From: Thermaerobacter sp. PB12/4term
Lineage (GTDB): Bacteria > Bacillota > Sulfobacillia > Thermaerobacterales > Thermaerobacteraceae
Reading direction: 5' to 3'
NCBI RefSeq assembly: GCF_003403315.2
Contig: NZ_CP048407.1
Span: 558,001 to 622,000, forward strand
DNA length: 64,000 nt
Below, one piece after another: positions 1 through 64,000 of the stretch. The translations under genes were made by a program, and so were the position numbers. The first letter of the stretch is position 1; each line of letters starts with the position of its first letter. Under the pieces are notes generated by a model. That model did no database searches, had not been told where the DNA came from, and was given only the letters and a program-made list of their open reading frames with translations.

Positions 1-1608
1 ACGGGCTCGGGCATGTTGCCGGCTGACTTCCTTAACGTGGATCTCACGGGTATTTCCGAGGACCTTCCACTGTACCTGATGCACAGGGCTTTCTATTTCG
101 CCGCCGGCCTGGCGGTGTGCGGGGGTGTGGCCCTGTGCTACAGGCGCCGGCGGGGGGTGGCGCCCCGGCCCGGCCGGTGGCTGGGATGGGCGACGGCGGT
201 GGCGGCGGGGATGGCCGTGGCCGCCGGTGCTGGCCTGGGGCTGCAGCTTTACGGCCGGGCTGATGCGGCCCGGCAGGAGCTTCTCTACTACGCCCGGCAG
301 GGGGTGCCGGCAGAAGGGGAGGCGCTGGAACCGGATCCGGCCCCGCCTTACGTGGTCAGCCGCTACGACCTGGACCTGGATCTCCGCCGCGCTCCCGAGG
401 TCCGTGCCCAGGTGGAACTGCAACTGGAGAATCCGGGGTCTCGCCCGGTAAGGGATCCTGTCCTGACGCTGCGCCACGTCTTCACCATCGAGAAGCTGGA
501 AGTGCGGGCTTCGGGCGGCGGGAACGTCCAGGGACGTCGCCAGGGCGACTGGATCCGGCTAGAGGGGCTGGTTCTTCCGCCGGGGGGCGCGGTGACGGTA
601 TCCCTGCGCTACCACGGCCGGATCGATCAGTGGATCCTCCCTGGTGGCTACCCCCTGCGGAGCGGTCTGTACGCGGAGGTTCCTGCTCCCTGGCGGGGTG
701 CCCACGCCGGCCGCACGGGGACTTATCTGCCCGTCTCGTACGGCTGGTACCCGCTGCCGGGCCGGGTGACCCTGGCCAGTGCCCTCCGCCTGACGGATCC
801 GGCGACGGGTGGCGCGAGCCTCTGGCTTGATGAAGGCCCCGCCCTGGCCAGCAACGGGACCGTGCGCTGGCCGGGCAGCAGGCCACCGGTGGTGGACGGG
901 GACCCCGCTTCATTTGAACCGGCTCCCGCCGCCTTCCGCATCACCGTCCGGCATCCGGGACACTATCCGGTGCTTTCCAACCTCAATGCCATCCACCGGC
1001 CCTGGGGCCCGGAAACCACCATGGAAGGGAGCACGACCTTCGTCCACCTGGTCGGCCGGCCCCTGGCCCGTTACGAGGCGGCAGGGGCCGAGATCTGGTA
1101 TCCCCAGGAAAACCCTGGGAGCCTGGTGCGTGCCCGCCGGTGGGCGGGATGGTTGAAGCAAGCCCGGGCGCTGGTGGGCGAGACCTCTACGTCCCGGATC
1201 ATCACCCTGCCGACCCAGGGCACGGCACGGATCAACCGGCTGTTCGTCGATCCCGCCACGGGGGTGGTGCTGGAAGCTGGCGACGCGATTCTCGTGCCGC
1301 AGCAAGCGGTCGAAGCCGTTCTGTTCGGATCCCGGGAGGTGGTGACGGAGGCTGAAGCCTGCCTTGGCCATGCCGTCACCAGCCGGATCCTGCGCGCGCA
1401 AGAACCGGCCGCGGCATCGCCGCCTCAGCCGGGCGGGCAGGAGGGGCCATGCGCCTCCCTGGCCGGGAGCCCCGCTCCCGATTTCGTCCAGCGCTGGGTA
1501 GCCGAGGCCTCCCAGAGGCAATTGGTGGCGGCTCTCGGCCAGCTCCGGCAGCGGGCCGCCCAGCGACCGCTGGAGCCGCACGATCTCTGGGAGGTCATGG
1601 GCCCATGA
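1..1608 (+). CDS. ABC-2-type membrane protein with M1-peptidase-like extracellular domain (5' end outside window)
   Basis: The frame is already open at the first base and no ribosome binding site precedes the first ATG (position 13), so this is probably the C-terminal part of a longer protein. Two membrane segments are visible near the start (about residues 25-45 and 60-78 from the ATG), with an Arg-rich loop between them. A long domain with alternating beta-strand character follows, resembling the N-terminal beta-sandwich of M1 aminopeptidase-like proteins. No HEXXH zinc motif is present in the visible part, so a working peptidase site cannot be claimed. The stop overlaps the start of the next membrane protein (ATGA), so the two are translationally coupled. 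Exporter permease/aminopeptidase-like fusions are known in Firmicutes; the substrate is unknown. Confidence 0.6.
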   Translation, partial: TGSGMLPADFLNVDLTGISEDLPLYLMHRAFYFAAGLAVCGGVALCYRRRRGVAPRPGRWLGWATAVAAGMAVAAGAGLGLQLYGRADAARQELLYYARQGVPAEGEALEPDPAPPYVVSRYDLDLDLRRAPEVRAQVELQLENPGSRPVRDPVLTLRHVFTIEKLEVRASGGGNVQGRRQGDWIRLEGLVLPPGGAVTVSLRYHGRIDQWILPGGYPLRSGLYAEVPAPWRGAHAGRTGTYLPVSYGWYPLPGRVTLASALRLTDPATGGASLWLDEGPALASNGTVRWPGSRPPVVDGDPASFEPAPAAFRITVRHPGHYPVLSNLNAIHRPWGPETTMEGSTTFVHLVGRPLARYEAAGAEIWYPQENPGSLVRARRWAGWLKQARALVGETSTSRIITLPTQGTARINRLFVDPATGVVLEAGDAILVPQQAVEAVLFGSREVVTEAEACLGHAVTSRILRAQEPAAASPPQPGGQEGPCASLAGSPAPDFVQRWVAEASQRQLVAALGQLRQRAAQRPLEPHDLWEVMGP

Positions 1609-2351
1609 GCGGGGGCTGGCTGCGGGCCCACCTGCGCCTGGCCCGGGCCGGGCTGGGGATGGCCGTGGCGCTGGCGGCTGCCTTCTGGCCGGTCCTGCTC
1701 TGGCCGGTGCGCCTTCTCGGCCATCCTCTGCACCTGTACACGCTGGCGCGGATCCTCGAGGAGTTTCTGGTCCTGGCAGTGCTGCCGGTGGCTGTACCGC
1801 TCTGGTCCGACGTGGAGGGCCTCCGCCCGGGCTGGTGGCGGGCCCTTCCCTTCCGGCGGGCGCCCACGGTGGCGGGCCGGCTGCTCTTGCCTGTGGCCGT
1901 GTACCTCGTTCTGGCTGGGACGATCGTGGCACTGGCCTTTGCGGGTTCCGCCAAGGCAGGCACCACCGGGACGGAAACCCTTCCCCTGCCTGCGCTGGTG
2001 CGGGTGGTGGTGGCGGCGGTGCCGCCGGCCCTCCTCCTCTCCGGCCTGGCGAGCGTGGTCGCGGTCGCGGTACGGATGCCTGTGGCGGGTGCGGGCGCCG
2101 CTCTCGCCTGGTGGTGCCTGGAAATGCTGACCGGGGGTGATCTGTCCGGGCCCCTTTACCTCTTCGCCACCACCCACGGCCTTCCGCTCCTCGAGGTGGA
2201 GCCGGCAAGGATCCAGGCGGCCCTCAGGGGCGATGCTCCATGCCCGGCGGCCTTCCTCGCGAACCGCTGGGCTCTAGTCGGCCTGACGGGCGCTTTGCTC
2301 GTGCTCACCCACTGGCTCTACCGGCGCGACGAGGCGTTCCTGCGGCGGTGA
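1605..2351 (+). CDS. ABC-2-type transporter membrane protein
   Basis: A 248-residue, very hydrophobic protein with about six predicted membrane segments (near residues 14-34, 45-62, 85-107, 125-150, 153-175 and 225-243). It has no recognisable catalytic motif. The ATG overlaps the stop of the preceding gene by four bases, so it is the last gene of an operon entering from the left of the window. By context it is probably a permease subunit of an ABC-2 exporter. The ATPase subunit would lie upstream, outside the window. The family assignment rests on architecture and context only. Confidence 0.55.
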   Translation: MSGGWLRAHLRLARAGLGMAVALAAAFWPVLLWPVRLLGHPLHLYTLARILEEFLVLAVLPVAVPLWSDVEGLRPGWWRALPFRRAPTVAGRLLLPVAVYLVLAGTIVALAFAGSAKAGTTGTETLPLPALVRVVVAAVPPALLLSGLASVVAVAVRMPVAGAGAALAWWCLEMLTGGDLSGPLYLFATTHGLPLLEVEPARIQAALRGDAPCPAAFLANRWALVGLTGALLVLTHWLYRRDEAFLRR

Positions 2352-2425
2352 GATGGGGCGAGACTTGGGCGAACATTGTCGCAGTTTATGGTTTTGTTGT
2401 TCGATGAAATTACTCGGCCGCCCCC

Positions 2426-2454
2426 TTGCCCAGGGGCAGCGACTATGCTAAAAT
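2426..2454 (+). promoter_or_regulatory. Promoter of the T-box/serA operon
   Basis: A -35 element TTGCCC (2426-2431), a 17-bp spacer and a -10 element TAAAAT (2449-2454), with TG one base upstream of the -10 (extended -10). The predicted start near 2461 falls just before the T-box stem I. Confidence 0.7.
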
Positions 2455-2461
2455 CGCCCCC

Positions 2462-2747
2462 AAACCTGAACGATGGCCATGGTGCCGTTGAAGGGGCCAG
2501 TACCCTGTCGCGCCACCGCCAGAGAGCCGGCGGCCGGTGCGAGCCGGTGGGGCGGGCAGGGGAATCCACCCCGGAGGCGGCCCCCAGGGTCCGCCCGGAC
2601 CGGAAGGGGCCCGGCCAGCCGCCGTTAACGGCCTGAAGAGGGCTTCACCCCGGTAGAGCCGCCGTAGGGCCGCCATAGAGCCGCCGGGGTGAGGTCAAGC
2701 GGGGTGGCACCGCGGGTGAGAACCCGTCCCGGAGGGGACGGGTTTTT
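2462..2747 (+). ncRNA. T-box riboswitch, serine-specific (UCC specifier), with terminator
   Basis: All T-box landmarks can be read. Stem I has the AGTA bulge (about 2505-2508), the AGAGAG/GGTGCGAG pair of motifs (2521-2526 and 2536-2543), and complementary flanking arms. The specifier loop reads GGAATCCACC, placing the codon UCC (Ser) at 2565-2567. The conserved T-box GGGTGGCACCGCGGG lies at 2702-2716. It is followed by a terminator hairpin, CCCGTCC...GGACGGG (2723-2742), and five T (2743-2747). Stem III (2646-2691) contains three near-identical 11-base units. Uncharged tRNA-Ser is expected to allow read-through into the aminotransferase and serA. Confidence 0.92.
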
Positions 2748-2831
2748 CTGTTTTCGTGGACCGCATTGGGGCCTACCCGGCGCCCGGCCATCGGGCAGGA
2801 GCAGCCAGACCCCCTGGAGGAGGGAGCCGCC

Positions 2832-4259
2832 ATGCAGCAGCCGCTGGAGATCGGACCCGGCGTCGCCGGCCGGCACGGTGCAGCGGCCGGATCGCCCCTG
2901 GCAGCCGGTGCGGGCAGGGGCGCGGGTTCGGGTGTCCACCCCGAGACCCCAATTGCCCCAGGAGCCGGCATGGCACCGGGCCCTGGGTTTGACGCCGCCT
3001 CCCCGTCCGGTCCGGGATCCGGCACCGCCCTGAGGACCAGTCAGGCGCTGGCCAAGCAGCCGCCGGCGCGCCCCGAGCCGGTGTTCCTGTCGCCGGGTCC
3101 CACCGCCGTGCCCCAGGAGGTGCGGGTGGCCTGCGCGCGCCAGGTGGTGCTGCACCGCAGTGCCGAGTTCGACCGGGTCAGCGCCGCCGTGCGGGAAGGA
3201 CTGCGGCGGCTGTTCCGCACCAGCGGCCGCGTGGTGGTGTTCCCCTGCTCGGGGACGGGGGCCCTGGAGGCGGCGGTGGTCAACACCCTCTCGCCGGGCG
3301 ACCGGGTGCTGGCGGTGGTGATGGGCCTCTTCGGCGATCGCTTCGCCGCCGTCGCCGAAGCCTACGGCCTGGAGGTCGACCGCCTGGAGGTGCCGTGGGG
3401 GCAGATCCCCCGACTGGAGCAAGTGCTAGAGCGGCTGGAGGCCGCGGGCCGCGGCGCGGGCCGGCCTTACCGGGCCGTGTTCCTCACCCACTCGGAGACC
3501 TCCACAGGGGCCCTTTTGCCGCTGGAGCAGCTGGTGCCCGCCATCCGCCGAGCGGCGCCCGAGGCCCTGGTGCTGGTCGACATGGTGAGCTCCTTTGCCG
3601 CGGTCCCCGTGGCCATGGACGCGTGGGGCATCGACGTGGCGGTGACGGGCTCCCAGAAGGCGCTGATGACGCCGCCCGGCCTGGGCATCGTGGCCCTGGG
3701 GCCGCGGGCCCTGGAGGCGGTGGAACAGGCCCGGCTGCCCCGGTTCACCTGGGACGTGCGGCCCTACCTGGTGGGGGAGGGCGACTTCCCCTACACCCCG
3801 GCGGTGACCCTCTGGTTCGGCCTGCAGGCGGCCCTGGAGCGGATCGCCGCCGAAGGGGAGGAAAACGTCTACCGCCGGCACCGGCTGCTCTCCGCCATGG
3901 TGCGGGCGGGGGTGCGGGCGCTGGGGCTTGAGCCCCTGGCGCGGGACGAGGAGGCCTCCCCCACGGTGACGGCGGTGCCGCTGCCCGCCGGGGTGCGGCC
4001 CGGCGAGGTGATCCGCCGCCTGGCGGACGACCACGGCGTGGTGGTGGTCAGCGCCCAGGGGCCCCTCAAGGACCGGGCCTTCCGCATCGGCCACATGGGT
4101 GCCCTGGAGCCGGCTGACATCGTGACCGCCATGGCGGCCCTGGACGCCGTGCTGGGGCCCATGCTGGCGGAAGCCGGCCGGCCGGTGCGGGCCGGGGCCG
4201 CGGCGGCGGCCGCCCGGGCGGTCTGGGCCCAGGTCGCGGGGGAGGAGGTGGGCGCATGA
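2832..4259 (+). CDS. Class V aminotransferase (alanine-glyoxylate/serine-pyruvate type), probable phosphoserine transaminase
   Basis: A PLP enzyme of aminotransferase class V, 475 residues. The PLP-binding lysine lies in GSQKALMTPPG (about residue 276), preceded by VDMVSSFAAV with the cofactor Asp. The start is the ATG preceded by GGAGGAGGG. The first 80 residues are a Gly/Ala/Pro-rich extension, and the fold begins at PEPVFLSPGPTAVP. The sequence looks like the alanine-glyoxylate/serine-pyruvate branch rather than classical SerC. However, it lies directly behind a serine T-box and overlaps serA (ATGA), so the likely job is transamination of 3-phosphohydroxypyruvate to phosphoserine. That role is inferred from regulation and context. 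Confidence 0.85.
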   Translation: MQQPLEIGPGVAGRHGAAAGSPLAAGAGRGAGSGVHPETPIAPGAGMAPGPGFDAASPSGPGSGTALRTSQALAKQPPARPEPVFLSPGPTAVPQEVRVACARQVVLHRSAEFDRVSAAVREGLRRLFRTSGRVVVFPCSGTGALEAAVVNTLSPGDRVLAVVMGLFGDRFAAVAEAYGLEVDRLEVPWGQIPRLEQVLERLEAAGRGAGRPYRAVFLTHSETSTGALLPLEQLVPAIRRAAPEALVLVDMVSSFAAVPVAMDAWGIDVAVTGSQKALMTPPGLGIVALGPRALEAVEQARLPRFTWDVRPYLVGEGDFPYTPAVTLWFGLQAALERIAAEGEENVYRRHRLLSAMVRAGVRALGLEPLARDEEASPTVTAVPLPAGVRPGEVIRRLADDHGVVVVSAQGPLKDRAFRIGHMGALEPADIVTAMAALDAVLGPMLAEAGRPVRAGAAAAAARAVWAQVAGEEVGA

Positions 4260-6016
4260 ACCCAAGGCCCAGGGTGGTGGTGGCCGACCCTTTGCCCCGG
4301 GACGGCCTGGCTCTTCTGGAAGAACACTGCCATCTCATCGATGCCGCAGGCGCGAGCCTTGAGACCCTGAAGCGGGACCTCCTGCCCGCCGCCGACGCCC
4401 TGATCGTGCGCAGCCGGGTCAGGGTGACCGCGGACCTCATTGCCGCGGCGCCCCGGCTGCGGGTGATCGGCCGGGCGGGGGTGGGGGTCGACAACATCGA
4501 CCTGGAGGCGGCCACCGAACGGGGCATCGTGGTGGTCAACGTGGCCGACGGCAACACCGTGGCCGTGGCCGAGCACGTCTTCGCCCTGCTGCTGGCCCTG
4601 GTCCGGCGCCTCATGCCCGCCGCTGCCTCCCTGCGCCAGGGCCGCTGGGAGCGGAACCGGTTCGTCGGAGAGGAACTGCGCGGCAAGGTGATGGGCCTGG
4701 TGGGCTTCGGGCGCATCGGCCAGGAGGTAGCCCAGCGGGCCCGCGCCTTCGGCATGGCCGTGCTGGCCTATGATCCCTACGTGCCCGAGGCCCGCATCCG
4801 CCAGCTGGGGGCCGAGCCGGTGACCCTGGACGACCTCTTGGCCCGTGCCGACGTGGTCAGCGTCCACACGCCCCTGACGCCGGCGACCCGGAATCTGATC
4901 GATGCCGAGGCCCTGGCCCGCCTGCGCCCGGGCGCTTACCTCATCCACACCGCCCGCGGCGGCATCGTGGACGAACAGGCCCTCTACCAGGCCCTGGTCG
5001 AAGGCCGCCTGGCGGGGGCGGGGCTGGATGTGTTCGCCACCGAGCCCCCGGGGGAAAGCCCCCTGCTGGATCTGCCCAACGTGGTGGCCACGCCCCACCT
5101 GGGCGGTTCGACCCGGGAAGCCCAGGCCTACAATGCCCGGGCCATCGCCGAGCAGGTGCTGCGTGCCCTCCAGGGCCAGCCGGTGCGGGGCGCCGTCAAC
5201 CTGCCGCCCCTTTCGGACCAGGACTGGCACGCGGCGGGGCCGCTGGCGCCGGTGGCGGAACTGGTGGGCCTGGTCTACCGCGAGGGGCTGGGCGGCCCGC
5301 TGGACGACTTGGAGCTGCGGGTGGCGGCCCGGGATCTGCCCTCGGAGCGGGGCTTCGAGCTGCTGGCGGGTGCCGTTCTCAAGGGCCTGCTGACCGGGGT
5401 GGTCGACGGCCCGGTGAACGTCGTCAACGCCGCGGTGCTGGCGGCCCGGCGCGGCATCGCCCTGCGCTGGCGCAGCGAGCGGCACCCCGACCTGCCGGTC
5501 CCGGTGGTGGAACTGGCCGGCGGCCGGGGCCCGCGGCGGGCGGTGGCCGGGAGCCTGAGCCCCGAAGGGCTGCCGCGCCTGGTTCATCTGGACGGCCTGC
5601 CCCTGGACATGGTGCCGGCGCCCCGGCTGCTGCTCACCCGGCATCACGACCGGCCGGGCATGATCGGCAAGGTGGGCAGCCTGCTGGGCATGGGGGAGAT
5701 CAACATCGCGGCCATGCAGGTGGCCCGGCGGCAGGTGCGGGGCGAGGCCATCATGGTCCTGGCCCTGGACGATCCCGTGCCCCCGCCCCTGCTGGCGGAG
5801 ATCCGCCGGCTGCCCGGCATGGAGGAAGCGCGGCTGGTGCACGTGCCGGCGGCCCTGCTCCAGCCGGTGCCCCGGCCCGCACCGGGCGCGACTGCGGAGC
5901 CCGCCGGCGGGGACGGGCCGGCCCGGCGCCAGGGAGGGACCGGGCCGGCCCCGGGAGCCGCCGGGCCGCCCGCTGGCATGGCGGCGACCCCGGCCGTGCA
6001 GGAGCGGGCGGGCTGA
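4256..6016 (+). CDS. serA: D-3-phosphoglycerate dehydrogenase
   Basis: NAD-dependent oxidation of 3-phosphoglycerate, the first step of serine synthesis. The dinucleotide motif GLVGFGRIGQEVAQ is near residue 142. Catalytic residues of the D-2-hydroxyacid dehydrogenase family are visible: Arg in TARGGIVDE, Glu in the segment after LAGAGLDVF, and His in ATPHLGGST. An allosteric substrate-binding (ASB) region follows (about residues 325-450), then an ACT domain starting at LLLTRHHDRPGMIGKVGSLLG. At 586 residues it is about 55 longer than usual because of a Gly/Ala/Pro-rich tail after the ACT domain. It overlaps the upstream aminotransferase by four bases and shares its T-box control. No serB-type phosphatase gene is in the window. 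Confidence 0.96.
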   Translation: MNPRPRVVVADPLPRDGLALLEEHCHLIDAAGASLETLKRDLLPAADALIVRSRVRVTADLIAAAPRLRVIGRAGVGVDNIDLEAATERGIVVVNVADGNTVAVAEHVFALLLALVRRLMPAAASLRQGRWERNRFVGEELRGKVMGLVGFGRIGQEVAQRARAFGMAVLAYDPYVPEARIRQLGAEPVTLDDLLARADVVSVHTPLTPATRNLIDAEALARLRPGAYLIHTARGGIVDEQALYQALVEGRLAGAGLDVFATEPPGESPLLDLPNVVATPHLGGSTREAQAYNARAIAEQVLRALQGQPVRGAVNLPPLSDQDWHAAGPLAPVAELVGLVYREGLGGPLDDLELRVAARDLPSERGFELLAGAVLKGLLTGVVDGPVNVVNAAVLAARRGIALRWRSERHPDLPVPVVELAGGRGPRRAVAGSLSPEGLPRLVHLDGLPLDMVPAPRLLLTRHHDRPGMIGKVGSLLGMGEINIAAMQVARRQVRGEAIMVLALDDPVPPPLLAEIRRLPGMEEARLVHVPAALLQPVPRPAPGATAEPAGGDGPARRQGGTGPAPGAAGPPAGMAATPAVQERAG

Positions 6017-6024
6017 TCTGGCCG

Positions 6025-6153
6025 CTAGCGGAACAGCGGAATCACGTAATTGGCCAGAAAGTACAGCACGGCCAGCAGCATGATGATCCAGGCACCGTAC
6101 TTGATGGCCGTGGCGCCGGCCCCGTTGCCGGCGCCCTGCTTTTCTTCGCCCAT
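6025..6153 (-). CDS. Small single-span membrane protein (42 aa)
   Basis: An open frame of 42 codons: MGEEKQGAGNGAGATAIKYG, then a hydrophobic helix (about residues 22-40) ending IPLFR. The ATG is preceded by an AGGTGT ribosome binding sequence. It converges on serA with only 8 bases between the stops, and starts divergently from the livJ gene. A charged, Gly-rich N-terminus followed by one membrane span suggests a small membrane accessory protein. I do not recognise its function. The clean start, stop and amphipathic layout make it likely to be real. Confidence 0.65.
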   Translation of the reverse strand: MGEEKQGAGNGAGATAIKYGAWIIMLLAVLYFLANYVIPLFR

Positions 6154-6276
6154 GATCCGACACCTCGCAATATCTGGAACCCGGGCCGTTTCCGCTCAAA
6201 GGGCAGGATTTTCCCCACCCCTTCGCAAAACAGGATGACATTCTACTCCACCTTTCATCACTGGGGGGGTACGGCG

Positions 6277-7650
6277 GTGGGACGCAGTACGGGCAGGCTG
6301 CCGGCGGGCGCCGGCGGCGAGGCGGAAGTCGCGGTGGAAGGGCAACGCCCGGCCCGCCGGCGGCGGCGCCGGTTCGGCCGCTGGGCGGTGGGGGCAAGTC
6401 TGGCCCTGGCGCTGGCGGTGCTGACGGCGTGCGGCGGCGGTGGCGGCGGGACCGGCGGCGGGGCTGGCGCAGGTGAGGGCGGCAGCTCTGGCGGGGCCGG
6501 GGGTGCGGAATCCATCAAGGTAGGTATCGTCCTGCCCCAGACGGGGCGGGAGGCCAAGCCCGGCACCTACCAGCTGGAAGGCATCCAGCTGGCCATCGAG
6601 CAAATCAACGCGGCCGGCGGGATCGAGGTCGCCGGAAAGCAGCTCAAGGTGGAGCCGGTCGTCTACGACGACGAGTCCGACCAGGCCAAGTCGGCTTCAC
6701 TGGTACAGCGCGCCATGGAGCAGGACAAGGTGGTGGCGGTGATCGGCGGCTACTCCACCGCCCTGGGCCAGGCGGAGTCGCCCATGGCCGACCGCTACCA
6801 GGTGCCCTGGATCACGCCGGGCGCGGCGGCCAGCTCCATCTTCAGCCAGGGATACCAGTACACCTTTGGTACGCTGGCTCCGGTCAGCCTGCTCGGGTAC
6901 ACCACCGGGGAGTTCCTGGGCTGGCTGGTCGACCAGGGCAAGCTGGAGAAGGGCCTGGCCATCGCGCTGGTGGTCGAGAACACCGACCACGGCGTGGACT
7001 ACGCCGACGGCATCAAGAAGTGGATCGAGGAACACCCCGGCTACTTCGAGATCGTGGTGGAGGATACCTTCGAGCTGGGCGGCACCGACTTCTCCGGCGT
7101 CCTGCAGAAGGTGAAGAACGCCAACGCAGACATCTTCCTCTCCGACGCGCACCTGGAAGACTACATCACCATGCACCGGCAGTACGTCCAGATGGGCCTG
7201 CATCACCAGATGATCAGCTACGGCGCCCGCGGTCCCGAGGCGGCCGCCCGGGAGGCGCTGGGCGACGCCGTCGACTACATCTTCGCGGGCATCTGGTGGT
7301 CCAAGGAACTGCCCTACCCGCAGGTCAAGAAGTTCGTTGAAGATTACAAGGCGAAGTACGGCCGCGAGCCCGACTCCTGGTACGCGGCCACGGCCTACGA
7401 CGCCATGCGCATCCTGGCCAAGGCCATCGACCAGGCGGACAGCCTGGATCCCACGGCGATCCGCGATGCGCTGCGCCAGGTGGAGCTGACCGACTCGTTG
7501 CTGCCCGGCCAGCGGCTGAAGTTCCCCGAGAACGGTCAGGTGGAGCTGCCCTTCGTCATCGTGCAGAACAAGCCCGGCGGTAAGGTCGACATCGTGTACC
7601 CCGAGGATGCCGCCACGGGCGAGGCCGTGGCCCCTGTGCCGGCCCGCTGA
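6277..7650 (+). CDS. livJ: Branched-chain amino acid ABC transporter, substrate-binding lipoprotein
   Basis: A periplasmic-binding-protein type 1 (Leu/Ile/Val-binding) protein. I chose the GTG at 6277, which has GGGGGGT seven bases upstream; an in-frame ATG at 6235 has a weaker site. An Arg-rich n-region and hydrophobic core end in the lipobox LTAC, giving a lipid-anchored Cys followed by a Gly-rich linker. The mature domain starts IKVGIVLPQTGREAKPG and includes the typical AVIGGYSTALGQAESPMADRYQVPWI segment split over residues 150-180. First gene of a complete five-gene liv cluster on the same strand. The exact ligand (Leu/Ile/Val, another amino acid or an amide) cannot be told from sequence. 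Confidence 0.9.
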   Translation: MGRSTGRLPAGAGGEAEVAVEGQRPARRRRRRFGRWAVGASLALALAVLTACGGGGGGTGGGAGAGEGGSSGGAGGAESIKVGIVLPQTGREAKPGTYQLEGIQLAIEQINAAGGIEVAGKQLKVEPVVYDDESDQAKSASLVQRAMEQDKVVAVIGGYSTALGQAESPMADRYQVPWITPGAAASSIFSQGYQYTFGTLAPVSLLGYTTGEFLGWLVDQGKLEKGLAIALVVENTDHGVDYADGIKKWIEEHPGYFEIVVEDTFELGGTDFSGVLQKVKNANADIFLSDAHLEDYITMHRQYVQMGLHHQMISYGARGPEAAAREALGDAVDYIFAGIWWSKELPYPQVKKFVEDYKAKYGREPDSWYAATAYDAMRILAKAIDQADSLDPTAIRDALRQVELTDSLLPGQRLKFPENGQVELPFVIVQNKPGGKVDIVYPEDAATGEAVAPVPAR

Positions 7651-7765
7651 CCGCCGGAGCCCGGCCCCTGCCGCAACGGCATTCGACCAGTTGGGGAAGG
7701 GAACGCGGCCCACGGCCCTCGGGCCGGGGCCGCGTTCCCCTGTCCCCGGAGGGGGTGCAGCACCG

Positions 7766-8659
7766 TTGGGTTGGCTGGACGTTCTGAACCTGCTGGTGGC
7801 CTCGCTGCTGCTGGCGGGGATCTACACCACCATGTCCTTCGGCATGACGATCATCTACGGCGTGATGAAGATCATCAACCTGGCCCACGCCGGCTTCATG
7901 ATGCTGGGGGCGTACTTCGTCTTCGAGCTGTTCAACCGGGTGGGGCTCAACCCCATCCTGGGCGCGCTGCTGGCCTTCCCGGTGTTCTTCGTGCTCGGCA
8001 TGGCCGTGCACTGGCTGCTGGTCCGCTGGCTGCCGGTTTCGGACCAGCCCACCCTGCCGTCGCTCTTGCTCCTGTTCGGCCTGTGGCTGGTCCTGCAGAA
8101 CATCGGCTACGCCATCTGGGGCAACCACGACCGGTCCATCTACACGGACATGACACTGGCCACGGTGAAGGTGGGTCCCCTGACCCTGTCGGTGGTGCAG
8201 CTGGTGGTCTTCGCGGTGGCCGTGGTCTCCCTGGTCCTGCTGCAGCTGCTGCTGACCCGCACCTGGTTCGGGCGGGCGGTGCGCGCCCTGACCCAGAACC
8301 CGTTCGCCGGCCGGCTGGTGGGCATCGACACGGCCCGGACCGCCCGGCTCAGCTTCGGGCTGGGCATCGCCTTTGCAGGACTTGCCGGCGCGCTGCTGGC
8401 CTCCCTGTACTCCTTCGACCCCGACTTCGGCCGGCCGTTCCTCTTGCGATCCTTCGTCATCATCGTGCTGGGCGGGCTCGAATCCTTTGCCGGCGTGGCG
8501 CTGGGGGCGCTGATCCTGGCCCTGGTGGAGACCTTCAGCGTGCAGTTCGTACCGGCCGGGTACCAGATGGCCATCTCCTTCTCGCTGCTGGTGGTGGCCC
8601 TGCTCGTTCTGCCGGGCGGCGTGGCCAGCCTGCTGGAGCGAAGGGGGCGGGCCACATGA
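7766..8659 (+). CDS. livH: Branched-chain amino acid ABC transporter permease LivH
   Basis: An integral membrane permease with about eight spans. The family segment SFGMTIIYGVMKIINLAHAG lies near residue 30, and the EAA-like region GLAGALLASLYSFDPDFGRP near residue 210. I chose the TTG at 7766, preceded by GGAGGGGG ten bases upstream, because the frame further upstream is Pro/Arg-rich and not membrane-like. The stop overlaps the LivM start (ATGA). It forms the translocation pore with LivM and is energised by LivG and LivF. Confidence 0.92.
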   Translation: MGWLDVLNLLVASLLLAGIYTTMSFGMTIIYGVMKIINLAHAGFMMLGAYFVFELFNRVGLNPILGALLAFPVFFVLGMAVHWLLVRWLPVSDQPTLPSLLLLFGLWLVLQNIGYAIWGNHDRSIYTDMTLATVKVGPLTLSVVQLVVFAVAVVSLVLLQLLLTRTWFGRAVRALTQNPFAGRLVGIDTARTARLSFGLGIAFAGLAGALLASLYSFDPDFGRPFLLRSFVIIVLGGLESFAGVALGALILALVETFSVQFVPAGYQMAISFSLLVVALLVLPGGVASLLERRGRAT

Positions 8660-9681
8660 CGGCGGCACGGCCTGCGGCCGGACAGGCCCTGCCCCGGGTC
8701 ACGGCCACCCGCGATCTGGCGGTGGCTGCCGCCCTGACGGCCTTCCTCATCGCCCTGCCCCTGGCAGGGTGGCAGGGCAACCTGCGGCTGATCTTCACGA
8801 CCCTGCTCTGGACCACCTGCAGCATCGCCTGGAACCTGGTGGGCGGCTTTGCCGGGCAGGTGTCCTTCGGTTTTGCCGTGTTCTACGGCCTGGGGGCCTA
8901 CACCGCCGCGGTGCTGATCACGGCGGGGCACGTCAACCCGTACCTGTCCCTGGCGGGGGCCGCGCTGGTGGCGGCGGCGGCCTCCTTGCTGATCGGCCTG
9001 CCCACCTTCCGCCTGCGGGGGCCCTACTTCGCCATTGCCACCATCGGTGTCAACGAGGCGGTGCGGGTGGTGATGAACAACCTGGAGGCCCTGGGCGCCG
9101 CCAGCGGTTACCGGGTGGACGAGCTGGCCGGCGGAAGGCGGGTGCCCTTCGTCATGGAGCACCACTACCTGACGGCGGTGGTGATCTTTGGCCTGGCGCT
9201 GGTGGTCTCCATCCTGGTGGCCCGCTCCCGCTTCGGCCTGGCCCTGAACGCCATCCGGGACGACGAGGACGCGGCGGCCGACACCGGCATCAACCCCTTC
9301 CTGCACAAGCTGGCGGTTCATGCCCTGGCCGCGGCCCTGGTGGGCGCGGCGGGCGGGGCTTATGCCCGGTATGCGGCCTTCATCGACCCCAGCGGGGTCT
9401 TCAACTTCAACAACAGCGTGTCCATCCTGCTGATGCCGGTGATCGGCGGGCTCGCCACCATCTGGGGACCGGTGATCGGCGGTGCCGTCTACGGCATCGT
9501 GCAGGAAGAACTGGTCGCCCGCTTTGCCCAGATCCACCTGGGCCTGTACGGTGCCCTGCTGATCCTGGTGATCCTCTTTGAACCCGGGGGCGTGGTGGGC
9601 CTGGCCCGGCGAATCTGGAAGGCTCTAGTCCACCGGCGGGCGACCGGCGCTCCGGTGCAGGCTGGGGGGGTGAAGGCATGA
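8656..9681 (+). CDS. livM: Branched-chain amino acid ABC transporter permease LivM
   Basis: The second permease subunit, 341 residues with about nine spans. The family landmarks are WNLVGGFAGQVSFGFAVFYG near residue 56 and LRGPYFAIATIGVNEAVR near residue 120. The cytoplasmic coupling-loop segment RSRFGLALNAIRDDEDAAAD is typical of LivM. The ATG overlaps the livH stop and the gene's stop overlaps the livG start, so livH-livM-livG are translationally coupled. Confidence 0.93.
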   Translation: MTAARPAAGQALPRVTATRDLAVAAALTAFLIALPLAGWQGNLRLIFTTLLWTTCSIAWNLVGGFAGQVSFGFAVFYGLGAYTAAVLITAGHVNPYLSLAGAALVAAAASLLIGLPTFRLRGPYFAIATIGVNEAVRVVMNNLEALGAASGYRVDELAGGRRVPFVMEHHYLTAVVIFGLALVVSILVARSRFGLALNAIRDDEDAAADTGINPFLHKLAVHALAAALVGAAGGAYARYAAFIDPSGVFNFNNSVSILLMPVIGGLATIWGPVIGGAVYGIVQEELVARFAQIHLGLYGALLILVILFEPGGVVGLARRIWKALVHRRATGAPVQAGGVKA

Positions 9682-10554
9682 CGAGCCCGGTCAGGCTGAC
9701 CCGGGAGCCCGGGGCCGCCCGGGGACCGGCGGGATCCGGGGCCGGTCCCGCGCCCGGTGGCGGTGCCGGGCCCGGAGGCGGGAGCAGCGACCAGGCCGGA
9801 GGGCCGGCCCGCGGGGTTCCGGTCCTGGAGGTCAAGGGGCTAAGCCGCTATTTCGGCGGCCTGGCTGCCGTGAAGGACGTCGATCTGGTGGTGCCGGAAG
9901 GGAGCATCTTCGGCCTCATCGGGCCCAACGGGGCGGGGAAGACCACCACCTTCAGCATGATCGCCGGGTCGCTGGTGCCCAGCTCCGGCCGGGTGATCTA
10001 CCGGGGGCGCGATGTCACGCGGCTCAAGGCCTTTCAGCGGGTGCGGCTGGGGATCGCCCGCACCCACCAGATCGTTCGCCCCTTCCGGTCGCTGACGGTG
10101 GTCGAGAACGTGGAGCTGGCCACCCGCTACGGGCGGCGACCGCCCCGCACGGCCACCGAGGCCCGCCGGCGCGCCCTGGAGGTGCTGGAGTTCGTCGGCC
10201 TGGGTGCCCAGGCCGGCCTGCCGGCCGCGGTCTTGCCCGTGGGCCAGCAGAAGCTGCTGGAGCTGGCCCGGGCCCTGGCCACGGCACCGGACCTCCTGCT
10301 GTGCGACGAGATCTGCGGCGGCCTGACCGATGCGGAAACCCGCAACGTCATGGACTTGCTGCGCAGGATCCGGGATGCCGGCACCACGATCCTGTACATC
10401 GAGCACGACATGCGAGCCGTCATGTCGGTGTGCGATCGGATTGCCGTGCTGAACTTCGGAGAGAAGCTGGCCGAGGGAAGTCCGGAGGAGATCCAGCGGA
10501 ACCCGGCGGTGATCGAGGCGTACCTGGGCCGGGCGGCGGTGGAGGTGGAGACCG

Positions 10555-10562
<8 letters not shown>
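9678..10562 (+). CDS. livG: Branched-chain amino acid ABC transporter ATPase LivG
   Basis: An ABC ATPase with Walker A GPNGAGKTT (about residue 80), preceded by a 45-residue Gly/Pro-rich N-terminal extension. Two motifs deviate from usual LivG: the signature region reads LPVGQQKLLE instead of LSGGQQ, and the Walker B segment reads LLLCDEICGGL instead of the usual LLLDEPxAGL. The switch His is in YIEHDMRAV. Overlaps livM upstream and livF downstream. Subunit assignment rests on order and on resemblance of the C-terminal region to LivG. Confidence 0.92.
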
Positions 10563-11298
<736 letters not shown>

Positions 11299-11438
11299 CC
11301 CCCGGGCCGGTGCGGGAAGAGCCCGGGCGCGGTCGTGGCCCGGGCGACCACGGGCGACCAGGACGGCGCCGGCGGCCAGGGCCGGCGCCCAGGGCAAGCG
11401 GGCAGGGCAAGGGATGGGTCGTTCGGGACGGATCCTTG

Positions 11439-11465
11439 CGGGGGCACCCCGGACGGGTGCCCCCG
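11439..11465. terminator. GC hairpin between convergent livF and enoyl-CoA hydratase genes
   Basis: A perfect 11-bp stem, CGGGGGCACCC with GGGTGCCCCCG, and a 5-base loop. There is no T-run on either side, so intrinsic termination is only inferred from position between convergent genes. Confidence 0.5.
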
Positions 11466-11517
11466 TGGCCTTGGGCGAGGGCGGCGGCACCGGCCGGGGA
11501 CGAACGGGACCGGCCCC

Positions 11518-12303
11518 CTAGCGGCCCCGGAACACCGGGGGCCGCCGCTCGACGAAGGAGCGCATCCCCTCCCGGCGGTCGTCGGTGGGGACGCAGGCGG
11601 CGTAGAGCTCCAGTTCCCGCCGCCGGCCCTCTTCCCACCCCAGGGACCGGGTGGCGCGAATGGCCTGCTTGACCTGGCGGACGCTGATGGGGGCGTTGGC
11701 CGCAATCACCCCGGCCAGCTCCAGGGCCCGCGGCACCACCCGCTCGGGTTCGGTCACCTCGGTGACCAGGCCGATCTGCCGGGCCGTCTCCACGTCGATG
11801 ATCTCCCCGGTCATGATCAGCCGGCTGGCCCAGGCTTCGCCCACGACCCGGGGCAGGATCTGGGTGGCGCCGCCGCCCGGCATGATGCCCCGGGTGACCT
11901 CGGGAAGGCCGAAGCGGGCGTCGGCCGCCGCGACGATGAAGTCGCAGTTCAGGGCGATCTCGAACCCGCCGGCCAGGCAGTACCCCCTCACCGCCGCGAT
12001 GACCGGCACGGGCGTCTCCGACACCGCCCGGAACATCCGCTGGAAGACGTGATGCTGGGCGAACCAGGCCTGTTCGTCCAGGGTGGCGCGCTCCTTGAGG
12101 TCGGCACCGGTGCAGAAGGCCCGGTCGCCGGCGCCGCAGAGCACCACCGCCCGCAAGCCATCCTCCCGGCGCAGATCTTCAAAGCAGGCCGCCACGGCTT
12201 CCGCCATGGCGGTGTTGAAGGCGTTGAGCCGGTCCGGGCGGTTCAGCCGCACCAGGGCCACCTCGGGCTGGGGCCACTCCAGCTGGACCAGGGTGTGATC
12301 CAC
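11518..12303 (-). CDS. Enoyl-CoA hydratase/isomerase family protein
   Basis: Crotonase fold, 261 residues, the usual length. The CoA/oxyanion region AVRGYCLAGGFEIALNCDFI carries the first family Glu, and the second is in FGLPEVTRGIMPGGG. The expected reaction is hydration of trans-2-enoyl-CoA in beta-oxidation or a related acyl-CoA pathway. No other beta-oxidation gene is adjacent; upstream lies a cell-wall-type pair on the same strand about 130 bases away. Substrate chain length cannot be told. Confidence 0.88.
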   Translation of the reverse strand: MDHTLVQLEWPQPEVALVRLNRPDRLNAFNTAMAEAVAACFEDLRREDGLRAVVLCGAGDRAFCTGADLKERATLDEQAWFAQHHVFQRMFRAVSETPVPVIAAVRGYCLAGGFEIALNCDFIVAAADARFGLPEVTRGIMPGGGATQILPRVVGEAWASRLIMTGEIIDVETARQIGLVTEVTEPERVVPRALELAGVIAANAPISVRQVKQAIRATRSLGWEEGRRRELELYAACVPTDDRREGMRSFVERRPPVFRGR

Positions 12304-12432
12304 GGCGGTCCACCTCCGTAGGCCGAAAGTTCCATGGACCCGGGCGGCGCCCCTGCCGGCGTCCCTTGGCGGATCCCATCCCGTCCCGTCCCTTGGAGCC
12401 CGGGGCGAGGTGGAACCGGTGCCCCGGCGGCC

Positions 12433-13539
12433 TCATTCCGTTGCACCCGGGGCCGTGGCCCCGCCCCGGCTCCGGCGCAGGGCCCGCAGCAGCCGGCGGC
12501 GGGCAGCGAAGGCGGCGCGGAAGGCCCAGTAGCGGGCGGGGGCGTAGATCCGCTCGAACTCGCCGACGTACTCCACCAGCTCGGCGCCAAAACCCTTCTT
12601 GAACCGGTAGAGGCCGTAGTGGGGGTCGGAAGGGTCCAGGTTGCCCGACACACCGCGGAAGTCGTAGATGCGGCACCCCTCGGCGATGGCCCACTGGATG
12701 GCGGCCCACTGGGCGGCGTGGCTGGGCATCACCTTGCGGGCCTCGTAATCGGTCCCGCCGTACAGGTACCACGCCGTATCGCCGCAGCGGAAGACCATGA
12801 TCCCCGCCACGGGCCGGCCCTGGTGTTCCGCCAGGAAGATGCGGCCATGGCCCGGAACCAGCAGATGGCGCCAGAGCGCCTCGTAGTAGGAGAAGGCGCG
12901 GACGGCAAAGCGTTGCCGGGCCGCCGTCAGCTGCAACAGGCGGTAGAACGCGGCCAGATCCTGCTCGTCCCGGGCGGCCCGGGCCGTCACCCCCTGGCGG
13001 GCGGCGTAGCGGATGTTGTACCGCGTCTTGGACTCGAAGCGGGCCAGGGTTTCTTCCGGGGTCGGCGCCAGTTCCAGGCGCATGACGAAGCGCGGCTGCA
13101 GGGCCTCGAAGGCCGTGGCCTCCGTCCCGCGGCGAAAGCCCAGGCGGGTCAGGAGCTCGACCGCATCGCGCCGTCCGGCGGGGATGTCAGGGTCGACCCG
13201 CAGGACGAAGGCCCGGTGCCGGCGGGCCTCCTCGGCGGCCGCGGCCAGCAGCGACCGGACCGTCTCCTGGTCGGCATAGTCCACGGCGGGTCCCGTGGGG
13301 GCGTAGAACACCGTCCCCAGCCCGGGCAGGCGCCGGGCCAGCACCGTCATGGCACCGGTGACCCGGCCGCCCCGGGTGGCCAGGAAGCGCAAAGGTTCCC
13401 AACCGGTGGCCCGCTTGACCTCGCCCCAGCCCCAGAGCTGCATGAAGTGGGGCTTCCCGGACCCGGCCACCGCCCGGTCGTAGGCCTCCCGGTCCTGGGG
13501 GCCGGCGCGGACCACCTTCAGGCTGGCTGGCTGGTTCAT
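12433..13539 (-). CDS. FemAB/FemX-like peptidoglycan bridge acyltransferase (GNAT-fold)
   Basis: 368 residues. The pattern of the Fem family is visible: an N-terminal GNAT half with HFMQLWGWGEVK, the motif ESKTRYNIRYAARQGV, and a second half with YGGTDYEARKVMPSHAAQWA followed by YDFRGVSG. These proteins use aminoacyl-tRNA to add amino acids to peptidoglycan precursors. The ATG overlaps the stop of the alanine racemase gene (ATGA), which supports a cell-wall role. The amino acid added is unknown. Confidence 0.85.
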   Translation of the reverse strand: MNQPASLKVVRAGPQDREAYDRAVAGSGKPHFMQLWGWGEVKRATGWEPLRFLATRGGRVTGAMTVLARRLPGLGTVFYAPTGPAVDYADQETVRSLLAAAAEEARRHRAFVLRVDPDIPAGRRDAVELLTRLGFRRGTEATAFEALQPRFVMRLELAPTPEETLARFESKTRYNIRYAARQGVTARAARDEQDLAAFYRLLQLTAARQRFAVRAFSYYEALWRHLLVPGHGRIFLAEHQGRPVAGIMVFRCGDTAWYLYGGTDYEARKVMPSHAAQWAAIQWAIAEGCRIYDFRGVSGNLDPSDPHYGLYRFKKGFGAELVEYVGEFERIYAPARYWAFRAAFAARRRLLRALRRSRGGATAPGATE

Positions 13540-15065
13540 CCCATCGTCTCCTCGTCCGGATGCGCCGGGCCGCCGGCCACAGGAGGGGCCACCGCAGCTT
13601 CTGGGCTTACCGCCCCAGCCCCGGGGCTCGCCGCCCCCGTCACCGGCCGGAGTTCCTGCCCGTCCCCGGCACCGGCGGGAGCCTCGGCCGCCGCCGGTGC
13701 GTCCCCGCCTGCGGTTCCCCCCGGCGCGGCCGTTGCGGTCCCGGCCGTGACGCATTCCAGCACCTGGCGCTGGGGCCAGGCCACGGCCACGGGACGCCCG
13801 CCGCGCAGGTACACCACCGGCAGGTGGGCGGGCGCCGTCAGCCGGCTGACCAGCAGCTCCACCTCCTGGCCGGGGGCGAGGGGGAGACCCGTGGCGTCGA
13901 ACAGGCAGTGGTTCATCATGAACTCGCCGCGCAAGGGCACCTCCCGGTGCCCGGCGCGAACCCGCGGGCCGGGGGGTGCGGTGCTGGCGCCCAGCACCTG
14001 GCGGGCCCCCAGGGCGCCCAGCAGCCGGCGGCCCAGGATCACCATGCGGTCGCCCCAGTGGCGGGCTTCCCGGGCGGGGCGCAGGCCGTCGGCCAGCCCC
14101 ACCGGCAACACCGCGACGGGGGTCCCCGGCCGGGCCCACCCGCCGCGGTAGCCGGGGGTCATGTCGCCGGCCCGGTGGACCGCCCATACGCGCACCACCA
14201 GCCGCGACGGGGGCCGCACGGCCAGGCCCGCCCGCCGGGCCGCCCGCGGCGCGTAGCCGTAGAGCAGGTTGCCCACCCGAACCATGTCCAGCTGGGCGTA
14301 AGGGGCCAGGACCAGGAGGTGGCTCTCGGCGCAGTGCACCAGGGGCGGCCGGAGGCCGCGTTCTTCCAGGTCCCGGACCAGCCGCAGGAACCGGTCCAGC
14401 AGGCGCAGGGCCAGGCGGGGCCGGGCAGCCGTGGGCAGGTGGGTGTAAAGCCCCTCGATCCGCACGCCCGGAAGGGAGGCGGCGCCCGCCAGCAGCGGCG
14501 CCACCTGGCCGGGCGCCAGCCCGCCGCGGCCCAGGCCCATGTCCACCTCCAGGTGGACCGCCAGGGGGCGGCCCACTCCCAGCGCAACAGCCCGCTGGGA
14601 CAGGGCATGCAGGGTCGCGGCGTCATGGACCGTGGCCTGCAGGCCTTCCCGCAGCCAGAAGTCCAGCAGGGGTGGCTCCGGCGGCTGAAAGACCAGGATG
14701 GGCGCCGTGATGCCGGACCGCCGCAGGCGCAGGGCGCTTTCCAGGGTAGCGGTGCCCAGGGCGTCGGCGCCGGCGGCCGCGAAGGTGCGGGCGGCCATCT
14801 CCGCGCCCACGCCGTACCCGTCGCCCTTCACCACGGCCAGGAGGCGCGTCCCGGGCTGGAGGAACCGCCGCACGGCGGCCAGATTGGCGGCCAGCATGTC
14901 CAGGTCGACTTCGATGCGTGCCCGGGCCAGGGTCGCCGCCAGTTCGTCCGGCCAGGTGGCCAGCGTGTCCGTCGCAAACAGGCTGGCGATACCCTTGCCG
15001 TCGGAACCGGCGGGTCCGGCGGCAGGCCCCTGGCCGTCGCCGCTGGCCTGGAGATGGTGCTCCAC
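13536..15065 (-). CDS. alr: Alanine racemase
   Basis: A PLP-dependent racemase giving D-alanine for peptidoglycan. The PLP lysine sits in LLAVVKGDGYGVG (family consensus VKADAYGHG). The second domain has the expected ARPGTPVAVLPVGLADGLRP, with the catalytic-Tyr region represented by TPGYRGGWARPG. I chose the GTG at 15065, with AGGAAAGGG eight bases upstream. This gives 509 residues, longer than the usual 370-390 because of about 40 extra N-terminal residues and a 75-residue Ala/Gly/Pro-rich C-terminal tail. Translationally coupled to the FemX-like gene. The divergent Tyr and Lys contexts make another Ala-racemase-fold amino acid racemase possible. Confidence 0.85.
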   Translation of the reverse strand: MEHHLQASGDGQGPAAGPAGSDGKGIASLFATDTLATWPDELAATLARARIEVDLDMLAANLAAVRRFLQPGTRLLAVVKGDGYGVGAEMAARTFAAAGADALGTATLESALRLRRSGITAPILVFQPPEPPLLDFWLREGLQATVHDAATLHALSQRAVALGVGRPLAVHLEVDMGLGRGGLAPGQVAPLLAGAASLPGVRIEGLYTHLPTAARPRLALRLLDRFLRLVRDLEERGLRPPLVHCAESHLLVLAPYAQLDMVRVGNLLYGYAPRAARRAGLAVRPPSRLVVRVWAVHRAGDMTPGYRGGWARPGTPVAVLPVGLADGLRPAREARHWGDRMVILGRRLLGALGARQVLGASTAPPGPRVRAGHREVPLRGEFMMNHCLFDATGLPLAPGQEVELLVSRLTAPAHLPVVYLRGGRPVAVAWPQRQVLECVTAGTATAAPGGTAGGDAPAAAEAPAGAGDGQELRPVTGAASPGAGAVSPEAAVAPPVAGGPAHPDEETMG

Positions 15066-15552
15066 CGTCAACGCCCTTTCCTGCTGCCGCCCGGCCGGCG
15101 GCTGCCGGCCGGGCGGGATCCCGCCGCCTCCCGCCGGGCCGCGGCTGGCCCACGAGCGCCAGGGGACCTTGCCCGGGGCCGTAGGGTTGCCTTGTGGTTC
15201 GCGTCCGGCGGGGCGGGATCCTGTCACCGGCGGTTGTGGCTTTCGTCAGCGGCGGCTTTTCATCAAAAGGCTTCCTGGGGGGCCGGCCTTCCATTCCCGC
15301 TTTCCCGTTCCCCTGCGGAATCCGGCGACCTGCATGGGGCCGCCCCCGTCACCTTCACCGGGATCTGGCAGGCTTTGACCGGGCCGCCGCCGAACCGCAA
15401 CATATCCAAAAAAAGCACCATGGCCCCGGACAGGCAAGCCCCCGCCTCCGGCCACCCTCCGCACCGATCCGGCCGGGTCCGGGCCCATGGTGTCGCCGGG
15501 GCCGGCGGGGCTCGGGGCCGGCCCCGGCTGCGGGCAGGAAAGGAGAAGGGAT
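15066..15552. other. Divergent intergenic region between alr and the M32 carboxypeptidase gene
   Basis: About 490 bases with no convincing gene. A TTGACC at 15375-15380 and an A-rich stretch near 15407-15417 could belong to a rightward promoter, but the spacing is poor. The ribosome binding site of the right-hand gene (AGGAGAAGGG) ends the region. Confidence 0.4.
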
Positions 15553-17136
15553 ATGCCAGAGACGCCGGTGCAGGACGCCACGAGCGGAGTCACCGCAACG
15601 GGCCGGGCGACCGGCTTGGTGCCGCCGGACGCGCCGCCGGCCTACCATCGCCTGCTGGAGCGGCTGGGGCAGGTGAGCGATCTTCACGCGGCGACCACCC
15701 TGCTGAACTGGGACGAGGAGGTCAACATGCCGCCCGGCGGAGCGGCGGCCCGGGCCGAACAGAAGGCCACCCTGAACCGGCTGGCCCACGAGGCCTTTAC
15801 GGCTCCCGAGGTGGGACAGTGGCTGGACGAGCTGGCCGGGTGGGAAGCCCAGCTGGACCCGGAGAGCGACGCCGCCGCCCTCCTGCGGGTTACCCGCCGG
15901 GACTACGAGCGGGCGCGCCGGGTTCCTCCGGACCTGGTGGCCGAACTGGCCCGGGCGTCGTCCCAGGGGTACCAGGCCTGGGTGGAGGCCCGCTCCCAGC
16001 AGCGGTTCGCCGTGTTTGCCCCGGCCCTGGCCCGGCTGCTTGAGCTGCGCCGCCAGATGGCCGACGCCCTGGGCTACCCCGAAGAGCGGTACGACGCCCT
16101 TCTGGAGGGCCACGAGCCGGGCATGCGCACGCGGCAGGTGCGGGAGCTCTTCACCCGCCTCAAGGAAGGCCTGGTCCCGCTGGTCCAGGCCATCGCCGAG
16201 CGGCAGGACCGGGTGCGGGACGACTTCCTCCATGGCGATTACCCCGACGCCGCCCAGTGGGAGCTCACCCTGGAGGCCCTGGAGGCCATCGGCTTCGATT
16301 TCCAGCGGGGACGCCAGGACCGGTCCATCCACCCTTTCACCGCGCCCCTGGCCACCGGCGACGTGCGGCTGACCACCCGCATCAACCCCCGCGTCTTCGG
16401 GCCGGCATTCTTCAGCAGCTTGCACGAGGGCGGCCACGGCTTGTACGAGCAGGGCTTCCCCGCCGCGTGGCACCGGACCCCCCTGGCCGACGGCGCCTCC
16501 TCGGCGGTGCACGAGTCCCAGAGCCGGCTGTGGGAGAACGTGATCGGGCGTTCCCGGGAGTTCTGGCGTTTCTTCTTCCCGCGGGTCCAGGCTCGTTTCC
16601 CGCAGCAGCTGGCCGGCGTGGACGCCGAAGCGATGTACCGGGCGGTCAACCGCTCGCGCCCGTCGCTGATCCGGGTGGACGCCGACGAGGTTACCTATAA
16701 TCTTCACATCATGCTGCGGTTCGAGCTGGAGCTGGCCCTCCTGTCGGGCGACCTGCCCGTGGACGACCTGCCCGGCGCCTGGCGGGAGAAGACGCGGGCC
16801 TACCTGGGCATCGAACCGGCGCACGACGTGGAGGGCGTGCTGCAGGACATCCACTGGTCCTGGGGCGGCTTCGGCTATTTCCCCAGCTATGCCCTGGGCA
16901 ACCTGATCGCCCTGCAGCTCTGGGAGGCGGCCCTGCGGGACGAACCCGGCCTGCCGGAGGAGATCGCCCGCGGGCGGCTGGGCGGCGTCCTGCAATGGAT
17001 GCGGCAGCACGTGCACCGGCACGGCGCCCGGTACGAGCCTCTGGAGCTGGTGCGACGGGTGACGGGTGCCGAGCTCAGCGAGCAGCCCTTCCTGCGCTAC
17101 ATCCGCCGCAAGTACGGAGAGCTCTACGGGCTCTGA
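15553..17136 (+). CDS. Thermostable carboxypeptidase 1 (M32, Taq type)
   Basis: A metallocarboxypeptidase of family M32, 527 residues, near the family's usual 500. The zinc motif HEGGHGLYEQ is near residue 291. The downstream family blocks HESQSRLWENVIGRS (with the third metal ligand Glu) and YNLHIMLRFELE are present, as are DGASSAVHESQ and WSWGGFGYFPSYALG. The ATG is preceded by AGGAGAAGGG. It removes C-terminal residues from peptides and is typical of thermophiles. It leads a short run of genes with a thiamine-binding-type protein and an exporter. Confidence 0.95.
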   Translation: MPETPVQDATSGVTATGRATGLVPPDAPPAYHRLLERLGQVSDLHAATTLLNWDEEVNMPPGGAAARAEQKATLNRLAHEAFTAPEVGQWLDELAGWEAQLDPESDAAALLRVTRRDYERARRVPPDLVAELARASSQGYQAWVEARSQQRFAVFAPALARLLELRRQMADALGYPEERYDALLEGHEPGMRTRQVRELFTRLKEGLVPLVQAIAERQDRVRDDFLHGDYPDAAQWELTLEALEAIGFDFQRGRQDRSIHPFTAPLATGDVRLTTRINPRVFGPAFFSSLHEGGHGLYEQGFPAAWHRTPLADGASSAVHESQSRLWENVIGRSREFWRFFFPRVQARFPQQLAGVDAEAMYRAVNRSRPSLIRVDADEVTYNLHIMLRFELELALLSGDLPVDDLPGAWREKTRAYLGIEPAHDVEGVLQDIHWSWGGFGYFPSYALGNLIALQLWEAALRDEPGLPEEIARGRLGGVLQWMRQHVHRHGARYEPLELVRRVTGAELSEQPFLRYIRRKYGELYGL

Positions 17137-17154
17137 TTCGGGGGAGGTGGAACC

Positions 17155-17499
17155 GTGGCCATCGTAGCCGTCAGCATCGCTCCCGTGGGGGAGGGGGTGA
17201 GCGTCAGCCCCTGGGTGGCCAGGGCACTTGAGGTGCTGGCCGGCCAGGACCGGGTGCGTTACCAGGTGGGGCCCATGTTCACCACCCTGGAGGGCGACCT
17301 GGACGAGATCCTGCGCCTGATCCGGGCCATGCACGAGGCCATGTTCGAGGGCGGGGCCCGGCGGGTGTCCACGGTGATCAAGATCGACGACCGCCGGGAC
17401 CGGGCCCAGACCATGGAAGACAAGGTGGCGGCCGTGGAGCGGCGGCTGGCTGCGACCCAGGGTGAAGGGGCTCCGGGTGCCGGGGCCCGCCCGTCGTGA
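17155..17499 (+). CDS. MTH1187/YkoF-type thiamine-binding protein (UPF0045)
   Basis: A small 114-residue alpha-beta protein with the start AIVAVSIAPVG, then VSPWVARALEVL, YQVGPMFTTLEGDLDEIL and VSTVIKIDDRRD, all characteristic of the MTH1187 family. Members bind thiamine-like ligands as oligomers. The GTG start lies 18 bases after the carboxypeptidase stop with GGGGGAGGTGG upstream. The stop overlaps the next gene's GTG. A Gly/Ala/Pro tail is appended. The physiological ligand is not proven by sequence. Confidence 0.85.
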   Translation: MAIVAVSIAPVGEGVSVSPWVARALEVLAGQDRVRYQVGPMFTTLEGDLDEILRLIRAMHEAMFEGGARRVSTVIKIDDRRDRAQTMEDKVAAVERRLAATQGEGAPGAGARPS

Positions 17500-19187
17500 A
17501 GAACCGGCGGCGCCATCCGGGCCACCCGGGGGCGGCAGGGGGCGCCGGGGTACCGGCGGCGGCCCGCCCGGCCGGCCTGGCCGGGACGCCCGGACCCGCG
17601 GCGCGGGGGGCGGGGCCCGCGGGGGCCGGCGCCGGACCGGCCACGGCCGGTAGCGGTGCGGCTTCCGCCGGTATCGAGGTGCGCACCACCCACAAGGGGC
17701 TCATCTTGGTGGCCCTCATGCTGGCCATGTTCATGACGGCCATCGAGGGGACCATCGTGGCCACGGCGATCCCGTCCATCGTGGCGGACCTGGGGGGCTT
17801 TGCCCGGTTCAGCTGGGTGTTCTCGGCCTTTCTTCTGACCTCGGCGGCGTCGGTGCCCATCTACGGCAAGCTGGCCGACCTGTACGGCCGCAAGCCCGTG
17901 TTCCTGGCCGGCGCCGGCCTGTTCCTCCTGGGTTCGGCGCTGTGCGGAACGGCCAGCACCATCGGCCAGCTGGTGGCCTACCGGGCCCTGCAGGGGCTGG
18001 GTGCCGGGGCGGTGCAGCCCATCACCATGACCATCGTCGGCGACCTCTACCGGCTGGAAGAGCGGGCGCGCATCCAGGGCTACCTGTCCAGCGTGTGGGG
18101 CGTCTCGGCGGTGGTGGGGCCGGCGGCCGGCGGCCTGCTGGTCCAGTATGCCGGCTGGCCGTGGGTGTTCTACATCAACCTGCCCATCGGCCTGCTGGCC
18201 TGCCTGGGCCTGGCGCTGTTCCTGCACGAGCCGCCGCGCCACGGCCGGGTGGCCGTCGACCTGGCCGGTTCCTTCTGGATGGTGGTGGCCGTCTCGGCCC
18301 TGCTGGTCCAGCTGGTGGAGGGAGGCAGCGCCTGGCCCTGGCTCTCGGGGACCACGGCGGCCCTGCTGGCCCTGGCGCTCGGTGCGGGCTGGATGTTCGT
18401 CCGCCAGGAACGGCGGGCGCCCGAGCCCCTGCTGCCCCTGGAACTGCTGGGCCGGCCCGTCATCCGGGCGGGGAACCTGGGCGGGCTGGTGGGCGGGATC
18501 ATCCTGGTGGGGCTTTCGTCCACCGTTCCCACCTTCGTGCAGGGGGTCCTGGGGCGCTCGCCCGTGGTGGCGGGCTTTGCCGTGGCCACCCTGTCCATCG
18601 GCTGGCCCCTGGCGAGCACCATGTCCGGCCGGCTGATGATGCGCTGGGGCTTCCGCGCCACCGCCGTGACGGGATCCCTGTTCGGCATCGCCGGTATGCT
18701 GGTGCTGTGGCTGACCGGCCCCGATGGGTCGCCACTGCAGGTGGCCGCCGGCTGTTTCCTGGTGGGCGTCAGCATGGGGCTGGCCATGACGACCTACATC
18801 GTTTCGATCCAGGAGTCGGTGCCCCGCCATGAGCGGGGCGTGGCCACGGGATCCCAGGCCTTCGCCCGCATGCTGGGCAGTGCCGTGGGCGCCGCCCTGC
18901 TGGGCGGGGTGATCAACACCCGGCTGGAAGGCGCCCTGCTGGCCGCAGGCCAACCCGGCCTGGCCCGGCTGGGGGCCGATGCCGGCAACTGGCTGCTGGA
19001 TCCCCAGCGGCGGGCCGCCCTGGATCCCGCTGCCCTGGAGGCGCTGCGCCAGGCCCTGGCCGGCGCCTTCCGGGCGGCCATGACGGTGGTGCTGGGCCTG
19101 GCGGTGCTGGTCCTGCCCATCACCCGCACCCTGCCCCGGGGGGTCGAACCGGCCGCGGCCGGCCGCTCCCCGGCGGGCGACCGGTGA
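17496..19187 (+). CDS. DHA2-family MFS drug/proton antiporter (EmrB/QacA type, 14 spans)
   Basis: 563 residues with an approximately 65-residue Gly/Ala/Pro-rich cytoplasmic extension before the first span (LILVALMLAMFMTAIEGTIV, which carries the DHA2 motif D1-like region). Motif A is GKLADLYGRKPVF, motif B RALQGLGAGAVQP and motif C region SAVVGPAAGGLL. Fourteen spans are expected. GTG start overlaps the preceding stop (GTGA). Substrates are unknown; family members export hydrophobic drugs or metabolites. Confidence 0.9.
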   Translation: MKNRRRHPGHPGAAGGAGVPAAARPAGLAGTPGPAARGAGPAGAGAGPATAGSGAASAGIEVRTTHKGLILVALMLAMFMTAIEGTIVATAIPSIVADLGGFARFSWVFSAFLLTSAASVPIYGKLADLYGRKPVFLAGAGLFLLGSALCGTASTIGQLVAYRALQGLGAGAVQPITMTIVGDLYRLEERARIQGYLSSVWGVSAVVGPAAGGLLVQYAGWPWVFYINLPIGLLACLGLALFLHEPPRHGRVAVDLAGSFWMVVAVSALLVQLVEGGSAWPWLSGTTAALLALALGAGWMFVRQERRAPEPLLPLELLGRPVIRAGNLGGLVGGIILVGLSSTVPTFVQGVLGRSPVVAGFAVATLSIGWPLASTMSGRLMMRWGFRATAVTGSLFGIAGMLVLWLTGPDGSPLQVAAGCFLVGVSMGLAMTTYIVSIQESVPRHERGVATGSQAFARMLGSAVGAALLGGVINTRLEGALLAAGQPGLARLGADAGNWLLDPQRRAALDPAALEALRQALAGAFRAAMTVVLGLAVLVLPITRTLPRGVEPAAAGRSPAGDR

Positions 19188-19205
19188 CGGCGGTGGCCGC
19201 CGCTG

Positions 19206-19253
19206 AAGGGCCAGGGGGCCGGGACACCCGGGTGTCCCGGCCCCCTGGCCCTT
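19206..19253. terminator. 48-bp perfect palindrome between convergent genes (probable bidirectional terminator)
   Basis: Two 24-base arms meet without a spacer: every base from 19206 to 19229 is matched by its complement in 19230-19253. It lies between the convergent MFS and LysM genes. There is no T-tract, so function as a terminator is inferred from position and strength. Confidence 0.6.
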
Positions 19254-19281
19254 GAAGGGGCGCCCTCTGGCGCGGAGGTCC

Positions 19282-20316
19282 TCAACCGCAGCATCCCGAG
19301 CCGCCCGAGCCGCCCTGGCCTCCGCCCCCGCCGGCGGCCGGCCCGGAGTTGCCTCCCAAGAGGAGCTGGGGCTGGCACTGGGCGAACAGGCCGATCAGCA
19401 CGATCCGGTTGAGGCTGGGCTGCATCACGTCGGCGCTGAGCTCGGCGGTGACGATGAGGTCGTTGAAGGGCGCCAGCTGCTGGCCCGGCGGCACCGCCAG
19501 GGAGCCGGCCCAGACCCGCGGCGTCAGCAGCGGGTTCGTCCTCACCAGGGGGACCTTGACGGTGCGGCCGTTGGGCGCCACCCCCCGCAGCCAGGCCACG
19601 AAGGTGTTGCCGCCGAAGGTGGTCGGCGCCGGCAGGTCGATGGTGCCGATCAGCACGTTGGCGCCCGCCGCGGCCGACTGGAAGATGCGGGCCACCCCGC
19701 CGGCCTCCGGTCCCCGGGGCACGTTGGCCGTGCGGAAGAGCAGCATGCAGCACTCCACCGTGGGCACCTGGGGCGGGCCGCCCACCGGCACGCAGATCTG
19801 CTGGCCGGGGAAGATCAGGTTGGGGTTGGTGATCTGCGGGTTGGCCGCGATCAGCGCCTGCAGGCTCACCCCGAACCGCTGGGCGATGAGGAACAGGGTG
19901 TCGCCGGGCTGCACCGTGTAGATGAACCCGTTGGGACACGGCGGCGGCGGCGGGAACACCCCGGTGGGCACGCAGATCTGCTGGCCGGGGAAGATCAGGC
20001 TGGGGTCGGGGATCTGCGGGTTGGCCGCGATCAGCGCCTGCAGCGTCACCCCGAACCGCTGGGCGATGAAGAACAGGGTGTCCCCCGGCTGCACCGTGTA
20101 GATGAACCCGTTGGGGCACGCGGGCGGAGGCGGCAGCTGCGGGGCCATGGGGCCGCCGGCCGCCCCGGCGGCCACTTCCTCGCTGGCCGCCGCCTGCTCC
20201 GTCACGCCGGCCGGTTCACCGGGGCCGCCGGCGGCAATCTGCACCGGGCGGGTTTCTTCCGGGGTGTCCGGTTCGACCCCGGCACGGCCCGTGGGCCGAG
20301 CATCGTCATGGGCCAT
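19282..20316 (-). CDS. LysM domain protein with two LysM repeats
   Basis: 344 residues. After an acidic, Ala-rich N-terminus of about 65 residues come two LysM modules, each opening with CPNGFIYTVQPGDTLF and ending IFPGQQICVP (about residues 68-115 and 128-175). A unique C-terminal domain follows with several Cys, and the end is Gly-rich and closes GSGCCG. LysM binds peptidoglycan or chitin-type glycans; similar proteins occur in spore coats and cell walls of Firmicutes. No signal peptide is visible, so localisation is uncertain. The ATG is preceded by GGGAGGTGG. Convergent with the MFS gene and divergent from the FMN riboswitch. Confidence 0.85.
   Translation of the reverse strand: MAHDDARPTGRAGVEPDTPEETRPVQIAAGGPGEPAGVTEQAAASEEVAAGAAGGPMAPQLPPPPACPNGFIYTVQPGDTLFFIAQRFGVTLQALIAANPQIPDPSLIFPGQQICVPTGVFPPPPPCPNGFIYTVQPGDTLFLIAQRFGVSLQALIAANPQITNPNLIFPGQQICVPVGGPPQVPTVECCMLLFRTANVPRGPEAGGVARIFQSAAAGANVLIGTIDLPAPTTFGGNTFVAWLRGVAPNGRTVKVPLVRTNPLLTPRVWAGSLAVPPGQQLAPFNDLIVTAELSADVMQPSLNRIVLIGLFAQCQPQLLLGGNSGPAAGGGGGQGGSGGSGCCG
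19789..20128. repeat. Direct DNA repeat, 180-bp period, encoding the two LysM modules
   Basis: Two copies of about 160 bases (19789-19948 and 19969-20128) are almost identical at DNA level, including synonymous positions. This points to a recent duplication or gene conversion within the LysM gene. Confidence 0.8.
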
Positions 20317-20469
20317 CGGTGTTCCACCTCCCACGGCGATGTATGCCGGCCGCGGGGGGCAGGTCCCGGGCGGGGACCGAGCTTGGGCCTTCGCACAGGC
20401 AATCGGGCGCGGAACCCATGGCGCGGGCGCGGCCGGGACCGGGTGCCGCCCTTCCGGCCCGGGGGGCCG

Positions 20470-20503
20470 TTGACAGATTGCGCCGGCGGCGTCATGGTAG
20501 GGA
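20470..20503 (+). promoter_or_regulatory. Probable promoter of the FMN riboswitch-pdxST transcript
   Basis: A consensus -35 TTGACA (20470-20475). The -10 is weak; candidates are CATGGT or TGGTAG starting 17-19 bases downstream. The start would lie just before the aptamer. Confidence 0.45.
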
Positions 20504-20526
20504 TAACAAACGCTGCATCGTCGCGT

Positions 20527-20705
20527 GGTGTGCCTTTCCTTTGGGGCAGGGTGAGGTGCCGGCCCTGGTGCCGGCACCAATTCCCGACCGGCAGTGATGG
20601 GGCGGCCCGGGTGCGGGCCAGCCCACGAGCCTGCCAGCCTCGGCGGTTGATCCGGTGAGAATCCGGAGCCGACGGTATAGTCCGAACGGGCAGAGGTGGC
20701 GCACC
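20527..20705 (+). ncRNA. FMN riboswitch (RFN element)
   Basis: RFN core blocks appear in order: GGGGCAGGGTGAGG, TTCCCGACCGGCAGTGATGG, CCCACGAGCC, CGGTGAGAATCCG, then GAGCCGACGGTATAGTCCGA. The closing stem P1 is formed by GGTGTGCC (20527-20534) with GGCGCACC (20698-20705), plus inner pairs. Riboswitches of this type bind flavin mononucleotide and in Firmicutes usually terminate transcription of riboflavin synthesis or uptake genes. Here the next gene on the strand is pdxS. Confidence 0.93.
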
Positions 20706-20886
20706 CGGGCGTTGCGGGCGCGGGACGGCTGGTTCCCAGGTTGCCGCCCAGCGGCGAAAGACCGGCCAGCCGCCGGCGGCCCGCGGAGTCTCCGGCCGGC
20801 CGCGGCGGCCCGCCAGGTCCCCGGTCGCCGGCGGGCCGCTGGCCGGGATCCGCCCGCCGGCCCCCCGCCCGGCACCGCCCGTCCAG

Positions 20887-20962
20887 GCAAGGGTGCCCCC
20901 GCACCCTTGCGGGCAACCTCTGCCCGGCGCCCATCCTCCCGATGGCGCCGGGTTCTTTTTTC
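20887..20962 (+). terminator. Riboswitch expression platform: antiterminator strand, intrinsic terminator and T-tract
   Basis: A terminator stem formed by 20923-20935 and 20941-20952 (CCCGGCGCCCATC with GATGGCGCCGGG, one bulge) is followed by TTCTTTTTT. The sequence 20916-20926 is an exact 11-base complement of the 3' strand of aptamer stem P1 (20687-20697) and overlaps the first bases of the terminator stem. The two structures therefore exclude each other. FMN binding should favour P1 and termination. A 10-bp hairpin, GCAAGGGTGC with GCACCCTTGC (20887-20910), precedes it. Confidence 0.88.
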
Positions 20963-21009
20963 AGGACGGCCCCGCGGGCGATGCCGGCGGCATGTGGGAG
21001 GTGAAGCCG

Positions 21010-21993
21010 GTGGCCAGCGACAAGCTGGTGGGAGAGGCCCGGGAACCCGTCCCGGCCCGGGCGGGGCAGGAGCCGGTCCCGGCGGGGGAACCCGGCCGGG
21101 AAGCCGCCCGGCCCCTGCGGGGCACCTGGGCCCTCAAGACGGGCCTGGCCCGGATGCTCAAGGGCGGCGTGATCATGGACGTCACCACCCCCGAGCAGGC
21201 TCGCATCGCCGAGGAGGCCGGGGCGGTGGCGGTGATGGCCTTGGAGCGCGTGCCGGCCGACATCCGGGCGGCGGGCGGGGTGGCCCGCATGGCCGACCCG
21301 GACCGGATCCGGGCCATCATGGAGGCCGTGACCATTCCCGTCATGGCCAAGTGCCGCATCGGGCATTTCGTCGAGGCGCAGATCCTGGAGGCCCTGGGGG
21401 TCGACTTCATCGACGAGAGCGAGGTGCTGACCCCCGCCGACGACCGCTTCCATATCGACAAGCATGCCTTCACCGTGCCCTTCGTCTGCGGGGCCCGCGA
21501 TCTGGGTGAGGCGCTGCGCCGTATCGCCGAGGGGGCGGCCATGATCCGCACCAAGGGCGAGCCCGGCACGGGCGACGTGGCCGAGGCCGTACGCCACATG
21601 CGGCGCATGAACGAGCAGATCCGCCAGGCCTGCGCCGCGGGGGAGGAGGAACTGGTCGCCCTGGCCCGGGATCTGGGGGCGCCGGTGGAGCTTTTGCAGG
21701 AAGTGCGGCGCCTTGGGCGCTTGCCGGTGGTGAACTTCGCGGCGGGCGGCATCGCCACCCCGGCCGACGCCGCCCTGATGATGCAGCTGGGCGCCGACGG
21801 GGTGTTCGTCGGGTCGGGGATCTTCAAGTCGGAGAACCCCGCCGCCCGGGCCCGGGCCATCGTGGAGGCGGTGGCCCATTACGACGATCCCGCCTGGCTG
21901 GCCCGGATCTCGGGCGGCCTGGGGGAGGCCATGGCCGGGGTGGCGGCTTCCAGCCTGGCGGCAGACCAGCGGATGCAGCAGCGCAGCGCCTGA
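21010..21993 (+). CDS. pdxS: Pyridoxal 5'-phosphate synthase subunit PdxS
   Basis: The TIM-barrel synthase that makes PLP from ribose 5-phosphate, glyceraldehyde 3-phosphate and PdxT-derived ammonia. Conserved segments include [38 protein letters not shown], the active-site Lys in [11 protein letters not shown] and the second Lys in [12 protein letters not shown]. The GTG at 21010 has GGGAGGTG upstream and lies after the leader terminator. It gives 327 residues, some 30 more than usual because of a charged, Pro-rich N-terminus. Followed at 36 bases by pdxT. Confidence 0.96.
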
Positions 21994-22029
21994 CGGCGGT
22001 GCGGGAGCGGCGGAAAGGAGAGGGGCGAG

Positions 22030-22665
22030 GTGACGTTCGGGACAAGCGGCGGTGGCGCCGGCGGCCGGGGGCACGGTGCCGGGGAGGACCGGCCCCGCGT
22101 CGGTGTCCTGGCCCTGCAGGGCGATGTCAGCGAGCACATGGACTACTTCCGGCGGGCCGACGCCGCGGTGCGGCCCGTGCGGGTGCCCAGGGACCTGGAG
22201 GGGCTCGAGGGGCTGGTTCTTCCGGGAGGGGAGAGCACGGCCATCGGCCGGCTGATGGAGCGGGCCGGGCTGCTGGCTGCCGTGGCGGAACGCAGCCGGC
22301 GCGGCGACCTGGCCCTGTTCGGCACCTGCGCAGGCCTGATCCTTCTGGCCCGGCAGGTGGAGGGGGGCCAGCCGCCCCGGCTCGGTCTGCTGGACCTGGC
22401 CGTGGTGCGCAACGCCTACGGCCGCCAGGTGGACAGCTTCGAGGCGGACCTGGAGGTGCCCGCCCTGGGCGATGCCCCCGTGCGGGCCCTGTTCATCCGG
22501 GCGCCGGTGGTGGAGTCCGCCGGCGCCGGGGTGGAGGTCCTGGCCCGCTTTCAGGGCCGGCCCGTGCTGGTGCGGCAGGGGCGCTGCATGGCCAGCACCT
22601 TCCACCCTGAGCTGAGCGGGGATCTGCGGGTGGCCCGGCTGTTCCTCTCGCTGCTGGCGGCATGA
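22030..22665 (+). CDS. pdxT: Pyridoxal 5'-phosphate synthase glutaminase subunit PdxT
   Basis: A class I glutamine amidotransferase of 211 residues. The catalytic Cys is in FGTCAGLILLA, the oxyanion region is LPGGESTAIGRL, and the His-X-Glu dyad is in STFHPELSGD. It supplies ammonia to PdxS. The GTG start has GGAAAGGAGAGG upstream. A Gly-rich extension of about 20 residues precedes RVGVLALQGDVSEHM. Confidence 0.96.
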   Translation: MTFGTSGGGAGGRGHGAGEDRPRVGVLALQGDVSEHMDYFRRADAAVRPVRVPRDLEGLEGLVLPGGESTAIGRLMERAGLLAAVAERSRRGDLALFGTCAGLILLARQVEGGQPPRLGLLDLAVVRNAYGRQVDSFEADLEVPALGDAPVRALFIRAPVVESAGAGVEVLARFQGRPVLVRQGRCMASTFHPELSGDLRVARLFLSLLAA

Positions 22666-22720
22666 GCGGCGGCGGGACGAGGCCGGAGTTGACGAGCGAG
22701 CAAAAAGAGGTAGAAGCGGC

Positions 22721-22754
22721 CGGCGGGCCTGCCTGGGATCGGGCAGGCCCGCCG
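22721..22754. terminator. Bidirectional terminator between pdxT and bioY
   Basis: A 12-bp stem, GGCGGGCCTGCC (22722-22733) with GGCAGGCCCGCC (22742-22753). On the plus strand it is followed by GGGTTTCC; on the minus strand a run of five T lies about 15 bases beyond. Confidence 0.7.
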
Positions 22755-22795
22755 GGTTTCCCGCGGCGCCTGGCGGTAGCGGGGATGCCGCATTT

Positions 22796-23611
22796 TCAGA
22801 TGCCCGGAGCGAGCCGGCCGCCCAGGGCCCGCAGCACCCGCGGCGCCAGCCAGGCGGCCACCAGCGCCTTGGCCAGGTCCCCCGGGACGAAGGGCAGCAC
22901 GGCGGCGGTCGCCACCCCCGGCCAGGGGGTGCCCGTCACCACCGCCAGCCAGGGTGCACCGATGGCATACACCAGCAGGATGCCGCCCGCCACGCTGGCC
23001 AGGAAGGCCCGGCCCATGCCGGGGACCGGGGCGGGATAGGCGGCTCCGGCCGGTGGCCAGGCCCTTTCGCCGCCACGGGCGCCTTGGCCGCCACTGGCCG
23101 GCCCGGGGCGGCGGGCGGCGCCGGGCCGGGAGAGAAGGCCGGTCAGCCCGGCAGCCAGGGGATAGCTCATGAGGAACCCGCCGGTGGGGCCGAGCACTAC
23201 GGCGAGCCCCGCCGCGCCCCCGGCGAAGACGGGTACGCCCGCGACGCCCAGCAAGAGGTACGCCAGCTGGGCGGCGAAGCCCCAGCGCGGGCCCAGGAGC
23301 AGTCCGGAAAGCATGACGCCCAGGGTCTGCCCCGTGATGGGCACGGGGGTGAAGGGGAGCGGGATCCGCAGGTAGCTGAGGACGGCGGTCAGGCCGGCCA
23401 TCAGGCCGGCCAGGACCAGCGGGCGCAGGGTGGCCGCGGTACTGCCCGAAGCTGCTGCCAGATCGCCGGTGCGGCTCCCCCCCGCTGCCAGGCGGGTGGG
23501 GTGGGCCGGCCCGGCCAGGGGCGCAGGCCCCGCCGCCTCTCCGGCCGGCGATCCGGCCGGGGCGGCCCGGGCCCCCCGGTCCGGGGCATCCAGCGGGGGC
23601 TGGGATGGCAT
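22796..23611 (-). CDS. bioY: Biotin transporter BioY (ECF substrate-binding subunit)
   Basis: 271 residues with six spans. The BioY family block FTPVPITGQTLGVMLSGLLL is present, as are GPTGGFLMSYPLAA and the C-terminal FVPGDLAKALVAAWLAP. About 50 residues of low-complexity N-terminus and a Gly/Pro-rich insert between spans four and five make it longer than the usual 190 residues. BioY binds biotin and works with the shared ECF module, which is not in the window. The start ATG has GAGGAGGGAC upstream. A BirA-like operator sits over the promoter. Confidence 0.93.
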   Translation of the reverse strand: MPSQPPLDAPDRGARAAPAGSPAGEAAGPAPLAGPAHPTRLAAGGSRTGDLAAASGSTAATLRPLVLAGLMAGLTAVLSYLRIPLPFTPVPITGQTLGVMLSGLLLGPRWGFAAQLAYLLLGVAGVPVFAGGAAGLAVVLGPTGGFLMSYPLAAGLTGLLSRPGAARRPGPASGGQGARGGERAWPPAGAAYPAPVPGMGRAFLASVAGGILLVYAIGAPWLAVVTGTPWPGVATAAVLPFVPGDLAKALVAAWLAPRVLRALGGRLAPGI

Positions 23612-23698
23612 GGTCCGTCCCTCCTCGGCAGGCCGGCAAGGCCCGGCGGGTCAGGCCGGGGGGCCGGCCTGCTCCGGGCACCGGCTGGTAACGGTACC

Positions 23699-23727
23699 AG
23701 CCTATCCCGGGTCCGGCCAATTGTCAA
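23699..23727 (-). promoter_or_regulatory. bioY promoter
   Basis: On the minus strand: -35 TTGACA (23722-23727), 17-bp spacer, -10 TAGGCT (23699-23704). The -35 lies inside one arm of the BirA-like inverted repeat. Confidence 0.75.
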
Positions 23728-23752
23728 CCTTCAATGTTTTTAGGTTGACAAT
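23720..23752. promoter_or_regulatory. BirA-type biotin operator
   Basis: An inverted repeat ATTGTCAACC (23720-23729), 13-base spacer, GGTTGACAAT (23743-23752). This matches the known BirA half-site pattern TTGTnAACC; the spacer is slightly shorter than the usual 14-16. The site covers the bioY -35, so biotin-bound BirA should repress. Confidence 0.8.
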
Positions 23753-23831
23753 ACAACCACGAGGAACGAACTAGAGGCCCACCTCCTGTGGCACCCATCC
23801 CTTGCAACCGTGAGGAAGCCTCCGCAACGGA

Positions 23832-23860
23832 TTGCATTAATATACATACGGACGTATACT
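23832..23860 (+). promoter_or_regulatory. Promoter of the arginine operon with possible ArgR site
   Basis: -35 TTGCAT (23832-23837), 17-bp spacer, -10 TATACT (23855-23860). This is an A+T-rich island in GC-rich surroundings. TGCATTAATATACA (23833-23846) resembles an ARG box (TGAAT-WWWW-ATTCA with mismatches) and overlaps the -35 and spacer, a typical repressing position. Confidence 0.75.
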
Positions 23861-24202
23861 CATACACAAGTGCCGGACCGGTTCGCCCGGGGGACCCGGC
23901 TGGCGTCGCGACCGGGGCACCCGCGGGCACCCGCCTGGTCCCGGCAGGGGCCTGCCGGCCCGGGCGCCCCGGCGGAGGGGAGGCCGGTAGCGGACTGGCG
24001 GGCCGTAGGGGGACCCGCCGGCCCGGCCCCCCGGGCAGGGGCAGGCCGGTCAAGGGCCGCCGGGCCCGGACGGGTGCCGGCGCGGTAGTCGCCAGCCCGG
24101 ACCGGCAGTGGCACGCGGGGCGAGCTGGCGGGCCCGTCGCGGGGATGGCCCCGCCCGGCGGGAGTGCCGGCGGCGGGGAACGCGGGGAAGGAGAGGCCAG
24201 CG
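23861..24202 (+). other. Leader of the arginine operon
   Basis: About 340 bases from the predicted start to argC, extremely GC-rich. I see no T-box motif, no convincing small gene and no terminator with a T-tract. It ends in AAGGAGAGG, the argC ribosome binding site. Confidence 0.5.
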
Positions 24203-25384
24203 GTGGCGGCAAGGGTTGCGGTGCTGGGGGCAAGCGGGTACGCGGGTGGGGAGCTGGTGCGGCTGCTGGCGCGCCACCCTCGGGTAGAGCTGGTGGCGGT
24301 GGCCGGTTCGTCCCGGGCGGGTGAGCCCATGGAGGCGGTGTTCCCCCACCTGCGGGGCGTGGTGTCCCTGGACCTGGCCGATGCCGCCCGCCCCGACCTC
24401 TGGGACCGGCTGGAGGCCGACTTTGTCTTCCTGGCCCTGCCCAGCGGGCAGGCGGCTGCGCTGCTGCCGCAGGTCTTCCCGGCCGCCCGGGAGCGGGGGG
24501 TGCGGGTGATCGACCTCAGCGGGGACCTGCGCCTGCCCCGCCAGCCCTACGAAGCCTGGTACGGGCGGCCCGCCGCCGATCCTGCCCTGCAGGCGGAGGC
24601 GGTGTACGGCCTGAGCGAGCTGTTTCCCGACCGGATCCGCACGGCCCGGCTGGTGGCCAACCCCGGCTGCTACCCCACGGCCGTCCTCCTGGCCCTGGCG
24701 CCCCTGGCGGTGGCGGGAGCGCTGGCCGGGGGCCAGGTGGTGGTGGACGCCAAGAGCGGCGTCTCCGGCGCCGGGCGGAGCGCCTCCCTGGCCACGGCCT
24801 TCGCCGAGGTGAACGAAAACTTCGCGCCCTACAAGGTGGGGCGGCACCAGCACACGCCCGAGGTGGAACAGGTGCTGGGCTGGCTGGCCGGCCGGGACGT
24901 GACGGTGCTGCTGACCACCCACCTCCTGCCGGTCACCCGCGGCATCCTGGCCACCTGCTACGTGCGGCCGCCTGCGGGCTGGCAGCCCCGGTCCGGCCCT
25001 GACCGGACCGGGGGCCAGGGGACCCGGCCGCCGGGGCAGGAACGGGGCTTCCCGGGCGGCGAGGCGGCGGCGGGCCAGGAACCGCTAGCGGGGGCGGCCG
25101 GCGACCCGGGCGAGGCCCTCTACGGCCTGTACCGGTCCTTCTACGCCGGCAAGCCCTTCGTGCGGGTTCTTTCGCCGGGGCAGGTGCCGGCCATCAAGCA
25201 CGTGCAGGGTTCGAACCTGTGCGACATCGGCTTGCACTACGACCCGCGCACCGGCTGGATCACCGTGTTCGCCGCCATTGACAACCTGGTCAAGGGTGCG
25301 GCCGGCCAGGCGGTACAGAACCTCAACCTCATGGCCGGCTGGGATGAGACCACGGGCCTCGACCTGGTGCCCCTCTTCCCCTGA
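24203..25384 (+). CDS. argC: N-acetyl-gamma-glutamyl-phosphate reductase
   Basis: The third step of arginine synthesis (NADPH reduction). The N-terminal Rossmann motif is VLGASGYAGGELVRLL and the active-site Cys is in VANPGCYPTAVLLAL. The C-terminal block VQGSNLCDIGLHYDPRTG carries family residues. The GTG start has AAGGAGAGG eight bases before it. At 393 residues it is about 45 longer than usual because of a Gly/Pro/Gln-rich insert (about residues 258-302) between ATCYVRP and LYGLYRSFYAGKPFV. First gene of the operon. Confidence 0.95.
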   Translation: MAARVAVLGASGYAGGELVRLLARHPRVELVAVAGSSRAGEPMEAVFPHLRGVVSLDLADAARPDLWDRLEADFVFLALPSGQAAALLPQVFPAARERGVRVIDLSGDLRLPRQPYEAWYGRPAADPALQAEAVYGLSELFPDRIRTARLVANPGCYPTAVLLALAPLAVAGALAGGQVVVDAKSGVSGAGRSASLATAFAEVNENFAPYKVGRHQHTPEVEQVLGWLAGRDVTVLLTTHLLPVTRGILATCYVRPPAGWQPRSGPDRTGGQGTRPPGQERGFPGGEAAAGQEPLAGAAGDPGEALYGLYRSFYAGKPFVRVLSPGQVPAIKHVQGSNLCDIGLHYDPRTGWITVFAAIDNLVKGAAGQAVQNLNLMAGWDETTGLDLVPLFP

Positions 25385-25490
25385 GGGCGCGGCGCCGGGC
25401 CGTGCCGGGCCCGCACGGGCCGCAGGGCGCAGGGCGTCCCCGGGGCGGGCTGGGCGGGTGCCGGGTGAAGGGCCGGGAAGGAGTTCGGGG

Positions 25491-26792
25491 ATGAACCAGC
25501 AGGATGGGGTGGCCACATCCACGGCCATGCCGGCGGCCGGGCCGGGTCCGGTCCCCGCTCCGGCGGCGGGCGGGTATGCCCTGCACCCGGGCTGGGGTGT
25601 CACGGCGCCCGCCGGCTTTCGGGCCGGCGGCCTGCACTGCGGCATCAAGAAGCGCAAGTCCGACCTGGGCTGGATCGTGGCCGATGCGCCCTGCGCGGCG
25701 GCGGCCGTCTACACCCGGAACCGGGTCCACGCCCCCTGCCTGGACGTGACCCGGGATGCCCTGGCGGCGTCGGGCGGGCACCTGCAGGCGGTGGTGTGCA
25801 ACAGCGGCAACGCCAACGTCTGCACGCCCCGGGCGGCCGCCGACGCGGTGGAGATCCAGGCGCTGGCGGCATCGGTGCTGGGCGTGGCGCCCGAGCTGGT
25901 GGCGGTGGCCCAGACGGGGGTCATCGGCGAGCCCATGCCCATGGCGGCCGTGCGCCAGGGGCTGGCGGCCCTGCCGGCGGTGACGGGGCCGGCGGGCGGC
26001 GATGCCTTTGCCGAGGCGATCCTCACCACCGACACCCGCACCAAGCAGTGGGGCGCCCTCTGCCACCTGCCGGGGCCCGGGGAGGGACGGTTCGCCCGCA
26101 TCGGCGGGGCCGCCAAGGGGTCGGGGATGATCCACCCCCAGATGGCCACCATGCTGGCCTTCATCACCACCGACGCGGCGGTGGAGCCGGAAGCGCTGCA
26201 GGCCTGGCTTCGCCAGGCGGCCGAGCGCACCTTCAACTGCATCACCGTGGACGGCGACACCAGCACCAACGACATGGTGGTGGTGCTGGCCAGCGGCCGG
26301 GCCGGCGGGCCGCCCCTGGCGCCGGGCATTCCGGGGTGGGAGGCTTGGGCCGCGGCGGCCGAGGCCGTCTGCGACCGGCTGGCCCGGGAGATCGCCGCCG
26401 ACGGCGAAGGGGCGACCCGCCTGATCACCGTGGAGGTGGAAGGCGCCCCCGACGACGCCGCGGCCCGGCAGGTGGCCCGCACGGTGGCCTCCTCACCGCT
26501 GGTCAAGTCGGCGGTGCACGGGGCCGATGCCAACTGGGGCCGGATTCTCGCCGCGGCCGGCCGCTCGGGGGTTGACCTCGACCCCTCCCGGGTGGACATC
26601 GACCTGGGTCCCGTGCCGGTTTGCCGCGGAGGCCTGGGGGTGCCCTTCGACGAGGCGGCCGCTGCGGACTACCTGCGGTCGGCCGAGGTGCTGATCCGGC
26701 TGCGGCTGGGTGCCGGGCCGGGCCGGGGCCGGGCCTACGGTTGCGACCTGAGTCCGGATTACGTGCACATCAACGCCAGCTACCGCACCTAG
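25491..26792 (+). CDS. argJ: Bifunctional glutamate N-acetyltransferase/ornithine acetyltransferase
   Basis: Recycles the acetyl group from N-acetylornithine to glutamate. The self-cleavage site lies in GSGMIHPQMATMLAFITTD, where Thr becomes the N-terminal nucleophile of the beta subunit. The oxyanion pair is seen in VAVAQTGVIGEPM. 433 residues, with about 30 low-complexity residues before the fold. The ATG has GAAGGAG upstream. Whether it is mono- or bifunctional depends on acetyl-CoA use and is not decided by sequence; no argA or argE is in the window, which favours the cyclic pathway. Confidence 0.95.
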   Translation: MNQQDGVATSTAMPAAGPGPVPAPAAGGYALHPGWGVTAPAGFRAGGLHCGIKKRKSDLGWIVADAPCAAAAVYTRNRVHAPCLDVTRDALAASGGHLQAVVCNSGNANVCTPRAAADAVEIQALAASVLGVAPELVAVAQTGVIGEPMPMAAVRQGLAALPAVTGPAGGDAFAEAILTTDTRTKQWGALCHLPGPGEGRFARIGGAAKGSGMIHPQMATMLAFITTDAAVEPEALQAWLRQAAERTFNCITVDGDTSTNDMVVVLASGRAGGPPLAPGIPGWEAWAAAAEAVCDRLAREIAADGEGATRLITVEVEGAPDDAAARQVARTVASSPLVKSAVHGADANWGRILAAAGRSGVDLDPSRVDIDLGPVPVCRGGLGVPFDEAAAADYLRSAEVLIRLRLGAGPGRGRAYGCDLSPDYVHINASYRT

Positions 26793-26826
26793 GCGGTCGA
26801 GCGGCGGGGGAGGGAGGAACCCAGCC

Positions 26827-27972
26827 GTGGCCCTGGAGGCCCTTCGGGAAGGGACGGTGGAGCAGGCGGGCGGCGGCGGCCAGGCCGGCCTGGCTGCCCC
26901 CGGCCTGCCGGCGGAGGTCAAGGCGGCCGTCCTGACCGACGTGCTGCCCTGGGTGCAGCGCTTTGCCGGCCGGATTGTCGTCGTCAAGCACGGGGGCTCC
27001 ACCCTTGGTCTCGCCCCGGGCCGGGCGCCGGTCCCCGGGCGCGGTCCTGCCCCGGGGCCGGGAGCTGCCGGCCCGGCCCCGGCACCGGGGAGCCCTTCCT
27101 CCTGGGAGCAGGCCCCGGGCGGGCGGGGGTTCGGGGGGCCGGGTCGGGCGCCAGCGCCCGAGGGGGCCGCGGCCATCCCCGCCGCCCCCATCTGCGGAGG
27201 CGACGCCGTCCTCCAGGACATCGCCATGCTGCGGGCCCTGGGGGTCCGGCCGGTGGTGGTCCACGGCGGGGGCAAGGCCATCACCGCGTGGCTCGACCGG
27301 CTCGACCTGCCCGCCCGGTTCGTCGACGGCCTGCGCGTGACCGATACCGCCACCCTGGCGGTGGTGGAGATGGTCCTGGCCGGGCAGGTGAACAAGGCGC
27401 TGGTGACGGGGCTCAACCAGGCCGCCGGCCGGCCGCTGGCCGTCGGCCTGTCCGGCTGCGACGCCGGGCTCCTCCAGGCCCGTCCCAAGCGTCCCGGCGG
27501 CCGGGACATCGGCTTCGTCGGCGAGATCGTCGCGGTGAACACGGCCTTCCTGGAACAGCTGCTGGGGGCCGGGTTCGTCCCGGTGATCGCGCCCCTGGCG
27601 GTGGGGGAGGGAGGCGTGCGGTACAACGTCAACGCCGACGACGCCGCCGCGGCGGTGGCGGGAGCCCTGGGCGCGGAAAAGCTGGTCTTCCTGACCGACG
27701 TGCCGGGGGTGATGGCCGACCGGGACGGGGACGGCCGGCCGGAAACCCTCTCCAGCCTAGACGCCGCCACCGCCCGGGAGCTCATCGCCCGCGGGGAGAT
27801 CCGCGGCGGCATGGTGCCCAAGGTGCAGGCAGGGCTGCGGGCCCTGGCGGCGGGTGCGGGCAGCGTGCACATCATCGACGGCCGGCGGCCCCACGCCCTG
27901 CTGGTGGAGCTCTTCACCAGCGAGGGGGTCGGGACCATGGTGGTGGCCCAGGGGGAGGAGCGGGGAGCATGA
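26827..27972 (+). CDS. argB: Acetylglutamate kinase
   Basis: Phosphorylates N-acetylglutamate. The nucleotide-binding start VVVKHGGS and the substrate block VVVHGGGKAITAWLDRL are clear, as are YNVNADDAAAAVAGAL and VFLTDVPGVM. A 60-residue Gly/Ala/Pro-rich insert (about residues 60-120) separates the KHGG loop from DAVLQDIAMLRALGV, where other ArgB proteins have only a short loop. Total length 381 against about 290-300. The GTG start has GGGAGGGAGG upstream; the stop overlaps argD (ATGA). Confidence 0.94.
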   Translation: MALEALREGTVEQAGGGGQAGLAAPGLPAEVKAAVLTDVLPWVQRFAGRIVVVKHGGSTLGLAPGRAPVPGRGPAPGPGAAGPAPAPGSPSSWEQAPGGRGFGGPGRAPAPEGAAAIPAAPICGGDAVLQDIAMLRALGVRPVVVHGGGKAITAWLDRLDLPARFVDGLRVTDTATLAVVEMVLAGQVNKALVTGLNQAAGRPLAVGLSGCDAGLLQARPKRPGGRDIGFVGEIVAVNTAFLEQLLGAGFVPVIAPLAVGEGGVRYNVNADDAAAAVAGALGAEKLVFLTDVPGVMADRDGDGRPETLSSLDAATARELIARGEIRGGMVPKVQAGLRALAAGAGSVHIIDGRRPHALLVELFTSEGVGTMVVAQGEERGA

Positions 27973-29372
27973 CGGTGGAGGAAGCGGGCGCGGCGGGCGC
28001 GGAGCGGGCCGCGGGGGCGGCACCAGGGGCAGCCGCCGGAGCGGCAGCGACAGCTGCGGGGGCGGCACCGGGGGCGCTGCCGGCGACCCCGGCGGCGGTG
28101 CCACCGGAGGCGGTACCGGCGGGATCCGAGCCGGGGTCGCATCTCTTCCCCAACTACCGGCGGCTGCCCGTGGCCTTCGCCCGCGGCCAGGGAGCGTGGC
28201 TCTATGACCAGGAGGACCGGGCCTGGCTCGACTGCACCAGCGGCATCGGCGTCACCGTGCTGGGGCACGCCCACCCCGCGGTGACCGAGGCCATCCGGCA
28301 CCAGGCCGGGCAGCTCTTGCACTGCTCCAACCTGTACCGGATTCCCCAGCAGGAAGAACTGGCCCGGCGCCTGGCCCGGCTCACGGGCCTGGATTGCGCC
28401 TTCTTCGCCAACAGCGGGGCCGAGGCCAACGAGGCGGCCATCAAGCTGGCCCGGAGGTACGGGTGGTTACGCCGGGGCGGCGGCCGGGGCGGTGCCCCCG
28501 CCGCGGCTTCGGGAGCGGGACCCGCCGCGGCGGGCGAGGGCGGCGAAGGCCCGGAGATCATCGCCTTCAGCGGCAGCTTCCACGGCCGTACCCTGGGCGC
28601 CCTGGCGGCCACCGGCCAGCCCCACTACCACGAGGGGTTCGGCCCCCTGCCCGGCGGCTTTCGCCACGTTCCCTTCAACGACCTGGAGGCGGTGGCGGCC
28701 GCCATCACGCCCCGAACCTGCGCCATCCTGGTGGAACCCATCCAGGGGGAGGGCGGCGTGGTGCCCCCGGCTCCCGGGTTTTTGGCGGGGCTGCGGGAGC
28801 TGTGCGACCGCCACGGGCTGCTCCTGATCGCCGACGAGGTCCAGACGGGCTGCGGCCGCACGGGCACCTTCCTGGCCATGCAGGGGGAGGGGGTCCGGCC
28901 CGACGTGGTCACCCTGGCCAAGGCGCTGGCCAACGGCGTGCCCATCGGGGCCATGCTGGCCAGCGGGCGGCTGGCCGAGCTTCTGGGACCGGGGACCCAT
29001 GCGTCGACCTTCGGGGGTAACCCCCTGGCGGCCACCGCCGCCCTGGCCACCCTGGACGTGCTGGAGCGGGAGAACCTGCCGGCCCGGGCTGCAGGCCTGG
29101 GGGAGTACCTCCGCACCCGCCTGGCCCAGCTGGCGCGGCGCTACCCCGGCTGCCGCGAGGTCAGGGGCCGGGGCCTGATGCTGGGCCTGGTGCTGGACGG
29201 CCCGGCAGCCCCGGTGGTGGAGGCCTGCTTCGCCGAGGGCCTGCTGGTGACCGTGGCAGGCGGCCGGGTGGTCCGGTTCCTCCCGCCCCTGACCATCACG
29301 GTGGATGAGCTGGACCAGGCGGTGGAGCGACTGGAGCGGGCCCTGGCCCGGGTGACCCGGGCGACGGCCTGA
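27969..29372 (+). CDS. argD: Acetylornithine aminotransferase
   Basis: A class III PLP aminotransferase. The PLP lysine is in TLAKALANGVPIGAML, the cofactor-binding block is LLIADEVQTGCGRTG, and NSGAEANEAAIKLARR binds the phosphate region. 467 residues against about 400. The excess is a 60-residue Ala/Gly/Pro N-terminal extension and a 30-residue Gly/Ala insert before EIIAFSGSFHGRTLG. It may also serve as succinyldiaminopimelate aminotransferase, as in other bacteria. Coupled to argB by a four-base overlap. Confidence 0.95.
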   Translation: MTVEEAGAAGAERAAGAAPGAAAGAAATAAGAAPGALPATPAAVPPEAVPAGSEPGSHLFPNYRRLPVAFARGQGAWLYDQEDRAWLDCTSGIGVTVLGHAHPAVTEAIRHQAGQLLHCSNLYRIPQQEELARRLARLTGLDCAFFANSGAEANEAAIKLARRYGWLRRGGGRGGAPAAASGAGPAAAGEGGEGPEIIAFSGSFHGRTLGALAATGQPHYHEGFGPLPGGFRHVPFNDLEAVAAAITPRTCAILVEPIQGEGGVVPPAPGFLAGLRELCDRHGLLLIADEVQTGCGRTGTFLAMQGEGVRPDVVTLAKALANGVPIGAMLASGRLAELLGPGTHASTFGGNPLAATAALATLDVLERENLPARAAGLGEYLRTRLAQLARRYPGCREVRGRGLMLGLVLDGPAAPVVEACFAEGLLVTVAGGRVVRFLPPLTITVDELDQAVERLERALARVTRATA

Positions 29373-29420
29373 GGAGGGGCCCCATGGGCCCAGGTCTGGA
29401 CGGAGACGGGAGGGAGCGCG

Positions 29421-30422
29421 GTGAACCCGTGGACGAAGGCAGGAGGAGCCGGACCGCTGGCCATGCCGGCGCCGGGCACGCCCCAGCCTTTGCCCGCCCT
29501 GGCCGGGCGGGACTTCCTGACGCTGGGTGATTTCACCCCCGACGAGCTGGTGGGCCTCTTGGACCTGGCGGCCGCCCTCAAGCAGGACTGGCAGGCGGGC
29601 CGGGGCGGTGAACCCCTCTACGGCAAGACCCTGGCCATGATCTTCGAAAAGCCCTCCACCCGCACCCGGGTCTCCTTCGAGGTGGGAATGCAGCAGCTGG
29701 GCGGCCGCGTGCTCAACCTGAGCCCGCGGGAACTCCAGCTGAGCCGCGGCGAGACCCTGGCCGACACCGCCCGGGTGCTGTCCCGCTATGTCGATGCCCT
29801 GATGGTGCGGGCCTACTCCCACGCCACCGTGGAGGAACTGGCCGCGGCGGCCACCATCCCCGTGATCAACGGCCTGACGGACCTCTACCACCCCTGCCAG
29901 GTCATGGCCGACCTGCTCACCATCCGCGAGCACAAGGGCCGGCTGCGGGGGATCCGGGTGGCGTACGTCGGCGACAGCAACAACGTGGCCCACACCTGGC
30001 TGCTGGGCGCGGCCCTGCTGGGCCTGCACCTGCGGCTGGCCTGCCCGCCGGGGTACGAGCCCCACCCGGAGATCCTGGCCCTGGCCGCCAGCCTGGCCCG
30101 GGGCACGGGCGCCACGGTGGAGGTGGGCCACGACCCGGTGGCCGCCGTCCAGGGCGCCGACGTGGTGTACACCGACGTCTGGACCAGCATGGGGCAGGAA
30201 GGCGAGGAGGAGGATCGCCGCCGGGCGTTCGCCCCGTACCAGGTGAACGCCCAGCTGGTGGCCCACGCGGCCCCGGATTTCATCTTCATGCACTGCCTGC
30301 CGGCCCACCGGGGGGAGGAAGTGACTTCCGGCGTGCTGGACGGCCCCCATTCGGTGGTGTGGGACCAGGCGGAAAACCGGCTGCACGCGCAGAAGGCCAT
30401 TCTGCTGGCTCTTCTGGCCTGA
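29421..30422 (+). CDS. argF: Ornithine carbamoyltransferase
   Basis: Forms citrulline from ornithine and carbamoyl phosphate. The carbamoyl-phosphate motif STRTRVSFE is near residue 78, the HPCQ motif is in [11 protein letters not shown], and the ornithine loop is [13 protein letters not shown]. 333 residues, normal apart from about 20 N-terminal residues. The GTG start has GGAGGGAGCG upstream. Confidence 0.96.
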
Positions 30423-30447
30423 CGGGACGGGATGGAGGGACGCCGCC

Positions 30448-31752
<1,305 letters not shown>

Positions 31753-31780
31753 GGTGTCCCGGAAGGGAGTGGGAAGGCGG

Positions 31781-32302
31781 ATGTGGCGGGGGAGCGTCGC
31801 CTACCTGTGCATCGCCCCCGCGGCGGGGGCGCCGGTGGTCACGGTGCCCGAGGTGCGGGCGGTGCCGGGGCGAGGCCTGGAGGGCGACCGGTACTACCTG
31901 GGGAGCGGGACCTTCTGGAAGCCGGGTCCCGACTACGAGCTCACCTTGATCGAGCTGGAGTCCATCGAGGCCCTGGAGCGGGAGGCGGGGATCCGGATCC
32001 ACCCGGCCGCGGCCCGGCGCAACGTGGTGACCCGCGGCGTGCCCCTCAACCACCTGGTGGGAAAGGAGTTCTTGGTCGGTGAGGTGCGGGTGCAGGGCAT
32101 CCGGTTGTGTGAGCCCTGCGGCTACCTGGAAAGGCTCACCCAGCCCGGGGTGCGGGAGGCCTTGGTGCACCGCGGCGGCCTGCGTGCCCGCATCCTCACC
32201 GGGGGCGTCATCCGTACCGGGGACGCGGTGGTGCCGGCAGCGGCAGGGGACGCGGGCGGCGCCGCCGGCGCGTCGCTGGCCACCGGCGCGCGTCCGTCCT
32301 GA
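31781..32302 (+). CDS. MOSC domain-containing protein
   Basis: 173 residues. The MOSC (molybdenum cofactor sulfurase C-terminal) pattern is clear: GRGLEGDRYYLGSGTF, LTLIELESIEAL, RRNVVTRGVPLNHLVGKEF and the conserved Cys segment RLCEPCGYLERLT. Such proteins bind sulfur or molybdenum-cofactor-related ligands via the Cys. It sits between argG and argH on the same strand, 28 bases after argG. Its link to arginine synthesis is unknown; the cox molybdoenzyme cluster lies about 6 kb downstream. Confidence 0.85.
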   Translation: MWRGSVAYLCIAPAAGAPVVTVPEVRAVPGRGLEGDRYYLGSGTFWKPGPDYELTLIELESIEALEREAGIRIHPAAARRNVVTRGVPLNHLVGKEFLVGEVRVQGIRLCEPCGYLERLTQPGVREALVHRGGLRARILTGGVIRTGDAVVPAAAGDAGGAAGASLATGARPS

Positions 32303-32482
32303 CCGGGTCGGCGCCCCGCCGGGCCCGTGAGGACTTCTGCTGCCCCGCCGCCAGCGTGAGCCGGGTCGCGGGAGTCGCCTCTCGTTGCCGGAGTTCCCTG
32401 TCGTTGGTCGACGGCGTGTTGGAGGTTCCTCACAGAATCCTGAGGCTGGACCAACGGCCTGTTCCGGAGGAGGAAGCGCAGG

Positions 32483-34027
32483 GTGCCGAGTCCGGACGAA
32501 CCGGCGCGCAACCTTCATCCCAACGCCAAGCCCTGGGGCGGGCGGTTCACCGCTTCCACCCACCGGGCGGTGGAGGCCTTCACGGCCTCCATCGACGTGG
32601 ACGCACGGCTCGTGGACGTGGACATCCGCGCCAGCCAGGCCCACGCCCGCATGCTCGGTGCGTGCGGCGTGCTGGCGCGCGACGAGGCCCGGACCCTGGT
32701 GGAGGGCCTGGAGGAGGTGCGCCGCCGCCTGGCCAGCGGGGAGTTCCGGCTGGACCCGGCCCTGGAGGACGTCCACATGAACGTGGAGCACCTGCTTGGG
32801 CGGGTGGTCGGCCCGCTGGCCGGCAAGCTCCACACGGGCCGCAGCCGCAACGACCAGGTGGCCACCGACATGCACCTGTACATGAAGGAGGCCATCGAGC
32901 GGCTGATCGCCGCGGTGCGGGAACTGCAGCAGGCGCTGGTGGAGAAGGCCGAGGCGCACCTGGACGTGATCATGCCCGGCTACACCCACCTGCAGCGGGC
33001 CCAGCCGGTGCTCTTCAGCCACCACCTCCTGGCCTATTTCTGGATGCTGGAGCGGGACGCGGGGCGGCTGGCCGATGCCCGCCGGCGGGCGGACTGGTGC
33101 CCCCTGGGGGCCGCCGCCCTGGCGGGCACGGGCTTCCCCCTGGACCGGGAGCAGGTGGCCCGGGAGCTGGGGTTCGGCCGGGTCTACCCCAACAGCATCG
33201 ACGCCGTCAGCGACCGCGACTACCTGCTGGAGTTCCTGGCGGCGGCCAGCATCCTGATGATGCACCTCTCCCGGCTGTGCGAGGAGCTGGTGCTGTGGTC
33301 GTCGGAGGAGTTCGGCTTCATCGAGCTGGACGACGCCTACTGCACCGGCTCCAGCATCATGCCCCAGAAGAAGAACCCCGACGTGGCCGAGCTGATCCGC
33401 GGCAAGACCGGCCGGGTCTACGGCGCCCTGGTGGGCCTGCTGACGGTGCTCAAGGGCCTGCCCCTGAGCTACAACCGGGACCTGCAGGAAGACAAGGCCG
33501 GAGTCTTCGATGCCCTGGATACCCTGGAGGCCGCCCTGCCCCTCTGCGCCGGGATGATCCGCACCATGAGGGTGAGGGCAGACCGCATGGCAGCCGCCCT
33601 GGAGCGGGACTTCTCCGCCGCCACCGACCTGGCGGACCACCTGGTCGAACGCGGCGTCCCCTTCCGCGAGGCCCACCGCATCGTGGGCGAGCTGGTGCTG
33701 CACTGCATCCGGGCCGGCCGGCGGCTGCAGGAACTAACCCTGGACGACCTGCGGGCCCACAGCCCCCTGTTCGGCCCTGAGGCCCTGGGGCGGCTTTCAC
33801 CGCGGGCGGTGGTGGAAGCCCGGAAGCTGTACGGCGGCACGGCCCGCCAGGCGGTGGAGCGGCAGCTGGCGGAAGCCCGGGCCATCCTGGCCGCTGCGGC
33901 AGAGCAGGCGGCACGGGACGGGTTCGCAGGACCGGGGAGCCCAGGACAGGGCCTGGCCGTTGGAGGCGGCGCGGGAGAAGGGGGCCCGGGCGCGGTTGCA
34001 GGCGGGGAGGTCTCCCCGGCCCCGTGA
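32483..34027 (+). CDS. argH: Argininosuccinate lyase
   Basis: The fumarase/aspartase superfamily signature GSSIMPQKKNPD carries the catalytic loop Ser. HTGRSRNDQVATDMHLY and PGYTHLQRAQPVLFSHHLLAY are argininosuccinate lyase blocks. 514 residues with a tail of about 50 low-complexity residues. The GTG start has GGAGGAGGAAG upstream. A 180-base gap separates it from the MOSC gene; no terminator is evident there, so it probably belongs to the same operon. Cleaves argininosuccinate to arginine and fumarate. Confidence 0.96.
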   Translation: MPSPDEPARNLHPNAKPWGGRFTASTHRAVEAFTASIDVDARLVDVDIRASQAHARMLGACGVLARDEARTLVEGLEEVRRRLASGEFRLDPALEDVHMNVEHLLGRVVGPLAGKLHTGRSRNDQVATDMHLYMKEAIERLIAAVRELQQALVEKAEAHLDVIMPGYTHLQRAQPVLFSHHLLAYFWMLERDAGRLADARRRADWCPLGAAALAGTGFPLDREQVARELGFGRVYPNSIDAVSDRDYLLEFLAAASILMMHLSRLCEELVLWSSEEFGFIELDDAYCTGSSIMPQKKNPDVAELIRGKTGRVYGALVGLLTVLKGLPLSYNRDLQEDKAGVFDALDTLEAALPLCAGMIRTMRVRADRMAAALERDFSAATDLADHLVERGVPFREAHRIVGELVLHCIRAGRRLQELTLDDLRAHSPLFGPEALGRLSPRAVVEARKLYGGTARQAVERQLAEARAILAAAAEQAARDGFAGPGSPGQGLAVGGGAGEGGPGAVAGGEVSPAP

Positions 34028-34153
34028 CGTCGGCCCGATGCCCCTCTATGATGGGGGCACTGGCATTGCGGGGCGCCGGCGGGGCGGCGCGGGCCGCTCC
34101 TCCCTGGGGACCGGCCCGGAAGGTCCCACCCGGCGCCGGACCGGGGTGGGCCC

Positions 34154-35575
34154 ATGGAATGGTGGCGGCGTGATCGCCGGCCTCCCCTCCCGTCCGTGGG
34201 GGGCGATCCGGCATCGGTGTACGTGGCGTATCGCTTCGGCATGGCCTTCCTTCTCACCACGGCCCACACCGTGGCCGCCCTCTATCGCATCCAGCAGGCC
34301 GGTCTGGGGCCCCTGGAACTGGCACTGGTGGGCACCGTCCTGGAGATCACCGTCACCCTCTGCGAGGTGCCCACGGGCGTGGTCGCCGACCTCTACGGGC
34401 GCCGAGCCTCGGTCCTCCTGGGCCTGGCCACCATCGGGGCCGGCCTGCTGGTGGAAGGGGCGGTGCCCGCCCTGCCGGCCATCATGCTGGGCCAGGTACT
34501 CTGGGGACTGGGCTACACCTTCACGAGCGGCGCCGACGCCGCCTGGATCGCCGACGAGGTGGGGGAGGAACGAGCCCGCTACCTGTACGTGCGCGGTGCC
34601 CAGGCCGCCCAGGCGGCCACGCTGCTGGGCATTGGTGCCAGCGTGGCACGGGGCAGCCTGCGGCTGAACCTGCCCCTGCGGGTGGCTGGGGCCGGCATGT
34701 GGGTGCTGGCCCTGGTGCTGGCTCTGGTGATGTTCGAACGGGGGTACCGGCCCCGGTGGCGACCGGGCGACTCCCTCTGGCAGGGGGTGGGGGGGACCTG
34801 GCGGCACGGGTGGCGGGCTGTGCAGGGCCGGCCCGGCCTGCGGCTGCTACTGGCCATCGGGATCTTCTACGGGCTGGCCAGCGAGGGATTCGACCGTCTC
34901 TGGCAACTGCACCTATTGACCCGCTTCCCCCAGCTGGGGGGCGCGGCGGGCGGGGCGGCGGGCCCGGCGGGCACCGGGGCGGTGGTTTGGATCGGCTTGC
35001 TGACCGCCGGGGCCATGCTGCTGAGCATGGCTGCTGCGGAGGTCGTCCGCCGGCGGGGGGTGGGCGACCCTGCCAGGGTGGGGCGGATGCTTCTGGCCAT
35101 CAGCATGCTGCTGGTGCCCAGTGTGGCCGGCTTCGGCCTGGCCGGGTCCCTGGCCGCGGCCACCGGCTTTTACTGGCTCACCGCCCTGCTGCGCGAAACC
35201 TACGATCCCCTGCAGGTGGCCTGGGTCAACCAGGGCCTCGATCCCCGGGCCCGGGCCACCGTGCTGTCGATGGTGGAGCAGTTTCACTCCTTCGGCGAGA
35301 TCATCGGCGGTCCCGTCCTGGGCGGCATCGCGGCAGCCATCGCCGTGGAAGCCGGCCTGGTGGCCAGCGCCGCCTTCCTGTTGCCGGTGGTGGGGATGTA
35401 CGCGGTGCTGGTGCGGCGGATGGCCGGGGCGGGGGCCCGGCCGGGGGCGGCGGCGGCCCCAGCGGCCCCCCCGGACGGCACCACCGCGGCCGCTGGAGGG
35501 GCCGGAGAGAAGGCGACCGTGCCGCCGGGGGCGGCGGATTGGTCTGGAGGCGGGCCGGCGGTGGGATGCCCCTAG
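34154..35575 (+). CDS. MFS transporter (12 spans)
   Basis: 473 residues with about twelve hydrophobic spans. The MFS motif A is GVVADLYGRRASVLLGL, between spans two and three. A Glu in EITVTLCEVPTG near the second span is typical of proton-coupled exporters. The C-terminal 50 residues are Gly/Ala/Pro-rich. The substrate is unknown. Ends four bases inside the convergent peptidase gene. Confidence 0.85.
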   Translation: MEWWRRDRRPPLPSVGGDPASVYVAYRFGMAFLLTTAHTVAALYRIQQAGLGPLELALVGTVLEITVTLCEVPTGVVADLYGRRASVLLGLATIGAGLLVEGAVPALPAIMLGQVLWGLGYTFTSGADAAWIADEVGEERARYLYVRGAQAAQAATLLGIGASVARGSLRLNLPLRVAGAGMWVLALVLALVMFERGYRPRWRPGDSLWQGVGGTWRHGWRAVQGRPGLRLLLAIGIFYGLASEGFDRLWQLHLLTRFPQLGGAAGGAAGPAGTGAVVWIGLLTAGAMLLSMAAAEVVRRRGVGDPARVGRMLLAISMLLVPSVAGFGLAGSLAAATGFYWLTALLRETYDPLQVAWVNQGLDPRARATVLSMVEQFHSFGEIIGGPVLGGIAAAIAVEAGLVASAAFLLPVVGMYAVLVRRMAGAGARPGAAAAPAAPPDGTTAAAGGAGEKATVPPGAADWSGGGPAVGCP

Positions 35576-36726
35576 GCACCCTCCGGCTCGGGGCCGTAGT
35601 CCCAGGCGATGCCGCGTTCTTCCAGAAGGCGGCGCACCTGGTCGACGTGCAGGGCCGGTACCCGGTGGCCGTCGCGTCCCGTGACCGGCCGGGCCGCCAC
35701 CAGGGCCCGGATCACCGCCTCCTCCGTGACGGCGGCGGCGGCCTCAAAGAAGGGGTTGAGGTAAGCGCCCTCGTCGGGCAGGTAGGGCGGGTAGCGGCGG
35801 GCCGTGCTGAAGGCCAGCACGAAATCGCCGCTGCCGTGCCAGTAGACGGTGCCCGTCCGGGCCAGGCCCGCGGCGGCCCGCCGGGCGATGCGGCCCAGCT
35901 GGCGCGAGCTCAAGGGCGCGTCGGTGGCCAGGATCACCACCACCGAGCCCCCCTCGCCGGCCTCAGGCCCAGGTCGCCCGGCGGGCTCCGGCCGGGCAGC
36001 CTGGCCGCCCGGCTGGGGCCGGGCAGCCGGTTCGTCTGGGCCGGCCAGCAGGCGGCCCACGGGGACCCCGGCGATGGTGAGATCGCGGCGGCGGCCGAAG
36101 TTGGCCAGCACCAGACCGCCGAGGGTGACCGTCACCTCACCGGCATCGGGCAGGGCGGCCTGCCACGTCCGGGAGGCGCTGCCGATTCCTCCCTTGAAGC
36201 CGTAACAGACCATGCCCGTCCCCGCGCCCACGCTGCCTTCCGCCACTGGGCCGCCGGCAGCCGCCGCCAGCGCCGCGGCCACCTCCGCCGGCCCCACATG
36301 GCGGCCGCGGATGTCGTTCAGCCAGCCGTCATTGCACTCGCCCGCCACCACGTTGACCGTGGGGGCCGTGATGCCGATGGCAGGGTGGGCCGCCAGGATG
36401 TGATCCAGCAGGGCGTCGGCAGCCCGCCAGATGGAAAGGGTGCCGGTCAGGAGAATGGGTGTCTCCAGCCGGCCCAGCTCGGTGACCTGGGCTAGGCCCA
36501 GGGCCTTGCCGAAGCCGTTGATCACGTGGGCGGCGGCCGTGAACTTGCCGTCGTAGATGGAGCGCAGGTCGCCGGGCGGCAGGATCACGGTGACGCCCGT
36601 GCGCACCGGCCCCTGGCCCGCCCGCAAGGGGCCCTCGCCGCGGATCACCGTGGCGTGGCCCACCCGGACGCCGGCCACGTCGGTGATGGCGTTGAACGGG
36701 CCGCGCTGCATGGTCCCGGGCGTCAT
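35572..36726 (-). CDS. P1 family (DmpA-type, S58) aminopeptidase
   Basis: An N-terminal nucleophile hydrolase of the L-aminopeptidase/D-esterase family, 384 residues. It starts ITDVAGVRVGHATVIRGE. The putative self-cleavage junction is Gly-Ser in EGGSVVVILATDAPLSSRQL, followed by RIARRAAAGLARTGTVYWHG. An approximately 30-residue Pro/Gly-rich insert lies just before the cleavage site, where it would end up at the new C-terminus of the alpha chain. The ATG overlaps the UDG stop (ATGA). Confidence 0.9.
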   Translation of the reverse strand: MTPGTMQRGPFNAITDVAGVRVGHATVIRGEGPLRAGQGPVRTGVTVILPPGDLRSIYDGKFTAAAHVINGFGKALGLAQVTELGRLETPILLTGTLSIWRAADALLDHILAAHPAIGITAPTVNVVAGECNDGWLNDIRGRHVGPAEVAAALAAAAGGPVAEGSVGAGTGMVCYGFKGGIGSASRTWQAALPDAGEVTVTLGGLVLANFGRRRDLTIAGVPVGRLLAGPDEPAARPQPGGQAARPEPAGRPGPEAGEGGSVVVILATDAPLSSRQLGRIARRAAAGLARTGTVYWHGSGDFVLAFSTARRYPPYLPDEGAYLNPFFEAAAAVTEEAVIRALVAARPVTGRDGHRVPALHVDQVRRLLEERGIAWDYGPEPEGA

Positions 36727-37667
36727 GCGCCTTCCCTCCGGCTTTCGCCCGGCCCGGCCGGGGCGGGGGCGGCCGGGAGGGACCCGCCGTCCACCAGCTC
36801 CCGGGCCCGGCGGAAGATGGCATCGAACATGGCTTCCGTCAACCGGCCGGTCTGGGTGTTCTGGCGGCTGGGGTGGTAGCTGGCCAGGAGCACGGGCAGG
36901 GGGAGCGGGGAACGCTCCCCAGGGGTCGCTGGGTCCCCGGCAGCCGGGACCCGGGAAGGCGCCGGCCAGCGGTACTCGCCCCCGTGCCGGAAGCGGGGCC
37001 GCACCGGCCGGGGCCGGTTCGTCCCGGCCAGGGCACCGGCTCCGGGTGGAACCTCCACAGGCCAGTCCAGGCCGCGTTCCCGGACCTGCCGCAGCACGGC
37101 ATCGAAGGCGATCTGTCCCAGGCACACGATGACCCGGACCCCGGGCCAGAGAACGTCCAGCTCCCTGCGGAGGAAGGCGCTGCAGGCGGCCAGCTCCTCC
37201 CGGGAAGGCTTGTTGTCCGGGGGAGCGCAGCGGCAGGCCGCGGTGATATAGGCGCCGTGGAGCCGCAGGCCGTCGTCCCGGTGGGTGGCAGTGGGCTGGC
37301 TGGCAAAGCCGGCCCGGTACAGGGCGCGGTAGAGCCAGTCGCCCGACGAATCGCCAGTGAACATGCGGCCGGTGCGGTTGGCGCCGTGGGCGGCCGGGGC
37401 CAGGCCCACCACCAGCAGCCGGGCCTGGGGGTCGCCGAAGCCGGGCACAGGCCGGCCCCAGTAGTCCCAGTCCCGGTAGGCCCGGCGCCGGGTCCGGGCC
37501 ACCTGGGCCGTGTAGGCCACCAGACGGGGGCAGCGCCGGCAAGCGACGATGTCCTGGTTGATGCGGGCGATGGCGGCGGCCGCGTCCCCCGCCGCCGCGA
37601 CGGGATCGCAGGGGGGTACGGCGGCTGCCGCGGACGCCGTCACGGGTTGCGGCTGGGAACCGTTCAT
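36723..37667 (-). CDS. Family 5 (UDGb) uracil-DNA glycosylase
   Basis: Removes uracil and deaminated bases from DNA. The motif GLAPAAHGANRTGRMFTGD lacks the catalytic Asp of family 4, and the second motif is ASYHPSRQNTQTG; both are diagnostic of family 5. Cys residues for the iron-sulfur cluster are seen in ACRRCPRL and ACRCAPP. 314 residues with Gly/Ala/Pro stretches. The start ATG is only 6 bases from a TACAAT -10 box, so the mRNA may be leaderless. In thermophiles this enzyme counters heat-driven cytosine deamination. Confidence 0.93.
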   Translation of the reverse strand: MNGSQPQPVTASAAAAVPPCDPVAAAGDAAAAIARINQDIVACRRCPRLVAYTAQVARTRRRAYRDWDYWGRPVPGFGDPQARLLVVGLAPAAHGANRTGRMFTGDSSGDWLYRALYRAGFASQPTATHRDDGLRLHGAYITAACRCAPPDNKPSREELAACSAFLRRELDVLWPGVRVIVCLGQIAFDAVLRQVRERGLDWPVEVPPGAGALAGTNRPRPVRPRFRHGGEYRWPAPSRVPAAGDPATPGERSPLPLPVLLASYHPSRQNTQTGRLTEAMFDAIFRRARELVDGGSLPAAPAPAGPGESRREGA

Positions 37668-37673
37668 ACCGCC

Positions 37674-37682
37674 ATTGTACCA
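37674..37682 (-). promoter_or_regulatory. Extended -10 promoter of the UDG-peptidase operon (leaderless)
   Basis: On the minus strand TGGTACAAT: extended TG plus -10 TACAAT (37674-37679). The expected start, about 7 bases downstream, coincides with the A of the ATG at 37667. No good -35 is seen. Confidence 0.55.
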
Positions 37683-38145
37683 GCCCGCCTGACGACCCCA
37701 CCCTTTCCCGCGCGCAGGCGACGGCGACCCATGACCGCCCGCCCCCGTCACCGGCTGCCCGCGCTTCCGCAAGGGGGCTGACCCGGGGGGAGCGCCCCGG
37801 GGCCCCCTCGGGGTCCGGCAGGAGTTGGAACCTGTCCGCCGTATTCCATTGCCTAACGGGGGATGCATCGCGGTTCCAGCCACTCGCCAGCACCCATCGC
37901 GCCACTTTTCGCCCTTCCGCCGGTCTCCTGCCGCGGTGGCCGGCGGGGCCAGGCACGGCAGGGGGCCGGTTCGTCCCCGCACCGGCCCGCCCCCAAGCCG
38001 GGCGGCACGCACCGGCTACCCCGAGAGCCGCAGGTGCCGTGGTACGGCACCCATCCCCCAGCTTCGGTCCCGGTTCCCCGTGCCGGTGCCGGGAGCCGGA
38101 ATGCCATAGCGGGCGCGGGCCCGTGAAAGGAGGTCGGGCGGCGTC
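37683..38145. other. Divergent intergenic region between the UDG gene and coxS
   Basis: About 460 bases with several GC-rich inverted repeats but no supported gene. No clear rightward promoter for the cox genes can be named. It ends in GTGAAAGGAGG, the coxS ribosome binding site. Confidence 0.4.
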
Positions 38146-38667
<522 letters not shown>

Positions 38668-38694
38668 TCCCGGCCGCCGGCGAGGGGGGTGAAG

Positions 38695-41085
38695 ATGGTG
38701 CCGGTTGCAGGCATTGGCGCGCGGCTCAAGCGCAAGGAAGACCCCCGCTTGATCACGGGCTCGGGCACCTACACCGACGACATCAAGCTGCCCGGTATGG
38801 TCCACGTGGCCGTGGTGCGCAGCCCCCATGCCCATGCCCGGATCCGGGGGATCCACACCGCCGCGGCCCGCTCGGCACCGGGTGTGGTGGCGGTGCTGAC
38901 GGGCGAGGAGCTGAAGCAGGGCTTGCAGGCGCCCCTGCCCTGCGCGTGGCTGTACGAGGGGCTGAAGAACCCGCCCCACTGGCCCCTGGCCGTCGACGTG
39001 GTGCGCCACGTGGGCGAGGGGGTGGCCGTGGTGGTGGCGGAGACCCGGGCGGCGGCCCGGGACGCCGCGGCCCTGGTGGAGGTCGACTATGAGCCGCTGC
39101 CGGCCGTGGTCGACCCCGAGAAGGCCATGGATCCGGGCGCCCCCCGGGTCCACGAGCAGTTCGACAGCAACGTGGCCTATACCTGGGAGGCGGCCGGCGG
39201 CGACGTGGAGGCCGCGTTCCGGGAGGCCGACGTGGTGATCCGCCAGCGGCACCTGCAGCAGCGGCTGGTGCCCATGGCCCTGGAGCCCCGGGCTGTGGTG
39301 GCCGACTGCCACCCGGCCACGGGAGAGCTCACCGTCTGGAGCACCACCCAGATCCCGCACCTGCTCAAGATCAACCTCTGCGGAATCCTGGGCGTCCCCG
39401 AGCATCAGATGCGGGTGATCGCCCCGGAGGTCGGGGGCGGCTTCGGGGCCAAGCTCAACGTCTACCCGGAGGAGGTCATCGTCCCCTTCCTGGCCCGCCG
39501 GCTGCGGCGCCCCGTGAAGTGGGTGGAGGACCGGCGGGAGAACTTCGTCACCACCATCCACGGCCGCGAGGGCATCATCGACGTGGAGGTGGCCGCCCGG
39601 CGCGACGGCGAGATCCTGGGCATGCGGATCCACTGGATCTGCGACCTGGGGGCCTACAACCAGCTGAACACGCCCTACATCCCCATCCTGGGGCTCATCG
39701 TCTCGCCCGGACCCTACCGCCACAAGCACCACGCCATCAAGATCACCGGGGTCTTCACCAACAAGACGCCCACCGACGCCTACCGGGGCGCCGGCCGGCC
39801 CGAGGCCACCCACTTCCTGGAGCGGACCATCGACCGCCTGGCGGACGAACTCGGCCTGGATCCGGCCGAGGTGCGGCGCAAGAACTTCGTGCGCAAGGAC
39901 GAGTTCCCGTACACCAACCCGGTGGGCATCACCTACGACTCCGGCGACTATCACGCCGCCCTGGACAAGGCGCTGCAGGCCGTAGGGTACGAGGAGCTCA
40001 AGCGGGAGCAGGCCGAGCGGCGCCGGCGGGGCGACCGGCTGCAGCTGGGAATCGGGATCTCCAGCTACATCGAGGCCTGCGGCCTGGCGCCGTCGGCGGC
40101 CCTGGCGGGGACCTTCTACGGGGGCAACCTGTTCGAGTCGGCCCAGGTGCGGGTCCACCACACCGGCAAGGTGACGGTCTACACGGGCTCGTCGGCCCAC
40201 GGCCAGGGGCACGAGACCGCCTGGTCCCAGATCGTCGCTAGCGAGCTGGGCATCCCGCCGGAAGACGTGGAGGTGCTCCACGGCGACACGGGCCGCGGCC
40301 CCATCGGCCTGGGGACCTACGGCAGCCGCTCGGCGGCGGTGGGCGGCATCGCCCTCTACCACGCCCTGCAGAAGGTGAAGAAGAAGGCCGCCCTGATCGC
40401 GGCGCACCAGCTGGAGTGCAGTCCCGAGGACCTGGAGTTCGTGGACGGCGAGTTCCGGGTCAAGGGGGCGCCCCAGCGGGCTCTGAAGTTCACGCAGATC
40501 GCCGCCGCCGCCAACCTGGCGTCCCACATCAACTTCCCGCCGGGCCTGGAGCCGGGGCTTGAGGAGACGGCCTTCTGGCAGCCGGAGAACTTCACCTTCC
40601 CCTTCGGCACTCACGTGTGCGTGGTGGAGGTGGACACCGAGGACGGCCGCACCCGGATCCTGCGGTACGTCTGCGTGGACGACTGCGGCAACGTGATCAA
40701 CCCGCTGCTGGCCGAGGGCCAGGTCCACGGCGGCATTGCCCAGGGCATCGCCCAGGCGCTGTTCGAGGAGCTGGTCTACGACGAGAACGGCCAGCCCGTC
40801 AACGCCTCGCTGATGGAGTACGCCGTGCCGACGGCGGCGGAGCTCCCGTCCTTCGAGTCGCACTTCACCTGCACGCCGTCGCCGGTCAACCCGCTGGGCG
40901 TCAAGGGCATCGGGGAGGCGGGCACCATCGCCGCCACGCCGGCGGTGGTCAACGCCATCGTCGACGCCGTCTCGCACCTCGGCGTGCGGCACATCGACAT
41001 GCCCTGCAAGCCCGAGCGGGTGTGGCGGGCCATTCAGCAGGCCCAGGAAGCGGCGGCCGCCGCGGAAGGGGGGGAGGGGCGGTGA
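38695..41085 (+). CDS. coxL: Form II CO-dehydrogenase-like molybdopterin large subunit
   Basis: 796 residues, full length. The active-site loop reads [13 protein letters not shown], the signature of form II (form I has AYxCSFR). The catalytic Glu is in [15 protein letters not shown]. Molybdopterin-binding Gly-rich segments include GGGFGAKLN. The ATG at 38695 follows GAGGGGGG; an in-frame GTG at 38689 is possible. Form II enzymes may oxidise CO poorly or act on other substrates such as aldehydes or heteroaromatics, so the substrate is open. Confidence 0.9.
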
Positions 41086-41993
41086 TCCCCAGCGCCTTCG
41101 CCTATCACCGGCCGGAAAGCCTGGATGAGGTGTTCCAGCTGCTGGCCCGGTACGGTGACGGGGCCAAGCTGCTGGCGGGCGGGCACAGCCTGCTGCCCGC
41201 CATGAAGCTGCGCCTGGCCCAGCCCCAGGTCCTGATCGACCTGGGCCGGGTCCGGGAACTGGCGGGGGTGGCGGTGGAACCCGATGGGACCCTGCGCCTG
41301 GGGGCCCTGACGACCCACCACCAGGTGATGACCGACGCCGCCATCCGCCGGCATGCACCCCTGCTGTCCGAGGTGGCCGGGGTGATCGGTGACATGCAGG
41401 TGCGCTACCGAGGCACCCTGGGCGGCAGCATCGCCCACGCCGACCCTGCGGCCGACTACCCGGCCGCCCTGCTGGCGCTGGAGGCCGAGATCGAGGTCGC
41501 CGGCCCCGGCGGCGCCCGCCGGACCGTGCTGGCCGGCGAGTTCTTCCTCGGTCCCTTCGTCACCGCCCTGCAGCCCGACGAGCTGGTGACGGCGGTCCGC
41601 ATCCCTGCCGCCGCGGGCGGTGACCAGGGCTGGAGCTGGGGCTACCGCTACCTGAAGATGGCCCGCCGGGCTTCCGACTTTGCCCTGGTGGGAGTCGCGG
41701 CCGCCGTGGCCCGGGATCCCGAAGGGGCGGCGGCTGCGGTCCGGGTGGCCCTGAACGGGGTCACGGGAGCGGCTTACCGGGCCTCGGCGGTGGAGGAGCA
41801 CCTCACAGGCCGGGTCCCCACGGCGGAGCTTCTGGCGGAGGCCGCCCAGCGGGCGGTGGAAGGCGTGGACGTGGACGGGGACGCCCTGACCTCCGCCGAG
41901 TACCGGGCGCATCTGGCCCGGGTCTACACCCGCCGGGCGCTGGCTGAGGCCTGGCAGCGGGCTGGCGGGGAGGGGGCCATGGCCGCCGACTGA
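41082..41993 (+). CDS. coxM: Xanthine/CO dehydrogenase family FAD-binding medium subunit
   Basis: 303 residues. The FAD motifs are KLLAGGHSLLPAMKLRL and RGTLGGSIAHADPAAD. A CO dehydrogenase flavoprotein C-terminal domain follows. The GTG overlaps the coxL stop. The gene order S-L-M differs from the M-S-L order of the classical CO-dehydrogenase operon. No maturation genes (coxD, coxE) follow in the window. Confidence 0.93.
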   Translation: MIPSAFAYHRPESLDEVFQLLARYGDGAKLLAGGHSLLPAMKLRLAQPQVLIDLGRVRELAGVAVEPDGTLRLGALTTHHQVMTDAAIRRHAPLLSEVAGVIGDMQVRYRGTLGGSIAHADPAADYPAALLALEAEIEVAGPGGARRTVLAGEFFLGPFVTALQPDELVTAVRIPAAAGGDQGWSWGYRYLKMARRASDFALVGVAAAVARDPEGAAAAVRVALNGVTGAAYRASAVEEHLTGRVPTAELLAEAAQRAVEGVDVDGDALTSAEYRAHLARVYTRRALAEAWQRAGGEGAMAAD

Positions 41994-42088
41994 AAATGGG
42001 CGGCCGGGCCTGGCACCGGCCCCTCGGGTGGGGGCAGGGGGCGGCGGGTGCCGGCGGACGGCGGCGCCCGCCGCTGTCCGGGGAGGGC

Positions 42089-42133
42089 GCAAGGGTGCGG
42101 GCCGGGGCATGGTGCCCCGGCCCGCACCCTTGC
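42089..42133. terminator. Perfect 21-bp hairpin between convergent coxM and the DUF6230-like gene
   Basis: Arms 42089-42109 and 42113-42133 are fully complementary around a 3-base loop. There is no T-tract. The outer arm GCAAGGGTGC is the same as that of the hairpin in the FMN riboswitch leader (20887-20910). Confidence 0.6.
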
Positions 42134-42193
42134 AGGGGGTTGAGGGGCGGCTCCACCGGTGGCCCGCCTGGATGGCCGATGGTGGCTCGCCGG

Positions 42194-42748
42194 TCAGTCG
42201 ATCACCTTGACCTCCAGCTTCATCCCGGGCAGCTTGGCCTTGTTCTGGAACAGGTAGTGGGCGACGATCCTGGCGTCCTCGATCACCACACCGGGCGCCG
42301 TCATGGACAGCGGGCTGTTGCCGCGTTGCTCGTCGACCGTCTGCTGGTTGAAGGAGATGGAGCCGGCTTGCTGGTAGGTCATGTCCTGCACCAGCCCGCT
42401 GATCTCCACCGGCGAGGCGGTGATGGAGACCCGCACCGTCTTGCCGCCCACGTTGAGGTCCTTGTACAGGTGCAGGTTGGTGATCACCAGATGGTCGATC
42501 TTGGCCCGGGCCATGGGCACGCCCGCCGCCTTGTCGGTGTCGTTGGTGACGGGCAGCAGTTGAAAGCCCGTGCCTTCCAGCCGGTCAAACTCCAGCATGA
42601 CCCCGCCGATTCCCGCCAGCGGGGCGGCCAGGGCGATGCCCTGGGACATCATGACAAACAGCATGGCACCCAGCACGGCCATGGAGATGCCGAAGGTGAC
42701 CCAGAAACGGCGCCGGGAGAAGGTCCCGGTGGTCACGGCGTACGGCAT
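42194..42748 (-). CDS. DUF6230-like exported or membrane-anchored protein
   Basis: 184 residues. An N-terminal Arg-rich stretch is followed by one hydrophobic segment (about residues 14-40) and then a beta-rich domain with FQLLPVTNDTDKAAGVPMAR, DHLVITNLHLYKDL and VRVSITASPVEISGLVQDM. The overall pattern resembles DUF6230 proteins of actinobacteria, which have no known function; this is recognition by pattern only. The ATG has GGGAGGGG upstream. Same strand and about 100 bases downstream of a larger exported protein that seems to share the same core. Confidence 0.6.
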   Translation of the reverse strand: MPYAVTTGTFSRRRFWVTFGISMAVLGAMLFVMMSQGIALAAPLAGIGGVMLEFDRLEGTGFQLLPVTNDTDKAAGVPMARAKIDHLVITNLHLYKDLNVGGKTVRVSITASPVEISGLVQDMTYQQAGSISFNQQTVDEQRGNSPLSMTAPGVVIEDARIVAHYLFQNKAKLPGMKLEVKVID

Positions 42749-42852
42749 GGGTCTTCCCCTCCCTGATGCCACGTATTGATCCGCTCGTCCTGCCGTCCAG
42801 GCTTCTTGTCGGGGCGGGGAGCCAGCAGGGATGGCTCCCCCCGCCTGGCGCC

Positions 42853-44490
42853 TCACGGTCCCTTACGCAGCAGTCCACCCAGCCCCGCCGAACCCAGAAG
42901 GCCTCCCAGCAGCGGCAGCAGGCCGCCCTGGCCGTCGCCGGCAGTGGTTCCTGAACCGGTACCGCTGGTATCGGCGGTCCCATCCTGCCCCGCTGCCTCC
43001 GGGCCGGGTGAGCCGGTTCCTCCCGGCAGGCTGGTGGCCAGGCGATCCAGGTCAGGCCAGTAGCGGCCGCAATCCCGGGCCAACTGCAGGGTGACCAAAC
43101 TCAGCTCCTCCGGTTCCACCAGGTGGTGCTCGACCAGGCCGCCCAGCAGCTGCGCCGCCGCCAGGGACGGATCACCGGCCAGGGGCTGGAGGGCACCGGC
43201 CGAGAGGTCCAGGGACTGGGCCACACAGGCCAGGGCCGGCGTGAGGCCGGGAAGCTGGGGCTGCACCGGCAGCGGAAGGGCCGGCATGGAACCCTGCCGG
43301 GTCGTGCCCGAATCCGGCGCCTCCGGCGAGCCGGCCTCTGGGGCCGGGGCCGGTTCCTCCCCAAGGCAACCCACCACGGCCTGGGGATCCAGGCCGCGCA
43401 GGGGCTCGAGGGCAGCCTCCAGATCCCCCTGCTGCAGCGCCCCCAGGTCCAGGAGGGACAGCGGATCCCGGTCCAGCGCCTCTTCCAGGCACTGCACCAG
43501 ATTCCGGGCCTCAGGCGGCAGCGGCACGCCGGGCACATCGGGGGTGGGAATCCGCGGCCTGGGCAGCGGCAGGTCCGGAAGGGGCGCCGGCGGGATCCCA
43601 GGGCCGGGCCGCTGGGGCAAGGGCAGGTCCGGCAAAGGCAGCGGCAGGGCGGGCCCCGCGCCGGCCTGTTGCCGCTGCCGATCGCGGCGCAGGTCGTACA
43701 GGTCCCGGTGCGTGCCGTGCAACGCCGCGGCCTGCCGCTCCACCCGCTGGATGCGGTCCCGCTGGGCCAGTTCGGCCGGGTCCGTGACGAAGCGCAGGAC
43801 CGATCCCGGCAGCACGGCGGTGCCGGTGTGCATCCAGGTGGCCCGCATGCCCATGTCGCGCACGCGCAGGGTGACCTGCCCGCCGCTTTCCAAGAGGTCC
43901 AGCACGAACCGGACGGGGTCGGCGGACCGGGCAGCCCCGGGGATGGTGCCGATCAGGGACAGGAGGTCGGTGCGCATGGCGGTGCCGGTCACCCGGGCCA
44001 CTCCCTGGCTGGTGATCTGCAGGTACAGGGGCGAGCCCTGGCTGAGATCCTGGGTCAGGGCCAGGTTGCGGATCTCCGCCGACTCGAACCGCACGATGAC
44101 CTCAAAGGGCCCGGCGCCGGGTTCCGTCACGGGCATGACGCTGGCCCCCCGCCCGACCATCTCGTCGGCGGTCACGATGAAGTAGCGATCGGGAACGAGC
44201 AGGTCTTCCAGGCTGGCGGGCCCGGGGCTGGCGGCACCGGCAGGTCCCGCGGCCACCAGCGCAAGGATCACCAGCAGGAGCGCCAGGGCGGGGAGGGCCG
44301 GCTGCCACCGGCGGCGCCACCGGTACCGGGGAACCTGGCGGCCGGGCACCGTGCCGGGTGAAAGGCCGCCGGCGGTGCCGGCAGCCGGCGACCGGCCGGG
44401 AACGCAGGCGGCGCCGGTACCGCCCGGGGCGCCGGGGCTGGGCGGGACGGCGGGCCGGTGGCCGCGGCCGGCGATGCGGGCGTTGTCCAC
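42853..44490 (-). CDS. Exported protein of unknown function with Pro-rich linker
   Basis: 545 residues with a GTG start behind GGAGGGTGACAGC. An N-terminal Arg/Gly-rich stretch leads to a hydrophobic segment (about residues 60-83, ending GAAS). A beta-rich domain follows (about residues 90-250: SVMPVTEPGAGPFEVIVRF, EIRNLALTQDL), then a Pro/Leu linker of repeated PLPDLPLP units (about 270-320). The C-terminal half has several Cys and ends in a hydrophobic Gly/Leu stretch, LLPLLGGLLGSAGLGGLL. The terminal hydrophobic tail could anchor it. I do not recognise the family. Co-directional with the DUF6230-like gene, probably one operon. Confidence 0.65.
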   Translation of the reverse strand: MDNARIAGRGHRPAVPPSPGAPGGTGAACVPGRSPAAGTAGGLSPGTVPGRQVPRYRWRRRWQPALPALALLLVILALVAAGPAGAASPGPASLEDLLVPDRYFIVTADEMVGRGASVMPVTEPGAGPFEVIVRFESAEIRNLALTQDLSQGSPLYLQITSQGVARVTGTAMRTDLLSLIGTIPGAARSADPVRFVLDLLESGGQVTLRVRDMGMRATWMHTGTAVLPGSVLRFVTDPAELAQRDRIQRVERQAAALHGTHRDLYDLRRDRQRQQAGAGPALPLPLPDLPLPQRPGPGIPPAPLPDLPLPRPRIPTPDVPGVPLPPEARNLVQCLEEALDRDPLSLLDLGALQQGDLEAALEPLRGLDPQAVVGCLGEEPAPAPEAGSPEAPDSGTTRQGSMPALPLPVQPQLPGLTPALACVAQSLDLSAGALQPLAGDPSLAAAQLLGGLVEHHLVEPEELSLVTLQLARDCGRYWPDLDRLATSLPGGTGSPGPEAAGQDGTADTSGTGSGTTAGDGQGGLLPLLGGLLGSAGLGGLLRKGP

Positions 44491-45013
44491 GCTGTCACCC
44501 TCCTTTCTCCCGCAGGATGGGCCGCTTCTGGGGGAAAGAACGGGCGGCGAGGGGGGCCGCGTCCCGGCCGTGCCCTTGCCCTCCCGCCGGTTTCGCCCCG
44601 AGGGATGTCCGCGGCGGCCCGGCCGGAGGGAGCGGCCGGTCGTTCGGGTGCGCCGGCCCCCGGCCCGGGAGGGGTGCAGCCACCCGGCCGGCCGGTTCGA
44701 CCGACCGGCCGGTCGGGGCGGGTGCCCACCGTTGGGTGCGGAGGTGGTTGTGGTGGCGGTGGGTGGTTGACGCCGTTCCCCCAGAACGGTTCACTAAGCG
44801 GATTCGGCGGGGTGACCGGCCTTATGAGGGTCGGGCGGGCGGCGGTTGTGATGCCGGGCAGGCGGTGGCTGGGAGACCCAAGGGCAGGTGGGCGAGGGCG
44901 GGCGGGAGAGGGGGTGGGGTGCGGGGCCGGCGGTGGACGCCCGGGGGGCGATGGGTGCGGGTGCCTCCGGCCCAAATGGAGGGGAGACCGGGCTCTGACT
45001 GCCCCTGCTGCCC
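44491..45013. other. Gene-free stretch upstream of the exported-protein operon
   Basis: About 520 bases with GC-rich palindromic patches (CCGGCCGG repeats near 44685-44720) and CCGTTC/GAACGG inverted arms at about 44770-44790. A TTGACG at 44768 on the plus strand has no matching gene downstream. The open frames here are high-GC artefacts. Confidence 0.4.
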
Positions 45014-46249
45014 TTACCGCATGGGGGATGGGGCCAGGCCGGTGTAGGCGGCTACCGCGGCGGCGACCTGGCGGGCGGCGCCCAGGGCCAGGGACAGGCC
45101 CTCCAGCCCCAGCCCGGCAAGGACGAAGAGCCCCTCGGCCCCGCCCAGGGGGGCCACGGGGCCGGCAAAGGGCAGGCCGCCGGGACCCCGCAGGTCGATC
45201 AGGGTCCGGGTGCGGTCCAGTTCCGCCTCGCCGGGCAGGTCGAAGCGGGTCACCAGATCGTCCACCAGGGCCACCAGCTGGTCGAAGGAGGGGGGCGCCC
45301 AGTCGCCTTCCAGGCGGGCAGCGGCCAGGAGGGTGCGGGGCTCGGGACCCAGGGCGAACTGCCAGATGAGGGAGCGCCGGGTGTACACGGCGGGCTCGGC
45401 CCGGCTGCCCTCCGGCAGCCGGAAGGGGATCACCACGTCTTTCACCCGGACGAACCGGCTGGCGAACCCGCCAGGCAGGCCGTCCATGGCCAGGCTGTCC
45501 GGCCGCGGGCCGGGCGCCAGCACCAGGGCGGCGGCTGGGATGGCTTCCCAGGGGCCGCCGGGCCGTTGGATCCGCACCCCCACCACCCGGTCGCCCCGGA
45601 GGACCGGTTCCACCACCCGGGTGCGGGTGAGCAGCTGCAGGCCGCTGCGCCGGGCCAGCAGCAGCATGGCGTCGAGGAACAGGAGGTGGTCCAGGAAGGC
45701 GGCGCGATCCGGCCGCCCGTCCAGGGCGGCGAAGGTCAGGCGGATGGGGGAGCGGGGGTGGTGGTGCTGGGCCAGGGCGAAATCCCAGGTGGCGCGGGCC
45801 CACCCGTCCAGCAGGGGATGACCCGCCACTGCCTTCAGTACCCCCACGGCCGTGCGGGTTTCGCCCAGGCCCGGGAACTCGCCGTCGTCGACCAGCAGCA
45901 CGGGCCCATGGGGCTGCAGGGCGAAGGCCACTGCCGTCCCGGCGATGCCGCCGCCGGCCACCACCACGGGTGCGCGCCCGCCCGCCGGCCGGCGGTTCGT
46001 GTCCGGCTCCTGGGGTGATGGGATCGTCGCTTCCTGGGCAGGGGCCGGTGGCGTCCCCGGCGGGATCCGAAGCGGCCCTGTGACCGGCCGTGGGACCGGC
46101 TCTGGAACCGGACCTGTAACCGGCCCAGCCACGGGCTCTGTAGTCGGTTCTGTCACCGGCTCTGTAGCCGGCTCTGTCACGGGCTCTAAGGCCGGCGCCG
46201 GGGCTGCCGGCCGGTGGAACGGGGCGTCCTGGTCCGGAGTCCTGGCCAA
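45014..46249 (-). CDS. FAD-dependent oxidoreductase (DAO/glycine oxidase-like)
   Basis: 411 residues from the TTG at 46249, which has AAAGGAG nine bases upstream; no better start was seen. The first 75 residues hold a degenerate 12-base minisatellite translating to repeats such as EPVTEPVAGPVTGP. The FAD motif PVVVAGGGIAGTAVAF then begins the enzyme fold, and the end LFVLAGLGLEGLSLALGAA fits the second FAD contact of this superfamily. The substrate is unknown. Downstream of otsA on the same strand with a 230-base gap. Confidence 0.75.
   Translation of the reverse strand: MARTPDQDAPFHRPAAPAPALEPVTEPATEPVTEPTTEPVAGPVTGPVPEPVPRPVTGPLRIPPGTPPAPAQEATIPSPQEPDTNRRPAGGRAPVVVAGGGIAGTAVAFALQPHGPVLLVDDGEFPGLGETRTAVGVLKAVAGHPLLDGWARATWDFALAQHHHPRSPIRLTFAALDGRPDRAAFLDHLLFLDAMLLLARRSGLQLLTRTRVVEPVLRGDRVVGVRIQRPGGPWEAIPAAALVLAPGPRPDSLAMDGLPGGFASRFVRVKDVVIPFRLPEGSRAEPAVYTRRSLIWQFALGPEPRTLLAAARLEGDWAPPSFDQLVALVDDLVTRFDLPGEAELDRTRTLIDLRGPGGLPFAGPVAPLGGAEGLFVLAGLGLEGLSLALGAARQVAAAVAAYTGLAPSPMR
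46081..46192. repeat. 12-bp-period minisatellite inside the FAD oxidoreductase gene
   Basis: About nine imperfect 12-base units of the type ACCGGCTCTGTC. They keep the reading frame and encode alternating EPVT/EPVA/GPVT tetrapeptides. Confidence 0.8.
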
Positions 46250-46482
46250 AGGAAACGGCTCCTTTCTAGAACGTCGCCTCCCGCCGTGAGAGGCGGTTCT
46301 GCAGCAAGGAGGGGCGCCCCCGCGGCGGGGCACGTTGGCTAACGGGGAGGGACGCCCCTGCGCGGGGGACGGCCGCCCTGGGCTGGGGGGCCGCCCTCCC
46401 TCAGGAGGGGCGAGCCCGTCATCCGGAGCCGCCCGGGGAGCCGCAGCCGCCCTGGGGGCCCTTGAGGGCCGCCGTCGCTGCC

Positions 46483-47910
46483 TCAGGGGCCGCCGCACTC
46501 AGCCGGGGGCGGGCCCGCGGGCACCGCCGGCGCCTGTTCCAGGGAGGCGAGGAACCGCGCCGCCCAGCCGTGCACGTCCAGGGCGGCCACCCGCTCCTTC
46601 AACGCGGCCCGCCGCGCCTCCCAGGCCCGCCGGCCACGCCCCTCCGCCAGCGACGCCAGGATGCCGTGCAGGGTCTCGGCCAGCCCGTCGACGTCATAGG
46701 GATTGACCCGAAGGGCCTCGGGCAATACCGCCGCCGCCCCGGCCAGGTTCGACAGCACCAGTACCCCATTCTCCGTCACCCAGGCGTACTCCTGGGCCAC
46801 CAGGTTCATGCCGTCCCGCAGGGGCGTGACCAGGGCGGCGTCGGCGGCCAGGTAGAAGGCAGCCAGCTCCTGGGGCGGGAAGGCCCGGTAGAGGTAGCGG
46901 ACGGGAAGCCACCCGTCCTGCATGAAGGCCCCGTTGATCCGGCCCACCTGCTCGTCGACCCGCCGCTTCAGCTGGCGGTAGGACTCCAGGCGCGTCCGAC
47001 TAGGCACGGCGATCTGGTACAGGGTGGCCTGGCCTCGCCACTGGGGGTGCTGCTCCAGCAGCCGCTCCCAGGCCGCCAGGCGTTCCGGAATGCCCTTGGT
47101 GTAATCCAGCCGGTCGACCCCCAACAGGACGAACCGGCCGCCGGCGGCACGGCGCAGGCGGGCGGCCCGCTCGCGGATGCGGGGCTCGGCGGCCCACCGG
47201 CGGAACCGGGCGGTGTCGATGCCGATGGGGTGGGCTTCCACCCGTACGGCCCGCCCCTGCCAGAGCACCCGCTGGCCCCGCACCACGGCACCGGGCAGCA
47301 GGCGGCACGTGGCGAGGAAGTTGTCCACGTATTCCGCGGTGTGAAGGCCGACCAGGTCGGCGCCCAGCACGCCGGCCAGCAGCTCCTCCAGCCAGGGCAA
47401 GACCTGCCAGACCTCGGGCGGCGGCCAGGGGATGTGCCAGAAGAAGCCGATGCGGCCCTGGGGCCGGGCAGCCCGCAGCAGGGCGGGGACCAGCATCAGG
47501 TGGTAGTCCTGCACCCAGACGGGGACATGGGGATCGTCCCACAGGGAGAGCACGGCCTCGGCGAAACGGCGGTTGGTCGACCGGTAGGCGCTGAGGAAGT
47601 CGCGGCGGATCTCTACCCGGTCCAGCAGGTAGTGGGCCAGGGGCCACAGGGTGCGGTTGGCCATGCCGTGGTACGAGCCGGCCACGTCCCGCGGCGGCAG
47701 GAAGAGCCGGTGCACGGCGAAGCGGGGTGCCGCGGGAGGATAGTAGAGAAGGGGCAGGGAGCCGGCGTCCTTCTCACCCCAGGCGACCCAGGCCCCGCCC
47801 CGCCGCTCCAGGACGGGGAGGAGGGCCGTGGCCAGGCCCCCTACGGCCGGGACCCAGCTATTGCCCTCCCGCCGGAGGGGCTCGCGGTTCGCCACCACCA
47901 CCAGGGACAC
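46483..47910 (-). CDS. otsA: Trehalose-6-phosphate synthase
   Basis: Glycosyltransferase family 20. Conserved blocks: [10 protein letters not shown] at the start, [47 protein letters not shown] and [13 protein letters not shown]. About 475 residues. Several in-frame GTGs are clustered; I chose 47910, which leaves eight bases after GAGGAGG. It makes trehalose 6-phosphate from UDP-glucose (or another NDP-glucose) and glucose 6-phosphate. No phosphatase gene (otsB) is adjacent. Trehalose is a heat and osmotic protectant, which fits the betaine importer 2 kb away. Confidence 0.95.
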
Positions 47911-47956
47911 CGCCACCACCTCCTCGGGATTCCGGGCCGGCTGCCCTCTGGCGGGT

Positions 47957-49288
47957 TCAGCTGCCCCGGGACGCGGGCTCGTCCTGGCCTGCGCCCGGTA
48001 CTTGCCGGCCTGGGACCCGGGCCGGGGCGGGCCGCCCTCCCTGGCCGCCTCCTCCCGCCCTGGGATCCCGGCCGCCCCCGGCGGGCCCGCCCCATTGTTC
48101 GAGCAGCTGCCGGGCGTCCCGGTAGCCGATGTCTTCGGTGACGATTCGGGCCAGCTGTTCCCGCGCGCGGCGCAGATCGCCCAGGTCGCGGTAGGCCAGG
48201 GCCAGCTGGTAGCGGATCGCCTTCAGTGCCTCAGGGTCGCGCCGGAAGCGCGTCGCGGTCCGCAGGGTGGCCACCGCCAGGTCAGGGTGGCCGGCTTCCC
48301 GGAAGGCCTGGCCCATGATCGCCACCGCCCATAGATAGAGGGCATCGTCCCGGGGGATGTCCTGCAAGAGGGCCACGGCCTGGTGCAGGGTGTCGCTGGC
48401 CCCGGCGCCGGGGGACGAACCGGCCGAGCCGCTACCGGCGGCCCCGCGCCCCCGGTGCCCTTCCACCAGGATCAGGGCCTTGAGCAGCCGGGCGGCATGA
48501 TACCCCGGGTTCAGGGCCAGGGCGCCCTCCAGCTGGGCCACGGCTTCCCCATGCCGGCCGGTGTGTGCCAGCAGGTACGCCTGCAACAGGTCGACGCCCG
48601 GTGCCGACGGCAGCTCCACCCGCAAGGGCCAGGGCCGGAACTCCACCTCCCAGGCGGTGCGGGTGCGCCCGGCCAGCCGGCCCAGGGTATCGGGGCAGGT
48701 ATCGATCCGCAGCAGGGCGCCGGCGGCCTCGGCCTCCTGCCCGGCCTGCCAGAGGCTGAGCCCCCAGAGCAGCCACAGGTCGGCCTCCTCGGGATGCCGG
48801 GACAGCAGGGGTTCCAACAGCCGCCGGCCTTCTTCCCAGCGCCCGGCCTGGCAGGCTGCGGCGGCCTGCTGCCAGGTGCGCACCAGCTGCCTATCCCTCC
48901 AGGACAAGAACAGCGCAGCAGCCAGGGTGCCAAGGGCCAGCGGCCAGAGCCACGGCACGCCGGTGGCCACCAGGAGCAGCACCAGGCCAAGGCAGCCCAG
49001 GGCGCCGGCGGCCGGCCCGCCGTCCAGCCGGCCGTCGGGGAACGACCGCACGGCCGTGGCGGGAGCGGCCTGTTCCTCCTCCCGGTGGCGGCGGCCCCGG
49101 CGCCGGGCCGGGGGAACCAGGGTCTTGCGGTAATAGATCCCGCCGGTGCCGGCGTGGAGGTAAGCTCCTCGGGGGCCGACGCCGATGCGGGCGCCCCGGG
49201 TGCCCACCGACAGCCCCAGGCCGGAGCGGGACAGGTTGAGCCGCACTCCGGGGGCCAGGCGGAAGCTCTTGCGCAGGTACCAGCCCAT
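47957..49288 (-). CDS. DUF4236-like/TPR membrane protein
   Basis: 443 residues. The first 55 residues (MGWYLRKSFRLAPGVRLNLS, then SGLGLSVGTRGARIGVGPRG) match the small DUF4236 module. Two adjacent hydrophobic segments (about residues 97-133) form a membrane hairpin. Then come tetratricopeptide-like helices (about 140-405) and a Gly/Arg-rich tail. The architecture suggests an assembly or scaffold protein, but no function is known. Same strand as otsA, 46 bases upstream of it. Confidence 0.7.
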   Translation of the reverse strand: MGWYLRKSFRLAPGVRLNLSRSGLGLSVGTRGARIGVGPRGAYLHAGTGGIYYRKTLVPPARRRGRRHREEEQAAPATAVRSFPDGRLDGGPAAGALGCLGLVLLLVATGVPWLWPLALGTLAAALFLSWRDRQLVRTWQQAAAACQAGRWEEGRRLLEPLLSRHPEEADLWLLWGLSLWQAGQEAEAAGALLRIDTCPDTLGRLAGRTRTAWEVEFRPWPLRVELPSAPGVDLLQAYLLAHTGRHGEAVAQLEGALALNPGYHAARLLKALILVEGHRGRGAAGSGSAGSSPGAGASDTLHQAVALLQDIPRDDALYLWAVAIMGQAFREAGHPDLAVATLRTATRFRRDPEALKAIRYQLALAYRDLGDLRRAREQLARIVTEDIGYRDARQLLEQWGGPAGGGRDPRAGGGGQGGRPAPARVPGRQVPGAGQDEPASRGS

Positions 49289-49558
49289 GACCCAGGCCGC
49301 GCTCCTTCCTCACGGGAGCCTCACGGGAGGCTGCTCCCGTCACCCTCATCCCCTTCGCCCCGGGGTCCGAGGGCTCCTGGTTCTCCGGCCCGGGCCCCGG
49401 CGGTCCCCGGGCCGGGCGCCTGCGGGCCCGCCTTCCCGCCGCGCCTGCTGGGCCGCCGGTCTGCGCCGCCGGGTGAAGCCGGGCCCCGGCCGTCCGGTTG
49501 CCCGCCCGCCGCGTTGCGTGCCGGGGTTCCGGTGCCTGCCAGTCGCGCGTCGCCCGTT

Positions 49559-50416
49559 TCAGCCGGTGCGGGGCACCTGCCAGCGCCGGGCCAGTCCCTG
49601 GGACAGCCGGTCCATCACGATGGCCAGGGCCACGATGGTGAAGCCCGATTCGAACCCCGCGCCGGGGTCGACCCGCTGGATGGCCCGCATCACGGCCTCG
49701 CCCACGCCCCCTGCGCCGACCATGCTGGCGATCACCACCATGGCCAGGGCCATCATGGTGGTCTGGTTGATCCCGGCCATGATGCTGGGCAGGGCCAGGG
49801 GCAGCCGGACCTGGGCCAGCAGCTGCCAGCGGGTGGCGCCGAAGGCCCGGGCCGCTTCCTGCACGTCGGCGGGTACCTGCCGGATACCCAGGTCGACCAG
49901 CCGCGCCACGGGCGGCAGGGCGTAGACCACCGTGGCCAGCGTCCCGGGGACCGGTCCCAGGGCTTGAAACAGCATCATCACCGGGATCAGGTACACGAAG
50001 CTGGGCATGGTCTGCATGGCGTCCAGGACGGGAATCACCAGGGCGTGGACCCGGCGCGACTCGGCCATGGCGATGCCCAGGGGCAGGCCGATGGCCACCG
50101 CCAGCACCACGGCCACGATCACCATGGCCAGGGTCTCGATGGCCGCCTCCCAGTAGCCGAAGGCGCCGATGGCCAGCATCAGGGCCGCCAGGGTGAGGGC
50201 GGTCAGGGGCCGCCGGGTGATGGCCCAGCCGGCCAGCAGCACCCCGCCGATCCATACCCACCAGGGCACGGCCAGAAGGCCGGCTTCGATGGTGTTCAGC
50301 GAGCGGGTGATGGCCACGGAGATGCCGTGGAAGAACCCGCCACCGCGGTCCACCAGCCAGGCCAGGCCGTGCTGGATCCACGGCGCCACGTGGAATTCCA
50401 GCGCTTCAGGGAACAA
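49559..50416 (-). CDS. proW: Glycine betaine/proline ABC transporter permease (ProW/OpuAB type)
   Basis: 285 residues with about six spans. The permease EAA loop is FGATRWQLLAQVRLPLALPSIMAGI. The family block LGIAMAESRRVHALVIPVLDAMQTMPSFVYLIP is typical of ProW (shown here only in part: AMQTMPSFVYLIPVMMLF). TTG start inside the end of proV. Last gene of the operon proX-proV-proW on this strand. Confidence 0.93.
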   Translation of the reverse strand: MFPEALEFHVAPWIQHGLAWLVDRGGGFFHGISVAITRSLNTIEAGLLAVPWWVWIGGVLLAGWAITRRPLTALTLAALMLAIGAFGYWEAAIETLAMVIVAVVLAVAIGLPLGIAMAESRRVHALVIPVLDAMQTMPSFVYLIPVMMLFQALGPVPGTLATVVYALPPVARLVDLGIRQVPADVQEAARAFGATRWQLLAQVRLPLALPSIMAGINQTTMMALAMVVIASMVGAGGVGEAVMRAIQRVDPGAGFESGFTIVALAIVMDRLSQGLARRWQVPRTG

Positions 50417-51656
50417 GGTCCGATCCCCCCCGGCCCGGACCCCAGCCGGCCTTTCCTGCCTCCAGGGTGGGCGAGAGAAGGGTCTCCGTCAGGGGTTCCG
50501 CCAGCCCGCCCGCGGCCGGTTCGGCTGCCACGGCCCGGAAGGATTCCCCGGCGGCCCACCGCGGCTCGCCGGCGGTCGCGGGAAGGGTATCCGGCACGGC
50601 GGCCCGCAGGGGTCCCGCCGCCAGGGCGGCCGCCTCCCGCACGTCCCGGACGAACCGGCGGACGTAGTCGTCGGCAGGATCCTGGATGATCTCTCGCGGC
50701 CTCCCGACCTGGACGATGCGCCCCGCCCGCATGATGGCCAGCCGGTCGCCCAGGCGCAGGGCTTCCTGCAGGTCGTGGGTGATGAAGACGATGGTCTTGT
50801 GAAGCTCCTCCTGCAGGCGCAGCAGCTCGTCCTGCAGCTCCCGCCGGATCAGGGGGTCCAGGCCGCTGAACGGTTCGTCCATCAGAAGCAGGTCGGCGTC
50901 CCGGGCCAGGGCGCGGGCGATGCCCACCCGCTGGCGCATGCCGCCCGACAGGGCTGCCGGGTAGCGGCCGGCCCACTTCTCCAGGCCCACCCGGGCCAGG
51001 GCTTCCCGGGCCCGCTCCACCTGCACCGGCCGGGGCTCGCCCCGCAGGCGCAGGCCGAAGGCCACGTTCTCCAGCACCGTACGGTGGGGGAGCAGGCCGT
51101 AGTGCTGGAAGACCATGGCCACCCGGGTGCGGCGGAAGGCCGTAAGCTGGCGGGCGTCCATGGCGGTGACGTCCTCGCCGTCGAAGAGGATGCGGCCCGC
51201 CGTGGGCTCGACCAGGCGGAGCAGGCAGCGGACCAGGGTCGACTTCCCGCTGCCGGAGAGACCCATCACCACGAAGATCTCGCCGCGCCGGACGCGAAAG
51301 CTGGCTTCCCGCACGGCCACCACCGCGCCCCGCGCCTCCGCCCGGGCCACGGCCTCGGGATCATGGACATCGATGCCCTTGTCCCGGCGGGTGAAGATCT
51401 TCCAGAGGTCCTGGACGGCCAGCAGCACGGGGCCCGGGGTGGCGGCTTCATCCCGGCCCGGGCGGCCGCGGCCCCGGTGGCCGGTGCTGGCGTCGGGGCG
51501 GGCCGGTCCGGGCCCCCGGCCTCCCAGCGCGGCGTCGGAGCGGGAGGGCTCCGGTTCGCGGCTGCCGGACCCGCCGCCCGGGCGGGATGGGGCCGGCCCC
51601 CGGCCGCCGGGCCCGCCGCCCGCCCGGCCCGTTCCTCCGGTCGGAGATGCCGTCAC
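50406..51656 (-). CDS. proV: Glycine betaine/proline ABC transporter ATPase (ProV/OpuAA type)
   Basis: An ABC ATPase of 416 residues. Walker A is GLSGSGKSTLVRCLLRL, signature LSGGMRQRVGIARALA, Walker B LLMDEPFSGLDPL, and H-loop FITHDLQEAL. The QAT-type segment VFQHYGLLPHRTVLENV is typical. The usual CBS pair is not evident; instead there is a short low-complexity tail. An N-terminal extension of 70 residues is Gly/Pro/Arg-rich. GTG start one base after the proX stop. Confidence 0.94.
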   Translation of the reverse strand: MTASPTGGTGRAGGGPGGRGPAPSRPGGGSGSREPEPSRSDAALGGRGPGPARPDASTGHRGRGRPGRDEAATPGPVLLAVQDLWKIFTRRDKGIDVHDPEAVARAEARGAVVAVREASFRVRRGEIFVVMGLSGSGKSTLVRCLLRLVEPTAGRILFDGEDVTAMDARQLTAFRRTRVAMVFQHYGLLPHRTVLENVAFGLRLRGEPRPVQVERAREALARVGLEKWAGRYPAALSGGMRQRVGIARALARDADLLLMDEPFSGLDPLIRRELQDELLRLQEELHKTIVFITHDLQEALRLGDRLAIMRAGRIVQVGRPREIIQDPADDYVRRFVRDVREAAALAAGPLRAAVPDTLPATAGEPRWAAGESFRAVAAEPAAGGLAEPLTETLLSPTLEAGKAGWGPGRGGSDLVP

Positions 51657-51657
51657 G

Positions 51658-52776
51658 TCAGTTCACCTCCTCCAGGGCCTGCTTCACCCGCTGGCGCACC
51701 TCCGCGGGCACCCACTGTTCCCAGTCGTGATAGGTCTTGAGGAACCAGTGGGCCGCGCCGGCGGGGTCGCCGCCCTGTTCTTCCAAGTAGGCCAGGGCCG
51801 CCGCCGTCTGGTCCAGGGTGGTCTCGTACTTCTTGAGGAACTCGACGACGTCCGGCGCCATGTCCTGCAGGCGGCTGTTGGCCGCCACCAGGACCTGGCT
51901 GGGCGGGTAGGCACAGGCCTTGCCGGAGTCCCAGCACTCCTCGCTGTAGGCCGGTTCTTCCAGCCGGATCAGCTCGTACTTGCCGGTGATCCAGGTGGGC
52001 TCCCAGTAGTAGCCCACCCACGGCTTGCCCTGCCGGTAGGCGGTGGTGATGGACGTGTTGAGACCCGCTTCCGAACCGGGGTTGAAGGCGGTGAAGTGGT
52101 CGTCCAGGCCGTAGCCCTTGAGCTTCTGGGCGTTGATGTCCGAGCAGACCCAGCCCGTCGGGCAGTTGTAGAACCGGCCCTTGCCGGGCTCGGAGGGATC
52201 CTCGAAGAGCTGCCAGTAGCGCTCCAGCTCCTGCACCGAGCGCAGATCCGGGGCCATGGGCTCGATGCCGCGCTCGGGGTCGCCTTTGATGACATACGCG
52301 GGCACGTACCAGCCCTGGGGGGACTCGGGGTAGTTCTGGCCCAGGTCCAGCACCTTGCCCGAATCCAGGGCCTTCTGCCAGGCTTCCCGGATGTTGTCCG
52401 GCCACATCTCCATGGTGATGTGGACGCTGCCGTCCTGCAGGCCCTGGAGGATCGGGATGGTGTCGCCAAACTTGTAGTCCACGGGGTAGCCGTAGCCGTG
52501 CTCGATGATGAAGCCCGCGATGCGGTTGTGCACCTGCACGCTGTCCCAGCTGAAGTCGCCGAAGACCAGGGTGGGCTTGTCGCCGGCAGCGGCGCCCCCG
52601 CCGTTGCCGTCCCCGGCGGCCGGTGGGGCGTCACCGGTGTTGCCGCTGCCGCGGGCGCCGTTGCCGCACGCTGCAGTGAAGAGAAGCAGGACCAGGGTCA
52701 ACAGGGACAGGGCCCACGTTCGGACCCGCGGGGCGCGCCGGCGGCCGTCCGCCGCCCGCCATGCCGCGGTTTTCAC
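51658..52776 (-). CDS. proX: Glycine betaine/proline ABC transporter substrate-binding lipoprotein (ProX/OpuAC type)
   Basis: 372 residues from the GTG at 52776, preceded by GGAGGGAGGTC. Lipobox FTAACGN follows a hydrophobic core, so it is lipid-anchored, with a Gly-rich linker after it. The OpuAC pattern is seen in SVQVHNRIAGFIIEHGYGY and TIPILQGLQDGSVHITMEMW. First gene of the three-gene betaine importer operon, driven probably by a strong promoter about 370 bases upstream. Confidence 0.92.
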   Translation of the reverse strand: MKTAAWRAADGRRRAPRVRTWALSLLTLVLLLFTAACGNGARGSGNTGDAPPAAGDGNGGGAAAGDKPTLVFGDFSWDSVQVHNRIAGFIIEHGYGYPVDYKFGDTIPILQGLQDGSVHITMEMWPDNIREAWQKALDSGKVLDLGQNYPESPQGWYVPAYVIKGDPERGIEPMAPDLRSVQELERYWQLFEDPSEPGKGRFYNCPTGWVCSDINAQKLKGYGLDDHFTAFNPGSEAGLNTSITTAYRQGKPWVGYYWEPTWITGKYELIRLEEPAYSEECWDSGKACAYPPSQVLVAANSRLQDMAPDVVEFLKKYETTLDQTAAALAYLEEQGGDPAGAAHWFLKTYHDWEQWVPAEVRQRVKQALEEVN

Positions 52777-53144
52777 GCAACGACCTCCCTCCGCGGCAGG
52801 CCGCGGGGACGCGGGGGAAGGAACACGACGGGTGTTTCCGGGGTGGTGGAACCCCGCCGCAAGGGGGAAAGAGCAGGCAGGAAGTGGCGTGCATGCCAAC
52901 GCCCGCGTGCCTACGGGGTTAGCTGGCGGGCTCGGGCCGGGCTGCCCTATCCCGGAGTCGCCGCGGTGGCCCGCGCGGTGGACCCTACCGCCCGCCGCCT
53001 GGCGCCGTTCAGCCGGCGCCGTGCAGCTTGGGCAGGGGTTCCAACGCTGGCCGGGCCGCGGCGGCCGGGAATTCGCCCCAAAGACGGTTCCCCCGCGCCC
53101 CCGGAGGGGGCTTCGGCCTGCCAGATTGGATTTGTATCCCCAAT
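52777..53144 (-). other. Leader between the strong promoter and proX
   Basis: About 370 bases of probable 5' untranslated RNA. No riboswitch or clear terminator recognised, and no small gene supported. Confidence 0.4.
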
Positions 53145-53172
53145 ATTATAAGAATGCTGCGGTCTTGTGCAA
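53145..53172 (-). promoter_or_regulatory. Strong promoter upstream of the betaine importer operon
   Basis: On the minus strand: -35 TTGCAC (53167-53172), 16-bp spacer, perfect -10 TATAAT (53145-53150). It sits in an isolated A+T-rich island and points toward proX. Confidence 0.75.
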
Positions 53173-53258
53173 GGTGAAAAATGGTATTCAAAGTGTCCGA
53201 GGCGTCGCCTCCACTGCGCCGCGGACCTGCGGCGGGCCCGCCTGGAGACGGGCGAGAG

Positions 53259-53430
53259 CAAGCTCGGCGGTGGCGGGGGCGGGGGCAGGCCCGCCGGAGG
53301 TGGGGCCTGGAGCAGGTTCGGCCGGGGCAGGGGCAGGCCGGCGGAAGCGGAGGCGGGACAGGCCCGGCGGAGGTGGGGGCGCAATCAGGCTCGGCAGCGG
53401 CGGGGGCGGGAGCAAGCTCGCCGGGGGCGG
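53259..53430. repeat. 27-bp-period minisatellite upstream of the subtilase gene
   Basis: Seven units, each opening CAGGCYCGGC or CAAGCTCG, then a G-rich part such as GGAGGTGGGGGCGGGAG. Most are 27 bases; units three and four are 21 and 25. It lies between the proX promoter and the subtilase start. Open frames across it are low-complexity and not supported as genes. Confidence 0.75.
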
Positions 53431-53587
53431 TCTGTTCCGCGCCGCCTGGCAGGAACTGGCTTGGTCGCCCCGAATTGTTCTTGCACCTCTTGTACGTCTT
53501 GAGGTGGACGACCCCCCGCATCGTCCCCCAGCCCAGCGAGGCCGGGCGGGCGGGTCGGGCCCCATACCGTCCCCGGGAGGGATGTGC

Positions 53588-55821
53588 ATGGAGCGGTGGA
53601 GGCGTTACGTGCCCGCGTTGCTGGCAGGGCTCCTGATCCTGGCCCTGGCCGGCAACGTGGCGGCAGGGGTCGCGGCGGATCCCCGTCACGACTTCACGGA
53701 GGAGGGCGGGCAGCCGGCGGTTGGCGGCACGGGGTACGCCATCGTGGAGCTGGTCGACCCGCCGGCCGCTTCGTATACGGGCGGCATCGGCAAGCTGAAG
53801 GCCACCAAGCCTGCCCCGGGCAAGAAGCTGGACGCCAACAGCCGGGATGTGCAGGCGTATGTGCAATACCTGCGCGACCGGCACGAGCAGATCAAGGCGG
53901 CGATGCGGTCGGCCGCCCCCAAGGCCCGGGTGGTGCGGGAGTTCTTCCTGACGGGCAACGCCCTGGTGGTGGAGCTGAACGGCCACAATCCGGGCCAGCT
54001 GGCGGGGATCCGGGGCGTCAAGCGGGTGAGCGAGAGCTGGCTCTACCGGCCCGCCATGAACGTCAGCGCCGGGTTGATCGGGGCCGGTGCCCTCTGGACC
54101 AAGCTGGGCGACGGCCAGATGGACCAGGGCCGGGACCGCGCGGGCGAGGGCATCAAGGTGGGGGTCATCGACTCGGGGATCGACCGGACCCCTTCTTCCG
54201 GTGCAAGGACTACGACGGCGACGGGGACGTGGACGAGAAGGACATCCCGTCGAAGGTGTACGCCAGCGGCGTGGCGGGCGATCCCTCCCAGGTGCTGGTG
54301 AGCGACCACGGCACCCACGTGGCCGGGACCATCGCCGGCTGCGTGACGACCCTGCAGGAGGGACCTGTTCGGGACACCTTGAGCGGCATCGCACCGGCGG
54401 CCCGATTGTACGACTACAACGTGTTCCCCGGCTTCGGGGCCGGCTGGGTGGCCTACGGGGGCTCGGCCTTCAGCCACGACATCGCGGCCGCCCTGGAAGA
54501 TGCGGTGCGGGACGGCATCGACGTGGTCAACATGAGCCTGGGCGGCGGCGTCCAGGGGCCCCACGACTACCTGGCCGAGGCGGTCAACGCGGCTGTGGAC
54601 GCCGGCGTGGTGGTGGTGGTGGCGGCCGGCAACTCGGGGCCGGGCGACATGACGGTGGAATCGCCCGGCAGCGCCGCGCGGGCCATCACCGTGGGGGCGA
54701 CCACCAACGCCCATTACATCGGCATCCCGGTCAGCGCCGGGGGGCGTGACTTCGGCGCCGCCACGGGCGACTTCGCCCCCTTCGGCAGGGTGACCTCGCC
54801 CTACGCACCGGCCCGGGACGGCTCGGCACGGCCCGAGGAAGCCTGCTACCCGCTGGTGAACGGGGCGGAGGTGCGGGGCAAGATCGCCCTCGTGAAGCGC
54901 GGCAGCTGCACCTTCACCACCAAGGTGCGCAATGCCGAAGCCGCCGGTGCCACGGGGGTGCTGATCATCAACAACGTGGCGGGTGATCCCGTCGCCCCGG
55001 GGAGCGACGGGACGGCGCCGGCGCCCACCATCCCTGCCGCTATGGTGTCGATGACCGACGGCCAGTTCCTGATCGACCTGCTGGCTGCCGATCCCCAGGC
55101 CACGGTGACCATCGACGGGACGGTGGAGACGGAGATCCGCACCGGCTCTGGCGACATCCTGGCCGGGTTCTCGTCCCGTGGTCCCACGCCCTACACCTAT
55201 CTGATCAAGCCCGATGTCACTGCGCCCGGGGTCAACATCTACTCGTCGGTCTTCCACGGCCAGTGGGCCATGTTCCAGGGGACCAGCATGGCGACGCCCC
55301 ATGTGGCGGGTGCGGCCGCTCTGCTGCTCCAGCTGCACCCCGGCTGGTCGCCGGCCGACGTCAAGTCGGCCCTGGTCAACACGGCCGCCCGCGTGGTCAA
55401 GGACCCGGTGAAGGGCACGTATGATCCCGGCGTGCTGGCCCGCGGGGGCGGGCGGATCGATCTGGCCCGGGCCGATGCCACGCCGCTCACCCTGGACCCG
55501 GTCAGCGTGAGCTTCGGCTACTTCAACGGCAACGCGCCGGTCAGCGGCCGCCAGGACATCACCCTGCACAACGTCAGCAGCTCCACCCAGACCTGCACGG
55601 TCACGGTGGTGCGGGATGCGGCCGACCCGGCCGTCACCGTGTCGGCGGAGCAGGTCACCCTGGCGGCGGGCGCCACCGCGACCCTGACGGTGACCATGGA
55701 CGGTGGCCGCAGCGACCGGCTGCCCAGTGGCGACTATGACGGCGAGCTGGTCCTGGACTGCGGCGGCAAGGTGCTGCGGGCACCCTGGTGGCTGCGGGTG
55801 AACCGTGAGGCCAAGCCGTAA
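53588..55821 (+). CDS. Subtilisin-like serine protease, interrupted by a frameshift
   Basis: A secreted S8 protease. Signal peptide: MERWRRYVPALLAGLLILAL then ending AAGVAA. An I9-type propeptide follows (about residues 45-155). The catalytic Asp in VGVIDSGID is in one frame. The His in DHGTHVAGTIAG and the Ser in QGTSMATPHVAGAAALL are in the frame one base back. The shift lies at the run of four C at 54189-54192; one extra C would restore DRTPFFRCKDYDGDGD. A PA domain (KIALVKRGSCTFTTKV) is inserted before the Ser, and a C-terminal beta domain follows. The ATG at 53588 has GGAGGG upstream. It is either a recent pseudogene or a homopolymer sequencing error. Confidence 0.85.
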
Positions 55822-55929
55822 GGACCGTGACGGCCGCCAGGGCCGTGAAGGCGGCGGATAAGCGCTCGGGACGGGGGCGGCACCCGGGAGGGCACCCGGG
55901 TGGCCGCCGCGAAGGCCTGAGGCTGAGGA

Positions 55930-55960
55930 GCAAGGAGGCGCCCAATGGGCGCCTCCTTGC
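55930..55960 (+). terminator. Terminator after the subtilase gene
   Basis: A 14-bp perfect stem, GCAAGGAGGCGCCC with GGGCGCCTCCTTGC, 3-base loop, followed by TTTCC. Confidence 0.75.
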
Positions 55961-56094
55961 TTTCCTGGGTGGCCGGCACGGGCCGGCCGGTTCTTCCGTC
56001 GTGGGGGGCCGCCAGCACTGGGTTGTGGGGTCCCGGCCGGTTCCTGCCGGGAGAGGTGAGACCAGGGTCCGAGGCCGGGGCCAGGGACGGGCCT

Positions 56095-57339
56095 TCAGGA
56101 ATCGCCCTGGGCGCTGGCCGACTCCCCGCCCTTCCGGCCGGCGGGGCCGGGCCAGTAGACCCAGAAGGTCTCTTCGGTGAAGAGCCGGGCGAAGCGCCGG
56201 GCCATCTCCGGGTCCTGTTCCATGCGCTCCTCCCAGCCGTAGGTCTGGGAGCAGTGGGCCCGGAAGGCCGCCTCCTTCTGGGGCCGGACCGCCTCCACCG
56301 GGACGGTGACCAGGGGTAGGCCGGGGTCGGCATCGCGCACCGGGCCGCGCACGCACAGCAGTCGCGGCCGTTGGGCCGGGGGGATGCCCATGACGGCCTC
56401 CACGGTGGCGGCGCCGGTGGCGTTGTGGTCGGGGTGCCCGCCCAGCTCGGGGTGGAAGGTGATGACGGTGGTCGCGCCCGTTTCCTCGAGAATCCCCCGA
56501 ATCCGGGCGGCCAGCTGGCTGCGGTCCTGAAACTCCACGGTCTTGTCCCAGACCCCCAGGACCCGGACGTCGCCGACGCCCACGGCGGCCATGGCCTGCC
56601 GCAGCTCGCCGATGCGCAGGGGCCCCAGCCCTTCCCGCGTGGCCAGGGGCGGCTGGCCGACCCGGCGGCCCATCTGCCCGGCGGTGACCGAGACCATGGT
56701 CACGGGGATGCGCTGCCTCACGGCCAGGGCCATGGTGCCCGCGGCACCGAAGGACTCGTCGTCAGGATGGGCCAGGACCACCACCAGATGCCGGTCCCAG
56801 GGGGCCGGGACCGGTTCGGGCACCGGTTCGGCCGGCGGGCCGGCGGCGATGGTGGCACCGCCATCCCTTGCAGACGGTGCCTCCGGTGCGCTCCGGCCCG
56901 CAGGGACGGTGCGGCCCGCCGGCACCCCCTCCGGGGCGGTAGGGGAAGCCGGTTCCACCGCCCCTTCACCGGCGGGGACGGCACTGGCGGGGACGGCATC
57001 CCCGGGGGTGGCCAGGGGGAACGGGCTCCGGCTCAGTTCCAGGACCACCGTCAGCCGTCCCTCGTCGTCGTGCCCCTCCAGGATCAGCCGCCCCGGTTCT
57101 TCCTGCCAGTGGGTCAGCCCCTCGGCGTAGACCCACCCGCCGTCCACCCGCAGCCCGGCCCGGAAGGGGCCGGCGCCGCGCAGAGCGGCGTCCTCCAGCT
57201 TGACCTGCACGTTGCGGGCGAAGGCACCGAATCCGCCCCGGGTGTAGGCCCCGTGGGTCGTCTCCAGGTGCAGGTAGACCGGTGCTCCCACAAAAGCTTG
57301 CAAAGCCCGCTGGACGCGGGCCGGTTCGATGGCTTCCAT
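56095..57339 (-). CDS. bshB2: YojF-BshB2 fusion: bacillithiol deacetylase with N-terminal YojF domain
   Basis: 414 residues from the ATG behind AGGAGGCGC. Residues 1-112 match YojF (DUF1806): VYLHLETTHGAYTRG, GPFRAGLRVDGGWVYAEGLT and EGHDDEGRLTVVLELS. A Pro/Ala/Gly-rich linker of about 65 residues follows. The second domain is a LmbE/PIG-L-type zinc deacetylase with VVVLAHPDDESFGAAG and the second metal motif GGHPDHNATGA. In Bacillus yojF and bshB2 are separate neighbouring genes. BshB2 removes acetyl from GlcNAc-malate in bacillithiol synthesis. Other deacetylations are possible, but the YojF domain favours bacillithiol. Confidence 0.9.
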   Translation of the reverse strand: MEAIEPARVQRALQAFVGAPVYLHLETTHGAYTRGGFGAFARNVQVKLEDAALRGAGPFRAGLRVDGGWVYAEGLTHWQEEPGRLILEGHDDEGRLTVVLELSRSPFPLATPGDAVPASAVPAGEGAVEPASPTAPEGVPAGRTVPAGRSAPEAPSARDGGATIAAGPPAEPVPEPVPAPWDRHLVVVLAHPDDESFGAAGTMALAVRQRIPVTMVSVTAGQMGRRVGQPPLATREGLGPLRIGELRQAMAAVGVGDVRVLGVWDKTVEFQDRSQLAARIRGILEETGATTVITFHPELGGHPDHNATGAATVEAVMGIPPAQRPRLLCVRGPVRDADPGLPLVTVPVEAVRPQKEAAFRAHCSQTYGWEERMEQDPEMARRFARLFTEETFWVYWPGPAGRKGGESASAQGDS

Positions 57340-57434
57340 CGCTGCGCCTCCTGGCGTGGTGTGCGCTGGTGTGCGGCCGGCGAGCGTGCACCACCGGCCG
57401 GCTTGCGAACCCGTTGCAAACCGCCAAGACATGA

Positions 57435-57454
57435 ATGCAGTTTAATGCAGTTTA
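57435..57454. repeat. Tandem decamer repeat
   Basis: ATGCAGTTTA occurs twice in direct tandem (57435-57444 and 57445-57454), overlapping the stop of the EamA gene and lying about 95 bases upstream of the YojF-BshB2 start. Might be an operator. Confidence 0.5.
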
Positions 57455-58638
57455 ACCCTTCGCCAGAAGGCGCGCCTCTCCCTGCGCAGCGGGGCCGGGC
57501 ACCAGGTCCACCGGGGCGCGGCGGCCCACGGCCACCACGGCCGCCACCGCGAGGGCCGCCAGCACCGTGATGCCGCCCACCGGCTCACCCAGGCCCACCC
57601 TGGCGGCCAGCAGGGTCAGGAAGGGCTGCAGCAGCTGGAGCTGGCTGGTGCGGGCCACGCCGGCCAGGGCCATGGCCCGGTACCACAGGACGAACCCGGC
57701 CAGCTGGGTCACCCCGGTGATGTACATCCACGCCAGCCAGGCCAGCACCACCTTGTCCAAGGGCACCGGTGCGGGGGAAGGGAGGGCCCCGCCGGCGGCG
57801 CCCGCAGCCGGACCTGCGGGCGCCACCGGTCCTGGCACCGGTCCTGCTGGCGGCCCGGCCACCGGCCCGGCAGCGCCGGCGGCGCCGGGGAGGGCAGTCA
57901 TGGCGGCCGTGGCGGCCAGGGTGACGGGCAGGGCCACCCACAACCCCCAGGCGATGGGGAGGAACCACTATGGCGGCGGGCCAGGCGGCCGCCTGCGGCG
58001 TGGCCGGCGGCCGCCGCCACGATGGCCGCCAGCATCCAGAGGTCGGCCGGCCGGGGCTTGCCGGCGCCCATGTAGACCGCAAATCCGGTGACCACCCCAC
58101 TGCCCGCCAGCGCGGCCATCCAGAAGCGGCCCGACGGGCGCTCCCCGGCCCGCCACGTGGCGAAGCCCGAGGTTAGCAGCGGGAGCAGGCCCAGGAGCAC
58201 GGCGCCGTGGGCGGACGGAAGGCGGGTCAGGGCCAGGGTGGAAAACCACGGAAATACGGTGACGGTGCCGAAGGCCACCAGCAGCACCCCCGGCCAGTCG
58301 TCCCGGGGCGGCCACACCGGCCCGCAGGGTCTCCGGCCGCCGGGGCACCGCCGGGCCGCCCCGGGATTCGGGGTGTTCCGGGCCTTCCGCCGGTTGCGGG
58401 GACTCCGGCCCGTCAGGATCCCGGCCGCCAGGGCGGCCAGCACCGCGGCGCCCGCGGCCCGGCCGGGTCCCACCAGCCCCGGCGGCAGGACCTCGAGAGC
58501 CAGCCGGGTGGCGGGCAGCGTCAGGCTGAAGAGGGCGACGGCCAGAAGGCCGAGGGTTGCTCCCAGCAGGCCCTGGCGCGAGTCCGGCTGCCGGGGCGGA
58601 TGGCCGGTCGTGGGGGCGGTAGTCGAGGCCGCGGGCAC
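57452..58638 (-). CDS. EamA/DMT-family transporter, interrupted by a frameshift
   Basis: The N-terminal half (from the GTG at 58638) holds five or six spans with LGLLAVALFSLTLPATRLAL, PSAHGAVLLGLLPLLTSGFA and the end of domain one. The C-terminal half is in another frame and starts after position about 57964 with FLPIAWGLWVALPVTL, continuing with LAWMYITGVTQLAGFVLWYR and LLQPFLTLLAARVGLGEPV, the classic EamA end. Adding one base within 57964-57972 joins the frames as LARRHS-WFLPIAWG. A Gly/Pro-rich loop is also inserted in each half. Drug/metabolite exporter by family; substrate unknown. Pseudogene or sequencing error. Confidence 0.75.
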
Positions 58639-58788
58639 GGGATCTTCACCCTTCGCGCGGCCGGGGTGCCGGCCGCTACCGCACCATACGCCGGGGCGGC
58701 CCGGATGGTGCTGCCACGCCTGCCGTGGCGGCGGGGACGCCCGAAGCGGTGCGGCCTGCGTTCCCCGGTCCGGGCGGCATGGCGCCCC

Positions 58789-60096
58789 TTAGCCAAGCGC
58801 CCGCAGGTCCCGGACCACGCCGTCCAGGGTCCGGGCGGTGGCGGGGTCGAGCGCCGCCAGGGCCTGCGCCTCCACCTCCATGGCGCTGAGATAGAGCCGG
58901 GCCTGCAACGCCTTCCGAGCCTGGCTGCGGGCCGCGCGGGCCAGGGTCAGGGCCCGCCGGTACCGGCCGGTCGCCAGTTCCAGGGAGGCCAGGTCCGTCA
59001 GGGCGCTGGCGATCCCGTCGGTCCGCCCCGCCCGCCGGTAAGCCCGCAGGCAGTCGAGCAGCCGCCGGCGGCCTGCCCGGAAGGCCCCTTGCCGGATCTG
59101 CACCAGGGCCAGGTCGTGGTGGGCCAGGAGGAGCCGTTCGGGGTCCCGTCCCCGGTACAAGCGGATGGCCCGTTCCAGGTGGTAGGCGGCCAGATCCAGC
59201 CGGCCCAGGGCACAGCAGCAGCAGCCGAGACCGTGATGGCAAGCCGCCACCAGGCTGCGCGGCAGGCCCCGCACCGGTACCGGCACCGGAAGCGCCACCG
59301 GCGGCGGGGCGGTCCGTGCAGGAGGGCCGGCCGGGCCGGTCCAGTCCGGCGGGGCGGCGGGCTCCACGGCACACCCGGCGGAAGCCGCGGTTGCGCTCGC
59401 CGGCCCGGTTCCTCCGGCACCGGCCAGCCCCCCGGGCAGGCCCACGGCGTAGGCAGCGGCAGCCTCCTCGTACGCCCCCTGGCGGAACAGGGTGCTGCCA
59501 AGGGCCACGTGGGCACGGACCCGGTCGGCCGGGCGGGTGGCCGCCGCCGCGGCCAGCCGGAAGGCCTCCGCGGCCACGGCCAGTTCCTCCCGCTGGAAGG
59601 CCAGCTTGCCCCGGGTGTAGTGGAGACGGAAGGCCGTCCCGGGCGGGCAGCGGTCCAGGGGGACGCGGGGCAGCAGCTGGAGGGCGGCAAACAGGTGCTG
59701 GCTGGCGTCGTCCGGTCGATTCCCGGAGGCCAGGGCGTAGGCCAGCTCCACGTGCACCGCCAGAAGGAGTGGCGAGTCGTCCTCGTGCTGGAGCAGTTCG
59801 AGGGCCAGGCGATAGGACTCCACGGCCTCGGCGTACCGCCGGCGGCCGGCATACCGGCGGGCCCGCCGGACGTAGTCATGGATCACCCGGCTGCGGGTGA
59901 AGGCGTCTTCATCGCCCAGGAAGTAGGCCACGGGTTTGCCGAGACGGCCGGCCAGAAGCTGCAGGGTCGGCAGCGGCGGCACCACCTCGTTGGCCTCGAT
60001 GCGGCTGATGTACGAGCGGTCAAAGAGTCCGGCGGCCAGCTGTTCCTGGGTCATGCCCAGCTCGCGGCGCCGGGCACGGATGCGGTCGCCGATCAT
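58789..60096 (-). CDS. HTH-TPR transcriptional regulator (RRNPP-like peptide receptor candidate)
   Basis: 435 residues. An N-terminal XRE helix-turn-helix (residues 1-65: RRRELGMTQEQLAAGLFDRS, then YISRIEANEVVPPLPTLQLLAGRL) is followed by tetratricopeptide-like helices over residues 75-435, interrupted by a Pro/Ala-rich loop (about 225-275). HTH plus a long TPR array is the architecture of RRNPP regulators (PlcR, PrgX, NprR, ComR) that bind secreted signalling peptides. The ATG lies 150 bases from, and divergent to, a small exported propeptide gene. The DNA target and ligand are inferred, not shown. Confidence 0.85.
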   Translation of the reverse strand: MIGDRIRARRRELGMTQEQLAAGLFDRSYISRIEANEVVPPLPTLQLLAGRLGKPVAYFLGDEDAFTRSRVIHDYVRRARRYAGRRRYAEAVESYRLALELLQHEDDSPLLLAVHVELAYALASGNRPDDASQHLFAALQLLPRVPLDRCPPGTAFRLHYTRGKLAFQREELAVAAEAFRLAAAAATRPADRVRAHVALGSTLFRQGAYEEAAAAYAVGLPGGLAGAGGTGPASATAASAGCAVEPAAPPDWTGPAGPPARTAPPPVALPVPVPVRGLPRSLVAACHHGLGCCCCALGRLDLAAYHLERAIRLYRGRDPERLLLAHHDLALVQIRQGAFRAGRRRLLDCLRAYRRAGRTDGIASALTDLASLELATGRYRRALTLARAARSQARKALQARLYLSAMEVEAQALAALDPATARTLDGVVRDLRALG

Positions 60097-60156
60097 GGGC
60101 GGCCCTCCCTTCGCGATGCGGCGGCGGCCCGGATCGCGCCGTGCAGCCCGTGGCGT

Positions 60157-60168
60157 TCACGCCCGTGA
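60157..60168. promoter_or_regulatory. Candidate operator between the regulator and propeptide genes
   Basis: Inverted repeat TCACG-CC-CGTGA in the 150-bp divergent region. Only the symmetry and position support it. Confidence 0.35.
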
Positions 60169-60246
60169 GGGGCCGGCACGCCGTGGACAGGCGGCCCTGC
60201 CTCATCCTGGACATCGATACTCCCACCGTGGCCGGAGGGTGAGGAC

Positions 60247-60501
60247 ATGATCAGGGTTCGGTGGCTGGCGGCGGCAACCCTGTTGACATGGCTGACATGG
60301 TGGGCGGTGGCCGGAGCCGGCTTGACGGGCCGGGCGGTCGCTGGGGGTGCCGGGTTGGGCGGCCCGGCGGGACCGGTGACCGGGCTCGGGCACGAGTCCC
60401 CCGGCGCGGAGCTGCGGGCCGACCTCATGGGGCCCGGCATCCCTGACATGTGGCGGCTGGCCGACCTGATGGGACCCGGGGTTCCGGACATGTGGAGCTA
60501 G
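60247..60501 (+). CDS. Exported signalling-peptide precursor candidate with two C-terminal repeats
   Basis: 84 residues; ATG preceded by GGAGGGTGAGG. Basic start MIRVRW, then a hydrophobic stretch to about residue 24 as in an export signal. A Gly-rich spacer follows. The C-terminal 27 residues are two near-identical units: ADLMGPGIPDMWRL (58-71) and ADLMGPGVPDMWS (72-84). The two DNA copies differ at several third positions but only once (Ile/Val) in protein up to the Trp, so selection seems to act on the peptide. The gene is divergent from an HTH-TPR regulator and has its own terminator. The likely product is one or two secreted pheromones; the mature form is unknown. Confidence 0.8.
   Translation: MIRVRWLAAATLLTWLTWWAVAGAGLTGRAVAGGAGLGGPAGPVTGLGHESPGAELRADLMGPGIPDMWRLADLMGPGVPDMWS
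60418..60501 (+). repeat. Two 42-bp coding repeats (pheromone-like units)
   Basis: 60418-60459 and 60460-60501 encode the same peptide core with changes mostly at synonymous third positions. Confidence 0.85.
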
Positions 60502-60528
60502 GTCTGCCCACCCGAAGGCCCCCATGAG

Positions 60529-60561
60529 CGGCGGCGGTGCGCTGGCACCGCCGCCGCGGCT
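60529..60561 (+). terminator. Terminator after the propeptide gene
   Basis: A 12-bp stem, CGGCGGCGGTGC with GCACCGCCGCCG, 4-base loop, followed by CGGCTTTTA. Confidence 0.75.
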
Positions 60562-60618
60562 TTTAGGCCGGCTCCGGCGCGCATCCTAACGGCAGGCAGG
60601 AAAACGGAGGGATGCACC

Positions 60619-60960
60619 ATGGCCGGTAAAAGGTTGAACGGGCATAGCCGCCCGGGCGGTGCCGGTCGGGCGGGAGCCGAACCCGGCCGCGCGGCGGCCG
60701 GCACCCGCGGCACCGGCAAGGCCGAGGGGGAGGAGGAGCCCGCCGGGGTCCCGGACGGCGGTGAGCGCGAAGCGGTGGCAGCGGGGGGAGGCGGTGCCGG
60801 CGGCGCCGTGTGGAATGCGGTGCAGGCGCCGCTGCACGAGATCGTCGACCTGGCCCGGGACCTGGAACGGCATCTGGAAGGCGCCCACGGGGCGCGGGCC
60901 CACCGGTTGCGCCAGCTGGCGGAGGAAGTGGTGGCAAGGCTCCGTCCCGGCGAGGAGTGA
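60619..60960 (+). CDS. Small hypothetical protein
   Basis: 113 residues with an ATG behind GGAGGG. The first 60 residues are Gly/Ala/Glu-rich and low in complexity. The last 50 residues (AVWNAVQAPLHEIVDLARDL, then ERHLEGAHGARAHRLRQLAE) look like two amphipathic helices. I recognise no family. Lies downstream of the propeptide terminator, so it is probably transcribed separately. Confidence 0.5.
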   Translation: MAGKRLNGHSRPGGAGRAGAEPGRAAAGTRGTGKAEGEEEPAGVPDGGEREAVAAGGGGAGGAVWNAVQAPLHEIVDLARDLERHLEGAHGARAHRLRQLAEEVVARLRPGEE

Positions 60961-61209
60961 GATCCGGCAGGGAGAACAGCGGGCGGGAACCGCCGGCCGG
61001 AAAAGGCCCAGAGCCGCGCGGGATCCGGCGTTGAACACAGGGGCTTCGGGGCGGCGGGCCTGCCCGGCGGGACCAGGCCGGTTCGGGGCCGGCGCGGGGC
61101 CGGAGCCGGGCGGGGCAGGGGCGGTTCAGGGCCGGGGCGGCTCGGGACTGGTGCGGGCGCCGTTCGGGACCGGGGCCGGGGCGGTTCCCCGCCGGCCCTT
61201 TGCCTCAGG

Positions 61210-61641
61210 TCATCCTGCCTTCTGGCAGCGGCTGCAGTAGCCGTACACCTCGAAGGCGTGCCCGAGCACGCGGAAACCGGGGTCCTGGGACGGCACGGCC
61301 TGCAGGGTGGCCGTCGGGCACCACTCCACGCAGAAGGAGCGGCCGCAGGCCACGCAGACGAAATGGTGGTGGTGGCGGTCGTCCCCCTGGTACTCGAAGC
61401 GGGTGCCGTCCCGTCCCTGCAGGTTGACGGGGCTGATCAAGCCGCAGCGGGTCAGCACGGTCAGGTTGCGGTAGACGGTGTCCACGCTCACCCGGGGGTG
61501 GCGGGCGCGAACGGCATCGGTCACCTCCCGGGCCGTGACGGGACGCCCCGCCCGCATCACCGCTTTGAGGATCTCCATCCGCTGGGGCGTCACCTTCAGC
61601 CCCCGCTCCCTGAGCCGCTGTACCGCGCGCTGCAGGTTCAC
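61210..61641 (-). CDS. Fur-family metal regulator, probably Zur
   Basis: 143 residues, normal Fur length. The winged helix has GLKVTPQRMEILKAVMRAGR and VSVDTVYRNLTVLTRCGLI. Metal-site residues are in DRHHHHFVCVACG, and the structural Cys pair repeats near the end as YCSRCQ. GTG start. Fur, Zur, PerR and Mur share this fold; divergence from a znuC-znuB-like transporter favours zinc. Both divergent promoters carry a GGAATATTC element, consistent with autoregulation. Confidence 0.88.
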   Translation of the reverse strand: MNLQRAVQRLRERGLKVTPQRMEILKAVMRAGRPVTAREVTDAVRARHPRVSVDTVYRNLTVLTRCGLISPVNLQGRDGTRFEYQGDDRHHHHFVCVACGRSFCVEWCPTATLQAVPSQDPGFRVLGHAFEVYGYCSRCQKAG

Positions 61642-61789
61642 TCCGGTTCCCTGCCTTTGCTACCTAAAATGACATGATGGTCAGGCGGCGATCGGTGCCC
61701 CTCCGCCGGGTTCACGGGGCAACACCGGCGGGCATGCCGCCGGGGCTGGACTCTGGCCCGGGGAAGGTGGCCATGGCCGCGTGCTGTCC

Positions 61790-61798
61790 GGAATATTC
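61790..61798. promoter_or_regulatory. Candidate Fur/Zur operator half, regulator side
   Basis: GGAATATTC, lying about 16-24 bases downstream of the predicted start of the leftward regulator promoter. The same nonamer recurs at 62009. Confidence 0.5.
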
Positions 61799-61820
61799 AG
61801 AATAAGCTGATCCTTTCTCC

Positions 61821-61849
61821 AATCTAACCTGCCACCTTCGTTGTGTCAA
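61821..61849 (-). promoter_or_regulatory. Promoter of the Fur/Zur-family regulator gene
   Basis: On the minus strand: -35 TTGACA (61844-61849), 17-bp spacer, -10 TAGATT (61821-61826). Confidence 0.7.
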
Positions 61850-61972
61850 AACCGAGGGACAACGGCCTGAGAACATAGGCGGTAGACGCGGGTGGGCCAC
61901 CGCCGGCCGCCACGGCCGGCGGTCTCGTCCGGTCGCGGCGCACCGTGCCGTGCCCGGCAGCAGGACCAACCC

Positions 61973-62002
61973 TTGACAGGCTGCCTGGTGCCCATCTATT
62001 AC
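61973..62002 (+). promoter_or_regulatory. Promoter of znuC-znuB
   Basis: -35 TTGACA (61973-61978) and -10 CTATTA (61996-62001, 17-bp spacer) or TATTAC (18-bp spacer). Confidence 0.7.
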
Positions 62003-62008
62003 TGGATA

Positions 62009-62018
62009 GGAATATTCC
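62009..62018. promoter_or_regulatory. Candidate Fur/Zur operator, znuCB side
   Basis: Perfect palindrome GGAATATTCC placed at the expected transcription start of znuC, a position suited to repression. Confidence 0.6.
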
Positions 62019-62063
62019 GATTGAGCTGCGGGAAGCACCCGTAGCGGAAGGCAGGTCCAGGAC

Positions 62064-62963
62064 ATGCCGGATATGGAGCGGTCCGCGACACCATGCAAAG
62101 GCCTCGGCGGGACGAACCCGGGGGCGGGGCCCGGGCGGGGTGCCTCCGCTCGCGGTGCTGCCGCCCGGACCGGTTCGTCCGGACCGGCGCCCGCCGGCGA
62201 GGCGGCCCCGGTGGTGGTGGAACTCGAGGCGATCCATTTCGCCTACGGTACGGAACCTGTGCTGGAGAACGTGTCGCTGGTGGTGCGGCGGGGCGAGTTT
62301 CTCGGCCTGGTGGGACCCAACGGTTCGGGGAAGACCACCCTCTTGCGCATCCTGCTGGGCCTCCAGGCGCCCACTCGGGGGCGGGTGCGCCTCTTCGGCG
62401 AGGACATCGCCGCCTTTCGCCAGTGGTGGCGGGTGGGCTACGTCCCCCAGCGCCCGGCGGCCCTGGCCGGCGGCTTCCCCGCCACGGTGGAGGAAGTGGT
62501 GGCCACCGGGCTGGCGGCGGGTGGCCGTGGCCGGGCCGGCTCCGGCAGTAGCCCCGCCGGACCGCCACCGCCCCGCTCCCCCCGGGAGGCCCTGGCCCTG
62601 GTGGGGATGGAGCACCTAGCCCACCGGCCCATCGGCCGGCTTTCCGGCGGGCAGCAGCAGCGGGTCTTCCTGGCCCGGGCCCTGGTCAGCCGCCCGGAGC
62701 TTCTGGTGCTGGACGAACCCCTGGAGGGGGTGGATGCGGCCACCCAGGAGCGGTTCTACGGTCTGGTGCGGCGGCTGCGGGAGCAGGAGGGGCTGACGGT
62801 CATCATGGTGTCCCATGACATCGGCGTCGTCAGTACCGAGGTCAGCACCCTGGCCTGCCTCAACCGGCGCCTGTTCTTCCACGGGGCGCCGGAAAGGCTG
62901 GAGCCCGGTGCCATGGCGGAGCTGTACGGCTTCCCGGTGACCACCGTCGACCACCGCCATTAG
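62064..62963 (+). CDS. znuC: Metal (probably zinc) ABC transporter ATPase
   Basis: 299 residues. Walker A GPNGSGKTTLLRILLGL is near residue 91, signature RLSGGQQQRVFLARALV, Walker B LLVLDEPLEGVD, and H-loop IMVSHDIGVVS. The sequence resembles the ZnuC/MntB/TroB group: VGYVPQRPA followed by TVEEVVATG. About 50 low-complexity residues precede the fold, and a Gly/Ser/Pro insert of 25 residues lies before the signature. Zinc specificity is inferred from the divergent Fur-family gene. Confidence 0.9.
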   Translation: MPDMERSATPCKGLGGTNPGAGPGRGASARGAAARTGSSGPAPAGEAAPVVVELEAIHFAYGTEPVLENVSLVVRRGEFLGLVGPNGSGKTTLLRILLGLQAPTRGRVRLFGEDIAAFRQWWRVGYVPQRPAALAGGFPATVEEVVATGLAAGGRGRAGSGSSPAGPPPPRSPREALALVGMEHLAHRPIGRLSGGQQQRVFLARALVSRPELLVLDEPLEGVDAATQERFYGLVRRLREQEGLTVIMVSHDIGVVSTEVSTLACLNRRLFFHGAPERLEPGAMAELYGFPVTTVDHRH

Positions 62964-63119
62964 GCGGGGTGGCTCGAGGCGGCGGCCCGGCCGGCGCTGG
63001 AGGCCGGAGGTCCGCTGGAGATCGGCGGCGGGCGGGGCTTCCGGCGGCCCGGCCCGGGTCCGACGCCCCGGGGCGGCGGGTCGGGCGGAAGGGCAGGGGA
63101 GTGCCGAACCCAGGAGGAG

Positions 63120-63977
63120 GTGGCCGGGCTGACCGGCCTGGTGGGGATGGTTCAGAGTCTGGCGGGGATGTTTCAGTACGACTTCATGGTCCGCGCCCTG
63201 GTGGCCGGGACCCTGGTGGGCCTGCTGGCGCCGGTGGTCGGGCTCTTCCTTGTGCTGCGGCGCCTCTCGCTGATGGGCGATGCTCTGGCCCACGTGGCCC
63301 TGGCGGGGCTGGCCGGGGGACTCTGGCTGGGGGTGTACCCCACCGGCGCGGCCCTGGGCCTGGCGGCCGCGGCCGGCGCGGCCATGGAGGCCTTGCGCGC
63401 CCGGTACCGGCGGCACGGCGAGCTGGCAGTGGCCATCACCCTGTCGACGGCGGTCGCCCTGGCGGCCGTGTTCTTCAGCCTGGGAGGGACGGCGGGCCTG
63501 GATCTCTTCGCCTACCTGTTCGGCAGCGTGCTGACCGTCGCCCCGGCGGACGTGACGCTGATCGGCGCCCTGACCGTGGTGGTGCTGGCGGTGGTGGCCG
63601 CGCTCTACCGGGACCTGCTGGCCGTCACCCTGGACGAGCAACTGGCGCAGGTGGCGGGCCTGCCTGTGGGCGCGCTCAACGCCCTCTTCACCATGATGGC
63701 GGCGGCCGGAGTGGCGGCCAGCATGCGGGTGGTGGGCGTGCTGCTGGTCTCGTCCCTGATGGTCCTGCCCGTGGCGGCCAGCCTGCAGGTGGCCCGGAGC
63801 TTTCGCGGCGCACTGGGGCTCGCCGTGGTCTTCGCCCAGGCCGCCGTCTGGGTGGGGCTCAGCACGGCCTACTGGATGAACCTGCCCCCCGGCGCCACGG
63901 TGGTGCTGGCGGCGGTGGTGGTGCTGCTGGGCACCCTAGTGGCCAGGCGGGTCTGGCCCGAGCTGGGGCCGGCGTGA
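63120..63977 (+). CDS. znuB: Metal (probably zinc) ABC transporter permease
   Basis: 285 residues with about eight or nine spans, ABC-3 family. Family segments are FLVLRRLSLMGDALAHVALAG near residue 45, AVTLDEQLAQVAGLPVGALN and GVLLVSSLMVLPVAASLQVA. The GTG at 63120 touches its ribosome binding site (CAGGAGGA), so a start a few codons downstream is possible. The substrate-binding subunit (ZnuA) is not in the window and may lie to the right. Confidence 0.9.
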   Translation: MAGLTGLVGMVQSLAGMFQYDFMVRALVAGTLVGLLAPVVGLFLVLRRLSLMGDALAHVALAGLAGGLWLGVYPTGAALGLAAAAGAAMEALRARYRRHGELAVAITLSTAVALAAVFFSLGGTAGLDLFAYLFGSVLTVAPADVTLIGALTVVVLAVVAALYRDLLAVTLDEQLAQVAGLPVGALNALFTMMAAAGVAASMRVVGVLLVSSLMVLPVAASLQVARSFRGALGLAVVFAQAAVWVGLSTAYWMNLPPGATVVLAAVVVLLGTLVARRVWPELGPA

Positions 63978-64000
63978 AGCGGCAGGTTGCGGTGGAAGGG

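Follow-up and report, generated by a model that had tools for sequence, protein, structure and literature searches.

A divergent gene pair in the 64,000-nucleotide window, the whole stretch analysed here from the single-contig, 2.82-Mb Thermaerobacter genome G000, probably constitutes a new RRNPP-type pheromone/receptor signalling system that, judging from its sequence, would be auto-regulated at its own promoter. Computational analysis reveals the gene pair itself, a tandem repeat and the selection acting on it, an operator-like site, the joint loss of the components in a relative and the fold of the receptor. The divergent pair is common to G000, G001 and G003, all Thermaerobacter, and to G004 (MAG ZC4RG37, locus L051), which belongs to another genus of the Thermaerobacteraceae. 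Window coordinates, strands and supporting evidence of the features are as follows.

58789-60096, minus strand: HTH-TPR receptor/regulator, 435 aa (Pfam HTH_3 1.1e-11, TPR_12 2.4e-15; orthologs in G001, G003 and G004)
59920-60081, minus strand: HTH_3 DNA-binding domain, residues 6-59 (Pfam HTH_3 1.1e-11)
58792-59904, minus strand: TPR array of eight helix pairs, residues 65-435 (secondary structure of the AlphaFold model, Pfam)
59263-59433, minus strand: residues 222-278, a disordered, Pro/Ala-rich insertion interrupting the TPR array (alignment; missing from G004)
60097-60246, no strand: divergent promoter region of 150 bp between the precursor and receptor genes
60157-60185, plus strand: candidate operator, double palindrome TCACGCCCGTGAGGGGCCGGCACGCCGTG (conserved columns, fixed distance to the peptide start)
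60234-60239, plus strand: RBS GGAGGG of the peptide gene (GGAGG or GGGAGG also precedes the start in G001, G003 and G004)
60247-60501, plus strand: putative pheromone precursor gene, 84 aa (orthologs in G001 (88%), G003 and G004; conservation pattern)
60247-60339, plus strand: export-like N-terminal segment, residues 1-31 (sequence, with AxA motifs at which cleavage may occur)
60340-60417, plus strand: precursor spacer (near-neutral evolution over residues 26-56, G000 versus G001)
60418-60453, plus strand: putative pheromone repeat 1, ADLMGPGIPDMW (sequence repeat)
60460-60495, plus strand: putative pheromone repeat 2, ADLMGPGVPDMW (sequence repeat)
60528-60557, plus strand: G+C hairpin of 13 bp, 3' of the stop codon, likely terminator (-40.7 kcal/mol, z -3.9)
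About 2492250-2492830 of G000 contig C1 (L169 1380-1960): decayed second pair (closest to G003)

The original prediction placed an 84-aa ORF divergently to an HTH-TPR regulator across a 150-bp gap, and these coordinates are confirmed. The good RBS that it described is the GGAGGG listed above; with its RBS, its length and its distance to the receptor gene, the ORF lies within the bounds set for RRNPP propeptides (10-100 aa, less than 400 bp away). The C-terminus of the protein reads ADLMGPGIPDMW-RL-ADLMGPGVPDMW-S, i.e., both predicted ADLMGPG[IV]PDMW copies are present with a period of 42 bp, and they do differ mainly synonymously (five of the six differing sites of the 36-nt cores). The window contains 526 open stretches between 60 and 200 aa long, and an internal repeat of 11/12 occurs in this ORF alone; shuffling the protein 3000 times gave at most 8/12. 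Two further predictions hold in part. The supposedly export-like, hydrophobic N-terminus is indeed basic and moderately hydrophobic, but it falls below the strict hydropathy cut-off, which counts against the RRNPP reading; the precursor N-termini of G003 and G004 pass the same filter. The terminator expected after the small gene corresponds to a strong G+C hairpin and is likely, but its T-run is short (four T), and a scan for terminators did not call this hairpin. Farther downstream, a conserved 113-aa ORF (60619-60960, plus strand) lies between the peptide gene and a Zur-like gene; it is present in G001 and G003, was not found in T. marianensis (G002) and has no Pfam or NCBIfam match.

Looking for the small ORF beside orthologous regulators, as had been proposed, recovered the ORF with its repeats in three further species belonging to two genera. 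In all four pairs the genes are divergent, with 128-152 bp from start codon to start codon. Between G001 and G000 the receptor is 97% and the peptide 88% identical, whereas the G003 precursor carries four copies (three ADLMGPEIPEL and one ADLMGPGVPEL) and that of G004 two LADWMGPGVLD copies. Repeat numbers in G000, G001, G003 and G004 are thus 2, 2, 4 and 2, around the core AD[LW]MGP[GE][IV]. This variation across species, in which the core is kept and copy number and flanks change, is by analogy typical of pheromones. In G004, 15 more residues follow the last repeat, which counts against the RRNPP reading. Nucleotide changes between G000 and G001 are distributed unevenly: 0/84 in the repeats versus 15/93 in the spacer (Fisher p = 4e-5), with dN 0.175 and dS 0.197 over spacer residues 26-56. 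At the level of these sequences, the repeats are evidently under purifying selection and lie near the C-terminus of the precursor, as required of a family member. Unchanged repeats beside a near-neutral spacer are what one would expect if the C-terminal repeats were the product of a propeptide. A pattern scan for the tandem repeat in 154 genomes of the class returned G000, G001, G003 and G004 plus five others, the latter rejected as chance on inspection of the matched sequences. The same scan gave 12 matches in viral contigs and none in phages, and a plasmid search found receptor matches at the HTH level only.

The divergent promoter region contains a candidate operator, a double palindrome composed of CAC-N4-GTG and then CAC-N3-GTG, the second beginning 19 bp after the start of the first. 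Columns identical in the four genomes make up 19/29 of the operator versus 32/121 elsewhere in the intergenic region (p = 1.1e-4). It lies 60-61 bp from the peptide start codon in 4/4 pairs, whereas the receptor start is found at distances between 39 and 62 bp. Across five whole genomes, perfect matches occur only at the four intact pairs, from which the pattern was derived and which match by construction, and at a relict pair in G000, which is an independent match. Other operator-like sites carry two or three mismatches, the two best in G000 falling inside long open frames, and we propose no further target for a wider operator regulon. A conserved site phased to the peptide start and, in its perfect form, confined within the five genomes to the pairs and the relict points to auto-regulation of the precursor, which, on these sequence grounds, would be the best-supported output.

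The predicted XRE HTH and long TPR array of the regulator are borne out by HTH_3 and several TPR matches. With 435 aa and TPR repeats, the protein agrees with the receptor definition of 250-500 aa with tetratricopeptide repeats given in PMC10075063, and HTH_3 at residues 6-59 supplies the HTH expected of transcription-factor members. Residues 1-70 show zero nonsynonymous changes between G000 and G001, whereas the insertion has dN close to dS and pLDDT below 50 at residues 226-271. The AlphaFold model (pLDDT 87.8, pTM 0.77) comprises the HTH and eight TPR-like helix pairs. The original prediction hinged on a TPR peptide-binding groove, and the eight-pair superhelix of the model matches both NprR and Rap: Z is 23.8 against apo NprR (5dbk; 312 residues, 3.7 A) and 23.5 against Rap with CSF peptide (4gyo), and phage Rap proteins were also matched. 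The best solved-structure match, however, is eukaryotic LGN, a peptide-binding TPR protein, with Z 27.8; as it scores above NprR and Rap, which counts against the RRNPP reading, the fold by itself is no proof of RRNPP membership. The A helices lining the groove and the B helices are equally conserved, which also counts against it. At the sequence level, an HMM built from the four receptor orthologs matched a single RRNPP receptor, PlcR, at E 7.6e-6 over residues 3-91 (HTH and first TPR). Collectively, the modelled fold is supportive, fitting peptide binding and NprR, Rap and PlcR, though it is not unique to RRNPP proteins.

In T. marianensis, two receptor fragments are left and the peptide gene is absent, although the neighbourhood (LmbE-like, EamA-like and Zur-like genes and an ABC transporter) is kept. 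Comparison of these genomes shows that the peptide gene, the regulator and the putative DNA control site are kept and lost together among relatives. The joint loss bears on the strongest alternative, in which the small gene encodes a secreted peptide whose tandem active units make it an antimicrobial, surface-active or structural effector, while the HTH-TPR protein serves just as its local regulator and answers to another signal. Tandem repeats and export would suit an effector as well, and LGN-like TPR arrays bind many ligands, but instead of being cationic, the short repeat core is acidic and rich in Pro and Gly, and the neighbourhood, made up of an EamA transporter, an LmbE-like deacetylase, a Zur-like regulator and an ABC transporter, shows on inspection no immunity or RiPP-modification gene. 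Together with the loss of receptor and peptide alike, this makes an effector improbable. The EamA-like transporter gene downstream of the receptor (57452-58638, minus strand) is apparently frameshifted in the window and intact in G001; the frameshift may mark either a pseudogene or a sequencing error.

The relict lies at 2.492 Mb of G000, between tRNA-Val and what we take, from its sequence, to be a manganese catalase gene. What is left of it is the first receptor codons, the operator and a precursor whose frame is broken, and each of these resembles G003 most closely. In G003 the putative catalase gene also lies 3' of the intact pair, and in G004 its 3' end comes before the Zur gene; neither G001 nor T. 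marianensis has it. This recurrent company, at the G003 pair, at the G000 relict and near Zur in G004, could suggest that pair and catalase gene form an accessory block reporting oxidative or stationary-phase stress instead of cell density; we consider this very unlikely, as the intact pair stands without catalase at the locus in G000 and G001, and G001 has no catalase gene. Least credible of all is that the 84-aa ORF is no gene but a chance frame in G+C-rich DNA, or that the antisense ORF (60093-60491, minus strand) is the real one. The antisense register is open in 4/4 genomes, and codon-position G+C gives no more than moderate guidance, but two genera share the start, RBS, stop and repeats, the repeat copies differ at plus-frame third positions (5/6 synonymous) and the conserved candidate operator is phased to the plus-strand start codon. 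An RRNPP-type pair, as originally predicted, is the reading supported by conservation, pheromone-like peptide variation, the TPR superhelix and the joint loss in T. marianensis.

For such an RRNPP-type pair, secretion and processing of the precursor, import and binding of the peptide, the sign of regulation and the output are all inferred, and the circuit would run as follows. The 84-aa precursor would be exported through Sec and cut by extracellular proteases, yielding two nearly identical peptides built around DLMGPG[IV]P. Once cell density is high, the peptide would re-enter via an oligopeptide permease (Opp-type) and bind the TPR groove of the HTH-TPR protein, altering the binding of the receptor dimer to the double palindrome that precedes the precursor gene by 60 bp. 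In this way the circuit would control both its precursor and its receptor, and probably a small number of weaker sites as well. G000 has 11 SBP_bac_5 (oligopeptide-binding) matches; proteins of this family import other solutes too, which counts against the RRNPP reading. The window also contains a secreted subtilase-like protease (S8; 53584-55821, plus strand) with an apparent frameshift near 54.18 kb. We rejected it as a dedicated processing protease, as it occupies the same place only in G000 and G001 and is apparently frameshifted in G000.

A comparison with known systems shows that NprR-NprX of the Bacillus cereus group likewise combines an HTH with a long canonical TPR array of similar length; NprR 5dbk is the best quorum-sensing structural match (Z 23.8), at about 12% identity over the aligned structure, yet the Thermaerobacter pair is divergent and its signal sequence unrelated. 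PlcR of PlcR-PapR is likewise an HTH-TPR transcription factor, but it has 293 aa and fewer TPRs, and papR lies downstream. The PapR signal also starts with ADL, a superficial match to the Thermaerobacter repeat. Rap proteins have the TPR fold in common with the receptor, but act via protein-protein contacts, without a DNA-binding HTH. In Rgg-SHP and ComR-XIP systems, an HTH-TPR-like regulator lies near a small pheromone gene, often divergently, and the propeptides are very short and exported by PptAB. Rgg/ComR TPRs are degenerate and duplicated pheromones are not reported for these systems; large NprR propeptides often contain repeated pheromones, and in Bacillales the pheromone gene comes directly after that of the receptor (PMC9765709). 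Rap-Phr propeptides of Phi3T and phi105 contain at least two pheromone copies processed by extracellular proteases, the pheromones being different and shorter, e.g., SRGHTS and ERPVGT (PMC11343458). As to orthology with the NprR, PlcR or Rap subfamilies, the PlcR match is confined to the HTH region, and our receptor tree is drawn from the class to which the Thermaerobacteraceae belong.

This midpoint-rooted tree comprises 36 receptors of the class, five of which, from Sulfobacillus-type genomes (three genera of family f8, the family of S. acidophilus, G037), are accompanied by a divergent, secreted-looking ORF of 41-47 aa that has an RBS and whose C-terminus is PITDVYHMVL or DVTNPGVS. These five group with the four Thermaerobacteraceae receptors and one receptor with a downstream secreted-looking ORF, whereas the remaining 26 have no such ORF wherever the same filter was applied. 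The branch separating the peptide-paired receptors is weak (57/92, midpoint-rooted), and their clustering, to which near-copies contribute, was equalled in 0/500 shuffles. The divergent mini-ORFs beside HTH-TPR genes lie at L114 1198-1323 and L115 1166-1291 (both minus strand), in L134 (minus strand), and at L130 2585-2728 and L131 2591-2734 (both plus strand), and Sulfobacillus-type intergenic regions contain the palindromes TACTAACAAATGTTAGTA (L131) and TGTTATGTAACA (L114). In G010, a 67-aa secreted-looking, acidic, Pro/Gly-rich ORF (L033 2816-3019, plus strand) directly follows an HTH-TPR gene. It is conceivable, if somewhat less than evenly likely, that Thermaerobacter, Sulfobacillus and their kin, thermophiles and acidophiles that branch deeply within the Bacillota, have an RRNPP clade of their own, with divergent propeptides and independently evolved signals of LMGPG, DVYHMVL and DVTNPGVS types. 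If true, RRNPP-type quorum sensing would be old in the phylum and not confined to Bacillales and Lactobacillales.

The RRNPP kind of system is known, and so are tandem pheromones within it (PMC9765709, PMC11343458); PMC10075063 proposed 21 new RRNPP subfamilies in 2023. The LMGPG-type signal appears undescribed in the literature searched: as the original prediction had it, no described RRNPP pheromone is known to have an LMGPGxPDMW core, and our search for the peptide motif found no paper. Thermaerobacter is absent from the RRNPP survey and phylogeny literature searched, with an unnamed entry possible in the supplementary tables of PMC10075063. That survey of complete Firmicutes genomes had few chances to meet the pair, because the complete T. 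marianensis genome has lost it. No described peptide quorum sensing was found for this lineage in the literature searched. The pair would offer, for an under-explored deep lineage, a pheromone that can be tested directly, with synthetic peptides built around DLMGPG[IV]P, together with its receptor, which is likely heat-stable and should help structural work. The three natural peptide variants and their matching receptors would form a small specificity series, for which the conserved candidate operator may serve as a ready reporter.
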